Below are positions 1 through 64,000 of a DNA stretch of 64,000 nucleotides, piece after piece. Every line of letters begins with the position of its first letter. Positions within the stretch are counted from its first letter, which is position 1. Location: assembly GCA_024224295.1 (NCBI GenBank), contig JAAENN010000029.1, positions 85,542 through 149,541 on the forward strand, written 5' to 3'. The stretch comes from Shimia sp. (GTDB lineage: Bacteria; Pseudomonadota; Alphaproteobacteria; Rhodobacterales; Rhodobacteraceae). The notes under the pieces were generated by a model. The model was not told the DNA's origin. It did no database searches and saw only the letters and a list, made by a program, of their open reading frames with translations. The position numbers and the translations under genes were made by a program.

Positions 1-573
1 GGCGCGCAAGTCTTTCATGAGCGCCCATGGGGTTTCGTAGGTCACTTTTAATGGAACAGTGTCCGCAACCGGCAAGGCCAGTCCCGCCCGTTGCAAAAGT
101 GCCCCGAGATCACGAATTTCTCCCATAGGAGCAATCCGAGGGGACAAACCGCCAGTGATTTCTATCTCCGCCTGCGCCAATGCGGCGCGCAGTTCATGCA
201 GAGTTTTTCCGCCAAATGTCACAGCGAGAAAGAAACCGTCAGCTTTCAACGCGCGCAGACATTGAATGATTTGCCCAACAGGATCATCAGCCCAATGTAA
301 GCCAAGGCCGTGGATCACCAAATCATGAGTTTGGCTTTCCAGATCCAGAGTATCATTGTCCGCAACGACCTTCGCATCCGGCAGACACCTCCGCCAACTG
401 TTCGGGAACCCCGTCACGATTGCTGGCGCTGTAAACCCTCTGTTAACCATGCTGAGGCGATCCTGTACTTCGGCAATGGCTGCATCGTGCAGAAACATGC
501 CGTTGCTTAGGTCCGCGCGGGCGCGATTGCGTTGCAGCGCGATTGTGTCAGTAAGGCGAGGGTTGTTTTGCAT
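1..573 (-). CDS. SAM-dependent methyltransferase (NDUFAF5/BioC-like), 3' end outside window
   Basis: Open minus frame from ATG at 573 (MQNNPRLTDTIALQRNRARADLSNGMFLHDAAIAEV...) continuing to the window edge (...VTYETPWALMKDLRA); not in the ORF track because it is truncated. Confidence 0.8.
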   Translation of the reverse strand, partial: MQNNPRLTDTIALQRNRARADLSNGMFLHDAAIAEVQDRLSMVNRGFTAPAIVTGFPNSWRRCLPDAKVVADNDTLDLESQTHDLVIHGLGLHWADDPVGQIIQCLRALKADGFFLAVTFGGKTLHELRAALAQAEIEITGGLSPRIAPMGEIRDLGALLQRAGLALPVADTVPLKVTYETPWALMKDLRA

Positions 574-591
574 GTTCCGGACAATAGGCAG

Positions 592-1320
592 GTGAAGGTC
601 AAGTTACAAACCGCCTTACACCTTTTATTCCTGCCACGGTGTGTGGCTTGTGGCCACATGGTTGAAAGCGATTTTGGGCTGTGTTCCGAATGTTGGTCGC
701 AGACGGCTTTCATTGGCGGAGCGGTCTGTGACAGTTGCGGCCGACCAGTGACCGCAGAGGCCTCGGAGAATCGCGTTGTCTGTGATGCTTGCCTGTCGGA
801 TCCGCCTCCATGGTCGCGTGGTCGGTCAGCGATTTTGTACAATGGAGCTGGTCGCAGTTTGATCCTTGCTTTCAAGCACGGTGATCGTACGGACATCGCT
901 AGACCGGCGGCGCAATGGCTGTACCAAGCGTCTCGTCCCGTTTTGGCAGACGTCGATGTGATTGCGCCAGTGCCGTTGCATCGCCTACGTTTTCTGAAGC
1001 GGCGGTATAATCAAGCGGCCTTGTTGGCGAAGAATCTGGCGGCTCTAACCAGTGTTCCGTTTTGTCCTGACCTGTTGCTGCGTACCAAGGGGTTGGGTGG
1101 GTTGGAGGGGTTGAGTGCGGCAGAGCGGGCGGAAAAGCTGCGAGGGGCGATCGAACCCAATCGACGAAGGACGCATCTGATCGCTGGTGCCAAGGTCCTT
1201 CTTGTTGATGATGTTTTGACCAGTGGTGCAACTTTGCGCGCCGCAACGCAGGCCTGCCTCACTGCAAATGCCAAAGAAGTGTGTGTGGCAACACTGGCGC
1301 GCGTTGCAAAGGATGCATAA
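592..1320 (+). CDS. comF: ComF family protein (phosphoribosyltransferase-like)
   Basis: CVACG/CSEC Cys pairs, VPLHRLRFLKRRYNQAALLA and PRPP-type VLLVDDVLTSGAT; GTG start at 592 preferred, longer ORF from 532. Confidence 0.85.
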   Translation: MKVKLQTALHLLFLPRCVACGHMVESDFGLCSECWSQTAFIGGAVCDSCGRPVTAEASENRVVCDACLSDPPPWSRGRSAILYNGAGRSLILAFKHGDRTDIARPAAQWLYQASRPVLADVDVIAPVPLHRLRFLKRRYNQAALLAKNLAALTSVPFCPDLLLRTKGLGGLEGLSAAERAEKLRGAIEPNRRRTHLIAGAKVLLVDDVLTSGATLRAATQACLTANAKEVCVATLARVAKDA

Positions 1321-1360
1321 ATGCCGGACAACGGAAAACAGGAAATCACGAGGAAACGCT

Positions 1361-1618
1361 ATGCAGCCGGTCGAGATCTACACTAGCCCACTTTGCGGGT
1401 TTTGCCACGCAGCCAAACGGCTTTTGACCCAAAAAAACGTCTCGTTTGTCGAGATCGATGTTTTGCAAGACCCTAACCGCAAGCCGGAGATGATCACCCG
1501 GGCCAATGGTGGCCGCACTGTGCCGCAAATTTTCATTGGCGACACACATGTTGGGGGTTGTGATGATCTCTATGCGTTGGAACGTGCTGGCAAGCTTGAC
1601 CCATTGTTGGCAGCGTAA
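1361..1618 (+). CDS. grxC: Glutaredoxin 3
   Basis: MQPVEIYTSPLCGFCHAAKRLL...GGRTVPQIFIGDTHVGGCDDLYAL. Confidence 0.9.
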   Translation: MQPVEIYTSPLCGFCHAAKRLLTQKNVSFVEIDVLQDPNRKPEMITRANGGRTVPQIFIGDTHVGGCDDLYALERAGKLDPLLAA

Positions 1619-1624
1619 CTGAGC

Positions 1625-2455
1625 ATGCGCGCGGCTTTGCTTCAAATGACGTCGTCGGACATGCCCACGGAAAACTTGGCAACCGCCAGTGCGATGCTGC
1701 GCGAGGCCAAGGCGCAAGGGGCGGACTTTGCCTTTTCGCCCGAAGTGATGAATTGCCTGTCGACAAGCCGCAGCCATCAGGAAAGCGTGCTCAAGCTGGA
1801 AGCAGAGGACGCGACGCTCGCAGGTCTGCAGACCTTGTGTGCGGAGCTGGGTATTTGGTTGTTGGTTGGTAGTCTCGGCTTAAAAACCCAAGATGTGGAC
1901 GCGCGTTTTGCCAACCGGTCGTTTGTGATTTCCGCAGCCGGGGGCATCGTCGCACGATATGACAAAATCCACATGTTTGATGTGGATGTGACACCCGAAG
2001 AGACTTATCGGGAATCCGATGGTTACTGTCCAGGAGAGCAAGCCGTTGTCGCGCAGACGCCGTTTGGTAAGTTGGGTTTGTCTATTTGCTATGATGTGCG
2101 ATTTGGGAGTCTGCATCGCACACTTGCTAAGGCCGGGGCGGAAATCCTAACGGTTCCCGCAGCCTTTTCACATGTCACAGGCGCTGCCCACTGGGAGACG
2201 CTCTTGCGGGCGCGGGCCATTGAAACCGGCTGTTTTGTGGTTGCACCAGCGCAAACAGGGAAGCATCCGACCTCAACAGGCAAATCGCGTCAAACCCATG
2301 GCCATTCGATGGTTGTTGCGCCGTGGGGAGAAGTTTTGGCGGATGCAGGCACAGAACCGGGAGTGACGCTTGTTGATCTTGATCTGACATTGGTTCAGAA
2401 GGCCCGCAGGCAAGTGCCGTCCCTACAACACGACCGAGACTTCAGCGGGCCCTAA
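1625..2455 (+). CDS. Carbon-nitrogen hydrolase (nitrilase superfamily)
   Basis: Nitrilase-fold motifs FSPEVMNCL, YDKIHMFDVD, LGLSICYDVRFGSL. Confidence 0.9.
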   Translation: MRAALLQMTSSDMPTENLATASAMLREAKAQGADFAFSPEVMNCLSTSRSHQESVLKLEAEDATLAGLQTLCAELGIWLLVGSLGLKTQDVDARFANRSFVISAAGGIVARYDKIHMFDVDVTPEETYRESDGYCPGEQAVVAQTPFGKLGLSICYDVRFGSLHRTLAKAGAEILTVPAAFSHVTGAAHWETLLRARAIETGCFVVAPAQTGKHPTSTGKSRQTHGHSMVVAPWGEVLADAGTEPGVTLVDLDLTLVQKARRQVPSLQHDRDFSGP

Positions 2456-2890
2456 ATGAACGACAAAAGCGGATTGGCGATTACGCTGTTTGGCGAAATT
2501 TTGATGGTAGATCAGCTTGCGCGCTCCCGCTTGTCCAAAGTTTTGCCCAAAGGCATGGAGCTGTCGCATTTTTCGGTTCTGAACCATCTGGATCGCTCCA
2601 ACGCCGAACGCAGCCCGGCGCAGCTCGCGAAGACGTTTCACCTCACGCGTGGAGCCATGACCAATACGCTTCATAAACTGGAAACTGCAGGCTACGTGCA
2701 TATCCGTCCAGATTGGGACGACGCACGCCGTAAGATGGTGGCGATCAGTCCGGCAGGCCGACAGGCTCGCGATGCCGCGCTTGCCAGTATGGAGCCTATC
2801 ATCAACGACATGGTCAGTCGTTTGGGGGATGATCGGGTGCGCGCAGCGCTCCCGATCTTGCGCGAATTGCGTTTGAAACTCGAAGAATAG
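2456..2890 (+). CDS. MarR family transcriptional regulator
   Basis: SHFSVLNHLDR...LAKTFHLTRGAMTNTLHKLETAGYVHIRPDWDDARRKMVAISPAGR winged helix. Confidence 0.85.
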   Translation: MNDKSGLAITLFGEILMVDQLARSRLSKVLPKGMELSHFSVLNHLDRSNAERSPAQLAKTFHLTRGAMTNTLHKLETAGYVHIRPDWDDARRKMVAISPAGRQARDAALASMEPIINDMVSRLGDDRVRAALPILRELRLKLEE

Positions 2891-2894
2891 ATGG

Positions 2895-3638
2895 TCAGGA
2901 TTTGGTGCTGGCGGTCACGTAGTTGACGCTCAGGTCTTTGTCCGAAATCGACCACTGCCAGCTGATCGGGTTAAACACAAAGCCTTTGCGATCCACCGGT
3001 GTCAGGCCGGATTGTTCGATGAGACCAAACAATTCGTCCGGTGTAATAAATTTGCTCCATTCATGCGTGCCTTTTGGCAACCAACGCATAACATACTCCG
3101 CCCCCACAATAGCCATAGCAAAGCTCTTAGGGTTCCGGTTGATAGTAGAGCAAATATGCAATCCGGCGGACTTGAGAAGTTGCTGGCATGCGATCATATA
3201 GCTTAGCGGATCAGCCACATGCTCGACCACTTCCATGTTCAAAACGACGTCAAATTGCTCACCGGCTTCGGCCATGGCTTCGCCGGTTGTGTGGCGATAG
3301 TCGATGTCTAGACCGGATTGTTCAGCATGAATGCGCGCCACCGGCAGGTTGCCGCCTGCAGCGTCCGCGCCAACTACGTCGGCTCCAAGACGTGCCATAG
3401 GCTCTGATAGCAATCCGCCGCCACACCCGATGTCGAGCAGGCGTAGTCCCTCGAAAGGGCGCGTGGAGGATAAGTCGCGATTGAACTCCGCGGCAATCTG
3501 CGTCGTAATGTAATCAAGTCGACACGGATTGAGCATGTGCAACGGTTTGAACTTGCCGTTAGGGTCCCACCATTCAGCCGCCATGGCTTCAAATTTTGCC
3601 ACTTCAGCAGGATCTACCGTGGTATTGGTGGCTTGCAT
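2895..3638 (-). CDS. ubiG: Ubiquinone biosynthesis O-methyltransferase UbiG
   Basis: [42 protein letters not shown]; start MQATNTTVD. Confidence 0.93.
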
Positions 3639-3687
3639 TTCTAACTCTCCATGCTCATTTGGACGTCGCAACCATTATAGGTAGGAC

Positions 3688-4662
3688 ATGGACAAAAACT
3701 CGGGCCAAAAGCGCGCAGTACACTACCTTTATCCTCCGGTCGAACCTTTTGACCAGAGGATGCTGGACGTGGGCGACGGGCATAGCATCTACGTCGAACA
3801 ATCGGGCAATCCAAGGGGGTTGCCGGTTGTCGTTGTACATGGCGGGCCTGGAGGCGGGTCTAGTCCTGCGATGCGGCGCTATTTTGATCCGAATGTATAT
3901 CGTGTGATCCTTTTTGATCAGCGTGGCTGTGGCCATTCTCGCCCTCATGCCGAAGTGGACAACAACACCAGCTGGAATCTTGTTGCGGATATGGAATGTA
4001 TTCGGGATACGCTGGAGATTGACGAATGGATTGTCTTTGGCGGGAGTTGGGGCGCAACTTTGTCATTGCTTTACGCGCAGTCCCATCCTGCACAGACGGT
4101 ATGTTTGGTTTTGCGTGGCGTGTTTCTGATGACCCAATCGGAGCTTGATTGGTTTTATGGCGGTGGAGCCGGTCATTTCTGGCCTGAACCATGGGCACGG
4201 TTTTCAGAATTGGTGCCAGAAGAAGAGCGCGGCGATTTGATCGAAGCTTATCATCACCGTCTTTTCTGCGGAGATCGTGCAACCGAAATTAAATACGCCC
4301 GCGCCTGGGCGGGATGGGAAAATGCCCTCGCCTCGGTGTACTCCAATGGATCCAGCGGTGATGCACCGGCAGAATACGCTCGCGCGTTTTCACGTTTGGA
4401 GAATCACTATTTCCGCAATCGGGGCTTCCTTGATCAAGACGGCCACATTCTGGCGAACATGTCGGCTCTCAAGAATATTCCTGGGTACATTGTGCAAGGC
4501 CGCTATGACATGATTTGCCCGCCAAAGGCCGCCTACGATCTGGCTTTGGCTTGGGGGAAAATGGCGGATCTGAGGCTCATTCGAAACGCAGGCCATGCTT
4601 TGTCAGAGCCGGGTATCAGCGCTGAACTTGTACGCATCATGGATGAATTGGCTCGGATTTAG
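3688..4662 (+). CDS. pip: Prolyl aminopeptidase (alpha/beta hydrolase)
   Basis: YPPVEPFDQRMLDVGDGHSIYVEQSGNPRGLPVVVVHGGPGGG...FGGSWGATLSLLYAQ. Confidence 0.92.
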   Translation: MDKNSGQKRAVHYLYPPVEPFDQRMLDVGDGHSIYVEQSGNPRGLPVVVVHGGPGGGSSPAMRRYFDPNVYRVILFDQRGCGHSRPHAEVDNNTSWNLVADMECIRDTLEIDEWIVFGGSWGATLSLLYAQSHPAQTVCLVLRGVFLMTQSELDWFYGGGAGHFWPEPWARFSELVPEEERGDLIEAYHHRLFCGDRATEIKYARAWAGWENALASVYSNGSSGDAPAEYARAFSRLENHYFRNRGFLDQDGHILANMSALKNIPGYIVQGRYDMICPPKAAYDLALAWGKMADLRLIRNAGHALSEPGISAELVRIMDELARI

Positions 4663-4721
4663 CAAAACGGCTGGACATTGGGACGAGATGGCTTTTTCAT
4701 CTATCTCCGACGTATCGGAGT

Positions 4722-6233
4722 TTGACTTTGTCACGCATTAGCAGACGTAGCCTTTTGACCACCGGTGCCGCAGCAGGTATGCTTGCGGCGTCCGGGCTGG
4801 GCTTGGCTGCGGCCACGCCAAAGACCGGTGGCACGCTGCGGGCAGTGTTGCCCGGCGGGCGGTCAAGCGACACCTGGGATGCGCGCACCCATGACAGTCT
4901 TTTCATGATGGCGGCCTGTCATGGTGCGGTGTTTGATTGCCTGACAGAAATTGGTCCTGATGGTGCTTTGCGCGGAGAATTGGCGGCAAACTGGACAGCT
5001 AGCGTCGATGCTCGGGTTTGGACGTTTGATCTGCGCAAGGATGTGCAGTTTCACAACGGCAAAGCTTTTGTGGCGCAGGATGTGCTTGAGACCTTTGCGC
5101 TGCACATGGGGCAAAACACATCACCAGTTGAGTCAGTTCTGCGTGGCGTGTCAGAACTCAAAGCCGTTGGACCACATCAGGTGCAGTTCTATCTGAGTGC
5201 CCCGAACGCAGATTTCCCTTATTTGTTGTCGGATTATCATCTGGTGATTTACCCGGCCGGTTACGTCGAGTTGGCGATGCAAAACGGGATTGGCACAGGG
5301 CTCTATAGGGTTGAGGAGTTTTTGCCGGGCCAAACTCTGCGCACGCGAAGGGTGCCAAATCACTATAAGGGTGATAAGGCGGGTTTCTTTGAGGCGCTCT
5401 ATTTTGTTAATGAAACAGATCCCTCCGCTCGATTGAATGCGCTCTTGGAAGCGGATGCAGATGTTGCGGGGCAAATCGCACCGTCCAATGCGCGCCAAAT
5501 TGTAAGCCATAAGGGGCTCACGCTTCAAAACCTGGCGGGGAATCAACACTATAGCTTTGCGATCGGTGGGCATTTGGACCCGCAAAAGGCGGATGCTGTC
5601 CGAAGGGCAGTGAAATATGGCCTAGACCGACCCTCTTTCGTTCGGCAGGGCTTGCTGGGCTACGGACAAGTAGGCTGGGACACTCCTATTGGTCCGGCGA
5701 ATCCTTATTTTTTTGACCAGACCGATTTGGTGACTTATGATCCGGAGCAAGCCAAGGCGTTATTAGAAAGCGCTGGGATTAATCAATTGTCCGTTGGCGT
5801 TTCGCCGCAATCGATGCGGGATTTCGCGCCAACGTTGGCCGTCTTTGGTTCTCAAATGGCTCAAATTGGATTGAAGGTTGAGGTTGTTGATAGCCGTGCA
5901 ACCGCGCTGCTACATTTTTCAGCTGGCCGTGCAACTGAGGATTGGGCGTTGTCCACCTATCTTGCGAAAGAAGGGCTCTGGAACCTTGCAGAATGGCAAA
6001 ATCGTCGTGCAGATGTGTTGCTCACAAAAGCGCGTTCTGAAATGGACGCCCAGAAACGACAGAGCCTTTATCGCGAGCTTCAGTGCCTTGTGCAGCGCGA
6101 AAGCGGTCTTCTTGTTCCAGCGTTTGCCAATCACTTACAAGCCACCTCTGAGAGCATCGGTACGCCCAAAACCATTGGTGCGCACTATGCGCTCGATAAT
6201 GCTCGCTTTGCTGAACGTTGGTGGCGTACCTAG
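4722..6233 (+). CDS. ABC transporter substrate-binding protein (family 5, peptide/nickel type), Tat signal
   Basis: TTG start; SRRSLLTTGAAAGMLAASGLGLAAA twin-arginine signal; VWTFDLRKDVQFHNGKAFVAQDVLETF. Confidence 0.85.
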   Translation: MTLSRISRRSLLTTGAAAGMLAASGLGLAAATPKTGGTLRAVLPGGRSSDTWDARTHDSLFMMAACHGAVFDCLTEIGPDGALRGELAANWTASVDARVWTFDLRKDVQFHNGKAFVAQDVLETFALHMGQNTSPVESVLRGVSELKAVGPHQVQFYLSAPNADFPYLLSDYHLVIYPAGYVELAMQNGIGTGLYRVEEFLPGQTLRTRRVPNHYKGDKAGFFEALYFVNETDPSARLNALLEADADVAGQIAPSNARQIVSHKGLTLQNLAGNQHYSFAIGGHLDPQKADAVRRAVKYGLDRPSFVRQGLLGYGQVGWDTPIGPANPYFFDQTDLVTYDPEQAKALLESAGINQLSVGVSPQSMRDFAPTLAVFGSQMAQIGLKVEVVDSRATALLHFSAGRATEDWALSTYLAKEGLWNLAEWQNRRADVLLTKARSEMDAQKRQSLYRELQCLVQRESGLLVPAFANHLQATSESIGTPKTIGAHYALDNARFAERWWRT

Positions 6234-6252
6234 GCATATTTCCTTTGGGGGC

Positions 6253-6281
6253 TTGCAGACTCGCCCTTGTCGACGTATATC
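6253..6281 (+). promoter_or_regulatory. Possible sigma70-type promoter upstream of the rimP leader
   Basis: TTGCAG-N17-TATATC. Confidence 0.35.
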
Positions 6282-6335
6282 CCTCTCAACAGCGGCGCGG
6301 TCGGGTTAGCCTGAACGCTCCACCGGGAAAGATCG

Positions 6336-6358
6336 ACGGGCCGCAGGCCCGTTTTTTT
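6336..6358 (+). terminator. Intrinsic terminator/attenuator hairpin immediately upstream of rimP
   Basis: ACGGGCC-GCA-GGCCCGT stem followed by TTTTTTT. Confidence 0.75.
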
Positions 6359-6375
6359 GTGCTTGGAACACGCCT

Positions 6376-6969
6376 ATGAGTGACCTCATTGCCAAAGCGG
6401 CGATTGACCGCAAGCTGGCAGATATAGTTGCCCCAGTCATTGAAGACATGGGCTTTGAATTAGTGCGCCTACGCCTGATGGGCGGAAAGACGCACACGCT
6501 GCAGATAATGGCCGAACGGCCAGGTGGTGGCATTGAAGTGGACGAATGTGCGCAGATTTCCAACGCGGTGAGCGCAACTCTGGACGTCGAAGACCCGCTT
6601 GCGGACTCATATACTCTTGAAGTTGGCAGTCCAGGCGTTGATCGGCCTTTGACACGGATGAAAGACTTTGAAGCCTACGAAGGTTACGAAGCCAAGATCG
6701 AAACCGCCGAACTCATTGATGGACGCAAGCGGTTCCGCGGCATTCTTGCTGGTATTGAAGGTGAAGATGTTCTGATCAACATCGAGGATCAAGGTGAGAC
6801 CGTCACAGTTGGTTTGAACTTTGACTGGCTGGCTGATGCTAAGTTGATGCTGACAGATGACCTGATCAAAGAGATGCTCAAGGCGCGCAAAGAAGCGGGC
6901 ATTTTGAACGAAGATGAATTTGACGACATCGATACCGGCGAAGAAGCGTCCGGCGAGTCTGAGGAGTAA
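6376..6969 (+). CDS. rimP: Ribosome maturation factor RimP
   Basis: [68 protein letters not shown]. Confidence 0.95.
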
Positions 6970-6973
6970 AAAC

Positions 6974-8590
6974 ATGGCAATCACCTCTGCAAACCAGCTC
7001 GAGCTGCTTCAAACCGCCGAAGCGGTGGCGCGTGAGAAAATGATCGATCCAGGTCTCGTGGTTGAAGCGATGGAAGAATCGCTCGCCCGTGCCGCCAAAA
7101 GCCGTTACGGCGCTGAAATGGATATTCGCGTGTCCATCGACCGCAAGACCGGTAAAGCGACCTTCACACGTGTACGCACCGTGGTTGCTGACGAAGAGCT
7201 AGAAAACTATCAGGCCGAGTTCACGGTAGAACAGGCCAAGCAGTACATGGAAAGCCCGGAAATCGGTCAGCAGTTCGTCGAAGAAGTGCCACCGGTGGAA
7301 ATGGGTCGTATTGCTGCGCAATCTGCAAAGCAGGTTATCCTACAGAAAGTGCGTGAAGCTGAGCGTGATCGTCAGTACGAAGACTTCAAGGATCGCGCGG
7401 GTACTATTATCAACGGTGCCGTGAAGCGCGAGGAGTTTGGCAATGTGATTGTGGATGTCGGTGGCGCCGAAGCGGTGCTGCGTCGCAACGACAAGATTGG
7501 CCGCGAAAGCTACCGTTCTGGCGACCGTGTGCGTGCCTATATCAAGGAAGTGCGTCGTGAGCCTCGTGGCCACCAAATATTCCTGAGCCGCACTGCGCCA
7601 GAGTTCATGGCTGAACTGTTCAAGATGGAAGTGCCTGAAATCTATGACGGCATCATAGACATCAAGGCGGTGGCTCGTGACCCTGGTTCACGCGCCAAGA
7701 TCGCTGTAATTTCGCACGATGGTTCCATCGATCCGGTTGGTGCGTGTGTTGGTATGCGTGGCTCCCGGGTTCAGGCTGTTGTAAATGAGCTTCAGGGCGA
7801 AAAGATCGATATCATCCCTTGGAATGAAGATCAGCCGACCTTCCTTGTGAACGCGTTGCAGCCTGCGGAAGTGTCCAAAGTGGTTCTGGACGAAGAGGCG
7901 GGTAAAATCGAAGTGGTTGTGCCGGATGAGCAGTTGTCTCTGGCGATTGGTCGTCGTGGCCAGAACGTGCGTCTCGCAAGCCAACTGACCTCGCTGGACA
8001 TCGACATCATGACCGAAGCGGAAGAATCAGAGCGTCGTCAGAAAGAGTTCGAAGAGCGCACGAAGCTATTCATGGAAACTTTGGATCTCGACGAGTTCTT
8101 CGCACAGCTCCTGGTGTCTGAAGGTTTCACTAACCTCGAAGAGGTTGCCTATGTCGAGATTGACGAGCTGCTGGTCATCGACGGTGTGGACGAAGGCACC
8201 GCTGGTGAGCTTCAGGCCCGTGCGCGTGACTATATCGATGCACAAAACAAAGCCGCGCTGGATGCCGCCCGTGAGTTGGGTGTTCAGGACAGCCTGGTTG
8301 CATTTGAAGGTCTGACACCCCAGATGATCGAGGCGTTAGCCAAAGATGGCGTTCTAAACCTCGAAGATTTTGCAACTTGTGCAGATTGGGAGCTGGCCGG
8401 CGGCTGGACCACTAACGGCACTGAGCGCGTGAAAGACGACGGTGTTCTGGAGCCATTTGGTATAACGCTAGAAGAAGCACAAGACATGGTGATGACCGCG
8501 CGAATCGTGCTGGGGTGGGTTGATCCTGCCGACCTGGAAACGGACGCCGAAGGCGGCGACGAGGAAACTTCTGAGGAGGCTGGGGTCTGA
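6974..8590 (+). CDS. nusA: Transcription termination/antitermination protein NusA
   Basis: S1/KH architecture; DPVGACVGMRGSRVQAVVNELQGEKIDIIPW; C-terminal HhH repeats. Confidence 0.96.
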   Translation: MAITSANQLELLQTAEAVAREKMIDPGLVVEAMEESLARAAKSRYGAEMDIRVSIDRKTGKATFTRVRTVVADEELENYQAEFTVEQAKQYMESPEIGQQFVEEVPPVEMGRIAAQSAKQVILQKVREAERDRQYEDFKDRAGTIINGAVKREEFGNVIVDVGGAEAVLRRNDKIGRESYRSGDRVRAYIKEVRREPRGHQIFLSRTAPEFMAELFKMEVPEIYDGIIDIKAVARDPGSRAKIAVISHDGSIDPVGACVGMRGSRVQAVVNELQGEKIDIIPWNEDQPTFLVNALQPAEVSKVVLDEEAGKIEVVVPDEQLSLAIGRRGQNVRLASQLTSLDIDIMTEAEESERRQKEFEERTKLFMETLDLDEFFAQLLVSEGFTNLEEVAYVEIDELLVIDGVDEGTAGELQARARDYIDAQNKAALDAARELGVQDSLVAFEGLTPQMIEALAKDGVLNLEDFATCADWELAGGWTTNGTERVKDDGVLEPFGITLEEAQDMVMTARIVLGWVDPADLETDAEGGDEETSEEAGV

Positions 8591-8613
8591 TCTCAGGCCT
8601 CGGAGGGCATGAG

Positions 8614-9246
8614 ATGAGCCGCGGTGGCCGTCCCGGCAAAAAGGGCGACATGACAGAGCGCAGGTGCATTGTAACCGGCGCTGTTGTGCCAAAAGAGGGT
8701 CTGATCCGTTTTGTGGTCGGCCCGGATGCGCAGGTCGTGCCGGATGTCACTGGTAAATTACCCGGTCGGGGTATGTGGGTGACAGCTTCGGCCTCTGCTC
8801 TGGATAAGGCATCTAAAAAGGGTGTCTTTGCCCGCGCTGCCAAGCAACAGGTGACGGTACCTGAAGACTTGGCCGCAGAGGTGTCGCGTCAATTGACGCG
8901 ACGGACAGTCGAGTTGATCAGTATGGCCCGAAAATCGGGGTCTGCTGTTACTGGATATGAGAAGGTAAAGGATTGGTTGGTTAAAGATGTGGCCGCCGTC
9001 CTGCTGCAAGCCAGCGATGGTTCTGAACGCGGCAAATCGAAACTACGACCTCCTTCCGGAGGTCACTACATAGATTGGCTCGCATCTGCTGAATTGGGTT
9101 TGGCATTTGGGCGACAAACTGTGATACATGGAGCGCTTGCGTCTGGCGGACTCACAAAACGTGTTGTAGAGGAAGCCCTAAGATTAAAAGGCGTACGCGA
9201 GGAAACGGTGGCAGCGGCCTCCGGGAAGGACAAGACAGCCAGATGA
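8614..9246 (+). CDS. RNA-binding protein (YlxR/DUF448 plus L7Ae-like)
   Basis: [44 protein letters not shown]; between nusA and infB. Confidence 0.88.
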
Positions 9247-11738
9247 GCGATAACGACGGTAAAAAAACCTTGGGTCTGCGCGGAGGCAACCGCCCCGGCA
9301 ATGTAACGCAGAGCTTCAGCCACGGACGTAAGAAAAATGTCGTGGTAGAAACCAAGCGTAAGCGCGTTGTGGTGCCTAAGCCCGGCGCGGCCAAAACTGG
9401 TGGCGGTGCGACGAAACCAGGAGGCGACCCTTCGCGTCGCCCGTCAGGTATTTCTGATGCAGAGATGGAGCGCCGTTTAAAAGCTCTGCAGGCTGCGAAA
9501 GCCCGCGAGGCAGAAGACGCTGCCAAGCGTGAAGCCGAAGAAAAGGCCCGTGCCGAAGCACGTGAACGTCGCCGCCTAGAAGTGGAAGCTAAAGAGCGTG
9601 AGCAGCGTGAAGCTGAAGAACGTGCCCGCAAAAAAGCCGAAGAAGAAGAGCGTAAGAAAAAAGAGGCCGCGGAAGCTGCAGCGAAACGTGCGGCCGCCGA
9701 AGCCTCAACGCCAGCGCCAACTTCCACGCCGCAAGGTCGCGGTGCTCCCACCGGTAAGCCTGCTCCGGCAGCAACTCCGCGCAAGGCGGATCGCGAACGC
9801 GAGCAGCGCGGTCGCGGAAACAAGAGCCGTGATGACGGGCGCCGCTCCGGAAAACTGACATTGGGTCAAGCCACTGGTGGCGAAAGCAATCGTCACCGCT
9901 CGATGGCTGCGATGAAGCGTAAGCAGGAGCGTGCGCGTCAGAAAGCCATGGGTGGCCAAGTTGAGCGTGAAAAGGTTGTACGTGATGTGCAGCTGCCTGA
10001 AGCGATCGTAGTATCCGAGTTGGCCAACCGGATGGCAGAGCGCGTAGCGGACGTCGTTAAATCGCTCATGAACATGGGTATGATGGTCACGCAGAACCAG
10101 TCAATTGATGCGGATACCGCGGAATTGATTATCGAAGAGTTTGGCCACAAAGTTGTGCGTGTTTCCGATGCAGACGTGGAAGACGTGATTGCAGATGTTG
10201 ACGACAAGGAAGAAGATCTTCAAGGTCGCCCGCCGGTCATTACCATCATGGGCCACGTTGACCACGGTAAAACCTCGCTCTTGGATGCGATTCGCGACGC
10301 AAAAGTCGTGTCCGGTGAAGCAGGCGGTATCACCCAGCACATCGGTGCCTATCAGGTGCAAAATGATGATGGTGTGACTCTCTCCTTCCTGGATACACCC
10401 GGTCACGCTGCTTTCACCTCGATGCGCTCCCGTGGTGCTCAGGTGACGGATATTGTGGTTTTGGTTGTCGCCGCTGATGACTCTGTCATGCCGCAGACAA
10501 TAGAGGCGATCAATCACGCCAAGGCGGCGGAAGTGCCAATGATCGTGGCGATCAACAAGATCGACAAGCCGGCTGCAGATCCTAACAAAGTGCGTGCAGA
10601 GCTGCTGCAGCACGAGGTTATCGTGGAAGCGATGTCTGGTGAAGTGCAAGACGTTGAAGTCTCCGCACACACTGGTCAAGGTCTAGATGAACTGCTTGAG
10701 GCGATCGCGTTGCAAGCCGAAATTCTGGAACTGAAAGCCAACCCCGATCGCGCGGCGCAGGGTGCTGTAATTGAGGCGCAGTTGGATGTGGGCCGTGGTC
10801 CAGTTGCTACGGTTCTCGTGCAGACCGGTACGCTGAAACAAGGCGACATTTTTGTTGTAGGTGAGCAGTACGGTAAGGTCCGTGCGCTGATCAACGACAA
10901 GGGCGAGCGCGTCAAAGAGGCTGGTCCGTCTGTGCCCGTGGAAGTTCTGGGTCTGAATGGGACACCGGAAGCCGGTGATGTTTTGAACGTGACCGAGACC
11001 GAAGCGCAAGCTCGAGAAATTGCCGAGTATCGTGAGCAGGCTGCCAAGGACAAACGAGCAGCTGCAGGCGCAGCGACCACGCTGGAACAACTGATGCAGA
11101 AGGCAAAAGAAGACGAGAATGTTGCCGAGCTGCCAATCCTTGTGAAAGCGGATGTGCAAGGTTCCGCCGAAGCCATTGTTCAGGCAATGGAAAAGATCGG
11201 TAACAACGAAGTCCGCGTGCGTGTTCTGCACCATGGTGTTGGCGCCATTACGGAAACAGACGTCGGTTTGGCAGAGGCCTCCGGTGCGCCGATCATGGGT
11301 TTTAACGTGCGTGCCAATGCGTCGGCTCGTAACACGGCAAACCAAAAGGGCGTGGAGATCCGCTACTACTCGGTTATTTATGACCTTGTGGATGATGTGA
11401 AAGCAGCTGCCTCTGGCCTGCTGTCTGCCGAGATCCGTGAAAACTTCATCGGTTACGCTGCGATCAAAGAGGTGTTCAAGGTTACCGGTGTCGGCAAAGT
11501 GGCTGGTTGTATCGTAACAGAAGGTGTGGCACGCCGCTCCGCGGGTGTACGTTTGCTGCGTGACAACGTTGTGATCCACGAAGGTACTCTGAAGACGCTG
11601 AAACGCTTCAAAGACGAAGTGGCGGAAGTTCAGTCTGGTCAGGAATGCGGTATGGCATTTGAGAATTATGATGATATCCGCGCTGACGATGTGATCGAAA
11701 TTTTCGAACGTGAAGAAGTCACAAGGACGCTGGATTAA
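9243..11738 (+). CDS. infB: Translation initiation factor IF-2
   Basis: GTPase motifs [32 protein letters not shown]; charged N-terminal extension. Confidence 0.97.
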
Positions 11739-11760
11739 TCCAGCGTCTGCGCTACAAGCC

Positions 11761-11799
11761 AAGAAAAAGGCCGCCTTTGAGAGAGGCGGCCTTTTTCTT
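11761..11799. terminator. Bidirectional intrinsic terminator between infB and a convergent small ORF
   Basis: 16-bp stem AAGAAAAAGGCCGCCT/AGGCGGCCTTTTTCTT with A-rich and T-rich flanks. Confidence 0.85.
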
Positions 11800-11815
11800 T
11801 AGATTGTCTTTGCTC

Positions 11816-11941
11816 TTAGGAAATCGGTTTCCCAGAGTAAACCGTGTCTCCAACGCGGATAGAAACCCGACCGTCTGGCAGGTTTTTGATCACCTGTCCT
11901 TGAATAGAAACACAACTTCCAACTGTGATCGTTTTAAGCAT
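11816..11941 (-). CDS. Small 41-aa protein of unknown function
   Basis: My translation: MLKTITVGSCVSIQGQVIKNLPDGRVSIRVGDTVYSGKPIS*; GGGG-rich RBS-like sequence upstream; ends just before the bidirectional terminator. Below the ORF-track length cutoff. Confidence 0.55.
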   Translation of the reverse strand: MLKTITVGSCVSIQGQVIKNLPDGRVSIRVGDTVYSGKPIS

Positions 11942-12119
11942 GTCAAAAATCCCCATTTGATTGACATCGATGAAACAGTAAATTGGTTAACATTTGGTGC
12001 ATATGCACCCGTCACATAAGTTTCATGTTAGGACACAATCGATCCTCAGGGAAGTCATCGGTTTCGTAAACTGCTACAAAATGTTGCTGAAAAGTCGATC
12101 AAATGCACACTTTGTGTCC

Positions 12120-12518
12120 TTAAAGCCAATCCCGGAGGATTGGGATCAGGGGAATATCGGCGGGTGGCATCTCATAATTTCGAAGATCTTTTGCCTTGAC
12201 CCAAGCCAATGTTTGTCCTTCCAGCGCTGACGGAATGCCATTCCATTTTCGGCAGGCGAAGAGTGGCATCAGCAAATGGAAGCCCTCATAGCTGTGGGAG
12301 GCAAACGTCAATGGTGCAAGACAGCTTTCCCATGTATCAATCCCTAGTTCTTCCTTGAGTTCACGCACCAATGCGACCTCAGGCGTTTCGCCGGCTTCGA
12401 TTTTTCCGCCGGGAAACTCCCACATCCCGGCCATGGATTTACCCTTAGGCCGTTGCGCGAGCAGAATCCGACCGTCCACGTCGATCAGAGCGACGGCTGC
12501 AACAAGAACTGTTTTCAT
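12120..12518 (-). CDS. mutT: 8-oxo-dGTP diphosphatase MutT (NUDIX)
   Basis: GGKIEAGETPEVALVRELKEELGI Nudix box; start MKTVLVAAVAL. Confidence 0.9.
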   Translation of the reverse strand: MKTVLVAAVALIDVDGRILLAQRPKGKSMAGMWEFPGGKIEAGETPEVALVRELKEELGIDTWESCLAPLTFASHSYEGFHLLMPLFACRKWNGIPSALEGQTLAWVKAKDLRNYEMPPADIPLIPILRDWL

Positions 12519-13744
12519 GAGCGATAGTCTGCGTTGATAGTGATGTAGCCGTGGGTCAAATCGCAGGTCCACATAGTGTCTTCTGCGTTGCCCAGTCCGA
12601 GATCGACATGCACAACGATGTTTTGCCGCTTCATGTACGCGGCACCGTCCTCTTCTTTGTAGGAGGGCGCCACCCAGCCGTTCTGAGCTACCAGAACATC
12701 GCCAAACCGGATGCTTAGCAAATCCCGATCCGCTGCGGCGCCCGATTTACCAATGGCCACCACAACGCGGCCCCAGTTTGGGTCTTCGCCAGCAATGGCG
12801 GTTTTGACGAGTGGGGAATTTGCGATCGCGGAGGCGTGGATGCGGGCATCGGACTTGGAAGCCGCCCCGGTCACCTTGACCTCGACAAACTTGGTGGCGC
12901 CTTCTCCGTCACGAACTACCTGATGTGCCAGATCGCGCATCACGTCGTGCAGTGCGGTTCTGAAGTCTTCAGAAGCGCTGGAGACTTCAACCTGTGATGC
13001 CCCTGTGGCCGCCACAAGCAGTGTGTCAGACGTAGACGTATCGCTATCAACTGTGATGGCATTAAAGGTGACTTCGTTGAGATCAGAAACCAGTGTTTGA
13101 AGCTCTTCTCGGCTGAGCTTGGCGTCCGTGAAGATGTAAACCAGCATAGTCGCCATGTTGGGCGCGATCATGCCTGACCCTTTGGCTATTCCAGCGATTT
13201 TGACTGTCCGACCACGGATTGTGACCGATTTGGATGCACCTTTGGCAAAGGTATCCGTTGTGCGAATGGCTTCAGCGGCGTCTTCCATACAGGTTTCTGA
13301 GAGGTTGTCCCGTAAATTGTCTAACTTTGCTGTGATACGATCGTGCGGCAAAGGTTCCCCAATTACGCCTGTCGAAGACGTGAACACCCGGTTTTCTGGA
13401 AGGCGGGTGCACGCAGAGACGGCCTGAGCCACCGCCCGGACAGAGCTTTCCCCGTTGCTGCCAGTGAAGGCATTTGCGTTGCCGGCGTTTACAAGGATAG
13501 CTGCTCCGGCTGGATCATCTGAGTCGATCTTGGCCTGACAATCCAACACCGCAGCGGACCGCGTCGCAGATTTGGTGAATACCCCGGCTACCACACTCCC
13601 TGGTTGCAAAACAGCAAGCATGACGTCTTTGCGCCCGCTATACTTCACTCCTGCTTCAACAGCAGAAAAAGATGCGCCTTTGATGGCGGGAAGGTCTGGG
13701 AACCGCTCGGGCGCAAGCGGAGACACTTGTTCGATTTTGGCCAT
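12515..13744 (-). CDS. argJ: Bifunctional glutamate N-acetyltransferase/amino-acid acetyltransferase ArgJ
   Basis: KGSGMIAPNMATMLVYIFTDA; AITVDSDTSTSDTLLV cleavage-site region. Confidence 0.95.
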   Translation of the reverse strand: MAKIEQVSPLAPERFPDLPAIKGASFSAVEAGVKYSGRKDVMLAVLQPGSVVAGVFTKSATRSAAVLDCQAKIDSDDPAGAAILVNAGNANAFTGSNGESSVRAVAQAVSACTRLPENRVFTSSTGVIGEPLPHDRITAKLDNLRDNLSETCMEDAAEAIRTTDTFAKGASKSVTIRGRTVKIAGIAKGSGMIAPNMATMLVYIFTDAKLSREELQTLVSDLNEVTFNAITVDSDTSTSDTLLVAATGASQVEVSSASEDFRTALHDVMRDLAHQVVRDGEGATKFVEVKVTGAASKSDARIHASAIANSPLVKTAIAGEDPNWGRVVVAIGKSGAAADRDLLSIRFGDVLVAQNGWVAPSYKEEDGAAYMKRQNIVVHVDLGLGNAEDTMWTCDLTHGYITINADYRS

Positions 13745-14617
13745 TTACTGATCCTGCACCGGGTTTGGGTTCAATAGATCGGTCTTTGCCAGCACGTTCG
13801 GGTCAATTGCCTCTGCGCCGGTACGATCCACGTCTGCCTCGGATGCAGTTGTGTCGATGAAGGCCTCTACCGCGCGACGCTGGGCGTCGTTTTCAAGCTC
13901 GGTGCGGGCGTCCTCAAAAGAGGGGGCAAGTGATTTGCGGGCGTCATTCAGCAGGATCAGGTGCCAACCAAATTGGGTTTGCACAGGTGCAGAGATTTCG
14001 CCCACTGCGAGGCTCATCACGGATTCTTCAAAGGGCTTGACCATTTGTCCCATCCCAAACCAACCAAGGCTACCGCCGGAGGCTCCCGACGGTCCGGTGG
14101 ATTTTGCTATCGCGGTCTTGGCAAAGTCAGCGCCGTCGGTCAGGTCCTTGCGGATCGCGTTGGCTTCTTCTTTTGTGGCAACAAGAATGTGGCTTGCGTT
14201 GAACTCGTCTTCGCCAACAAACCCTTGGTATTTGTCGTCGTAGGCGGCGCGCAACTCGTCTTCGCTCAGTTCGTTTTGCAGCACAAAGGCTTCTAGTGCT
14301 TCCGCTGCCTGTAAGGTACGGCGCTCATTGTTCAGTGCAATCTCGACACGCTGAGGGATGGCTTCGCCAAGGCTTTGGGCGAGGGCAGTTTGCTGTACTA
14401 GTTGGTCTAGAATGCTGCCGAAGAGGACATCACTAGGAATTGATTGATACTGCTCAGGCAAGCCTGCGCGTACCGAGATCATCTCCCCAAGCGTAATGAC
14501 TTCGCCGTTTACAGAGGCAACTACGGTGTCAAGCGACGGCATGTCTTCGGCAAAGGCAGGTAAGGCACCGCAGAAAGCAATCACGCCGGCACGCAAGAAG
14601 TTGAGGTGTTTTGACAT
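13745..14617 (-). CDS. Periplasmic peptidylprolyl isomerase (parvulin/SurA-like)
   Basis: Signal peptide MSKHLNFLRAGVIAFCGALPAFA; ASHILVATKEEA...GGSLGWFGMGQMVKPFE...PVQTQFGWHLILL. Confidence 0.88.
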   Translation of the reverse strand: MSKHLNFLRAGVIAFCGALPAFAEDMPSLDTVVASVNGEVITLGEMISVRAGLPEQYQSIPSDVLFGSILDQLVQQTALAQSLGEAIPQRVEIALNNERRTLQAAEALEAFVLQNELSEDELRAAYDDKYQGFVGEDEFNASHILVATKEEANAIRKDLTDGADFAKTAIAKSTGPSGASGGSLGWFGMGQMVKPFEESVMSLAVGEISAPVQTQFGWHLILLNDARKSLAPSFEDARTELENDAQRRAVEAFIDTTASEADVDRTGAEAIDPNVLAKTDLLNPNPVQDQ

Positions 14618-14655
14618 CGTTTTGTCCTTGGCTTGTGCCGCGTGGGTTGGCGGCG

Positions 14656-14684
14656 TTGACACTGTTCCTGACGCCCCTTACATC
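14656..14684 (+). promoter_or_regulatory. Predicted sigma70-type promoter for secA
   Basis: TTGACA-N17-TACATC, divergent from the PPIase gene. Confidence 0.5.
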
Positions 14685-14788
14685 GCTTTGTGTTCAAGGC
14701 AAACAGGCTGTTTCCCCGTTTCTAGGAGCACAGAGCCGGGACAGCAAGAATTAGCCACGCACGAAAGCGTCAACGAAGGACAAGTTAT

Positions 14789-17500
14789 ATGCTCGGTTTC
14801 GGAAAAATCGCCAAAAAAGTCTTTGGCACGCCAAATGATCGAAAGGTCAAGGCGACACGTCCGATCGTTGAAAAGATCAATGCTCTAGAAGCTGAGTTTG
14901 AGAAGCTGACCGACGACGGCATCAAAGACAAAACAAAAGAGTTGTCTGACCGTGCGAAAGGTGGAGAGTCTCTCGATGAACTTTTGCCGGAGGCCTTTGC
15001 CAACTGTCGTGAGGCTGCAAAACGCGCCTTGGGTCTGCGGGCATTTGATGTGCAATTGATGGGCGGCCTTTTTCTGCATCAGGGCAATATCTCTGAGATG
15101 AAGACGGGTGAAGGCAAAACCCTTGTGGCGACCTTTCCGGCCTACTTGAACGCTTTGACCGGCAAGGGCGTACACGTTGTGACCGTGAACGACTATCTTG
15201 CGAAGCGTGACGCAGAGTGGATGAGCAACGTTTTCGGCGTATTGGGAATGACCACCGGCGTTGTGTACCCACAGCAGCCTGACGACGAGAAGCGTGCGGC
15301 TTACGCCTGTGACGTGACCTACGCGACCAACAACGAGCTGGGATTTGACTATTTGCGCGACAACATGAAGGGCGAGCTCGCCGATATGTCTCAGCGCGAC
15401 CATCACTTTGCGATTGTGGATGAGGTTGACAGCATCTTGATCGACGAAGCGCGAACTCCTTTGATCATTTCTGGCCCGTCTCAAGACCGTTCCGAAATGT
15501 ACATCGCTATCGACAAGCTGATCCCTGATTTACAGGACGATCACTACACAGTAGATGAGAAATCTAAGAATGTGACCTTCACTGATGAAGGCAATGAGTT
15601 CTTAGAGCAGCACTTACATGCGCGTGGGCTCCTGCCAGATGGTCAGAGCCTTTATGATCCTGAAAGCACGACTATTGTGCACCACGTGAACCAGGGGTTG
15701 CGTGCTCACAAACTGTTCACCAAGGACAAAGATTACATTGTACGGGATGCGCAGGTTGTTTTGATTGATGAGTTCACCGGCCGAATGATGGCGGGTCGCC
15801 GTTTATCCGAAGGGTTGCACCAGGCCATTGAAGCGAAAGAGGGTTGCGAGATCCAGCCGGAAAACGTGACCTTGGCGCAGGTGACCTTCCAGAACTACTT
15901 CCGTCTCTATGACAAACTGGGCGGCATGACCGGTACGGCCGCCACGGAAGCAGAAGAATTTCAGGAAATCTACGGCCTTGGAGTGGTTGAAGTACCTACT
16001 AACCGAGGTGTGGCGCGTGTGGATGAAGATGATGCAGTGTATCGGACTGCGCGCGAGAAATTTGATGCGATTGTCGACACCATCAAGGAAGCTCATAAAA
16101 AAGGGCAGCCCATTCTCGTAGGCACAACTTCGATTGAGAAATCTGAGTTCCTGTCGGGCTTGCTTGAGAAAGCAGGCGTGAAACATAACGTTTTGAACGC
16201 GCGTCAGCACGAGCAGGAAGCGCAGATTGTTGCAGATGCCGGTAAACTCGGCGCGGTGACAATCGCGACCAATATGGCTGGTCGTGGTACCGACATTAAG
16301 CTAGGTGGCAACGTAGAGTTCAAAGTACTGGAAGCGATTGCATCAAATCCGGACGGAGACCACGAGATTATCCGAGCTGAGATTGAAGCCGCGCATGACG
16401 GTGATGAGCAAGCAGTCAAAGAATCGGGTGGTCTGTTTGTTTTGGCAACTGAACGCCATGAAAGTCGTCGGATCGACAACCAGCTGCGTGGTCGATCTGG
16501 CCGCCAGGGAGACCCAGGTCGGTCGTCCTTCTTCTTGAGTTTGGAAGATGACTTGATGCGCATTTTCGGCTCTGATCGCCTAGATAAGGTTCTGTCCTCA
16601 TTGGGTATGAAAGAAGGCGAAGCTATTGTGCATCCGTGGGTAAACAAATCTCTGGAGCGCGCGCAAGCCAAGGTGGAAGGCCGCAACTTTGACATTCGTA
16701 AACAGCTCCTGAAATTTGACGATGTCATGAATGACCAACGTAAGGTGGTCTTCTCTCAACGTCGCGAAATCATGGAAGCTGCTGATCTGTCTGAGATCGT
16801 TCAAGACATGCGCCACGAGGTGATCGGTGACATGGTAGAGCAGTATCTGCCGCCCAAAACCTATGCCGATCAGTGGGACACGGAAGGTCTATACGCATCG
16901 ACAATCGAACACCTTGGCGTGGACGTGCCGGTGATTGAATGGGCCGCTGAAGAAGGTGTGGACGATGACAACATCCGCGAGCGTCTTGAGGATGCTGCAG
17001 ATGAGATGATGGCTACAAAAGCTATCAATTTTGGTCCGGAAGCCATGCGCATGATCGAGAAGCAAATTTTGCTTCAGACCATCGATACAAAGTGGCGTGA
17101 ACACCTTTTAACACTGGAACATCTACGGTCTGTGGTCGGCTTCCGCGGCTATGCACAGCGCGATCCGCTCAACGAATACAAGAACGAAGCGTTCCAGCTG
17201 TTTGAAAGCATGCTCGATAGTCTACGTGAAGATGTGACTACTACACTGTCGCGGGTGCGGCCAATTTCCGAGGAAGAGCAACAGCAGTTGCGGCAGGAGA
17301 TGGTAATGCGTGAGCAAGCTTTGATGGCGCAAGCGCAGGTTGGGTCCACGCCTACACAGGCCACACCGGAGGCAACAGGTGAAGCATTGGCTGGTTTTGA
17401 TGAGAGCGATCCGTCGACTTGGGGGAGTCCTGGCCGTAACGAAGCGTGTCCTTGTGGATCTGGAAAAAAATTCAAACATTGCCACGGTCGCTTGACTTGA
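14789..17500 (+). CDS. secA: Preprotein translocase subunit SecA
   Basis: [31 protein letters not shown]-terminal zinc motif [14 protein letters not shown]. Confidence 0.97.
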
Positions 17501-17531
17501 TCCGAGCCGAACTCCGACAGACAAAGATCAA

Positions 17532-17558
17532 AAGGGTGCCTTATGGGCGCCCTTTTTC
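17532..17558 (+). terminator. secA intrinsic terminator
   Basis: GGGTGCC-TTAT-GGGCGCCC stem (one G-U) followed by TTTTTCTTT. Confidence 0.75.
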
Positions 17559-17602
17559 TTTAGGAGGTTGTCCTCAGAGCAATAGCCAATACAGGAGCCG
17601 CC

Positions 17603-18607
17603 ATGTCCATTCTGAAAAATGCTTATCGCCGGTATGCGTTGACCTTTGCCACAGGGTCGATGGCGATGTGTGTTGGCTTTGCGATGCAGACTTCAGAGGC
17701 CGCAATTCTCGTCAATGATGAACCTGTCGAGAACTCTGCATCCGCAGCTTCCATATCGCTTCCAGGCAATCTCACTGCCCCTCTAATGCTAGGGGATACG
17801 GCCTTGCCAAACTTACCACGCGATCATGGCCATGGGGGCGATTTTCTGCAGGAGCGAGTGTTATTGGCAGTTGCTGATGATATTCCGGTTGGTGTTTTGC
17901 CTACGGAGGAAAGTGCGCCGCGTATGGGTTGTGCGCCGGTCATGTCGGCAGAACCTGCTGCAGGCGCCCTGATAGACTTACGACTTACTGCGCCTTGTCA
18001 TGCCGGTGAGACGGTCATGTTGACGCATGAAAATATGGTTTTGCATATGCAGTTTCCTAATGAAGGAACTTTGAAAGTCTCGATTCCTGCTCTGGAAGAA
18101 GCGGTGGATGTGCGTGCGTCTTTTGCCAATGGCGATACGGTGACAGCTTCAACAATTGTGGACAGTCTTGCATTTTATGACCGTGTTGCCATTTCTTGGA
18201 TTGGCAAAGGTGGTGCTGAGCTTCATGCGAGAGAATTTGGCGCGCACTACGGGGATGCTGGCCACGTGTGGCATGGCCAGCCCCGAGATGTTAGTGCGCT
18301 CGCCGGAGGTGAAGGCGGCTTTCTTGTTTCCTTGGGAAACTCTGAACTCTCGGTGGCTGGTCATGCGGAGGTCTATACTTTTCCTACGGGCATTTCGCGC
18401 CAAGTTGGCGATGTTAAAGTCAGTGTTGAAGCTGAGGTGACCGATGCAAATTGTGGCCAGGTACTGAAGGTTCAAAGCCTTGCGCTTCTTCAGGGCCAAA
18501 TTGATGATCAGCATGACCTCGAACTGCAAATGCCGGATTGCTCAGCTATTGGTGAATTTCTGGTGTTGAAAAACCTGGTGGAAGACCTGACAATCGCGCA
18601 AAATTAG
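17603..18607 (+). CDS. Secreted/envelope protein of unknown function
   Basis: N-terminal signal-like region ALTFATGSMAMCVGFAMQTSEA; no confidently recognised domain; 21 nt from the next gene. Confidence 0.75.
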   Translation: MSILKNAYRRYALTFATGSMAMCVGFAMQTSEAAILVNDEPVENSASAASISLPGNLTAPLMLGDTALPNLPRDHGHGGDFLQERVLLAVADDIPVGVLPTEESAPRMGCAPVMSAEPAAGALIDLRLTAPCHAGETVMLTHENMVLHMQFPNEGTLKVSIPALEEAVDVRASFANGDTVTASTIVDSLAFYDRVAISWIGKGGAELHAREFGAHYGDAGHVWHGQPRDVSALAGGEGGFLVSLGNSELSVAGHAEVYTFPTGISRQVGDVKVSVEAEVTDANCGQVLKVQSLALLQGQIDDQHDLELQMPDCSAIGEFLVLKNLVEDLTIAQN

Positions 18608-18628
18608 GCTGGCGGCTAGGACATCATC

Positions 18629-20188
18629 ATGTTGCAATTTCGTGCGGCGGTTTGCGCCGCACTTTTCGTTTTGGTTGGAGTGTCTTCTGGCTTGGCTCAA
18701 GATGTGCTTTTGAAATCGCACGACGGAGAGGTCGAGATTTCGGGTACTTTGTTGGGATTTGACGGCGAATTCTACCGGGTGGAAACCGTATATGGCGAGT
18801 TGACTGTGGATGGGTCCGGCGTGTGGTGCGAGGGGCCGGGATGCCCCAATCTTGTCAACTACGTCGCGGAAGTGGCAATTTCCGGTTCTTCCTCCATGGC
18901 TGAGGTGTTGATGCCTGCGTTGCTTGAGGCTTTTGCACTCAGTGAAGGCTATCTTGTAACACGTGCGAGCGAGTCTGTTCATCGGTTCACATATCACTTG
19001 AGAGAGCCAGGCACGAAGCAGAGGTTGGCGACTTTTGATTTCCTTGCAAGTAACTCGGATGAAGGGTTTGCAGATCTTCTGGCGGATGAGGCGGATATCG
19101 CGATGTCCCTGCGCGAAATTCGCCCTCGGGAAGCGCAGCTGGGGTATGAGGCCGGGCTTGGCGACATGGAGGATGTCCATCGCAGTCGTGTTCTTGCGCT
19201 TGATGGGTTGGTCCCTGTTGTGTCTGTGGGCAACCCTGTTTCTTCTCTGTCTCTCAATCAGTTAGCGCATGTTTTTGCCGGTGAAATCTCGAATTGGAGT
19301 GACCTTGGCGGACCGGATGCGCCAATCACTTTGCACCTTCTGACAGCCCAATCCGGATTTTCCCAGGCTGTTGAAGATCAGTTGATGCAACCCTCAAAGA
19401 TGTCGCTGGCTGAAACGATTGTGCGGCACGATCGGAATCTCGCGATGGTGAGCGCGGTGGAACGTGATCCGTTTGCAATTGGGATTGCCTCCTACGCGGA
19501 GACAGCCAACACCAAACACCTGACGTTGACAGGCCAATGCGGCTTCTCTTTGGCTGCTTCTCGGCGCACGATTAAGACCGAGGATTATCCACTAAACGCC
19601 CCGATGTTTCTCTATTTTCCCGCGCGACGATTGCCAAAGTTGGCGCGGGATTTCTTGAGCTACACACGGAGCCCTTCGGCTCAGCTTGTGATCCGGAGGG
19701 TGGGTTTCGTGGATCAGACGGCGGAAGAGATCACCATAAACCACCAAGGAGATCGGTTTGCCAACTCTATTGTGTCCTCTGGAAAGGAAGTGTCGTTAGA
19801 GTCGATACAGAGCATGGTGGGGATTCTGTCTGGCATGAAACGGCTGTCTACTTCTTTCAGATTTCAGACCGGTTCAACCAAGTTAGACGCACAATCTCGC
19901 TCCAACGTGCAGCAGCTGGCGCGGGCGCTGGAAGCGGGAATGTATGACGCCAGAAGCCTATATTTTGTTGGGTTTTCTGACGGTGAAGGGCCTGCAACGG
20001 GGAATCTTCAAATTGCCGAAAGACGCGCCAATGTCGTAAAGGACGCAGTACTGTCCGCAGCCGAGACGGCGAGCCCGGAGCGTATTGATTTGCAGGTACA
20101 CGCCTTTGGAGAGGCGATGCCGATGGCGTGCGACGACAGCGCTTGGGGGAGGCAGGTGAATCGGCGGGTTGAGGTTTGGGTCAAGTGA
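18629..20188 (+). CDS. Phosphate-binding-protein-like (PstS/PBP) domain fused to C-terminal OmpA domain
   Basis: Signal peptide; PBP-like VAEVAISGSSSMAEVLMPALLEAFA and LNQLAHVFAGEISNWSDLGG; OmpA-like RFQTGSTKLDAQSRSNVQQLARAL...FVGFSDGEG...AERRANVVKDAV...NRRVEVWV. Confidence 0.85.
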   Translation: MLQFRAAVCAALFVLVGVSSGLAQDVLLKSHDGEVEISGTLLGFDGEFYRVETVYGELTVDGSGVWCEGPGCPNLVNYVAEVAISGSSSMAEVLMPALLEAFALSEGYLVTRASESVHRFTYHLREPGTKQRLATFDFLASNSDEGFADLLADEADIAMSLREIRPREAQLGYEAGLGDMEDVHRSRVLALDGLVPVVSVGNPVSSLSLNQLAHVFAGEISNWSDLGGPDAPITLHLLTAQSGFSQAVEDQLMQPSKMSLAETIVRHDRNLAMVSAVERDPFAIGIASYAETANTKHLTLTGQCGFSLAASRRTIKTEDYPLNAPMFLYFPARRLPKLARDFLSYTRSPSAQLVIRRVGFVDQTAEEITINHQGDRFANSIVSSGKEVSLESIQSMVGILSGMKRLSTSFRFQTGSTKLDAQSRSNVQQLARALEAGMYDARSLYFVGFSDGEGPATGNLQIAERRANVVKDAVLSAAETASPERIDLQVHAFGEAMPMACDDSAWGRQVNRRVEVWVK

Positions 20189-20189
20189 C

Positions 20190-20951
20190 CTACAAAAGGC
20201 CCTCACTGCGGAAGCTGAGTTCCCGAGATTTTCCAATGATTATATGGTCATGTAGGGTCAGACAGAGCGCCTGACATGCCAGATTGATCTGCTGGGTCAT
20301 GAAGATGTCTGCTTCCGACGGAGTCGGGTCGCCGGACGGGTGGTTGTGGACCAAGATTAAGGCGCTGGCGTTGAGTTCGAGGGCACGTTTGGCCACTTCG
20401 CGAGGGTAGACCGGGACGTGGTTTACGGTGCCTTGGGCTTGAGATTCATCGGCGATCAGCGTATTTTTTGTGTCTAAAAACAACACTCTAAATTGCTCGG
20501 TGTCGCGATGCGCCATAGTCGTGTGGCAATAGTCCAGCAGGGCCTGCCAATCCGATAACACACGACGGTGCATTACGCGGGCGCGGGCGAGACGGTGTGC
20601 AGCGGCTTCGACCACTTTCAGCTCGCAGATCACAGCATCGCCAACGCCTTTGATTTCGGCCAGTCGTGTGTATGGAGCACTGACCACACCATTGAAATCT
20701 CCAAAAATTTCAAGAAGTTTTCTGGCAAGTGGCTTCACGTCCTGACGGGGAATAGCCCGGAAGAGCAGGAGTTCCAGCAGCTCATAATCCGGCAAAGCCT
20801 GGGCGCCGCCGGACAGGAAGCGTGTTCGGAGACGTTTGCGGTGATCGGCCACATAAGAGGGAAGTTTTCCGTACGGCAGAGGCGCGACAGGTGCTTCGTC
20901 CGCTTCAAAAAGCGGCAGCGGCCTTTGGTCAACGTCACGCGCTTTGGACAT
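20190..20951 (-). CDS. radC: RadC family protein (JAB1/MPN metalloprotease fold)
   Basis: LVHNHPSGDPTPSEADIFMTQQI; HDHIIIG. Confidence 0.93.
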   Translation of the reverse strand: MSKARDVDQRPLPLFEADEAPVAPLPYGKLPSYVADHRKRLRTRFLSGGAQALPDYELLELLLFRAIPRQDVKPLARKLLEIFGDFNGVVSAPYTRLAEIKGVGDAVICELKVVEAAAHRLARARVMHRRVLSDWQALLDYCHTTMAHRDTEQFRVLFLDTKNTLIADESQAQGTVNHVPVYPREVAKRALELNASALILVHNHPSGDPTPSEADIFMTQQINLACQALCLTLHDHIIIGKSRELSFRSEGLL

Positions 20952-21154
20952 CTCTTAAGAATGTCCAAACAGAGTAAACTAAACGTTAATTTCTCCCAAG
21001 TTTGTTATGCTTGGGACGTCGGTAACGCGTCGGTATCTCGACTGTTTCGCGACGGTGCTGATCTTGTTAACTTTTGTGACCCGAAACGCGGTTGTGGTGC
21101 CCCTTGGAACCTGAGAGTGTAACGGCAACAACAATTGAGTGATTGGCAGGATAA

Positions 21155-21997
21155 ATGATGAAACGTTTTTTGGTTTCCTTTCTGGCTGGCGTGGTTTTGG
21201 CAGGCGCTGTGCAGGCTCAGACAATTGAACGGATTAAAGAAACAGGGTTGCTCAAACTTGGGTATCGCATCGATGCGGCGCCGCTGTCCTACCAAGCCGA
21301 GGATGGCAGTCCGGGTGGCTATACTCCGCTGGTTTGTGTCGAGTTGGCCCAGGGCATTCTTAACTCCATCAAGATTCCAAACATGGACGTAGAATTTGTT
21401 GCTGTGGGAATGCAGGATCAGTATGAAAAGGTGGCGGCGGGCGAAATCGATCTGTTGTGCGGTGCGTCGACCATTACTCTGACGCGGCGCGAAATCGTAG
21501 ACTTTTCCATTCCGACCTTTGCCGATGGCACAACAGTGATACTTCCGCTTAATGCCGCTGAAGATTTGACCCAGCTTGCGGGAAAGAAGTTGGGAGTGCG
21601 CCGTGAAAGCACAACTGAAACGGCTTTGAACAACACATTATCATCCTCAGCCACCTTCGCAGAAGTTGTGCGATTTAATGACCATTCCGCGGCGATGAAG
21701 GCGATGGAAAACGGGGAGTTGGATGCTTATTTCGGCGATCAATCAATTCTAACGGGGCTTTGGCTTAACAGCCCGCAACGTGAAAATTTGAAAATTGGCA
21801 ATGACCTTTTGACGATTGAAAAACACGGTTTGGCCATGGCTCGCGGCGATACGGAGTTTCGTCTGCTGGTGGATAGCTTGTTGTCCAGCATGTATGCGCG
21901 TGGAGTTATGCAGGCCATTTTCGAAAAAGCGTTGCCCGGTGTACAACCGGGGGATATTCACCGAGCTGTTTTCACCATGGCGCCGATTATTAAGTAG
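21155..21997 (+). CDS. Amino-acid-type ABC transporter substrate-binding protein
   Basis: Signal peptide plus TIERIKETGLLKLGYRIDAAPLSYQAEDGSPGGYTPLVCVELAQGI; no permease/ATPase adjacent. Confidence 0.88.
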   Translation: MMKRFLVSFLAGVVLAGAVQAQTIERIKETGLLKLGYRIDAAPLSYQAEDGSPGGYTPLVCVELAQGILNSIKIPNMDVEFVAVGMQDQYEKVAAGEIDLLCGASTITLTRREIVDFSIPTFADGTTVILPLNAAEDLTQLAGKKLGVRRESTTETALNNTLSSSATFAEVVRFNDHSAAMKAMENGELDAYFGDQSILTGLWLNSPQRENLKIGNDLLTIEKHGLAMARGDTEFRLLVDSLLSSMYARGVMQAIFEKALPGVQPGDIHRAVFTMAPIIK

Positions 21998-22033
21998 TCG
22001 TCCGGTTCGCTGCAGTTTTTAAAAGTCGCGCTG

Positions 22034-22072
22034 AGTGGCCCAAGAACTCCCTTTGAACCTGGGCCACTTTGC
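22034..22072 (+). terminator. Hairpin downstream of the solute-binding protein gene
   Basis: AGTGGCCCA...TGGGCCACT stem then TTTG. Confidence 0.5.
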
Positions 22073-22100
22073 AATGTGCGAACCGCTGTAAAAGGAGGCT

Positions 22101-22361
22101 TTAATGCTCCTTTTTGCATTCCCTCGCCAACTCCTCTAGTTCGGCGTCGTCAATTAGCCCTGTCACATTATGGTAGACGGAAGCAGCTGCCAGGCATCCT
22201 ATACCTCGCGGTTGAGTGTTTGGATGCCACAAATATCGAAATGCCGCTCCGTGGGTGTCTTTGTTGTTTAAGATGAACTGGGAGTAACTGGCGGTCACCT
22301 CTGGCACTCCCGAGAATGATTTGAGGAACACGTGTTGAATGAACGGCGGAAAATCTAGCAA
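22101..22361 (-). CDS. Hypothetical protein
   Basis: 86-aa ORF; 3' end sits in an AAAAGGAG...CTCCTTTTT hairpin (about 22090-22115) that could terminate this strand. Confidence 0.4.
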   Translation of the reverse strand: MLDFPPFIQHVFLKSFSGVPEVTASYSQFILNNKDTHGAAFRYLWHPNTQPRGIGCLAAASVYHNVTGLIDDAELEELARECKKEH

Positions 22362-22376
22362 CTGAGCGGGTTTCTC

Positions 22377-22634
22377 TTAGAAGAAGACCCACACATCTGC
22401 CGTCCAGGGATTCTCTGGACTCACAACGATCGACAGTGCTGAACTTTCAGCGTCAAGCTTTCGAAGATGCTTTGAGAAATCATCCGGAGCCCCGAAAGGG
22501 AGAACGGTAATTTGTCTTCCAAGCCTTTCATATATTGGCATTGAGTTGGAGCGTTCCGCTGCCGCGGGGGTGAGGCAATAGAAGAATGATACAGTGCAGA
22601 GAAATAGGTGAGAGAAAACGCTGCTTGGGGACAA
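22377..22634 (-). CDS. Hypothetical small secreted protein
   Basis: 85-aa ORF with signal-like N-terminus FSHLFLCTVSFFYCLTPAAAERS. Confidence 0.4.
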   Translation of the reverse strand: MSPSSVFSHLFLCTVSFFYCLTPAAAERSNSMPIYERLGRQITVLPFGAPDDFSKHLRKLDAESSALSIVVSPENPWTADVWVFF

Positions 22635-22764
22635 TTTCGTGCTCGATTGTGTTTAAGGTTCGCACCACACTTTATTGGTATGACAGGAGAAGGCAAATGG
22701 ACGTGACGCCATGTGTTGTTCTGGCTGTCCCAGGGAGATTTGCGTGACAGAGATCATCACTACA

Positions 22765-22796
22765 AAAAAGAGCGCCAGAACTTGGCGCTCTTTTTG
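22765..22796. terminator. dnaJ intrinsic terminator (bidirectional shape)
   Basis: AAAAAGAGCGCCA/TGGCGCTCTTTTT perfect 13-bp stem. Confidence 0.85.
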
Positions 22797-22818
22797 ATTG
22801 GAAGAGTGGGCTCACATC

Positions 22819-23970
22819 TTAGCCCTTCATGCTGTCCCAGAAGCCTTTGACCGAGCTGAAGAAACTGCTGCTTTCGGGGTTGTTGTCCGAAGACATGTCC
22901 TCGAACTCGCGCAGGAGCTCTTTCTGGCGACTGGTGAGGTTAACCGGTGTTTCCACCGCCAGTTCGATCATCATGTCACCAGAGCCACCGCCACGAAGGG
23001 CGGGCATGCCTTTGGACCGCAGGCGCATCTGACGGCCAGATTGAGACCCGGCAGGGATCTTCACACGGGAACGGCCACCATCAATGGTGGGAACTTCGAT
23101 GTCACCGCCGAGAGCTGCGCTGGCCATGGAGACCGGTACGCGGCAGTAGAGATTCACACCGTCCCGCTCAAAGATCTTGTGCGGGCTTACCTCGATGAAA
23201 ATGTAAAGGTCGCCAGAGGGACCGCCACGCATGCCGGCTTCGCCTTCGCCAGCAAGACGGATGCGCGTGCCGGTTTCTACGCCCGCCGGGATGTTCACTG
23301 ACAGCGCGCGGTCTTTTTCGACGCGGCCCTGTCCGCCACAAGCCTTACAGGGGTTCTTGATGATCTGACCCAGACCCGAGCATGTCGGGCAGGTACGTTC
23401 AACGGTGAAAAAGCCTTGTTGTGCGCGGACCTTGCCCATGCCGGAACAGGTTGGGCAGGTGGCCGGTTCGGCCCCACCCTCGGCGCCGGAGCCGTTGCAG
23501 CTGTCACAGGCGACGGAGGTGGGCACGTTGATGGTCTTTTGCAGTCCGCTAAAGGCCTCTTCGAGCGACACACGCAGATTGTAACGCAGATCTGCGCCAC
23601 GGGAAGCCCGTTGGCGACCGCCACCACGTTGGCCGCCGCCGCCCATGAAGTCGCCAAACAGATCGTCAAACACGTCAGAGAAGGCAGATGAGAAGTCGCC
23701 GCCGGGATGGCCGCCACGAGGTCCGCCACCACCGCCCATGCTGCCGTCAAAAGCCGCGTGACCAAAGCGGTCATAGGCTGCCTTTTTCTCAGCGTCCTTG
23801 AGGATTTCGTGGGCTTCGTTCGCCTCTTTGAACTGCGATTCGGCGTCCGGATTGTCCGCATTGCGGTCCGGATGCAGTTCTTTGGCCTTTTTGCGGTAAG
23901 CTTTTTTGATTTCGTCTGCTGAGGCCCCTTTGCCGACGCCAAGCACCTCGTAGAAGTCACGTTTTGCCAT
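22819..23970 (-). CDS. dnaJ: Molecular chaperone DnaJ
   Basis: J domain [25 protein letters not shown]; four CxxCxGxG-type zinc repeats. Confidence 0.97.
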
Positions 23971-23998
23971 GGGGGTACTCCTTTGGCCGGATTGAAAA

Positions 23999-24025
23999 GG
24001 GCCGATCCGGAAGTCGGACCGGCCC
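23999..24025 (-). terminator. Intergenic hairpin between dnaK and dnaJ
   Basis: 11-bp stem with one mismatch (GGGCCGGTCCG ACTTC CGGATCGGCCC) followed by TTTT on the minus strand. Confidence 0.5.
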
Positions 24026-24050
24026 GATTTTCAGGTCCGTTACGCTGTGA

Positions 24051-25967
24051 TTAGCGCTTGTTGTCGTCCAGATCTTCGAAGTCAGCGTCAACGATGTCAT
24101 CGTCAGCTGCTGGACCTGCGTCCATATCAGGCGCCTCTTCGCCGGCGTCTTCCTGAGCCGATTTGTAGATCGCCTCACCCAGACGCATCGCCACTTCCAT
24201 AACGTTCTGGATGCCGGACTTTAGCTTCTCAGCTGTGACGTCGTCGTTTTCCAGTTCGTCGCGCAGTGCGGCCACAGCCAGTTCGATCGCTTCAACCGTG
24301 GATGGATCCACTTTGTCACCGTGCTCAGCCACCTGTTTCTCGGTGTCGTGCACGAGGCTTTCGGCTTGGTTGCGGGCTTCAATCAGCTCGCGGCGCTCTT
24401 TGTCTGCCTCGGCGTTATCCTCAGCATCCTGCACCATTTTTTCGATGTCCGCATCAGACAGGCCACCAGAGGCTTGGATGGTGATCTTCTGCTCTTTGCC
24501 CGTGCCTTTGTCGGCTGCGCCTACAGACACAATACCGTTTGCGTCGATGTCAAAAGTCACTTCGATTTGAGGCATGCCGCGAGGAGCTGGCGGGATATCT
24601 TCGAGGTTGAATTGGCCGAGCATTTTGTTATCCGCTGCCATTTCGCGCTCACCCTGGAACACGCGGATGGTTACGGCGTTCTGGTTGTCTTCGGCGGTGG
24701 AGAACACCTGAGACTTTTTGGTCGGGATCGTGGTGTTGCGGTCGATCAGGCGGGTGAACACGCCCCCCAGGGTTTCGATACCCAAGGACAGCGGGGTCAC
24801 GTCCAGAAGAACAACGTCTTTCACGTCGCCTTGCAGAACACCGGCCTGAATGGCGGCGCCCATGGCAACCACTTCGTCAGGGTTCACACCTTTGTGTGGC
24901 TCCTTGCCGAAGAATTTGGTCACTTCCGCGATCACTTTTGGCATGCGGGTCATACCACCCACGAGAACCACTTCGTCGATCTCGTTTGCGGACAGGCCGG
25001 CATCTTTCAGAGCTGCGGCGCAAGGCTTCAGGGACGCCTTGATCAGGTCGTTTACAAGGCTTTCCAGCTTCGCACGGGTCAGTTTGATGACCATGTGCAG
25101 CGGGGTGCCAGTGGCTGGATCCATGGAGATAAACGGCTGGTTGATCTCGGTCTGAGAGGAAGAGGAGAGCTCGATCTTGGCTTTCTCTGCTGCTTCTTTC
25201 AGACGCTGAAGCGCCATTTTGTCTTTGGTCAGATCGACGTTGTGCTCTTTTTTGAACTCATCCGCGAGGTAGTTCACGATGCGCATATCGAAGTCTTCAC
25301 CACCGAGGAAGGTGTCACCGTTGGTGGATTTCACTTCGAACAGGCCGTCGTCGATTTCCAGGATGGTCACGTCGAAGGTACCGCCGCCGAGATCGTATAC
25401 CGCGATGGTTTGTGTGTCTTCTTTGTCCAGGCCGTAGGCCAGGGCGGCCGCGGTTGGTTCGTTGATGATGCGCAGCACTTCGAGGCCAGCGATTTTGCCG
25501 GCGTCTTTGGTTGCCTGGCGCTGAGCGTCGTTGAAGTAAGCTGGTACGGTGATGACCGCTTGAGTCACGTCTTCGCCGAGGTAGGACTCCGCGGTTTCTT
25601 TCATCTTTCCAAGAATGAAAGCGGACAGTTGCGATGGGGAGTATTTCTCACCCTTGGCTTCGACCCATGCGTCGCCGTTGCCGCCGTTGATCACGGAGAA
25701 CGGCATGTTTTTCAGGTCTTTGGCCAGAGCCGCGTCATCGCGACGGCGACCAATCAGGCGCTTTACACCAAAAACTGTGTTTTCTGGGTTGGTAACTGCT
25801 TGGCGCTTGGCCGGCTGGCCTACCAGGCGCTCGTCATCAGTGAAAGCGACGATGGACGGCGTGGTGCGCGCGCCTTCGGCGTTTTCAATCACTTTTGGCT
25901 GTGAACCATCCATGATGGCTACGCAGGAATTCGTTGTACCGAGATCGATACCAATCACTTTGCTCAT
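24051..25967 (-). CDS. dnaK: Molecular chaperone DnaK (Hsp70)
   Basis: [40 protein letters not shown]. Confidence 0.98.
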
Positions 25968-26071
25968 TTTTGATCCCTTTCACTTAAGGCGATATTTCAG
26001 GTTGGACCCGTTATGGCATCCAAGCCTGATCCAGAAAGCATCCGGCAAGTGCGCCGGAATGCGCTTCGAAG

Positions 26072-26103
26072 CGTATATAGGGAGCATAAATTTGTGCTGC
26101 AAG
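26072..26103 (-). promoter_or_regulatory. RpoH (sigma32)-type promoter upstream of dnaK
   Basis: Minus strand CTTG-N18-CCTATATACG fits alphaproteobacterial RpoH consensus CTTG-N17/18-CYTATNTNNG. Confidence 0.75.
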
Positions 26104-26173
26104 CATCTCGAAAGGGGGATTGTGGCTCAAACGCTACAAATTATGCTGCATTTTAAATATGAGGCGGTGAAAA

Positions 26174-26782
26174 GTGAGTGAACCCTTAAAAATTGCCGGA
26201 TTTGAGATTTTCAAAGGGTGTTTGGATAGTTCTGAACAGGCTGCGTTGGTGTCGGATCTACGCGCTGTCGCACGGGCTGCACCGATGCGGCATCCAGTGA
26301 CTCGCCGGGGCAAGCAAATGACTGTGAAGATGACCAGCGCCGGGCGCGTCGGGTGGATTAGCGACCAGGATGGATATCGCTATGAGCAGAGGCATCCGGA
26401 TGGCATGGGCTGGCCGCCGATCCCGAAGCGCATTCTCGAACTGTGGCAAAACATTACCAATTTTGAGCGCCAGCCGGATTGTTGTCTGATCAACTTTTAC
26501 GGCGAAGGCGCGCGCATGGGGCTGCATCAGGACAATGACGAAGGGGATTTTTCCTATCCGGTTTTGTCGGTGAGTCTTGGCGACGACGGATTGTTCCGCA
26601 TGGGCGGGCCTGAGCGCGGAGACAAGACGCGGTCGATCTGGCTTAGTTCAGGTGATGTGACCGTGATGGGTGGCTCTGCGCGTCTGGCCTATCACGGGGT
26701 GGACCGTATCCGCTTTGGCAGTTCATCCCTGTTGCCGGATGGGGGGCGCATCAACATCACGCTGAGGGTGGTGCAAGACTAA
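26174..26782 (+). CDS. alkB: Alpha-ketoglutarate-dependent dioxygenase AlkB
   Basis: LINFYGEGARMGLHQDNDEGDFSYPVLSVSLGDDGLFRMGG...HGVDRIRFG...INITLR. Confidence 0.93.
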   Translation: MSEPLKIAGFEIFKGCLDSSEQAALVSDLRAVARAAPMRHPVTRRGKQMTVKMTSAGRVGWISDQDGYRYEQRHPDGMGWPPIPKRILELWQNITNFERQPDCCLINFYGEGARMGLHQDNDEGDFSYPVLSVSLGDDGLFRMGGPERGDKTRSIWLSSGDVTVMGGSARLAYHGVDRIRFGSSSLLPDGGRINITLRVVQD

Positions 26783-27396
26783 GGAACGACGGAGCAGCAG
26801 CCTTCGAAACCGGACGCTTCGTTTCCATTGTAGAAAAACAGATCGATGTCTAAGCCAAAGTTGCGGTCTGACATGCCGTCATGACAGGCCTCGCGGCGTA
26901 TGACAGCGGAAAAGCTCCCGTTTGCGCCAGAGCCGCCAAGTCCAACAGCAAGATCAGGGCGCGCTGTTTGGCCTGACTGCCAGTTGATGGAATATGTGTG
27001 CGTTTCGTCCAAAGCCAGTGCGTCAAAGATCGCTTGACCTTCGGCGCTGTTGTTGACGTTAAGATCCCAGAATGGTTCTGTGCCGCCGCAGCTAAGCTTG
27101 GCGCCAGGGTGTGACCAATGATCGCCCGGCACAGGCTTCAGGTACCGCATCGCAACCCAGCCGCTGGTTTCCATCGCGTTGACCAAACCCCACCGGGCAT
27201 CTTCGGTGACATCGACGACTTCGATGTTGCGGGCGTTGAAGGCCAATTCCGCAATCACTGGGGTGTTGGCGCTGGGTTCTTCGCGGATGTTGAGAACGTC
27301 GTCATGGGTTACGCCAGAGACGTCATACAGCGCAGGAAAAGGGTCAGCGTAAAGGGATATGGGCCACAGTAGTAGGATGACCAACCAGCGGATCAC
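26779..27396 (-). CDS. SH3-domain secreted protein
   Basis: GTG start overlapping upstream stop (GTGA): VIRWLVILLLWPISLYADPFPALYDVSGVTHDDVLNIREEPSANTPVI (SH3b-like) plus C-terminal CGGTEPFW-type domain. Confidence 0.75.
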   Translation of the reverse strand: MIRWLVILLLWPISLYADPFPALYDVSGVTHDDVLNIREEPSANTPVIAELAFNARNIEVVDVTEDARWGLVNAMETSGWVAMRYLKPVPGDHWSHPGAKLSCGGTEPFWDLNVNNSAEGQAIFDALALDETHTYSINWQSGQTARPDLAVGLGGSGANGSFSAVIRREACHDGMSDRNFGLDIDLFFYNGNEASGFEGCCSVVP

Positions 27397-28214
27397 TGAC
27401 GGGCACTCCAGGACAGGGAAGCGTGTTTGCGGGTGTAAAATTCGCCCATCAACCCAATCATCAAAAGGACAATGCCAACTATGAGAGGGTATTCGATAGA
27501 GGAGTTGCGCGGAAAATAGTTGATAAACGCAAAGCCGCGTGCCTGATCGATGCAGTGAAACAGCGGGTTCCAATCAAACATCTTCAGCATGAAGGGTGGC
27601 AGGGTGTTAGCGACAAACATCTTGCCCGAGGCGATCATATTGGCGCGGGCGTAGATGGTGTTGGCGATACCAACGAACGTCGGGAACCAAGGCTTCAATG
27701 CAAGAAAGACGGTGCCGATTGACAGGCCGGTGAACCAAGCAACCAGCAGCATACCAAAGGTTGGAATGGGCTGATCGATATCAAAGGGCGTAAAGGCCAC
27801 GTGATAGACAAACAGGATCGCCGCGAGGGACAGCACTTGAATATAAAGAGTTCCAAGCGCGGCAGCCAGAATGGCAATGATGGTGTTCATTGGCGCGTGT
27901 TTCATCATCGGCGAAGACGGGCCTTCGGCGCTGACCACGGCGCCCATCGCTTTGGTGTGGGTCATGAACAGAAACACGCCGGACATGATGTAGACCAAAA
28001 AGTCGCCACGCATCGCGGCACCGCGCAGGCCAAGCACGGAGAACATGACATAAAACGCCAACACAAAAATCACGGTCTGCAACATGTTCATAAAGATGGA
28101 CATGAGCGCATTGCCGTGTGTCTTGCGAATGCTGCGCACAATCGAGTGATAGGTCAGCTCTGCGATATTTAGCGCGGATGCGAACGTTGTTTTGGGTGCG
28201 GATTGCTGAAACAT
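27393..28214 (-). CDS. ABC-2 type transporter permease (KpsM/Wzm-like)
   Basis: Multi-TM protein with ABC-2 polysaccharide exporter features (IRKTHGNALMSIFMNMLQTVIFVLAFYVMF... FDWNPLFHCIDQARGFAFINY). Confidence 0.82.
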   Translation of the reverse strand: MFQQSAPKTTFASALNIAELTYHSIVRSIRKTHGNALMSIFMNMLQTVIFVLAFYVMFSVLGLRGAAMRGDFLVYIMSGVFLFMTHTKAMGAVVSAEGPSSPMMKHAPMNTIIAILAAALGTLYIQVLSLAAILFVYHVAFTPFDIDQPIPTFGMLLVAWFTGLSIGTVFLALKPWFPTFVGIANTIYARANMIASGKMFVANTLPPFMLKMFDWNPLFHCIDQARGFAFINYFPRNSSIEYPLIVGIVLLMIGLMGEFYTRKHASLSWSARQ

Positions 28215-28331
28215 TGCCTGTCCGGTTGCGGAGTATCCCTATGATGGCAGGGAAATCTTGCCGTTCTGTTACGCAACGAGCATAAGGGGCGCGACAGAAA
28301 TAAACAACAAATGCCTTTTAGGAGTGGTCTT

Positions 28332-29129
28332 TTGAATTACGACACGCTGATCCCGGTGATGCGCAAGTTGGCGATCCAGGCGGGCGCCAAGATTATGGAA
28401 ATCTATCACGCGGATAATTTTGACGTGAAAGTCAAAAGTGACGACAGCCCGGTGACCGCGGCAGATGAGGCGGCTGATGCGTTGATTTCGGCTGGTTTGC
28501 GCGCGGCGTTCCCAGGTGTGATGTTGGTGACTGAAGAGCAGGCGGACAGTCATGCGGCGAAAGGCGAGACCTTTCTGATCGTGGACCCACTGGATGGCAC
28601 CAAGGAGTTTATTCACCGTCGTGGCGATTTCACGGTAAACATTGCCTATGTGGAGAATGGTGTGCCGCAGAGGGGTGTGGTCTATGCCCCTGCGCGCGAC
28701 CGGATGTTCTTTACGCAAGCGGACGGGCAAGCGGTGGAAGAGACCGGGGCATTTGATCCGGACACTGTTGGGGACGTGAAAGCGCTCAAAGTGGCGGACA
28801 GCGACAATGCCGCGCTCTATGTGGTGGCGTCCAAGTCGCACCGTGATCAAGCGACCGACGATTACATCAACAAATACAATGTCAAAGACATGAAGAGCGC
28901 AGGGTCCTCTCTCAAGTTTTGTTTGGTGGCGACCGGTGAAGCGGACATTTACCCGCGTGTGGGTCGCACGATGGAGTGGGACACAGCTGCCGGTCATGCG
29001 GTGCTGCTGGGCGCTGGCGGGGACGTAGTGCGATTTGATGATCACACGCCGCTGAAATACGGCAAGGAAGACTTTGCTAACCCGTTCTTCATTGCCTACG
29101 CCCCAAAAGTGGAGCTGAAAGAAGCCTAA
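28332..29129 (+). CDS. cysQ: 3'(2'),5'-bisphosphate nucleotidase CysQ
   Basis: Inositol-phosphatase motifs DDSPVTAADEAAD, VDPLDGTKEFIHRRGDFTVNIA, EWDTAAGHAVL; TTG start with AGGAG upstream. Confidence 0.9.
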   Translation: MNYDTLIPVMRKLAIQAGAKIMEIYHADNFDVKVKSDDSPVTAADEAADALISAGLRAAFPGVMLVTEEQADSHAAKGETFLIVDPLDGTKEFIHRRGDFTVNIAYVENGVPQRGVVYAPARDRMFFTQADGQAVEETGAFDPDTVGDVKALKVADSDNAALYVVASKSHRDQATDDYINKYNVKDMKSAGSSLKFCLVATGEADIYPRVGRTMEWDTAAGHAVLLGAGGDVVRFDDHTPLKYGKEDFANPFFIAYAPKVELKEA

Positions 29130-29929
29130 TGTCTGTCTTGATCGTCATTCCGGCGCGGTATGCGTCCACACGTTATCCCGGCAAGCCTTTGGCGGAGCTC
29201 AAAGGTGCAACGGGGGAGGTGAAAAGCCTGATCCGACGCAGCTGTGAAGCTGCGTGCGAGGTGAAAGGCGTGGATCGCGTGGTCGTGGCGACGGATGACG
29301 ATCGCATCAAACAGGCGAGCGAAGCCTTTGGCGCAGAGGTGGTGATGACCTCGCCGGACTGCGCCAACGGCACGGAACGCTGTGCCGAGGCATTTGATGT
29401 TTTGGGTGGCGGCTATGAGATTGTGGTGAACCTGCAAGGGGATGCGCCGCTCACACCGGCGTGGTTTGTTGAGGACCTGGTAGAAGGGTTGCGCCGCGAC
29501 CCAATGGCGGAGGTGGCAACGCCTGTGTTGCGCTGTGACGGGCGGGCGCTAAACGGTTTTCTAGATGATCGTAAGGCCGGGAGAGTCGGCGGTACGACGG
29601 CGGTGTTTACCAAAGATCGCCATGCGCTCTACTTCTCCAAGGAAGTGGTGCCGTTCACTGACGCGACATTTACTGATGAGGATGAGACGCCGGTTTTCCA
29701 CCACGTTGGGGTCTATGCTTACCGGCCCTCTGCGCTGGGCGCGTATCCGCGGTGGGAGTCAGGGCCGCTGGAGCAGCTCGAAGGCTTGGAACAGTTGCGG
29801 TTCATGGAACATGGGCGGCAGGTTCTCTGCGTTGAGGTAGAGGCGCGTGGACGGCAGTTTTGGGAGTTGAACAACCCCGAAGATGTGCCGCGTATTGAGG
29901 CGATGATGGCGCAGATGGGCACCGCATGA
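29129..29929 (+). CDS. kdsB: 3-deoxy-manno-octulosonate cytidylyltransferase (KdsB-like)
   Basis: IPARYASTRYPGKPLAELKG; VVNLQGDAPL; FHHVGVYAYRPSAL. Confidence 0.88.
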   Translation: MSVLIVIPARYASTRYPGKPLAELKGATGEVKSLIRRSCEAACEVKGVDRVVVATDDDRIKQASEAFGAEVVMTSPDCANGTERCAEAFDVLGGGYEIVVNLQGDAPLTPAWFVEDLVEGLRRDPMAEVATPVLRCDGRALNGFLDDRKAGRVGGTTAVFTKDRHALYFSKEVVPFTDATFTDEDETPVFHHVGVYAYRPSALGAYPRWESGPLEQLEGLEQLRFMEHGRQVLCVEVEARGRQFWELNNPEDVPRIEAMMAQMGTA

Positions 29930-31227
29930 GCCTGTCCGCCGGACAACCAACCATCAGCGTGGTGGTGGTGAGCCGGCGGCGCCCGGAGGCGTTAAAGCGC
30001 GCCTTGGTGGGCATCTCGCAGCTGCGCTATCCGGCATTTGAGGTTGTGGTGGTCGCGGATGCTGCGGGGCTTGCGGTGGTCAATGACCTGCCGTTTGGCG
30101 ATCAGCTCAAAACTGTGGAATACGAAACCCCCAATATCTCGGCGGCGCGCAACCGTGGCATTGCTCATGCTGCGGGAGAGGTTGTGGCGTTTATTGATGA
30201 TGACGCGGTGCCGGAAACCGGATGGCTGCACCATTTGGCTATTCCTTTTGCCGAGCCTGAGGTCGTGGCGGCGGGCGGGTATGTGCGCGGGCGCAATGGA
30301 ATTGGCTTTCAATGGCAAGCGCAGAGTGTGGATGGTACAGGAGAGGGCTTGCCGTTGGACGTAAACGGGGATGAGTCCGTAGTTCTTACCCCGAACAATG
30401 GTCGAGCGATCAAGACTGAGGGCACCAATATGGCGTTTCGGCGTATGGTGCTCGCCGAGCTCGGCGGGTTTGATCCAGCGTTTCGTTATTATTTGGATGA
30501 GACGGACTTGAACCTGCGGCTGGCGGCGGCAGGGCATAAGACCGCGATTGTGCCACGGGCCGAGGTGCATCATGGCTATGCGGAAAATCGCCAACGGACG
30601 GCGGCTCGGGTGCCGCGGGATCTGAGCGAGATTGGGGCCAGCAAAGCAGTGTTTTTACGCAAGCACTGCCCTGAAGCGCAGCGTGCGACGGTGTGGAAAG
30701 CCTTTTGCCAGGGTCAGCGCCGGCGATTGTTGAGCCATATGGTGGCGGGCCACATCATGCCAGGCGATGTGCGCCGGCTGATGCGCGGCTTGCAGCAAGG
30801 CTATTCGGATGGGCAGACCCGTGCACTTGGGCAAACACCGGAGCTGACACGGGCCGCAGACGGGTTCGCGCCGTTGGTCGTTCAATTAGGACCGCAGGTT
30901 GTGATCTTTGGACGACTTTGGCGCCGAAAGACTATTTTGCGAGATACCCGGCAAGCGATCCAAGACGGTAAGTTGCCTTCGGTTTTCATCTTTTCACGTA
31001 CAGCATTATTCCATTCGGTTCGGTTTGATCCGGCAGGTTTTTGGTTGCAGCGCGGCGGGTTATTCGGACGATCTGAGCGGCGGCAGTCACTGTTTCGCAT
31101 CGGTGGCTTTGGCGCGCGGCTTAAACAAGAATTTCAACGGGTTGCGGCGCAACGGCTTATGTCAGAGACACTTCTGCCGAAACGATTGCAGACAAAACAA
31201 CAGGCTCAGAAACGGAGCAGATCATGA
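29926..31227 (+). CDS. Glycosyltransferase family 2
   Basis: [18 protein letters not shown]...[28 protein letters not shown]...GTNMAFRR. Confidence 0.88.
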
Positions 31228-32252
31228 CGCAGGATCAACAACGCACCGCCTTGGTGACAGGCACCGCCGGTTTTATAGGCTTTCACACCGCAGAGCGGTT
31301 GTTGCAGGAAGGCTGGAAAGTCGTCGGGCTGGACGCGATGACCGATTACTATGACGTGTCCCTCAAAGAGCGCCGTCATGCGATCTTGAAGCAGAGCGGG
31401 CAGTTCACCGCGGTGGAAGATCGTCTGGAAGGTGAAGGCGTTTTGATGGGGCTGTTTGCCGAGCACAAGCCGGATGTGGTGATCCACCTCGCGGCCCAAG
31501 CTGGGGTACGCTATTCGATCGATGCGCCGAGATCCTACGTTGAGGCAAATCTGGTAGGCACGTTTGAGTTGCTGGAGGCGGCACGGGCGTATCCGCCACA
31601 GCATATGTTGTTGGCATCGACCAGTTCGGCTTATGGCGCCAACACTGAGATGCCTTATGCGGAGACCCATAAGGCGGACAATCAGATGTCGTTTTATGCA
31701 GCCACCAAGAAGGCCAATGAGGTCATGGCGCATTCCTACGCGCATCTATACCACTTGCCGACGACGATGTTCCGCTTTTTCACGGTTTATGGCCCGTGGG
31801 GGCGGCCGGATATGGCGCTGTTTAAGTTTACCAAGGCAATTTTGGAAGGCAGCGCGATCGATATCTATAACCACGGCGATATGAGTAGGGACTTCACCTA
31901 TATCGATGATCTGGTGACCGGTATCGTCAACCTGGTTGAGGCTGTCCCGGAGGCAGCGGATACACGCGATGTGGCACGTACTGGCGATAGCCTAAGTCCG
32001 GTTGCACCATGGCGTGTGGTCAATATTGGCAATGGCCAGCCCGTCCAGTTGATGAAGTATGTGGCGGCCATTGAGGCCGCGCTTGGCCAAGAAGCCAAGA
32101 AAAACTTCATGGACATGCAGCCGGGCGACGTACCAGCGACCTGGGCGGATGCAAGTTTGCTTGTGCAGTTGACCGGCACCATTCCGCAAACACCCGTGGA
32201 AGAGGGCGTTGCGAAATTTGTGGAATGGTATCGCGAGTACTACAGCGTTTAG
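31224..32252 (+). CDS. NAD-dependent epimerase (UDP-glucuronate 4-epimerase-like)
   Basis: [56 protein letters not shown]. Confidence 0.9.
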
Positions 32253-32258
32253 ACGCGC

Positions 32259-34154
32259 TTAGGATTCGCCCACAACGGAGAGGGCCGGAGTCTTTGAAGG
32301 CGCAAGTGCGACAATTTCGGTCTGTCCGTTTTCGACATAGCGATGCAGGGTGGCTGTTAACAGTTGGATATCACGTGTTTCGATAGAGCGCCTAAGCTCC
32401 TGTAGGGCGCTGGCAACCTGCAGCTCGGAGAGCATTTTTTCCTGTGCGCGCATGATCTTCGGATGTGGTGTCGTCAGCATGTCGCTGCCTATCAGCAATT
32501 CCTCATGCATTTTCTCACCCTCTTGCAGGCCGGTGAAGGTGATTGCGATGTCGCCTGCTGGGTTGTTTTCGTTGCGAACAGAATAGCCTGCGGCCTCAAT
32601 CATTTTGAGGGCCATGTCGTGGATTGAGACGGGCTCACCCATGTCCAACACAAATACATCATCGCCACGAGAGAAGCTGCCGGCCAGAAGTACCAAGCGC
32701 ACGGCTTCGTCGATGGTCATGAAATATCGGGTGACGTCCGGATGCGTCACGGTTACCGGACCAAGATCCCGAATTTGTTTCTGAAACAGTGGGATCACGG
32801 AGCCGGAAGATCCCAGCACATTGCCAAAGCGTACCATAGAGAATTTGGTGTGTTCAGAGCGTTTGGCGAGATCCTGTATGACCAACTCTGCCATACGTTT
32901 GGTGGATCCCATCATTGAAGAGGGTCGCACGGCCTTATCGGTTGAGACCAGAATGAACCGGTCGACGCGGGCGAGACGGGCCTCCTCGGCTAGTACGCGG
33001 GTGCCAATGACATTGTTTCGCACACCCTCAAACGCATTGGTTTCCACCAGATTGACATGCTTGTACGCGGCCGCGTGGAAAACCACTTCAATCCGATGTT
33101 TCATCAAGGTTTCGCGCATGAGTTCCGGGTGTTCGATGCTGCCCAGAACCGCTGTCATACGTAAGCCGGGGTTGTCCTGTTTGAGTTCATTGGCGATTTT
33201 GTAGAGGGCGTATTCACTGTGGTCGACCAATACCAGTTCCTGGGGGCGGCAACGGGCGATTTGCCGACAGAGTTCGCCTCCAATGGAGCCGCCAGCGCCG
33301 GTCACGAGGATACGATGGTCGCGGTAAGTGCTTTCGGTTTGAGGCAGCTCGTTTTCTACGGCGTCACGGCCAAGAAGTGTGTCGAGTTGAAGCGGAGCGG
33401 CGGCAGTGACTTCTTCGCCACGCAGGACAATATCTGCAAACGATGGAAGCGCCAGAACTTCACAGCCAAGGGCGGACAAACGCTTGCCAATTTGCAAGCG
33501 TACAGACTGGTTGGCAGACGGCATGGCCAACACCACGCGGTCAATTCGATTGCGGCGTACAATGGCCGCAATCCGTTTAGGGGAGTGAACCTTGAGCCCC
33601 AAAATAGTGAGTTTATATAGATTTGGATCGTCGTCAACAAAGCCGAAGGCCTTGAATTCGTGATCAGTTTGCAGGGCAGCCGCCATTTGTTGCCCTGTTT
33701 GCCCTGCACCATAAATCAGCACTTGCTTACGGGGCAATTTCTGAGCGTAAACACGCTCCACAATTTTGAACATCACGTAACGGCTTGTCACAGACAGCAC
33801 GACAAAAAGCGTTGCAAACTCAAGCCATATTCCAGCGGTGATATCAGAAAGCCCAAGGGTTTGTGACAAGGTGAAACCTGTCATTGCCGTCGCCAATGAA
33901 GCCAGCATGACCTTGGCAAGATCATCGATGCCAAAAGTGTTAAGTTTAATACGGTTAAGGCCCAAAAGATGGACGGCTATCCCTGTGGTGGCCAGCACCG
34001 CCGGTGCAAACCAAAGTACAGAGGTCGAGACTTGCGAATCGCTGGCGAGGGGTATCGCGATGAGCAGTGCCAACGCGACCATTACAAGGTCTACGAGCAA
34101 CAAAATGCACGCCTTGTGAAAGTGCGACAGCGAAGATAAAACTTTGAAAATCAT
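32259..34154 (-). CDS. Polysaccharide biosynthesis nucleoside-diphosphate sugar epimerase/dehydratase (CapD/FlaA1 family)
   Basis: N-terminal TM helices, VLIYGAGQTGQQMA and ILVTGAGGSIGGELCRQI Rossmann motifs, STDKAVRPSSMMGSTKRMAE. Confidence 0.92.
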   Translation of the reverse strand: MIFKVLSSLSHFHKACILLLVDLVMVALALLIAIPLASDSQVSTSVLWFAPAVLATTGIAVHLLGLNRIKLNTFGIDDLAKVMLASLATAMTGFTLSQTLGLSDITAGIWLEFATLFVVLSVTSRYVMFKIVERVYAQKLPRKQVLIYGAGQTGQQMAAALQTDHEFKAFGFVDDDPNLYKLTILGLKVHSPKRIAAIVRRNRIDRVVLAMPSANQSVRLQIGKRLSALGCEVLALPSFADIVLRGEEVTAAAPLQLDTLLGRDAVENELPQTESTYRDHRILVTGAGGSIGGELCRQIARCRPQELVLVDHSEYALYKIANELKQDNPGLRMTAVLGSIEHPELMRETLMKHRIEVVFHAAAYKHVNLVETNAFEGVRNNVIGTRVLAEEARLARVDRFILVSTDKAVRPSSMMGSTKRMAELVIQDLAKRSEHTKFSMVRFGNVLGSSGSVIPLFQKQIRDLGPVTVTHPDVTRYFMTIDEAVRLVLLAGSFSRGDDVFVLDMGEPVSIHDMALKMIEAAGYSVRNENNPAGDIAITFTGLQEGEKMHEELLIGSDMLTTPHPKIMRAQEKMLSELQVASALQELRRSIETRDIQLLTATLHRYVENGQTEIVALAPSKTPALSVVGES

Positions 34155-34518
34155 AATGTTTATTCACACTCGGTGTCATAAAAAACTAGTTATTTAAGTA
34201 CACTTTGAGACTTTGCTCTAAATATGGGAATTCTTCCCTGGAGTGTATCTGTCGATTCTGGGGGTGCTACGTGCACCCATTCACTAATGACCTCTTTATA
34301 AGGTAGGGCTGAGTAAATTTGAATTGGATTCTCAATATTTCGCATTGTTTGCACTAAAGCGCCTAAGAAGGTGGCAGCCTCGTGCTGAGCCGCCATGTCA
34401 CATGCAGCACATGTTTTTGATAGAGGCCGGAGGCCCACAGTGTTGGGAAAGTTAAAATGTCGTGCTTGCTTTGAAAAATGCGCTGGTACAGAAAGGGAAA
34501 AAATAGGTGAGGCGGGAT

Positions 34519-35622
34519 ATGCGGTTTGTGGGTTTGAGAGCAGCTTTGGTGCTTGCTTTGGTCTCCGTCGCGGCGTGCTCATTGCCACGGGGCGGTCCAA
34601 TTGCCTCCGAGATTGTTGGTGAAAAAGCGGTTCCCGAAGATATTCAAGTTGCAGAAGTGACGCGTCAAAGTGTTGCTCAGATCGCTTCTTGGCCCAAAAC
34701 TGGATGGCATGGTCACTACCATTGGTTTGCCCGTTCGCCTGGAGCCAGTAGCCGGATAATTCAAGTTGGAGATTTGGTCACACTCACAGTGTGGGACAAC
34801 CAAGAGAACTCATTACTGTTGGGGCCAGCCGATCGGTCTGTCCCTTTGCGCCCGGTTGAGGTCACAGAGGCAGGCACAGTTTTTGTGCCTTATGTGAACG
34901 ACATCATGGTCAAAGGGCTGACACCCTATCAGGCCCGCGAGAAAATCCAGCAGCAAATGACGCCGATTGCCCCGTCGGCTCAAGTCCAGATCGATGTTAT
35001 CTCAGGGCCGTCGAACTCGGTCAATGTCGTGACGGGGGTCGCCACACCAATGCAATTGCCGCTGTCTGATCGAAATGTTTCCATTTTGTCTGTGATTGCG
35101 CAGTCTGGTGGAGTCAGCGAGACGATCCAGAACCCGCTTGTGCGGCTACAGCGTCAAGGAAAGTCCTATGAGATACCTCTGGATAGTTTGCTGAAAGATC
35201 CCGCTAAGAATGTCATCGTCCGAGGTGGTGATAATGTCATCGTTGAAGAGGATGAACGCTATTTCATCGCGGTTGGATCCACAGAAAACGAAGAGTTGAT
35301 TTACTTCCATCAGGAAAAGATCACAGCCATTGAAGCGGTTTCGTTGCTTGGCGGGCTGAATGACGCGCGAGCCAACCCACAGGGGCTCTTTATTCTGCGG
35401 CAATATGCAAAGGGCGATGTACGTAATGATGGCACAGGACCAATTGCGCCACATGTGATTTTTCAGTTTGATCTGACAAAGCCTGACCATTTGTTTGGCG
35501 CGAAGACGTTTCAAGTGTATCCCGGCGATATCGTCGTTGCGAGCGAGTCGGCCGTGAAGCCCGCGCAAGCGGTCATTGCTTTAGTTGGTTCGATGTTTGC
35601 GATTGCCAATGTATTTAATTGA
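34519..35622 (+). CDS. Polysaccharide export lipoprotein (Wza/KpsD-like)
   Basis: Lipobox LVSVAACS; VGDLVTLTVWDNQENSLL; FVPYVNDIMVKGLTPYQAREKIQQQM; SLBB-like repeats. Confidence 0.88.
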   Translation: MRFVGLRAALVLALVSVAACSLPRGGPIASEIVGEKAVPEDIQVAEVTRQSVAQIASWPKTGWHGHYHWFARSPGASSRIIQVGDLVTLTVWDNQENSLLLGPADRSVPLRPVEVTEAGTVFVPYVNDIMVKGLTPYQAREKIQQQMTPIAPSAQVQIDVISGPSNSVNVVTGVATPMQLPLSDRNVSILSVIAQSGGVSETIQNPLVRLQRQGKSYEIPLDSLLKDPAKNVIVRGGDNVIVEEDERYFIAVGSTENEELIYFHQEKITAIEAVSLLGGLNDARANPQGLFILRQYAKGDVRNDGTGPIAPHVIFQFDLTKPDHLFGAKTFQVYPGDIVVASESAVKPAQAVIALVGSMFAIANVFN

Positions 35623-35818
35623 CGCGCCTAGCATTTGAGCGTTTTACAGAGCGTGGAAACAAGGAATATGCTTCCAGGTTGTTTGTGTGGAAACGGGTGA
35701 AAAATCGTGCTATCGCCGAAATATTTTTTGAAACTGAATTTTCATAATCGAATCTATATTCTTAAAAGCGGTGTTCAGCGTGCTGACCTTACACCGCAGT
35801 GAACAGAGAGAGCTAAGT

Positions 35819-36712
35819 ATGCAGCGTAAAGTTACCAAGGCCATTTTTCCTGTAGCCGGTATGGGGACCCGGTTTTTGCCGGCGACCAAATCGGTACCGA
35901 AGGAAATCATGACACTGGTTGACCGTCCTTTGATCCAATATGCGATTGATGAGGCGCGCGAGGCGGGTATCACAGAATTCATCTTTGTGACGTCGCGCGG
36001 CAAGGGTGCACTTGAAGACTATTTTGATTGCGCACCGCAATTGGAGCAGATCCTGCGCGAAAAGGACAAAACCGAGCTTCTAGAAGCTGTAGAAGCGACC
36101 AATATGGAAAGCGGCGCGATTGCCTATATTCGTCAGCACAAAGCTATGGGGCTTGGTCATGCGGTGGCCTGTGCAAGTCGTTTGGTCGCGGATGAGCCGT
36201 TTGCTGTGATCCTGCCGGATGACGTGATTGCCGGCGAGACTTCCTGTCTTAAGCAGATGGTTGATGCCTATCAGGAAACCGGTGGGTGTATGGTTGCCGC
36301 TATGGAAGTGCCACCGGTCAAAGCATCGTCTTATGGTGTGTTGGACGTGAAAGAAGACATGGGCGCGATGGTGTCGGTAAAAGGCATGGTCGAGAAGCCT
36401 GTCCCGGGTACAGAGCCGTCCAATCTGGCGGTAATTGGGCGCTACATCCTGACACCGGAAATTTTCAAAAATCTAAAAAATCAGGGTGAAGGGGCTGGTG
36501 GCGAAATTCAGCTGACCGACGCGATTGCGGCCGAGATCGAAAAAGGCGCGAACGTGTTTGGTTACCGCTTCCAGGGTCGTCGTTATGATTGTGGTTCTAA
36601 GGCCGGCTTCCTCCAGGCCACAGTGGCCTTTGCGCTGGAGCGCGACGATTTGCGCGACGAACTGTCCCAATATCTGGAAGAGCTGGTGGTGGCGCGCCGC
36701 GCGGCGGAATAA
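35819..36712 (+). CDS. galU: UTP-glucose-1-phosphate uridylyltransferase
   Basis: KAIFPVAGMGTRFLPATKSVPKEIMTLVDRPLIQYAIDEA. Confidence 0.95.
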   Translation: MQRKVTKAIFPVAGMGTRFLPATKSVPKEIMTLVDRPLIQYAIDEAREAGITEFIFVTSRGKGALEDYFDCAPQLEQILREKDKTELLEAVEATNMESGAIAYIRQHKAMGLGHAVACASRLVADEPFAVILPDDVIAGETSCLKQMVDAYQETGGCMVAAMEVPPVKASSYGVLDVKEDMGAMVSVKGMVEKPVPGTEPSNLAVIGRYILTPEIFKNLKNQGEGAGGEIQLTDAIAAEIEKGANVFGYRFQGRRYDCGSKAGFLQATVAFALERDDLRDELSQYLEELVVARRAAE

Positions 36713-36736
36713 TACTCCCCTGAAAGGACCACTGTT

Positions 36737-37720
36737 GTGAACCACGTAATCGTCACAGGCGGCGCGGGCTACATCGGCTCGCACGCATGTAAAGCATTGG
36801 CGGCAGCAGGCTTTGTGCCTGTGACTTTCGACAATTTGACTACAGGTTGGTCAGACGCGGTCAAATTTGGCCCGTTTGAAAAAGGCGACCTGCTGGACCG
36901 TGGGCGTCTTGATGAGGTGTTCAAAAAATATGCGCCGGTTGCGGTAATGCATTTTGCTGCACTCTCGCAGGTGGGCGAAAGCATGAAGGAGCCTGGAAAA
37001 TACTGGCTCAACAATGTGCAGGGTTCTCTGAATCTTATAGAAGCGACAGTGGATGCGGGGGTGCGCAACTTTGTGTTTTCGTCGACCTGTGCGACCTATG
37101 GTGACCATGACAATGTGACGCTAGACGAAGATGTAGAGCAGCTTCCAATCAACGCATATGGCGGGTCAAAGCGGGCAATTGAGGATATGTTGCGCGATTT
37201 TGAGGGTGCTAGTGGACTGCGGTCCGTGATCTTCCGGTACTTTAATGTGGCGGGTGCCGATCCGGATGCGGAGGTCGGAGAATTCCATCAGCCTGAGACC
37301 CATCTGGTGCCATTGATGCTAGACGCAATTGACGGCAAACGTGATGCTTTGACCATTTTTGGTACCGATTATGACACACCTGATGGCACTTGTATTCGCG
37401 ACTACGTGCATGTGTGTGATTTGGTGGATGCGCATGTTTTGGGGCTGCGCTGGCTCCAAGAAGGCAAAGGCAGTCGGGTGTTCAACCTTGGAACTGGAAC
37501 TGGGTTTTCAGTACGCGAGGTGATTGATCAGTCCCGTGCAGTGACCAATCGGGCGGTGCCATATACCGAAGGTCCCCGCCGTCCGGGGGATTGCACAAAG
37601 CTGGTCTCTGGCTCGACACGGGCTGAGAAAGAGCTAGGGTGGGAGCCGAAACGCTCCAAAATGGACCTGATGATTGCCGATGCATGGAGATGGCATCAGA
37701 CCGGGCATTACGACAAGTAA
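36737..37720 (+). CDS. galE: UDP-glucose 4-epimerase
   Basis: VIVTGGAGYIGSHACKALAAAGFVPVTFDNLTTGW; FSSTCATYGDHDNV; YGGSKRAIE. Confidence 0.95.
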   Translation: MNHVIVTGGAGYIGSHACKALAAAGFVPVTFDNLTTGWSDAVKFGPFEKGDLLDRGRLDEVFKKYAPVAVMHFAALSQVGESMKEPGKYWLNNVQGSLNLIEATVDAGVRNFVFSSTCATYGDHDNVTLDEDVEQLPINAYGGSKRAIEDMLRDFEGASGLRSVIFRYFNVAGADPDAEVGEFHQPETHLVPLMLDAIDGKRDALTIFGTDYDTPDGTCIRDYVHVCDLVDAHVLGLRWLQEGKGSRVFNLGTGTGFSVREVIDQSRAVTNRAVPYTEGPRRPGDCTKLVSGSTRAEKELGWEPKRSKMDLMIADAWRWHQTGHYDK

Positions 37721-37742
37721 TCCTCCCGCTCGACTTCTGGAA

Positions 37743-38939
37743 ATGACACGAGTGCTGGCCCTTGCGGGACGGCGCCCGTCCGGCGTGGACCGGGTATGCC
37801 TGGCCTATCTGCGAGCGGTCCTGTCTGATGGTGTGCCATGTTTTGGACTGGTGCGGACAGGGTTGGGTTTTGTGCTGTTGGATCAGGCGGGCATGGAGGC
37901 TTGTCTTGAGGCCATAGAGGGTCAGAGGGCGTGGCCGGCACCGGATTTTATTTCCCGGATGCGGCATCGAGTGGGCAGCGCGCGACGGGTGCCGGATACA
38001 ATGGCGCGGCAAGCGGCCATGGCGCGGGCGCGTCCCCGTGGACTGGGGCGTATGCTGCAGCGATATGTGCCGGAAGGCTGTGTCTACATCAATGCCGATC
38101 AGACCACTTTCACGACCCGCGTGGCGCAAGCTGTGAAAAGCGTGAAGAATGGCAAAATCACCGTGTTTATCCATGACACCATTCCGCTGGATCATCCGCA
38201 GTATCAGACCCCACGGTCGGTGGAGAAACTGGCAGCCATTTTAAAGCGTTGTGCCAGTTATGCGGATTTGATCCTTACCAATTCGCATGTTTCAGCCAGT
38301 GACATTGCCCGCCACATGGCACCTTTGGGAGAGGTCCCTCCAGTGGAGGTTGCCCACCTTGGGGTCGAGGTTGATTTTTTCGCAACTGAGAACAATCAAA
38401 GCGGAGCTTCGGTCGCAGCGCCCTATTTCTTGTGTTTGGGCACCATTGAGCCGCGGAAGAATATTTGCTTTTTGCTGGACCTGTGGGAGGACATGGCCAG
38501 GCGTATGCCGGAGGATGAGGTTCCACGCCTGGTGATTGCAGGACGGCGTGGTTGGGAGAGCGCGGACGTGCTGACGCGACTCGAATCATCGCCTTTGAGG
38601 GGTAAGATTCTGTTGGAATTTAATGATTTAGGGGACAAGGAGTTGCGCTCTCTTATAGGAGGCACTGATGGACTTTTGTTTCCAAGTCATGCCGAAGGCT
38701 TTGGCTTGCCACCGGTGGAAGCCGCTGCCATGGGGGTGCCTGTGGTGGCCAATGTATTACCTGTTTTGCGGGAGATTCTCGGGGATTATCCCATTTACGC
38801 AAGCGTTTCAGATGTTTATCTATGGGAAACAATCATTCGGACTCTCGCCACCGCTGCGAAGGCCGGATCAGAGACACATCAGCGCTTTACACCACCAACA
38901 TGGGAGGCGCATTTCAACTCGGTCTTAAGGGTCACGTGA
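37743..38939 (+). CDS. Glycosyltransferase family 1 (GT4-like)
   Basis: FLCLGTIEPRKNICFLLDLWEDM...GLLFPSHAEGFGLPPVEAAAMGVPVVANVLPVLREILGD; start uncertain (ORF open from 37674, overlapping galE). Confidence 0.88.
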   Translation: MTRVLALAGRRPSGVDRVCLAYLRAVLSDGVPCFGLVRTGLGFVLLDQAGMEACLEAIEGQRAWPAPDFISRMRHRVGSARRVPDTMARQAAMARARPRGLGRMLQRYVPEGCVYINADQTTFTTRVAQAVKSVKNGKITVFIHDTIPLDHPQYQTPRSVEKLAAILKRCASYADLILTNSHVSASDIARHMAPLGEVPPVEVAHLGVEVDFFATENNQSGASVAAPYFLCLGTIEPRKNICFLLDLWEDMARRMPEDEVPRLVIAGRRGWESADVLTRLESSPLRGKILLEFNDLGDKELRSLIGGTDGLLFPSHAEGFGLPPVEAAAMGVPVVANVLPVLREILGDYPIYASVSDVYLWETIIRTLATAAKAGSETHQRFTPPTWEAHFNSVLRVT

Positions 38940-38987
38940 TACACCCTGTAGCTGGACCTTTGGAGATTGAGGAAGGTTGGGACAGGA

Positions 38988-39998
38988 GTGAGCGCGCTGC
39001 AATCATATCGGCTTCGGATTCGACGCCGGCATCGTCTTGTGCGTGCTATCCGCAAGCGGCGTGAATTACGCAGCATGTCCGACCGTACTGGGCAGATCAG
39101 ATCCTCGGATTTGCTGGCGTTTTCTACACTGCGCAACGAGCATATTCGTTTGCCGTTTTTTCTGGATTACTACCGGAACAAAGGCATCAATCACTTTCTG
39201 ATCGTGGACAACGACAGCGACGATGGGTCGCTGGAATATCTGATGGAGCAGCCGGATGTGTCGGTATGGCACACCCGCAAGAGCTACAAGAAATCCAAGT
39301 TCGGGGTGGACTGGCTCAATTGGTTGCAGTTCCGATACGGGCACAATCATTGGTGTCTGGTGGTGGATCCGGATGAGTTCTTTATCTACCCTTTCTGTGA
39401 CACGAGGCCGATCCGGGCGCTGACGGATTGGCTGGATGCCAGTTCAATCAAATCATTCAGCGCGATGCTCTTGGACATGTATCCGCGTGGACCCATTACG
39501 GAGCAGCCGTACCAATCGGGGCAGGATCCGATGGACATTGCCTGTTGGTTTGATGCGGGAAATTATACGATGACCAAAAATCCGCAGTACGGCAATCTGT
39601 GGATTCAAGGTGGACCGCGGTCGCGCGTGTTTTTCCCGGATGAGCCAGAGTTGGCGCCTGCGCTTAACAAGATCCCGCTGGTGAAGTGGAACCGGCGGTA
39701 CTGCTATGCCAGCTCTACGCATATGTTGCTGCCGCGTGGATTAAACCAAGTCTATGATGAGTGGGGCGGTGAAAAGGCCTCTGGTCTATTGTTGCACGCG
39801 AAGTTCTTGGACACGTTCACAGTGAAGGCCGAAGAAGAACTGGAGCGCAATCAGCACTATTCCGCGAGCGTGGAATACAAGGCTTATGCTGAGCGCCTGC
39901 GGGATGCGCCTGAGCTTTGGTGCAAGTGGAGTGAAAAGTACATCAATTGGCGGCAGCTTGAGATTCTGGGGCTAATGTCCAAGGGGAACTGGGCATGA
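38988..39998 (+). CDS. Glycosyltransferase family 2 (Glyco_tranf_2_4-like)
   Basis: LLAFSTLRNEHIRLPFFLDYYRNKGINHFLIVDNDSDDGSLEYL...WCLVVDPDEFFIYPF; GTG start preferred, 39075 ATG alternative. Confidence 0.85.
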   Translation: MSALQSYRLRIRRRHRLVRAIRKRRELRSMSDRTGQIRSSDLLAFSTLRNEHIRLPFFLDYYRNKGINHFLIVDNDSDDGSLEYLMEQPDVSVWHTRKSYKKSKFGVDWLNWLQFRYGHNHWCLVVDPDEFFIYPFCDTRPIRALTDWLDASSIKSFSAMLLDMYPRGPITEQPYQSGQDPMDIACWFDAGNYTMTKNPQYGNLWIQGGPRSRVFFPDEPELAPALNKIPLVKWNRRYCYASSTHMLLPRGLNQVYDEWGGEKASGLLLHAKFLDTFTVKAEEELERNQHYSASVEYKAYAERLRDAPELWCKWSEKYINWRQLEILGLMSKGNWA

Positions 39999-41692
39999 GC
40001 GTTGGCATTCTCATGTTGGTACACACGGCATTTGGCCGGGCCGAGCAGGTGGCGCGGCACTGGACCAAATACGGCTGTCCGGTGGTGATCCATGTGGATT
40101 CGTCGGTAAAGCCAAAAGCCTATAAGAAGTTTGTCAAAGCCTTGGAAAATGAGCCGGATGTGCGGTTCTGCAAACGGCATAAGTGTGAGTGGGGCGATTG
40201 GGGTTTGGTTGCGGCCAGTCAGTCGGCTGGGGAAACCATGCTTGCCGAGTTCCCGGATGTGCGCCACATCTATCTGTCGTCTGGATCCTGTTTGCCGCTA
40301 CGCCCTGTTCAGGAACTGAAAGACTATCTGGAGGCACGTCCTCGGACTGATTTCATTGAAAGTGCCACAACCGCGGATGTGCCATGGACTGTTGGCGGGT
40401 TAGACGCGGAGCGCTTTACACTGCACTTCCCGTTTTCCTGGAAGAAGCACCGGTTCCTGTTCGACAAGTGGGTTGATATTCAGCGGTTTTTGCGGGTGAA
40501 ACGCAAGATTCCGCATGGCGTGGTGCCGCATATGGGAAGTCAATGGTGGTGCCTGACGCGCCAAACGTTGTCTGCCATTCTGCAAGACCCGGATCGAGAG
40601 ACATTTGACAGCTACTTCAAGCGAGTGTGGATTCCTGATGAGAGCTATTTTCAGACTTTGGTACGGCTCTATTCCAGCAACATAGAAAGTCGCTCCCTGA
40701 CGCTGTCGAAGTTCGATTTCCAGGGTAAGCCACATATTTTCTATGATGATCATCTTCAGTTGCTACGGCGGTCTGATTGCTTTGTGGCGCGTAAAATTTG
40801 GCCGCATGCCAATCGTTTGTACGATGGGTTTTTGCGCAGTCCGGAAGGGGCGATCAAGATGAGTGAGCCCAATCCGGCCAAAATCGACCGGATTTTCGCC
40901 AAGGCGGTCGAGCGCCGGACCAAAGGCCGGACTGGACTTTATATGCAAAGCCGCTATCCCAATGAAGGCTGGGAGAATGGCATGACTTTTGGTCGCTATT
41001 CCATTTTTCAAGGGTTTACCGAGCTGTTCGAGGATTTTGACCCTTGGTTGGCGCGGGCGACTGGCGCTCGCGTGCATGGACATCTATTTGCGCCCGAGCG
41101 AGCGGAGTTTGAAGCCGGCCAACGGGTGATCAATGGAGCGCTCAGTGACGCTCCCAGAAATCGCGACTACAACTCGATTGCGTTTCTGACCAACCTGATT
41201 TGGAACACGCGGGGCGAACGCCAATGTTTTCAAACCGGACCACGGGATGAAGGCGCCCCAGTATGGTTTTTTGCGAAAGACCCCAACGCGCAGGTGTCGG
41301 TGATCAGCGGGGCCTGGGCCATTCCGCTGTTTAAGTCCAATTTGAACTTTGCCGATATCCGCAAAGAGGCTGCACGGCTGCAAAAGTTGGAGAACGAACA
41401 GCTTTTTGCGTTGCGCAGTCCCTATGCAAAAGCACGGGTGCGTATCTGGACGCTTGCGGAGTTTATTGAAGCGCCAATGGAGCCTTTGCAGACCATTATA
41501 GATGAGATTGGGCCGGAAAAAGCACGCCGGTTGTCCGAGGCGCCGCGCATGACAGATTTAACTGGGTTTGGTCAGTTCCTGCAGAATTTGAAAAACCAAG
41601 GAATGCACCCTTACCTGATGGGGGATTTCCCGGTATCTCAGGAAGATACTGATCAGAAAAAACCACCGCGCAAACCGTATTTGGTGCAATAA
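39995..41692 (+). CDS. Core-2/I-branching beta-1,6-N-acetylglucosaminyltransferase-like (GT14) with C-terminal extension
   Basis: MLVHTAFGRAEQVARHW...VIHVDSSVKPKAYKKFVKAL...CEWGDWGLVAASQSAGETML...HIYLSSGSCLPLRPVQEL...GSQWWCLTRQTL. Confidence 0.83.
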   Translation: MSVGILMLVHTAFGRAEQVARHWTKYGCPVVIHVDSSVKPKAYKKFVKALENEPDVRFCKRHKCEWGDWGLVAASQSAGETMLAEFPDVRHIYLSSGSCLPLRPVQELKDYLEARPRTDFIESATTADVPWTVGGLDAERFTLHFPFSWKKHRFLFDKWVDIQRFLRVKRKIPHGVVPHMGSQWWCLTRQTLSAILQDPDRETFDSYFKRVWIPDESYFQTLVRLYSSNIESRSLTLSKFDFQGKPHIFYDDHLQLLRRSDCFVARKIWPHANRLYDGFLRSPEGAIKMSEPNPAKIDRIFAKAVERRTKGRTGLYMQSRYPNEGWENGMTFGRYSIFQGFTELFEDFDPWLARATGARVHGHLFAPERAEFEAGQRVINGALSDAPRNRDYNSIAFLTNLIWNTRGERQCFQTGPRDEGAPVWFFAKDPNAQVSVISGAWAIPLFKSNLNFADIRKEAARLQKLENEQLFALRSPYAKARVRIWTLAEFIEAPMEPLQTIIDEIGPEKARRLSEAPRMTDLTGFGQFLQNLKNQGMHPYLMGDFPVSQEDTDQKKPPRKPYLVQ

Positions 41693-41698
41693 GGCCTT

Positions 41699-43123
41699 AT
41701 GAGCAGAGCTTTTGATTATTTTGTGGTCTTTGCAGAGATGCGGACAGGATCCAACTTTCTGGAAGCCAATATCAACGGGTTTGAGGGGCTGCAGTGCCTC
41801 GGTGAGGCGTTCAACCCGCATTTTATTGGCTACCCCAACAAAGACGACTGTTTGGGGGTGACTCTGGCGCAGCGCGTGGCGGACCCGCATGTCCTGATTG
41901 ATAAGGTCAAAGACAACGAAGTCCTTTCCGGGTTTCGATATTTTCATGATCATGAGCCAAGGGTTTTGAATACGATCTTGAACGATCCACGATGCGCCAA
42001 AATTGTGCTGATCCGCAATCCGCTGGACAGCTATGTGAGTTGGAAGATTGCGCAGGAGACCGGCCAGTGGAAGTTAACCGATGTGCGTCGGCGACGGGAA
42101 AGCAAAGTTAAGTTTGATGGTCCTGAATTCCGGCGTCATGTTGAGGATCTGCAAGATTTCCAGGTGACCTTGATGCGGGCGCTGCAAGTGAGCGGGCAGA
42201 CGGCGTTTTACGTTGCATATGAGGATCTGCAGGACATTCAAGTGATGAATGGTCTTGCACAGTTTCTGGGGCTTGATGAGGATTTGCCAGAGCTGAATCA
42301 GAAGCTGAAGCGGCAGAACCCAAGTCCACTGTCAGAGAAAGTGTCCAACTTTGGTGAGGTGACTCTCGCGTTGGCGGATCTGGATCGGTTTAATTTGAAC
42401 CGGACACCTAATTTTGAGCCGCGTCGCGGCGCGGCTGTGCCAAGCTATGTGGCCTGTGCAGTGGCGCCGTTGTTGTATTTGCCAATGCGCTCTGGTCCGC
42501 AGGCGGTGGTCACACAATGGATGGCCCAGATGGACCATGTAGCACCGGACGGACTGATCCAGAGCTTTAGTCAAAAAAGCCTGCGCCAGTGGAAGAAGGC
42601 GCACAAAGGGCACCGGAGCTTTACTGTGATCCGCCATCCTGTGGTGCGCGCGCATGCGGCGTTCTGCGAGTGTATTTTGGCCGCAGAGCAGGGGGTCTAT
42701 AAGAAGATCCGCAACACGTTGCGACGTGTCTACAAGATGCCGTTGCCGAAAGACCCGCCAAGTGTGGATTACACAGCGGAGGAGCATAAGGCTGGTTTCA
42801 TCGCGTTCTTGGGATTCGTGAAAGCGAATCTGGCGGGCCAGACCGGGCTTCGACAGGATGCGCATTGGGTAAGTCAGACCACAGCGATGCAGGGATTCGC
42901 GGATTTGGCGCTGCCTGACATGATCGTGCGCGAAGACGAGATGATGAGCTATTTACCGGCCTTGGCGATGCAGGTTGGGCGCATGGATGCGCCTGATCCT
43001 CGCGAGGTTGATTCCGGTCATCCCGTGGCACTGGAGGAGATCTACGATCAGGAGATCGAGAAGCTTTGCCAGGAGATCTACAAGCGGGATTATATCTCGT
43101 TTGGCTTCGAAGTCTGGAAATAA
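41699..43123 (+). CDS. Sulfotransferase family protein with two sulfotransferase-like halves
   Basis: N-half FAEMRTGSNFLEANINGFEGLQCLGEAFNP (PAPS 5'-PSB-like) and IVLIRNPLDSYVSWKIAQETGQW (3'-PB-like); C-half SFTVIRHPVVRAHAAFCECIL plus terminal IYKRDYISFGFE. Confidence 0.8.
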   Translation: MSRAFDYFVVFAEMRTGSNFLEANINGFEGLQCLGEAFNPHFIGYPNKDDCLGVTLAQRVADPHVLIDKVKDNEVLSGFRYFHDHEPRVLNTILNDPRCAKIVLIRNPLDSYVSWKIAQETGQWKLTDVRRRRESKVKFDGPEFRRHVEDLQDFQVTLMRALQVSGQTAFYVAYEDLQDIQVMNGLAQFLGLDEDLPELNQKLKRQNPSPLSEKVSNFGEVTLALADLDRFNLNRTPNFEPRRGAAVPSYVACAVAPLLYLPMRSGPQAVVTQWMAQMDHVAPDGLIQSFSQKSLRQWKKAHKGHRSFTVIRHPVVRAHAAFCECILAAEQGVYKKIRNTLRRVYKMPLPKDPPSVDYTAEEHKAGFIAFLGFVKANLAGQTGLRQDAHWVSQTTAMQGFADLALPDMIVREDEMMSYLPALAMQVGRMDAPDPREVDSGHPVALEEIYDQEIEKLCQEIYKRDYISFGFEVWK

Positions 43124-43125
43124 AA

Positions 43126-43156
43126 ACGCGCCGTCAGCAGGGCTGCGGCGCGGTTT
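43126..43156. terminator. Hairpin between sulfotransferase gene and ptsN (convergent genes)
   Basis: CGCGCCG-T-CAGC-AGG-GCTG-CGGCGCG stem with AAAAA and GTTT flanks. Confidence 0.65.
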
Positions 43157-43177
43157 GAATACTCTCTGATACGGTGA

Positions 43178-43642
43178 TTAGGCCGCTTGAACTTTGTCGC
43201 TCTCGGTCAAGATTGTGAACAACGTGCTTGCCGTTGGGTTGGCACGTAGTTTGGTGCAGATGGATGTTTCACGCAGTCGCCGTGACACTTTGGCCAAGGC
43301 TTTAAGGTGTTCGACACCCGCGTCTTCCGGCGCAAACAGCGCAAAGGCGATGTCAATAGGTTGCCGGTCTACCGCGTTGAAATCAACAGGTTTCTCTAAC
43401 AGAATGAAAGCGCCGACCACGTTGTCGAGTCCATCAAAGCGCGCGTGGGGCAGAGCCACCCCGTGACCGACACCGGTGGGTCCAAGGGTCTCGCGTTCAA
43501 TCAAGGCTTCGACAACAGCTGGCGCATTCAGCCCGTAGGCCGATTCCGCGAGGTCGCCAAATTCCTGCAACAAACGCTTTTTGCTTGAGGCGGCTGTGAC
43601 AACACGTACCGCCTCAGGCTTGAGGATCATAGAAAGGTCCAT
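43178..43642 (-). CDS. ptsN: PTS IIA-like nitrogen regulatory protein PtsN
   Basis: ERETLGPTGVGHGVALPHARFDGLDNVVGAFILLEKPVDFNAVDRQPIDIAFALFAPE. Confidence 0.93.
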   Translation of the reverse strand: MDLSMILKPEAVRVVTAASSKKRLLQEFGDLAESAYGLNAPAVVEALIERETLGPTGVGHGVALPHARFDGLDNVVGAFILLEKPVDFNAVDRQPIDIAFALFAPEDAGVEHLKALAKVSRRLRETSICTKLRANPTASTLFTILTESDKVQAA

Positions 43643-43684
43643 AGGGCCTGTATCTCCGGAGAGCGCTTTTATGCGCCTACTCAC

Positions 43685-44254
43685 TTATGCTTGCGGATCA
43701 ATCCAGCCGATATTGCCGTCCTCACGGCGATAGACCACGTTCAATCCGTCTTTACCTTCGTTCTTGAAGACAAGCACCGGGGACCCTGCGAGTTCCATCT
43801 GCATAACGGCTTCGCCAACGCTTAGAGAAGGGATCTGGGTCTCCATCTCGGCAACGATGACTGGCTGCAGGGTGTCGGGCTCGGCTTCATGTTCTTCAGC
43901 TTCAGGCGCGAGGATATACGAGGAAGCGCCGAAAAGTTCAACCGGGTCCTGACGTTCCTTATGGTGATCCTTCAGTCGGCGCTTATACCGACGCAGTTGT
44001 TTGTCCATTTTTTCCGCACAACTGTCAAAAGCGGCGTAGATTTCAGTTTCATGTGCTTTGGCCTGAGCGGTCAGTCCGGTGGACAGATGCACAGTGGCCT
44101 CGCAGACATATTCGTGCGCGTGTTTGGAGAACGTGATCGTCGCGTCGGTAGGTCGGCCAGCGTATTTGTCCAACACACTGCCAAGCTCTGTTTTCACATG
44201 AGTTTGCAGAGCATCACCAACGTCGATGTGTTTTCCGGTAATCTGATAGCGCAT
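43685..44254 (-). CDS. hpf: Ribosome hibernation-promoting factor (long HPF/RaiA family)
   Basis: MRYQITGKHIDVGDALQTHVKTELGSVLDKY...C-terminal VFKNEGKDGLNVVYRREDGNIGWIDP. Confidence 0.93.
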   Translation of the reverse strand: MRYQITGKHIDVGDALQTHVKTELGSVLDKYAGRPTDATITFSKHAHEYVCEATVHLSTGLTAQAKAHETEIYAAFDSCAEKMDKQLRRYKRRLKDHHKERQDPVELFGASSYILAPEAEEHEAEPDTLQPVIVAEMETQIPSLSVGEAVMQMELAGSPVLVFKNEGKDGLNVVYRREDGNIGWIDPQA

Positions 44255-44482
44255 CCTGTCTCCTTTTCGATGACATGTCGGACCACGGGCTTGAGGTGCC
44301 CGTTATCAGTTAGGTCCGAATGCTGGAAATCGACATTGCCAACCCTTGCGAAAGACCGGGCCTTTTTGCGAAGGCCGCCATGGTCACAGCGGTGGGTCGA
44401 TCAAATGTCATAAAACCATTTGAGTAGGCAGACGGTTAAGAGTCAATGAGCGAGAGCAAGATTGTGCGCTTTTCCGCGTGGG

Positions 44483-45241
44483 TCAGGAGATCCGGAAATT
44501 CTCGCCAAGGTAGACGCGGCGCACGTTTTCGTTTTCGACCACTTCGTCTGGGGTGCCGGACATCAGCACCTTGCCGTCGTGCAGGATATAGGCGCGGTCA
44601 ACGATCTCAAGTGTCTCGCGCACATTGTGATCGGTGATTAGCACGCCAATGCCGCGCTTTTTGAGGTCTGCCACAAGATGGCGGATGTCACCTACAGAGA
44701 TCGGGTCGACGCCAGCGAAAGGTTCATCCAAAAGCAGGTACTTGGGATCCGCCGCCAGACAGCGGGCGATCTCCACGCGGCGGCGTTCACCTCCAGATAG
44801 GGCCAGGGCAGGCGCGCGGCGCAGGTGCTCGATGGAGAACTCGCTGAGCAGCTCTTCGAGGCGTTCACGGCGTTTGTGGCGATCCTTGTGGGTGATGTCG
44901 AGGATTGCGGTGATATTGTCCTCAACCGACAGGCCGCGGAAAATTGACATTTCTTGTGGCAAATAGCCGATGCCCAATTTGGCGCGGCGATACATAGGCA
45001 GGGTGGTCACGTCGCGCCCATCAAGGGTCACCCGACCACCTTCGGGAACCAGCAGGCCGGCAACAGCATAAAACGTGGTGGTCTTGCCGGAGCCGTTGGG
45101 GCCCAGCAGGGCGACCACTTCACCGCGTTGCAGCTCCATTGAAAAGTCACGGATCACCACGCGTTTGCGGTAAGCTTTGCGCAGGCTTTGTACCTGCAGT
45201 CCGGAACTGCCTTGGGTGACGGAGAGATCAGGTTTGGCCAT
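44483..45241 (-). CDS. lptB: LPS export ABC transporter ATP-binding protein LptB
   Basis: [56 protein letters not shown]. Confidence 0.96.
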
Positions 45242-45243
45242 GA

Positions 45244-45726
45244 TTATTGTGACTTCAGAACTGTCTTAACGTTGCCAGTCATTTGCGCGGTATTTGCTGT
45301 CAGATTGAGGCGCATTTTGTCAGCGGTTATGGTGGTTGTATCCTGCACGACTGTGACATTACCTGTCATGACAACTGTGCCGTCATCGATGCTATAGACT
45401 GCTTCGTTGGCTTCGGCGGCGTCTGGACCCTGCACCAACAAGACGTTGCCTTCTGCCACCAGTTTGGCAATGGCTTTGGTTTCTTGATTGTAGTGAACAT
45501 TTACTTTGTCAGCGGTCATGCGCATTTCGCCCTGAGACACGTCGACCTTGCCTTCAAACACGGCGCTGCCGTCTGATTGATTTACCGAAAGAGATTCTGC
45601 AGTGACCTCGACGGGGAGGCCGGTATCCTGTTGCATCTGGCCAAAGCCAACTTGAAACCCCTGTGCCATTCCCGCAATGGGCGCAGTTGCCAAAAGGGAA
45701 AAAGCCAAAGCACGGATTAATATCAC
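45244..45726 (-). CDS. lptA: Lipopolysaccharide transport periplasmic protein LptA
   Basis: OstA-like [29 protein letters not shown]; upstream of lptB. Confidence 0.9.
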
Positions 45727-45740
45727 AGAAACACCTCGTT

Positions 45741-46343
45741 CTAATTTTGGGGCGTGTATACCAGTCGCACACCTTTTGTGAAAAACAAATAAATTTCATT
45801 GTTTTCCCCGGAAGGGCGCAGGGCCATTCGCCCCGCTTGAAGCTGACCAATTTCGCTTTCTGCGGTCACATCCCCGACAGACTCAGCGCGGGCATCCTCC
45901 AGCCCAAAGAGCATGTTTTCGGTCAGAATCGTGTATCCAGCCGAGGTCACAATTTCCACATCACCATTGAGTTCGACTTCCTGAAAGTTGCCATCCATTT
46001 CGCCGGCATTGGCGCGCACGGTGATTTCCGTACCAGTCTCGGTGGTTATTAACGCCCCGACCTGTTTTGCGATTATACGGGAGGAATCTTTGATATCGGG
46101 ATGCGCGGTAGCAGATGTGAGCGTGATCTTGTGCCCGTCATCGGTTTGACCAGCTATGTAGGGCGCGGTGATTTGGCGATCTCGCAGGCGTTTCTCAAGT
46201 TCTACGTCCGCAAACGGGATGGCGCTTTCGAGGTCGACCTCGTGTGAGATCAGAAACAGTGTCGACAGAATCCCGAGGGCCGTGAGTGGCAGGAGCACTT
46301 TCAGCCAAGCAACTAGGTTGGAATATGTCAGCCTGCGCACCAC
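45741..46343 (-). CDS. lptC: LPS export protein LptC
   Basis: Single TM then LptC-like domain; GTG start VVRRLTYSNLVAWLKVLLPLTALGILSTLFLI; between kdsD and lptA. Confidence 0.85.
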   Translation of the reverse strand: MVRRLTYSNLVAWLKVLLPLTALGILSTLFLISHEVDLESAIPFADVELEKRLRDRQITAPYIAGQTDDGHKITLTSATAHPDIKDSSRIIAKQVGALITTETGTEITVRANAGEMDGNFQEVELNGDVEIVTSAGYTILTENMLFGLEDARAESVGDVTAESEIGQLQAGRMALRPSGENNEIYLFFTKGVRLVYTPQN

Positions 46344-46347
46344 GGTG

Positions 46348-47322
46348 TCAGCCAAGTCCGGCGCGCAGGCAGTCGTGGATGTGCAAGAGGCCCTCAGGCG
46401 TGCCTGCACCGCTGGGGTCGATCACAAACAGGCAGGTGATCTTGCGTTGGTTCATGATGGCGACGGCTTCCTCAGCCAAGGCGCTGGGTGCAATGGTTTG
46501 CGGCGCTGCGGTCATGACCTCTACAGCTGTGCGGTCCAGCAGGCCGTCCATGTGGCGGCGCAGGTCGCCATCGGTGACAATTCCCAGTAGCGCACCGGTG
46601 TCGTTGGTGACGCCAACAACGCCAAAGCCTTTTTGGCTGATTTCCAGCAAAGCGTCGCTCATTGGGGTTTGCGCAGTAATCAGAGGCAGGGCTTCGCCAA
46701 CGTGCATGAGATCGCGCACGCGGGAGAGTTGGGCACCGAGTTTGCCACCAGGATGAAACTCGCGGAAGTTCTCGGGGGTGAATTTGCGGTGCTCCATGAG
46801 GGCTACGGCGAGCGCATCGCCAAGCGCAAGGGTCATGGTGGTGGTGGTGGTGGGCACCACGCCGGTACCGCAGGCTTCTTGGGCTTTGGGCAGGATGAGA
46901 CCCACATCGCTTTGTTTGATTAACGTGCTGTCGGCACGACTGGCGACGCCGATCAGCGGGATGTTAAAACGGCGGGTGTAAGCTACCAAGTCAGCCAATT
47001 CCGGGGTTTCGCCAGAGTTGGAGAGCACCAATGCCACGTCACCTTGCGCCATCATGCCAAGATCACCGTGGCTGGCCTCGGCCGGGTGCACGAAGTGTGC
47101 CGGCGTGCCAGTAGAGGCAAAGGTGGCGGCAATTTTGCGGGCAATGTGGCCGGATTTGCCCATGCCAGAAATGATCACGCGACCTTTTGCGGAGAGCAGA
47201 AGTTCGATCGCCTCTCCAAACTCGGTGCCCAGGCTGTCACCTAAGGCGGAGAGGGCGGCGGTCTCGATCGAGATCACACGGCGGGCGGTGGCCAGAAAGG
47301 TTTGCTTGTCGGCGTCCGTCAT
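46348..47322 (-). CDS. kdsD: Arabinose-5-phosphate isomerase (KpsF/GutQ/KdsD)
   Basis: SIS domain VIISGMGKSGHIARKIAATFASTGTPAHFVHPAEASHGDLGM plus CBS pair. Confidence 0.94.
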   Translation of the reverse strand: MTDADKQTFLATARRVISIETAALSALGDSLGTEFGEAIELLLSAKGRVIISGMGKSGHIARKIAATFASTGTPAHFVHPAEASHGDLGMMAQGDVALVLSNSGETPELADLVAYTRRFNIPLIGVASRADSTLIKQSDVGLILPKAQEACGTGVVPTTTTTMTLALGDALAVALMEHRKFTPENFREFHPGGKLGAQLSRVRDLMHVGEALPLITAQTPMSDALLEISQKGFGVVGVTNDTGALLGIVTDGDLRRHMDGLLDRTAVEVMTAAPQTIAPSALAEEAVAIMNQRKITCLFVIDPSGAGTPEGLLHIHDCLRAGLG

Positions 47323-47334
47323 GGGGCGGCTCCG

Positions 47335-47946
47335 TTAGTGCGCAAAGATATCTTGTTCCGGCCATCCTGCCAGATCCAGTTTGGCGCGCGTTGGCAGGAA
47401 GTCAAAGCAGGCCTGGGCCACTTCGGTGCGGCCTTCACGCGCAAGACGTTCGTTCAGCTTTTCGCGCAGACCGTGCAGGTAAAGCACATCAGAGGCGGCA
47501 TAGTCGAGCTGGGCATCGGTTAGAGTTTCAGCGCCCCAGTCGCTCATCTGCTGTTGCTTGGACACGTCAACGCTCAGCAATTCTTGAAGCAGGTTTTTCA
47601 GACCGTGGCGGTCTGTGTACGTGCGCACCAGTTTGGAGGCGATTTTGGTGCAGTACACCGGCGCAGTGAGAGCGCCAAAGGCGTGGTACATTGCAGCGAT
47701 GTCAAAGCGACCAAAATGGAAGAGTTTCAACACGTTTGGGTCTTCGAGCATTTTACAAAGATTCGGCGCTTCGGTCTGGCCCTTCGCGACCTGCACCAAA
47801 TGGGCGTTGCCGTCGCCGCCAGACATCTGGATCACACAGAGACGGTCGCGGTGGGGGTTGAGCCCCATGGTTTCGCAGTCAATCGCCACAACCGGGCCAA
47901 GGTCCAGGTCGTCAGGCAGGTCGTTTTGATAAAGGAAATTTGCCAT
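47335..47946 (-). CDS. rnd: Ribonuclease D / DEDD 3'-5' exonuclease
   Basis: VAIDCETMGLNPHRDRLCVIQMS; LKLFHFGRFDIAAMYHAFG; DAQLDYAASDVLYLHGL. Confidence 0.9.
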   Translation of the reverse strand: MANFLYQNDLPDDLDLGPVVAIDCETMGLNPHRDRLCVIQMSGGDGNAHLVQVAKGQTEAPNLCKMLEDPNVLKLFHFGRFDIAAMYHAFGALTAPVYCTKIASKLVRTYTDRHGLKNLLQELLSVDVSKQQQMSDWGAETLTDAQLDYAASDVLYLHGLREKLNERLAREGRTEVAQACFDFLPTRAKLDLAGWPEQDIFAH

Positions 47947-48091
47947 GTGTGCCTCAATGTCTCTGATGACAAGCACTTACGGCTTTGTGCGGCGTGTTTC
48001 AATGTTTCGCGGGGGATTGTTGATATTCCGGCGTTAGGTTGCTTAGGAGGCGTGGCTTTACGGCGCGGGTGCGACATCTTAAGTATCAGCG

Positions 48092-48850
48092 ATGGATATC
48101 AAGACCCCCCAAGATGTGAGTGATGAACTGCGTGCAATGCTGGAAGAACAGGCACGGCAGACCGGGCCGCGCGTTCAACGGTTAGAAGTTGAGACACAGG
48201 TGTTCTGGATCAAACGTGTGGAGCAGTTGGGGTTGCGGTACCGTTTGCAAAAGGGAGATCCGCGCAAGGCCTTTGAGCGGGAACGGCTGGCATACCATGA
48301 GATGAACGCCGCGCAGGCTCCGGTGCCGCGGTTGGTTGCAGAGGGGGCGGATTTTCTGGTGTTGCCGGATTGTGGGGCGAATCTGCGCTATTTGTTGGCC
48401 GATGAAGTGGACATTGGGCGCAGGCAGCAGATGTTAATAGAAGCCAGTGTCATGCTCGCAGACTTCCATGGTTTAGGGTTTGCACACGGACGGCCCAGTC
48501 CGAAAGATATGTGTCGCGTTGACGGTCAAATCCTGCTCCTAGATTTTGAACGCTACAAACAAGGTAACAATACCCCTGTCGGGAAAGCGCGGGATTTGGT
48601 GGTGTTTGCGTTCAATGTGGCAGCGCATTCTCCGCAGATGCGGAATAGTTTGCGTGAGGCAATGGCTGCCTACCGAGAGAGGGCGGATGACGCGATCTGG
48701 CCTTTGGCACAACGCTGGTGCCGGTGGTTGCGGTGGACCGAGCGGGTGACCAGACCACTGCAAAATCGACCTGACGGGCGAGCCTTGGAGTTCAAGGCGA
48801 TTCCGGTCGTGATGGATTTGTTTCTGTCCGAGGATCAACCGCTGGTTTGA
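48092..48850 (+). CDS. Kinase-like protein (LPS/Kdo-kinase or RIO-like fold)
   Basis: LADFHGLGFAHGRPSPKDMCRVDGQILLLDFERYKQGN resembles kinase catalytic and metal-binding loops. Confidence 0.65.
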   Translation: MDIKTPQDVSDELRAMLEEQARQTGPRVQRLEVETQVFWIKRVEQLGLRYRLQKGDPRKAFERERLAYHEMNAAQAPVPRLVAEGADFLVLPDCGANLRYLLADEVDIGRRQQMLIEASVMLADFHGLGFAHGRPSPKDMCRVDGQILLLDFERYKQGNNTPVGKARDLVVFAFNVAAHSPQMRNSLREAMAAYRERADDAIWPLAQRWCRWLRWTERVTRPLQNRPDGRALEFKAIPVVMDLFLSEDQPLV

Positions 48851-48858
48851 CGTGTGGC

Positions 48859-49935
48859 TCAGGCTTGCGGTGCAATGGCAATCAGGTGGTTGTCCCATTG
48901 CAGGGGATGTTCGCGCTTTTCGGCTCTGATGCGCCCGACGAGGCCGGTACCTGTGGTTAGGAAGAAGCCTGTTTGTGCGGGTCCGATACCACAGACATCG
49001 TCGAGTTTATGAGAGACGATCAGGGCGCCGGTTTTGATGTCAAATACTTGAGCCAGGTTTCCACGTGGTGAGGTAATGGCCGCAAAGTGCCCATCGCCAG
49101 AAATTGCTACGCTTCCAGCGTAGCCTTGCATGGCGCGATGAGCCTGCTCTGTCGCAGTTAAGAGATCGACGGTTGCATTGCGTCTATGTAAACCAAGCAG
49201 CGGAGGAGCTTCGGTTTTGGGGCCTTGCCACTGCATGGCAAAAGCGACGAGACCATCGGGGCGGACGGCAAGATGGCGGATTGAGTTTTTGTGCAGAGCG
49301 GGGGGCAGTGTGACTTGTTCAAGCGGCGTACCGTTGGTGCTCAGATAGCTGAGGTTCGGTTCCATCACGGGGATGTTGAGCTTGCTGCGGCCCATGTCGG
49401 GGTGGGTCTCGATGCCGCCGTTGGCAACCACAAGGGTTTGGCCGTCTGGCATGAGTTTGAGGTCATGCGGACCAATGCCGCCGGAGGAAAACTCCCCGAT
49501 GCGGGTGTAGTTTTGGGTCACGTCCCAAAGGCCGATGACGCCTTCGCCAACTTCATAACTATTCTCGGATGTGAAGAGCGTATTGCCGTCTGTGGAGAAA
49601 GTGCCATGACCGTAAAAGTGGCGGCCTTCTGGCGCCGTGAGGGTGTTTATGATCGCGCCGTCGCGGCAATCCAGTACCAAAGCAAAGGTGCCTGGGCGGC
49701 GCGCAAAGGCGACAGCCTCGGCGCGCTCTGGATGTGCGGCGGCGGCGTGTCCGCGGGCGGGCAAAGGGATGGTGAAGGTGATGTCGCCGATCGAGGTGAG
49801 GCCTGCGAGCAGATAGGTGCCGTCCGGGGCGCGGGCAGCGGAAAGATAGTTCGGCGTACCCACGCTGCTCCAACCCGCGCGGGGCAGAAGGCTTGCGGCG
49901 GCGAGGCCTGCGAGCATGCGACGGCGGGTGACCAT
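48859..49935 (-). CDS. DUF1513-like protein, Tat signal
   Basis: VTRRRMLAGLAAASLLPRAGW; beta-propeller-like FYGHGTFSTDGNTLFTSEN...GIGPHDLKLMPDGQTLVVANGGIETHP. Confidence 0.85.
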   Translation of the reverse strand: MVTRRRMLAGLAAASLLPRAGWSSVGTPNYLSAARAPDGTYLLAGLTSIGDITFTIPLPARGHAAAAHPERAEAVAFARRPGTFALVLDCRDGAIINTLTAPEGRHFYGHGTFSTDGNTLFTSENSYEVGEGVIGLWDVTQNYTRIGEFSSGGIGPHDLKLMPDGQTLVVANGGIETHPDMGRSKLNIPVMEPNLSYLSTNGTPLEQVTLPPALHKNSIRHLAVRPDGLVAFAMQWQGPKTEAPPLLGLHRRNATVDLLTATEQAHRAMQGYAGSVAISGDGHFAAITSPRGNLAQVFDIKTGALIVSHKLDDVCGIGPAQTGFFLTTGTGLVGRIRAEKREHPLQWDNHLIAIAPQA

Positions 49936-50951
49936 CAGTCGCCGTCCAAGGCGTTGAAGCCGGCGCTGACGTCGAGGGCGGGGCCAAGTTCCTGCAGTAC
50001 AATGTCGCGGATGTTGCCGATGTATTGCTGTAAGATTTCGACACGCAGGCGGCCCTGGATGTCGGAGACACCAGCAAAGGCTGGATCATTCTCAAGCTCA
50101 GTGGCTTGGCCGAGTGTGAGCGAAAAAGCGGCGGTAAGGCTGTCCGCTTGAGAGGGTGTTTGTGCGGCCATTAGGGCGGCGAGCTGTTCTAGCGCCTCAA
50201 GAGACACGCTGATGTTTTGCAGGCTGCGCTCCGATCGGCGGGCCTCGGCGCGCAGGGGGCGGGGTTTGTCGAATGTACCTAGCGGGCGACCGAGCCGGGC
50301 GTCTGCGTTGAATTGCAGGCCGGTATCGAGCGCTTTGAACAGCTCGGCCACAGCGGCGAGGTCCGTGGTGTAGGGGCCGTCTTCCGACGGGGTGCGCATG
50401 AGGTCGGCATAGCCGTTTTGCCAATCATTCAGAATCTCGGTGGCGTTGCGGTCTATGTCGTTGGTGACGGCTTGGATCAAGGTGCAGCGATAGGCGTCGC
50501 TGCCTAAGGTCTGGATGCGCTTGTCATAAAGCAGGAACTCCAGCGCGAAAAAACCATGGGCGGCGATGGAGACTTCGGCAAAGGCGTCTTCATCAAAGGC
50601 GGCTGGGTCTTTGGCGGTGATCAGTCTGGAGAGTGCTTTGGGGGTGAAGCCTTTGGTGTCGGGCCAGAAAGCCATGGAAAAGGCGCGTTCGCCTTCTTCT
50701 GTGGGGCCAAATCGCAGGTGGCTGACGGCCATCCAGGCATCAAAGCTTTGGTGATAGGCCGCGCGCAGGGCGGAAGAGTCGCTGGCGCAGTCTTGAGCAG
50801 CGGTGTTTTTAAGCGTACCGCTGGCCTCTGTCAGGGCGGCGAATCCCGGCAGGACATGCGCGTCGATGGCAGTGTCCACCAGCGTAGCGGGGTCCAGAGC
50901 CCATGCGGGTTGAGACAATAGGAGCGAGGCGGTCAGGGCAAGCAGGCGCAT
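49935..50951 (-). CDS. Imelysin family protein (M75-like), degenerate motif
   Basis: Signal peptide MRLLALTASLLLSQPAWA; GFFALEFLLYDKR aligns to imelysin GxHxxE region; in the imelysin/DHOR cluster. Confidence 0.85.
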   Translation of the reverse strand: MRLLALTASLLLSQPAWALDPATLVDTAIDAHVLPGFAALTEASGTLKNTAAQDCASDSSALRAAYHQSFDAWMAVSHLRFGPTEEGERAFSMAFWPDTKGFTPKALSRLITAKDPAAFDEDAFAEVSIAAHGFFALEFLLYDKRIQTLGSDAYRCTLIQAVTNDIDRNATEILNDWQNGYADLMRTPSEDGPYTTDLAAVAELFKALDTGLQFNADARLGRPLGTFDKPRPLRAEARRSERSLQNISVSLEALEQLAALMAAQTPSQADSLTAAFSLTLGQATELENDPAFAGVSDIQGRLRVEILQQYIGNIRDIVLQELGPALDVSAGFNALDGD

Positions 50952-50953
50952 GG

Positions 50954-52465
50954 TCAGAGGCTTTCAATAAATCGGATGAGAGCGGCGCGGTCGGCGGGCG
51001 GCATGGAGACCACGGTGTCGCGGGCGGACTGCGCTTCGCCGCCATGCCAGAGGATGGCTTCGAGGATGTTGCGGGCGCGCCCATCGTGCAGGAGTTGTGT
51101 GTGGCCGGACACCTGACCTGTGAGGCCGATACCCCAGAGCGGTGGCGTGCGCCATTCTTGGCCAGTGGCGCGGCCCTCGGGACGGTTGTCGGCCAGATCC
51201 GGCCCCATGTCGTGCAGGAGCATGTCGGTGTAGGGCCAGATCAGTTGGAAGCTTTGGGTAGGCTGCTCTTCGAGCCGATGGGTCACAAATGACGGCGTGT
51301 GGCAGGACGCGCAGCCGGTCGTGTGGAACACTTCTTTGCCGCGCAGCACCTCGGGATCGTCCACGTCGCGGCGGGCGGGCACGGCGAGGTTGGCACTGTA
51401 AAAGGTGACAAGGTCGAGGCCGATTTCATCGACTTCAAAGACACGTACATCGCCGTCGCCGTGCGGCGCGTCGATGCATTCGACTTGTTCTTTGGTGCAG
51501 TCGCCATGACCTGCTTCAAACAATGGTGTTGAGATGCCGATGTCGGCGGCAAAGGCAGCGCCGGATTGCTGGCGCAGGGTTGGTGCGCCGGCTTTAAGGC
51601 CAAAGCGGCCCAGCATCGGGCGTTGGTATTCGACCGACCAGGTGATGTTGGCCCGTCCCGAGATACCATCACTATTTGCATCATCGGGGTCAGCGTTGGC
51701 GAGGATGTCGTCGGCTGGGATGGCGTCCAGCAGGCCGAGGCCAATCATTTGCGGCGCAACGCGGGGGCTGAACATCACATCATGGTGGAGGGGGCCGTAG
51801 CCAAGGTCTTTCAGAGCATAGGAAGGGCGGCGCAATGTGGCGGTTTTGCCGCCGGATAAAGCTATGTCAAGCTCTTCAAAGGTGACTTCGATACGTGCCT
51901 CGGCGGGATGGCCGGGTAGGTTGAAATCCTGAATTTGCGATCCGTAAGTTGGCTCTGGCCGCGTGGCCAGGAAGTCTTCGATTTCGTAAATCTGGTCGGT
52001 CTGTTGGCCGGGGATTGCAAGTTTGATCGCCAGTGACAGCGCGTCGTCATCCGGGCCTTCCGGCGCGTGGCCACGTCCGGATTTTTGGTGGCAGCCTAGG
52101 CAATTGCGGGCGTTGTATAGCGGACCCAGGCCGTCAGAGGCCAGTGTGGAGCTGGGAGAGGAAACCCATAGCTTGTCAAACATCGCCTCGCCCATCCGGA
52201 ATATCAGTCCGTCTTCTTTGCTGAGATTGGCGGAGGGCTGTTTGAAAGCAAAGGCGTCGTTGCGCACGGGCACGGTTGCGGCACCGCCAGGGCGGGATTC
52301 AAACTTTTGCGGTTGGGAAAAGTCGGTGGGTGCGGCTGTGACGCCTTGGATGCGTTTGGTCTCGGCGTCGGTGCGGGGCACCACGTTGAGATGGCGGTCA
52401 TCTAGAGCTTGTACCGATGTGGAAGCGAAGAGTAGGCAGAAGACCGTGGCTGAGGAAGTTCGCAT
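50954..52465 (-). CDS. Di-heme oxidoreductase family (putative thiol oxidoreductase)
   Basis: Two CxxCH heme sites (NCLGCHQKSGRGH and GCASCHTPSF); LSKEDGLIFRMGEAMFDKLWV; start MRTSSATVFCLLFASTSVQA. Confidence 0.9.
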   Translation of the reverse strand: MRTSSATVFCLLFASTSVQALDDRHLNVVPRTDAETKRIQGVTAAPTDFSQPQKFESRPGGAATVPVRNDAFAFKQPSANLSKEDGLIFRMGEAMFDKLWVSSPSSTLASDGLGPLYNARNCLGCHQKSGRGHAPEGPDDDALSLAIKLAIPGQQTDQIYEIEDFLATRPEPTYGSQIQDFNLPGHPAEARIEVTFEELDIALSGGKTATLRRPSYALKDLGYGPLHHDVMFSPRVAPQMIGLGLLDAIPADDILANADPDDANSDGISGRANITWSVEYQRPMLGRFGLKAGAPTLRQQSGAAFAADIGISTPLFEAGHGDCTKEQVECIDAPHGDGDVRVFEVDEIGLDLVTFYSANLAVPARRDVDDPEVLRGKEVFHTTGCASCHTPSFVTHRLEEQPTQSFQLIWPYTDMLLHDMGPDLADNRPEGRATGQEWRTPPLWGIGLTGQVSGHTQLLHDGRARNILEAILWHGGEAQSARDTVVSMPPADRAALIRFIESL

Positions 52466-52541
52466 GGCGGGCCTTGGAATGGAAAAGGGGCGGCGGGATA
52501 GCCGCCCCTTCAAAGACTTTATTGGTCTGAGACCTTGATTA

Positions 52542-53810
52542 TTATTGGAACACGGCGTCTGGATTGTCGAGGCTGTCGGAGCCTTCAAACGCCAGCTGGT
52601 CCAGGCCCAGTGCTTTTACTGCTGCTTCGATAGATTTGGTCTGATCCACCAGACCGTCTACGCCACCCATGACCAGCGCTTCGCCAGCTGCGTTGCCGCG
52701 CTCCAGCATCTGGTCATAAGAGAAACCGGATTCGGCGGCGGTTTTGATGCGGCCGAGGGACATCATAGTAGTGGAGAGCTTGGCTTGCAGCTCTGCGTCC
52801 AGATCGGCGTTCACTTCTGCCACAAGATCAGACACGGAAGGGCCTGACACCAGGGAACCGTCTACACGCACGTATTCGCCAAGGTAGACGTTCTGGATGC
52901 CCAGACCGTCGTAGTAGTGGCTGTTGTGGGTGTTGTCGGAGAAGCAATCGTGCTCTTCTTCCGGGTCGTTCAGGAGCAGGCCAAGGCGCATACGTTCACC
53001 GGCTTGCTCACCATAAGACAGGGAGCCCATGCCGGTCAGGATGGCCACGAGACCTGCGTCTGTGTCACCCGTGACGGTTGCACGGGCTTCGCCGTCTACG
53101 GACCACTGAGCGGCCATGAATTCGAGATCAGAGACCAGCAGATCGGTAGCGGCTTTCAGGTAGGCTGCGCGGCGGTCACAGTTGTCGCTGGTGCAGGCGT
53201 CGCCGGCTGCGAAATCTGTCCAAGGGCGGTCACCCGCGCCGTGGTTGTGGCCGTTCATGTCCTGGCCCCAGAGCAGGAATTCGATGGCGTGATAACCGGT
53301 GGCAACGTTGGCTTCAACGCCGTCAGCTTCGTGCAGGCTTTCCAGCAAAGCTGGGGTGATCTCTGCAGCGTCAATGGTTTCACCGGAGATGTCGAAAGAG
53401 GCATTGGCCACCACGTTCAGCGCAGCCAGCGGGTTTTCGTCAGAAGGGCCACCGTAAGCGGCGTCTACATAGTCGATCAGGCCTTCGTCCAGAGGCCAAG
53501 CATTCACTTTGCCTTCCCAGTCGTCCACGGCGGCGTTGCCGAAACGGTAGACTTCGGTCTGCTGATACGGCACGCGGGAAGCCAGCCATGCGCCCTGTGC
53601 GTTGTGCAGTGCCTCAGCGGATGGGTTTTCGATCAGCGCATTCACGGCCGCTTGTAGTGTTTTGGCGGTGGTCAGGCTGTCTTCGTACTTGGCGGCGGCG
53701 ATGTTGGCGTAGTTGGCAACAACATCAGCTTTATTTGCGGCAAATGCAGGCGCGGTCAGTGCCAGCACGGCCGCGGAAGTGATCAAAATGTGACGAGTCA
53801 TGGAATCCAT
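52542..53810 (-). CDS. Imelysin family protein (IrpA-like iron-regulated peptidase-like)
   Basis: Signal peptide; GYHAIEFLLWGQDMN (GxHxxE motif); NHSHYYDGLGIQNVYLGEY. Confidence 0.92.
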   Translation of the reverse strand: MDSMTRHILITSAAVLALTAPAFAANKADVVANYANIAAAKYEDSLTTAKTLQAAVNALIENPSAEALHNAQGAWLASRVPYQQTEVYRFGNAAVDDWEGKVNAWPLDEGLIDYVDAAYGGPSDENPLAALNVVANASFDISGETIDAAEITPALLESLHEADGVEANVATGYHAIEFLLWGQDMNGHNHGAGDRPWTDFAAGDACTSDNCDRRAAYLKAATDLLVSDLEFMAAQWSVDGEARATVTGDTDAGLVAILTGMGSLSYGEQAGERMRLGLLLNDPEEEHDCFSDNTHNSHYYDGLGIQNVYLGEYVRVDGSLVSGPSVSDLVAEVNADLDAELQAKLSTTMMSLGRIKTAAESGFSYDQMLERGNAAGEALVMGGVDGLVDQTKSIEAAVKALGLDQLAFEGSDSLDNPDAVFQ

Positions 53811-53836
53811 TCCCTGTTAGCGAATTTGGCTCATAA

Positions 53837-53853
53837 CTGACTAGTTTTGTCGG
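53837..53853. promoter_or_regulatory. IRO-like inverted repeat upstream of imelysin gene
   Basis: CTGACTAGTTTTGTCGG; TGA-N9-TCG, closely matches 55077-55093. Confidence 0.5.
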
Positions 53854-53933
53854 CTTCGTCAATCCTTATTAATTTTGTATGCTTTTAGGTGCGGCGCTAT
53901 GTCCCGCACCCAAATATGCATAGAAAATAAAGC

Positions 53934-55061
53934 TTATTGATCTTTGAGCAGGTGCTCGTAGCGCGAGTCCGTCAGGGTTTTGAGGAAGGCCACAATGGCG
54001 TCGACACGCTGGTCGTCCAACGCTGGTCCATGGGTGAGTTCCTCAAAAGCCAAGGTTGTTGGCACCGCGGGCATGCGGAAGGTCTCGCCGGTTTCCGGAT
54101 TGGTACGGCGCTTTACGTCGGTGGTATTAAATTGATTGTAGAACAGTACCACAGTGCGGAGATCTTCGAACACGCCGTTGTGCATATACGGGCCGGTGAC
54201 CGCCACGTTGCGCAGGGTTGGGGTTTTGAATTTGCCGCGCAGGGTGGGGTTTTTTGCCATGTCCGGGTGGGCGGCGAGTCCGACATCCACTGTGCCGCGC
54301 TTCACGCCGTTCAATTCGCGCAAGGCCAAATTCTCCGGTACGCCGATGTTTTGGTACTCGTAGTTGGTGAAGGTCTCCTGCGGGTCCAATTGGCTTTTGC
54401 TAAGCTGGTGGCAGAGGTTGCAGTTAGTGAACTGCTCGGAGAAGAACAGCACGCGGCCGAGGTCTTCTTCGCGGGTCAATTCGACTTCCCCACGCAGGAA
54501 ACGGTCATATTTACTGTCAAATGGCGCGAAAATTTCGGTTCGCTCAAAGGCTGCGATAGCTTCGGTCATGGCGATATAGCCGGTTTGAGGATCGCTCAAA
54601 ACCTCGCCGTCAAACAGCGCCGGGAAGGCTTGGGTATAGACCGGGTCTTCGAGCAGACGTGCGAGAACGGCGGCTTCATCAGCCATTCCCATTTCCATTG
54701 GGTTCAGAGGTGGGCCGCCCGCCTGATCTTCTAATCGGTTGGCGCGGCCATCCCAAAACTGCCCCCCAACCCAAATGCCATCCGCGTTTTTGTGAAACTG
54801 CGGAGTGAAGGCGGCGTAGGCCACGCTGGGCGCGTTGCGGTCACCGAGGGATTCACCGTCGTCGCCAATTGACGCCATGCCGCGCGGATCGGCAAAGCCT
54901 CGTTCCGGATCATGGCAGGTGGCGCAGGATTGCGTGCGGTTGGCAGATAGGTTCACATCAAAGAACAGGTGTTCTCCGAGGGCTTCCAGGGTGGTGGGGA
55001 CGTCTTCCGCCAAAACTGGCGAGGAGGCGAGCACACATGCAATGGCGAGAGAGCGATACAT
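53934..55061 (-). CDS. Di-heme cytochrome-c peroxidase / MbnH-like protein
   Basis: LGEHLFFDVNLSANRTQSCATCHDPERGFAD and second CNLCH; FKTPTLRNVAVTGPYMHNGVFEDL. Confidence 0.9.
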   Translation of the reverse strand: MYRSLAIACVLASSPVLAEDVPTTLEALGEHLFFDVNLSANRTQSCATCHDPERGFADPRGMASIGDDGESLGDRNAPSVAYAAFTPQFHKNADGIWVGGQFWDGRANRLEDQAGGPPLNPMEMGMADEAAVLARLLEDPVYTQAFPALFDGEVLSDPQTGYIAMTEAIAAFERTEIFAPFDSKYDRFLRGEVELTREEDLGRVLFFSEQFTNCNLCHQLSKSQLDPQETFTNYEYQNIGVPENLALRELNGVKRGTVDVGLAAHPDMAKNPTLRGKFKTPTLRNVAVTGPYMHNGVFEDLRTVVLFYNQFNTTDVKRRTNPETGETFRMPAVPTTLAFEELTHGPALDDQRVDAIVAFLKTLTDSRYEHLLKDQ

Positions 55062-55076
55062 TCAGGTGTCTCATTT

Positions 55077-55093
55077 CTGACTTGTATAGTCAG
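55077..55093. promoter_or_regulatory. IRO-like perfect inverted repeat upstream of di-heme peroxidase gene
   Basis: CTGACT-TGTAT-AGTCAG; contains TGA-N9-TCA. Confidence 0.6.
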
Positions 55094-55142
55094 CTTTGCG
55101 CCTGTTTGAGCAAAAGGTCAACGGACACTGTTGACGCAGGGG

Positions 55143-56093
55143 CTAGTTTGCATCCATTTCCTGACGATCGGCATGGCGGCGCACGGCGCCCGGCGGAATG
55201 CCAAACACGCGTTTGAACGCCCGATGAAAAGTCGGTTCGGAGGAGTACCCCAGTTCGGCTGCAATGGCGCTGATGGGCTGTGTGGTGCGCAACAGGTGGT
55301 CCCGTGCCAGATGCATGCGCCACATAGTGAGATAGCGTTTCACGGACATATCAATCAGGTTCGTGAACTTTGCCGAGAACGCAGAACGGGACATCCCTGC
55401 CACCTGAGCCAGAGAGTGCACGCTCCAGTCTTTGTCGGGGCATTGATGAATCTGCACTAATTCCCGACCAATCTGCGGATCTCGTACAGCACCTACGCAA
55501 CCGCTTTCTGCGCCTCCGCGCGTGTTGAGCCAGGTGCGGATGGCTTCGATCACCAACACATCTGCCAGCCGCGTGATCACCATTTCTCCGCCCGGGCGCT
55601 GCTCTTGCGCCTCATCCGCGATGAATTGCATCGTCCCTTGTAGCCAAGCCGTGCTGCTTTGAGACCAACGGCTGATGTGCAGTTGATCCGGCAGCAGCGC
55701 CATCAAGATGCTGCTTGCGGCATGATCCGGCCGCATCACACCATACATGAGTTGCGTTGTTTCGCCGCCGCCGCCAAAGGACAGCGTTTCGTACACCTCA
55801 GACACAGGCTCCACGGGCAGTTGATCAAGAGGGGTTGCTGTACAATTTGGGTCGCGGAGCACTTCATGCGCCTTGCCAGCGGTCAACAGTAGAAAATCGC
55901 CCTGCGCCAGCGCCATATTTGGCGCACCACCTTGGCGCAGGTAGCACCGGCCTCGTGTCACCACCAGAAATGTCATGACGTCTGGCATGGCAGGTACGGC
56001 AATGCCCCAAGGCGCTGTAAGCCATGATTGGCAATAGAATGTTCCCGTCAATTTCAGCAGATGAAAGATTTCGCCAAAGGCATCGCGTTTCAC
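55143..56093 (-). CDS. AraC family transcriptional regulator with N-terminal cupin
   Basis: FLVVTRGRCYLRQGG cupin-like N-term; HTH WSVHSLAQVAGMSRSAFSAKFTNLIDMSVKRYLTMWRMHLA...ISAIAAELGYSSEPTFHRAFKRVFGIPPGAVR. Confidence 0.93.
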   Translation of the reverse strand: MKRDAFGEIFHLLKLTGTFYCQSWLTAPWGIAVPAMPDVMTFLVVTRGRCYLRQGGAPNMALAQGDFLLLTAGKAHEVLRDPNCTATPLDQLPVEPVSEVYETLSFGGGGETTQLMYGVMRPDHAASSILMALLPDQLHISRWSQSSTAWLQGTMQFIADEAQEQRPGGEMVITRLADVLVIEAIRTWLNTRGGAESGCVGAVRDPQIGRELVQIHQCPDKDWSVHSLAQVAGMSRSAFSAKFTNLIDMSVKRYLTMWRMHLARDHLLRTTQPISAIAAELGYSSEPTFHRAFKRVFGIPPGAVRRHADRQEMDAN

Positions 56094-56277
56094 CGTTTGC
56101 GATTAGGCGGGATCAAAAGGAATTGGGGAGCGTGTGTTCATGATCACCAAGACAACACCTAAATCGGCTCTCGTCTAGATATTCTGGACGAAAAGCTAAT
56201 ATATTAGTAAACACGGGCATTAATCGTCGCCATTTGGTGTTCTAGATTTGGCTTATTAGTCAAGAAAGGAACACCCA

Positions 56278-56682
56278 ATGACTTCTCTCTTTACCAAAAC
56301 CGTCCTTCTATTAAGCGCAGTTATCGCTCTCGCCATCGGCGGGATGCTGCTGTTCTTTCCGGAATTATTGCACCAATCCGTTGGCATTGCCGAAGTGTCT
56401 GACATCAATCTGCGCAGCGAGTTGCGCGCTCCGTCCCTTGTTCCTTTGGCTGTGGGTGCCCTGTCCCTCTGGGCCATCTGGAATTCCAGTTGGACAATGG
56501 CCGCATTGACGGCTGCGGCAGTAACCTACTTTGGGTACGGCGGCGCCCGCATGGTCGGTATGTTGCTGGACGGCCTGCCCAATGCCGCTTTGATTCAAAG
56601 CACCGTGATCGAATTGGTGTTGGGAGCCCTTTGTGTATTGGCACTAAGGCTGCAGGGTGAAACCGTAACCCAAGCGGCGTGA
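56278..56682 (+). CDS. Small integral membrane protein (DUF4345-like)
   Basis: Four hydrophobic stretches; NLRSELRAPSLVPLAVGALSLW; divergent from AraC. Confidence 0.65.
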   Translation: MTSLFTKTVLLLSAVIALAIGGMLLFFPELLHQSVGIAEVSDINLRSELRAPSLVPLAVGALSLWAIWNSSWTMAALTAAAVTYFGYGGARMVGMLLDGLPNAALIQSTVIELVLGALCVLALRLQGETVTQAA

Positions 56683-56701
56683 ATATCCCAACCGCACGCA
56701 A

Positions 56702-56736
56702 AAAAAGGGCCGTTCCCCTTCGGGCGGCCCTTTTTG
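56702..56736. terminator. Bidirectional intrinsic terminator
   Basis: AAAAAGGGCCG...CGGCCCTTTTT. Confidence 0.8.
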
Positions 56737-56754
56737 ATGTGGTCAACCAACCGA

Positions 56755-57528
56755 TCAGCGGTCGCGGAACTGCGCTTCGCGCTTTTCCATGAAGGCTGCC
56801 ATGCCTTCTTTCTGATCCTCGGTCGCAAACAGCGAGTGGAAAGCGCGGCGTTCAAACAGCAGGCCTCCGCGCAGGGAACTTTCAAGGCTGCGGTTCACGG
56901 CCTGCTTCGCGGTGCGCGCGGCGAGCAGTGATTTCTCCGCGATCTTATGTGCGGCGCCCATGGATTCTTCCATCAGCTTTTTCGGTGGCACAACACGGGA
57001 CACAAGGCCGGAGCGTTCGGCTTCCGCGGCGTCCATGAAACGGCCAGTGAGGTTCATGTCCATGGATTTGGATTTGCCCACCGCCCGCGTCAGGCGCTGG
57101 CTGCCGCCGATGCCTGCGATCACACCGAGATTAATCTCTGGCTGGCCAAATTTTGCGGTCTCAGAGGCGATGATGAAATCACAGGCCATTGCGAGCTCGC
57201 AGCCACCGCCAAGGGCGTAGCCGGAGACAGCCGCGATGACGGGCTTGCGGATGTCCTGAATGCGATCTCCGAACTCGGCAAACAGGTTGGAGAGGTTTAC
57301 GTCTGCGAAGCTCATCGAAGACATCTCTTTGATGTCCGCGCCCGCAGCGAAGGCCTTCTCAGAGCCGGTGATCACGATGCAGCGCACTTTGTCGTTGGCA
57401 TCCGCGCTTTCCAGAGCTTCCTGCAGTTCGCCGATCAGCTGTTGGCTGAGCGCGTTCAGGGCGTCTGGGCGGTTGAGTTTGATAAGGGCGACGTGGTCTT
57501 CGATTTCGACGATGATCGTCTCAAAAGC
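56755..57528 (-). CDS. Enoyl-CoA hydratase
   Basis: [66 protein letters not shown]. Confidence 0.94.
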
Positions 57529-57594
57529 CATGAGTAATGCTTTCATTGTTCCGGTCAGGAGTGATTGATTATCATTTGATACACATGGATCAAG

Positions 57595-58446
57595 CTATCT
57601 TTGGCATTGCGCGCAGTAGAACGACGAGCGTCCAGACTGGGTGATTCGGCTGATTTTGCTAGTGCAATCGGGGGTTTTACACAGTTCCCCCTCCCGCCCG
57701 TAGACGTCAAAAGTGTGTTGAAAATACCCCAGTTCGCCGTCAGCTTGGCGAAAGTCACGTAACGAACTTCCCCCGGCTTCGATGGCCTCCTGCAGCACTT
57801 GGCGGATGATAGGCACAAGACTGTGTACGCGGGTTTCTGAAATGGCCCCAGCCTTGCGTTTTGGTGCTATCCCTGCGCGGAACAGTGCTTCGCAGACATA
57901 AATGTTGCCTAGGCCGGCCACGATGCGCTGATCAAGTAGGGCTGATTTGATCGGGGTGTTCTTACCGGCGAGTCGATCGGCCAGATAGGATTCGTGAAAA
58001 TCGTTGCCCAGCGGTTCCGGGCCAAGCTTTGCAATGAGCGGGTGGGTTTCGGTGTTACCTGACGGCAAAAGGTCCATGGCGCCAAAGCGGCGGGGATCGT
58101 TGAAGGTGATGCGCGCGCCGTTGTCCATGTCAAAGACCACATGATCATGTTTCTCAGCCTGTGGATGGTTATGAGCGAACTGTCCCAATGGATCGCCGGA
58201 GACGGTCATACGGCCGGACATGCCGAGGTGAATCAACAGCGACTCGTCGGTGTCTAAGTCCGCAAGGATGTATTTCGAGCGACGGCGCAGTTGCGTGACT
58301 TTGGCGCCTGTGAGGCGGTCTGCCATGCGCTCAGGGAAGGGCCAGCGCAAGTCGGGGCGGTTAACTTGCGCGCGGGAGATGGTGGCGCCTTCCATGGCGG
58401 GTTGCAGTCCTCGGCGCACGGTTTCGACTTCGGGCAGTTCGGGCAT
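57595..58446 (-). CDS. mutM: Formamidopyrimidine-DNA glycosylase
   Basis: [21 protein letters not shown]-terminal zinc finger [23 protein letters not shown]. Confidence 0.97.
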
Positions 58447-58603
58447 TTGTGCTCCTACAGATCAACTTGGCAAAGAATGCGCAAAGACTTGGAGGATACG
58501 CAAGCGGGGGAGTTCTGGTTTGCATTGGTCGGGTGCCAAATCAGCGCATTGTGCCTGTTTCGGTGGCCCTATATGAATGTGGCAACCAAGAGGATTTCGC
58601 ATC

Positions 58604-59353
58604 ATGGCGGACAGCAATAACACCACTCATTTTGGATTTGAAACTGTGCCGGAAAGCGAAAAGGCCGGGCGCGTTCAGGGCGTGTTTGGCTCGGTTGCCA
58701 GCAAATACGACATTATGAATGACGTGATGTCGATGGGCATTCATCGCATTTGGAAGGATGCGATGATGGATTGGCTCGCGCCGCGTCCAGGGCAGAAGTT
58801 GCTCGATGTGGCCGGGGGGACCGGCGACGTGTCGTTCAAGTTCCTGAAAAGGGCTGGTCATGGGCATGCGACCGTGTGCGACCTGACCGAACCCATGTTG
58901 GTGGCAGGCCGCCAGCGCGCGGAAGCGGATCATATGGCGGAAAGCCTAGATTGGGTTGTCGGGGATGCGATGGCGTTGCCGTTTGAAGACAACACTTTTG
59001 ACGTTTACACGATCAGCTTTGGCATCCGGAATGTGACCCGTCCGCAGGAAGCCCTGAATGAGGCGTTTCGTGTGTTGCGGCCGGGCGGGCGTTTGATGGT
59101 GCTTGAGTTTAGCCAAATCCCCAATGACATGATGCAGAAGGTTTATGACATCTATTCGTTTAACATCATCCCGCAGATGGGCAAAGTGATCGCCAATGAT
59201 CGCGACAGCTATCAGTATTTGGTGGAAAGTATTCGAAAATTTCCGGATCAAGAAACTTTCCTTGATATGGTGAAAACGGCCGGGTTTGAGAATGCGAAAT
59301 ATCGCAATCTGACCATGGGCATTGCCGCGCTGCATTCGGGTTGGAAGCTGTGA
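58604..59353 (+). CDS. ubiE: Demethylmenaquinone/ubiquinone methyltransferase UbiE
   Basis: [57 protein letters not shown]. Confidence 0.96.
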
Positions 59354-60888
59354 GAGGCCCCCACAATATTATCCGCCTGATCCGCACCGGCGCCACATTG
59401 GAGCGCACTGGTGCGATGAAGGTGGTAATGGACGCCTTTGAGGCACCCACCTTGGTACGCGTTGTTCTGCGCGGGTTGGTCTGGCCGTTTCAGTGGCTGG
59501 GCTATAAGGGCGATCCGGATGCGCCGGCGTTGCCACGAGCATTGACGGCTTTGGGGCCTGCCTACATCAAGTTTGGTCAGGTTCTTTCCACTCGCCCGGA
59601 TGTGGTGGGAGGAGATTTGGCTGGCGAGTTGCGAGTTCTGCAGGACAAACTGCCGCCGTTTGATCTGGCGACCGCCAAGGCGGAGGTCGAGGCCGAACTT
59701 GGTCAGCCAGTGGATGAGATTTTCTCTGAGTTTTCGGAACCGGTGGCTGCGGCGTCGATTGCGCAGGTGCATCGGGCTCGGTTGCGGGAGACCGGCGAAG
59801 AGGTGGCGGTGAAAATCCTGCGGCCTGGGATCGAGAAGGCCTTCCGCAAGGACATTGATGCGTTTTATTTGGCGGCCAATACCATTGAACTCCTGTCGCC
59901 TGGTTCGCGCCGGTTGCGGCCATGGGATGTGATTGAACACTTTGATCGTGGCGTGACATCAGAACTGGACCTGCGCCTTGAGAGTGCAAATGCCAGTGAA
60001 TATGCAGCCAATTCAGCTGATGACCCGGGTTACCAGGTGCCGGTCATCAATTGGGAGCATTCAGCACGCCGCGTGATGACGTTGGGCTGGGCCGAAGGCG
60101 CGCCAATTGGCGACAATGACGCGTTGGATGCGGAGGGACATGATCGTCATGCGCTTGGCAGTCGGATTCTGGAGCTGTTCCTGAACCACGCGCTGCGTGA
60201 CGGGTATTTTCACGCGGACATGCATCAGGGCAACATGAAAGTCGCTGCCAATGGAGACATCATTGTCTATGATTTTGGCATCATGGGCTACATTGATGAG
60301 TACACTCGTCGGGTTTATGCCGAGATTCTCTATGGCTTTATTCAGCGGGACTATAAACGTGTCGCGGAGGTGCATTTTGAAGCGGGCTATGTGCCTGCGG
60401 ATCAGGATGTGGATGAATTTGCACGTGCGTTGCGGGCCGTAGGTGAGCCGATTTTTGGCATGGACGCCACGCGGATTTCGATGGGACGGTTGTTAAGCTA
60501 TCTGTTTGAAGTCACCGAACGCTTTGGCATGGAGACGCGCACAGAGTTGATCCTGCTGCAGCGGACCATGGTTGTGGTGGAAGGGGTGGCGCGGTCTCTA
60601 GACCCGCGTGTGAATATCTGGGATGTCGCGAAGCCTGTGGTGTCGGACTACATCAAAGAAAGCATAGGGCCACGTGCAGTGTTGACCGATTTGGCAAAGA
60701 CGGCGCGGGTGTTGTCCCGGTTTGGGCCGCGACTGCCTGCCATGGTTGAGGCGGCGTTGATTGCGCAGTCTGAGGATCAACCAGAGGCCAAGCGAGCTGC
60801 ATGGCCGTGGGTGGTGGCTGGCGTCGGATTGGGCGCTGTTTGTGGTGCTGTTGCGACATTGGCCGTGGGCTTTGTATTGTGGAGCTAG
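59350..60888 (+). CDS. ubiB: Ubiquinone biosynthesis kinase-like protein UbiB
   Basis: [54 protein letters not shown] overlap with ubiE. Confidence 0.95.
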
Positions 60889-60915
60889 GTGCGTGTTTCC
60901 AGAATACCTGACATG

Positions 60916-60942
60916 AAAAAGGCGCCCAGTGGGCGCCTTTCT
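60916..60942. terminator. Bidirectional terminator between ubiB and dapA
   Basis: AAAGGCGCCC-AGT-GGGCGCCTTT. Confidence 0.8.
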
Positions 60943-60972
60943 TTTGAGCAATAAGCCTCGAAGCTTGCCGTG

Positions 60973-61845
60973 TTAGAGCAGGCCCGCGTGCGCCATGGCA
61001 GCGTCGATTTGTGCTTTGGTGGCGTCGGTCAGACCAGTAAGCGGCAGGCGGACCTCTTCGTTGCACATGCCAAGGCGCGACATCGCGTATTTCGCGCCAA
61101 CCAGACCGGGCTCCACAAAGATGGCTTCGTGCAGTGGCATCAGCTTGTCCTGATACTCCAGCGCTTTCGCATAGTCGCCAGCGAGAGTTGCGGCCTGGAA
61201 CTCCGCGCAAAGCTTTGGCGCTACGTTAGCGGTCACGGAAATGCAGCCCACACCGCCGTGCGCATTGAAGCCCAGTGCAGTGGCGTCTTCGCCGGACAGC
61301 TGAATGAAGTCTGCGCCACAGGACGCGCGCTGTTGGCTTGGGCGGGCCAGATCGCCTGTGGCGTCTTTCACACCGACAATGCGTGGTAGCTTGGCCAGTT
61401 CACCCATGGTTTCCGGTGTCATGTCGACCACGGAACGGCCTGGGATGTTGTAGATGATGATCGGCAGCTCGCAGCAGTCATGCACAGCGGTGAAATGTGC
61501 GATCAGGCCGCGTTGGGTGGGCTTGTTATAGTACGGTGTCACCACAAGGATGCCATCTGCGCCAACTTTCTCGGCGTGTTGGGCAAAGCGGATGGCTTCC
61601 AAGGTGTTGTTGGAGCCAGCGCCTGCGATCACTGGCACGCGGCCCGCCGCTGCTTTCACCACTTCGCTCACAATAGTTTCGTGCTCTTCGTGGCTCAGCG
61701 TTGGGCTTTCACCGGTGGTGCCCACAGGCACAAAGCCATTGGTGCCTTCACCAATATGCCACTCGACGATCTTTTTGAGCGTTTCCAAATCCAGCTCGCC
61801 GTTCGTAAACGGCGTGATGAGTGCGGGGTAGGACCCTTTGAACAT
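60973..61845 (-). CDS. dapA: 4-hydroxy-tetrahydrodipicolinate synthase
   Basis: [56 protein letters not shown]. Confidence 0.96.
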
Positions 61846-61998
61846 GGCACGCTCCTTTTTATGCGTAGCTGGGCGGAATTGCCCAAAAGTTAAATCGCGC
61901 GGACCCTAGCGGGAAGTTGCCCACTTGCCAAGATTGTGAGTTGAGGCCTTCGGGTGCGCGGCGTATCTTGCGGGTTCTATCCTGTCTGGCATAGGAAA

Positions 61999-63957
61999 AT
62001 GCAAGCCATGTTGCGTCTTTTTCTGACTCTGTTTGTGGCCTTGCTGGTCGCTGTTCCCGCAAATGCGCAGCTTCGCGATGAGCTTCGTGCGGCGATGACC
62101 TCGATCCGGGCCAAGGATTGGGACGGCGCGGCCAAGGCGGTGCGCGAAACTGATCAAGTCACACGTGACATCATTGAATGGCACAGGCTGCGGGCGGGTG
62201 AAGGCTCGGCGGATCAGGTCTTGGCATTTCTGGATCGCCGGGGTGATTGGCCGGGGTTGCCCTTTTTGCGCAAACAATCCGAGGCGGCGTTTGAGGATGT
62301 GAGTGATGAGATGGCGCTGTCATTCTTTGTGCACGGTCCGGCGCAGACTGCCGAAGGGGCGCTGGCGCAGGCCAAAGTACTTAAACAAGCGGGTGAGGAT
62401 GGCGCGGCGCAGGCTACGATCGTGGAAGCCTGGCGCACCATGGCGATGAACAGCACGACCAAGGCAGATTACTTTGCGCGCTACGGAGATTTATTGAAGC
62501 CACACCACACGGCGCGATTGGACGCAATGCTGTGGAAGAACTGGACGTCCAATTCTGAGGCGATGTATGCGCATGTGCCGGAAGGCTGGGTGGCGCTGGC
62601 CAAGGCGCGGCTTGGGCTACGGGCGATGGCCAAAGGTGTGGATGGGTTGATTGCGGCAGTGCCGGACAGTTTGCAGGATGATCCAGGGTTGGCGCATGAA
62701 CGCTTTGTCTGGCGGCATAAGAAAGACCGTAACGTCAGCGCAATTGAGTTGATTCTGGCGCGCAGCAAAGCGGGCACGTTGGGCGAGCCTAAGGAATGGG
62801 CCCCACGTCGCCGGTCGTTGATCCGCAATCAGATGCGGGCTGGGAATTACACAACAGCCTATACGCTGGCTTCGACGCATAAGCTGACGCCAGAGGCGGG
62901 GTATGCCTATTCCGATTGTGAGTGGCTGGCGGGTTATCTTGCGTTGCGCTTTCTGGATCGCCCCGAGGAAGCCGCCGCGCATTTCTTGAACTTCGCCCAG
63001 TCGGTGGAAACACCAATTTCTCTGGGGCGTGCCGGATATTGGTTGGGCCGCGCCTATGAGGCGATGGGCGATAAGGATACCGCGCAACAGGCCTATGTGG
63101 CGGGTGGCGCGCATCAGACAAGTTTCTATGGGTTATTGGCTGCAGAGAAGGCTAGGATTGCCTACGACACAGCGCTGACCGGTCAGGAGCGCTTTCCAGA
63201 TTGGCAAAAAGCCAGTTGGACGACGTCGAGTGTACACAAGGCCGCGCGTACATTGTTGGCGGCGGGTGAGTTGAGTCTGGCAGAGCGGTTTTGGGTGCAT
63301 CTGAGTGAGACACAAGACCGAACGGGGCTGGGGCAGCTTGGCCAGATGGCACTAGACCTTGGCCAGCCGCATATTGCGGTGATGTTGGGCAAACAAATGG
63401 TGCGCATGGGGGTGACCCTGCCCGGACCATATTACCCGCTGCATCCGCTGGTCGATCAGAAGCTGCCCGTGGCTGACGAACTGTCCTTGGCAATTGCGCG
63501 GCGGGAGAGCGAGTTTGATCCGGTGGTGGTGAGCCATGCCGGTGCGCGCGGACTGATGCAGTTGATGCCGGGCACGGCGCGCGATGTGTCCAAGAAGATT
63601 GGCGAGGTCTATGTGCTGGGCAACCTGACCTCTGACCCGGGTTACAATGCGCGGCTGGGGAGCGCTTATCTCGCGGGCTTGGCGGAGCAGTTTGACGGCA
63701 ACATCATCATGATTTCGGCGGCTTACAATGCTGGCCCGAGTCGCCCTGAGCGATGGATGGGGAGCAATGGCGATCCGCGCGGCGGCTCTGTTGAAGCGAT
63801 GATTGATTGGATCGAGCTGATACCGTTCAACGAAACCCGAAACTATGTGATGCGGGTGTCCGAGAGTTTACCGGTCTATCGTGCGCGGTTGGGGAAAGAC
63901 CCACATCCGGTGTCATTTGGTAAAGAGATCACCGGCGGCACCATTAAGGTGCGCTGA
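61999..63957 (+). CDS. Soluble lytic murein transglycosylase
   Basis: Signal peptide; C-terminal SLT domain IARRESEFDPVVVSHAGARGLMQLMPGTARDVSKKIG...ISAAYNAGPSRPERWM. Confidence 0.93.
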   Translation: MQAMLRLFLTLFVALLVAVPANAQLRDELRAAMTSIRAKDWDGAAKAVRETDQVTRDIIEWHRLRAGEGSADQVLAFLDRRGDWPGLPFLRKQSEAAFEDVSDEMALSFFVHGPAQTAEGALAQAKVLKQAGEDGAAQATIVEAWRTMAMNSTTKADYFARYGDLLKPHHTARLDAMLWKNWTSNSEAMYAHVPEGWVALAKARLGLRAMAKGVDGLIAAVPDSLQDDPGLAHERFVWRHKKDRNVSAIELILARSKAGTLGEPKEWAPRRRSLIRNQMRAGNYTTAYTLASTHKLTPEAGYAYSDCEWLAGYLALRFLDRPEEAAAHFLNFAQSVETPISLGRAGYWLGRAYEAMGDKDTAQQAYVAGGAHQTSFYGLLAAEKARIAYDTALTGQERFPDWQKASWTTSSVHKAARTLLAAGELSLAERFWVHLSETQDRTGLGQLGQMALDLGQPHIAVMLGKQMVRMGVTLPGPYYPLHPLVDQKLPVADELSLAIARRESEFDPVVVSHAGARGLMQLMPGTARDVSKKIGEVYVLGNLTSDPGYNARLGSAYLAGLAEQFDGNIIMISAAYNAGPSRPERWMGSNGDPRGGSVEAMIDWIELIPFNETRNYVMRVSESLPVYRARLGKDPHPVSFGKEITGGTIKVR

Positions 63958-63961
63958 GGCC

Positions 63962-64000
63962 TCAAGCGGATTGGCGTTCCCGCCACCAAGTGAACAGCCC
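63962..64000 (-). CDS. Partial C-terminus of a minus-strand protein (unidentified)
   Basis: Minus frame ...GLFTWWRERQSA* ending at 63962; only 12 residues visible. Confidence 0.3.
   Translation of the reverse strand, partial: GLFTWWRERQSA

Follow-up and report, generated by a model that had tools for sequence, protein, structure and literature searches.

The 64-kb stretch of Shimia DNA analysed here (the window) carries a gene for a di-heme cytochrome c peroxidase and, downstream of it on the same strand, an operon that begins with an imelysin gene, each preceded by a palindrome of predicted operator character. The features of the locus are as follows.

53934–55061, minus strand: di-heme cytochrome c peroxidase (CCP_MauG; Pfam PF03150, 5e-50)
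52542–53810, minus strand: imelysin (Peptidase_M75), IrpA-like, first gene of the downstream operon (PF09375, 4e-85)
50954–52465, minus strand: di-heme oxidoreductase DHOR/DUF1111, probable operon member (PF06537, 1e-87; synteny)
49935–50951, minus strand: second imelysin, probable operon member (PF09375, 6e-49; synteny)
48859–49935, minus strand: DUF1513 protein, last gene of the conserved block (PF07433, 8e-123; synteny)
55075–55095, minus strand: box A, predicted Iron-Rhodo-box type operator of the peroxidase gene (core 55077–55093, 15 nt from core to ATG; 17.2 bits)
53835–53855, minus strand: box B, predicted Iron-Rhodo-box type operator of the imelysin operon (core 53837–53853, 26 nt from core to ATG; 18.1 bits)
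53863–53883, minus strand: weak partner box of box B, lying 28 bp farther upstream in a putative tandem operator (11.0 bits, ranking third in the window)
53878–53922, minus strand: RNA hairpin without a U-tract, between the peroxidase stop and box B (−22.5 kcal/mol, z −4.2)

The order imelysin, DHOR/DUF1111, second imelysin and DUF1513 recurs in almost all of 80 relatives, where hemP usually precedes the block and bfd–bfr sometimes lies within it, and the imelysin of the window is 94–96% identical to those of Shimia sagamensis and other Shimia loci. The NCBIfam model nearest to the peroxidase is the MbnH-like TIGR04039, matched at 172 bits and below its cut-off of 363.

Site A reads CTGACTTGTATAGTCAG (55077–55093) and site B CTGACTAGTTTTGTCGG (53837–53853); the original prediction of two operator-like palindromes had placed both correctly with respect to the minus-strand start codons of the peroxidase (ATG at 55061) and the imelysin (ATG at 53810). 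The two 17-mers share 13 of 17 positions. The 6+6 palindrome is perfect in site A and imperfect in site B (four of six arm pairs), and both sites show the predicted spacing of a RirA operator, TGA-N9-TCA in A and TGA-N9-TCG in B. A GCTT that was also reported as common to the two sites is present but of little weight, since it takes in the final G of the box and is not constant across the genus; being unconserved, it was dropped as an extra operator feature. No sigma-70-like promoter is found by consensus at either box; the distance from box end to start codon is 15 nt at box A and 26 nt at box B.

A motif learned from relatives and its conservation

The exact pattern CTGACT-N5-AGTCAG occurs once in the 4.56-Mb genome, at site A. 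With up to two mismatches allowed, site B is among 93 genomic places, against 75 for a control pattern, and is thus not rare; the plain consensus therefore singles out site A only, and counting by it was dropped as too weak a test of site B. We derived instead a palindromic matrix by expectation maximisation (seed CTGA-N9-TCAG) from the 250 bp upstream of imelysin at 72 Rhodobacteraceae loci, with the window itself and the eight closest Shimia loci left out. The motif learned is a 17–21-bp palindrome, converging on A.CTGA, an A/T-rich centre and TCAG.T at 20.4 bits, compared with only 7–10 bits for shuffled input under the same seed.

Across the window this matrix ranks box B first (18.1 bits) and box A second (17.2 bits), the next site reaching 11.0 bits. 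As no peroxidase promoter was in the training set, the ranking of box A is the independent, cleaner test. Local 200-bp shuffles reach the observed score in none of 5,000 trials for site A and one of 5,000 for site B. The view that both are chance palindromes in A+T-rich promoter sequence can draw on the loose consensus count for site B and on dinucleotide shuffles of the window, which yield 0.03 sites above 17.1 bits per window, one equally good site in 3% of cases; it is hardly credible for two sites that lie exactly before two iron-type genes and are conserved at orthologous and unlinked promoters.

Among relatives, a box of at least 15 bits lies within 1.2 kb upstream of imelysin or hemP–imelysin at 69 of 72 loci, compared with 2 of 208 control windows; the 72 are the training loci too, although training covered 250 bp only. 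Box A is kept at 14–21.5 bits just before the peroxidase gene in seven of eight Shimia-type loci and is absent from the eighth. Outside the genus, 10 of 19 peroxidase orthologues have a box of at least 12 bits within 300 bp upstream (controls, 1 of 192; Fisher p 3e-11), a clear box being lacking at the other nine. Since most of these 19 have no imelysin in the 4-kb stretch compared, the peroxidase gene carries its box independently and not merely by way of its neighbour. Conservation in orthologous promoters, on which the original prediction hung, is thus found for both genes. In 150 family genomes, a reduced form of the box pattern has 209 occurrences, against 24 for a reversed control.

A few bases of the hairpin between the two genes fall within the weak partner box. 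It went undetected in the terminator scan and, lacking a U-tract, is not claimed as a terminator. Together, a stable hairpin and separate boxes favour two transcription units, with read-through from the peroxidase gene into imelysin possible. At the level of sequence, an own box and box conservation at each gene support the two separate, co-regulated promoters that had been proposed.

The weak partner box has a parallel in other imelysin/hemP promoters (L024–L095), where 56 of 73 box pairs less than 80 bp apart are spaced 27–28 bp start to start (27 bp, n = 49; 28 bp, n = 7). So fixed a spacing suggests that tandem boxes bind two dimers next to each other.

Operator class and candidate regulators

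The Iron-Rhodo-box was reportedly defined by Rodionov in 2006. Our motif fits it in symmetry, length, targets and taxon, the match being to published descriptions rather than to the Rodionov matrix or logo. A passage of PMC4618611 describes the box as a 19-bp palindrome resembling the RirA box; in Rhodobacter sphaeroides it is bound by IscR, which represses in the presence of iron and whose regulon includes irpA, bfd–bfr and a three-gene block with a thiol oxidoreductase (Remes 2015, PMC4618611). An independent network model also puts the imelysin RSP_1548 and bfd under IscR in that species (PMC4344238). Shimia shares with this regulon the palindrome before irpA/hemP, bfd–bfr and iron uptake genes, an operon in which a DHOR-like thiol oxidoreductase is joined by two further genes, and a single-Cys IscR with PCPAV; it differs in that the peroxidase gene, not hemP, precedes imelysin, that bfd–bfr lies elsewhere and that the iscR promoter has no good box. 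The original assignment to a RirA-type operator thus stands as to the iron-type class and the TGA-N9-TCA spacing, whereas the class proper is the Iron-Rhodo-box, a target of IscR in R. sphaeroides (PMC4618611).

IscR is encoded in the genome beside iscS, as a protein of 158 aa with one cysteine, at position 140 in PCPAV; the same motif and single-Cys ligation are known from R. sphaeroides IscR (PMC4618611). E. coli IscR is likewise an Rrf2-family Fe-S regulator of iron/Fe-S genes but differs in its (Cys)3(His)1 ligation. The Shimia protein scores below the cut-off of the general IscR model (146 versus 208 bits), and a close match to it is encoded in 144 of 150 family genomes. We consider it likely that both palindromes are Iron-Rhodo-boxes and that Fe-S IscR represses both promoters at high iron, with low iron very probably switching on the imelysin operon and the peroxidase gene together. 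Iron-loaded (Fe-S) IscR, an Rrf2-family repressor, would sit on both boxes and block both promoters when iron is plentiful; a shortage of iron or Fe-S clusters would lift the repression, and the peroxidase gene and the imelysin–DHOR–imelysin–DUF1513 operon would then be expressed from separate promoters. IscR binding, the direction of control and the overlap of boxes with promoters are taken over by analogy from R. sphaeroides. Counting against this model, the best box in the iscR promoter (L096/L194) is degenerate (TCTTGACGAATTTGCTCTGTC, 2.8 bits; 2–12 bits in relatives, L195–L201), despite the regulation by R. sphaeroides IscR of its own promoter.

The spacing TGA-N9-TCA is also that of the RirA box of Rhizobiales and of the Dinoroseobacter shibae RirA system, and a RirA-like Rrf2 protein is present in all 25 genus genomes searched, with RirA as its best-scoring model and with Cys91, Cys99 and Cys105, a set that would suit the cluster ligation by three cysteines mentioned in the title of ref. 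48 in PMC8007024. In 24 of these genomes it is full-length (142–163 aa). In the genome of the window, an in-frame TAG interrupts the gene (C156:36258–36602; L149, L174) at codon 116 of about 148, and the frame stays open after it; this is either a true nonsense mutation or an assembly error. D. shibae RirA is 44% identical to rhizobial RirA and acts together with IscR on the heme receptor gene hemB2, and the induction of a DUF1111 protein by peroxide requires RirA in that species (PMC8007024); the statement in PMC4618611 that RirA is absent from Rhodobacteraceae is thereby contradicted for some members. It is nevertheless unlikely that the sites are RirA operators through which a RirA-like Rrf2 protein with an Fe-S cluster governs both promoters, either by itself or jointly with IscR. 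Besides the early stop in this assembly, the full-length orthologues fall below the RirA cut-off (121–136 versus 193 bits), and family genomes lacking a RirA-like match have the box at least as often as those that possess one (1.85 versus 1.13 per genome; 150 genomes). Loss of rirA in D. shibae leaves most iron proteins non-derepressed (PMC8007024), and the RirA-like RSP_3341 of R. sphaeroides binds the nap, cycJ and dnaK promoters (PMC4344238). A near-universal single-Cys IscR, a RirA-like gene that is stopped and a box that is independent of RirA-like presence together make IscR the better candidate. RirA is a possible co-regulator or partner in congeners, where it may share these sites, and not the best single attribution.

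The other two iron regulators present, a Fur/Mur-like protein and Irr (above the Irr cut-offs), are both encoded in the genome. The motif is not of the Fur or ICE-box type, the kinds of site known for these families. In R. sphaeroides, according to a passage of PMC4618611 that cites Peuser et al., neither Fur/Mur nor Irr appears to be the master iron regulator. Binding of both sites by either protein is very improbable.

Further boxes and the place of the peroxidase

A search of the genome for further sites at iron genes had been suggested along with the original prediction. With the matrix from other genera, and by pattern searches followed by matrix scoring (a non-exhaustive route), such sites are among the matches listed, upstream of hemP (22.8 bits), of a TonB receptor with a divergent AraC-type regulator and an ExbB-like gene nearby (21.5 and 19.5 bits), of an SBP_bac_6 (Fe3+-type) binding protein (19.5 bits) and of bfd–bfr (16.7 bits). 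The best intergenic site among the matches listed, at 26.3 bits, precedes an uncharacterised two-gene unit (L139:2045–2065, equal to C299:18544–18564); its two small genes have no Pfam match, and the one of 162 aa is a candidate member of the iron regulon. Some strong matches fall inside genes, for example one of 17.2 bits in L109 and one of 18.1 bits where a dnaA-like gene starts (L145), and were taken as chance. The proposed co-regulation by iron is thereby supported in sequence terms, the same box standing at both genes, at orthologous promoters and at other iron genes of the genome.

Regulation of this kind is known and ordinary for Rhodobacteraceae, and the operators are of an established type. 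Three points of modest weight seem new: that the di-heme peroxidase belongs to the regulon independently of its neighbour, that tandem boxes keep a fixed spacing and that the RirA-like gene is broken. The peroxidase appears to have drawn little notice as part of the Iron-Rhodo-box regulon, and in a literature search of partial coverage we found no paper on an arrangement of imelysin with IscR or with a di-heme peroxidase. A di-heme peroxidase without assigned substrate would thereby join the genes with which a group of marine Rhodobacteraceae probably responds to iron starvation, and its position beside imelysin hints concretely at one iron pathway served by imelysin and di-heme enzymes. More tentatively, and with considerable doubt, we suggest that the MauG/MbnH-like peroxidase could form a distinct, independently recruited branch of the regulon across Rhodobacteraceae, acting with imelysin in periplasmic iron/heme handling, and that tandem boxes at 27–28-bp spacing could bind two Rrf2 dimers cooperatively, either both of IscR or one each of IscR and RirA. 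If the cooperative reading is true, two Fe-S sensors could share one promoter; the fixed spacing makes cooperative binding by Fe-S Rrf2 proteins directly testable.

Some of the other boxed genes stand apart. A formate/nitrite transporter gene (L107:1501–1521, 21.1 bits) and the gene of a DUF308 membrane protein (L105:1501–1521, 19.1 bits) have strong upstream boxes in the same genome, with an obvious iron link absent. Distant orthologues of the 162-aa gene (30–47% identity; L203–L206, L209 and L210) occur in other genera, mostly with a box of 15–28 bits upstream, and in one genome (G119) the orthologue adjoins the peroxidase–imelysin pair.
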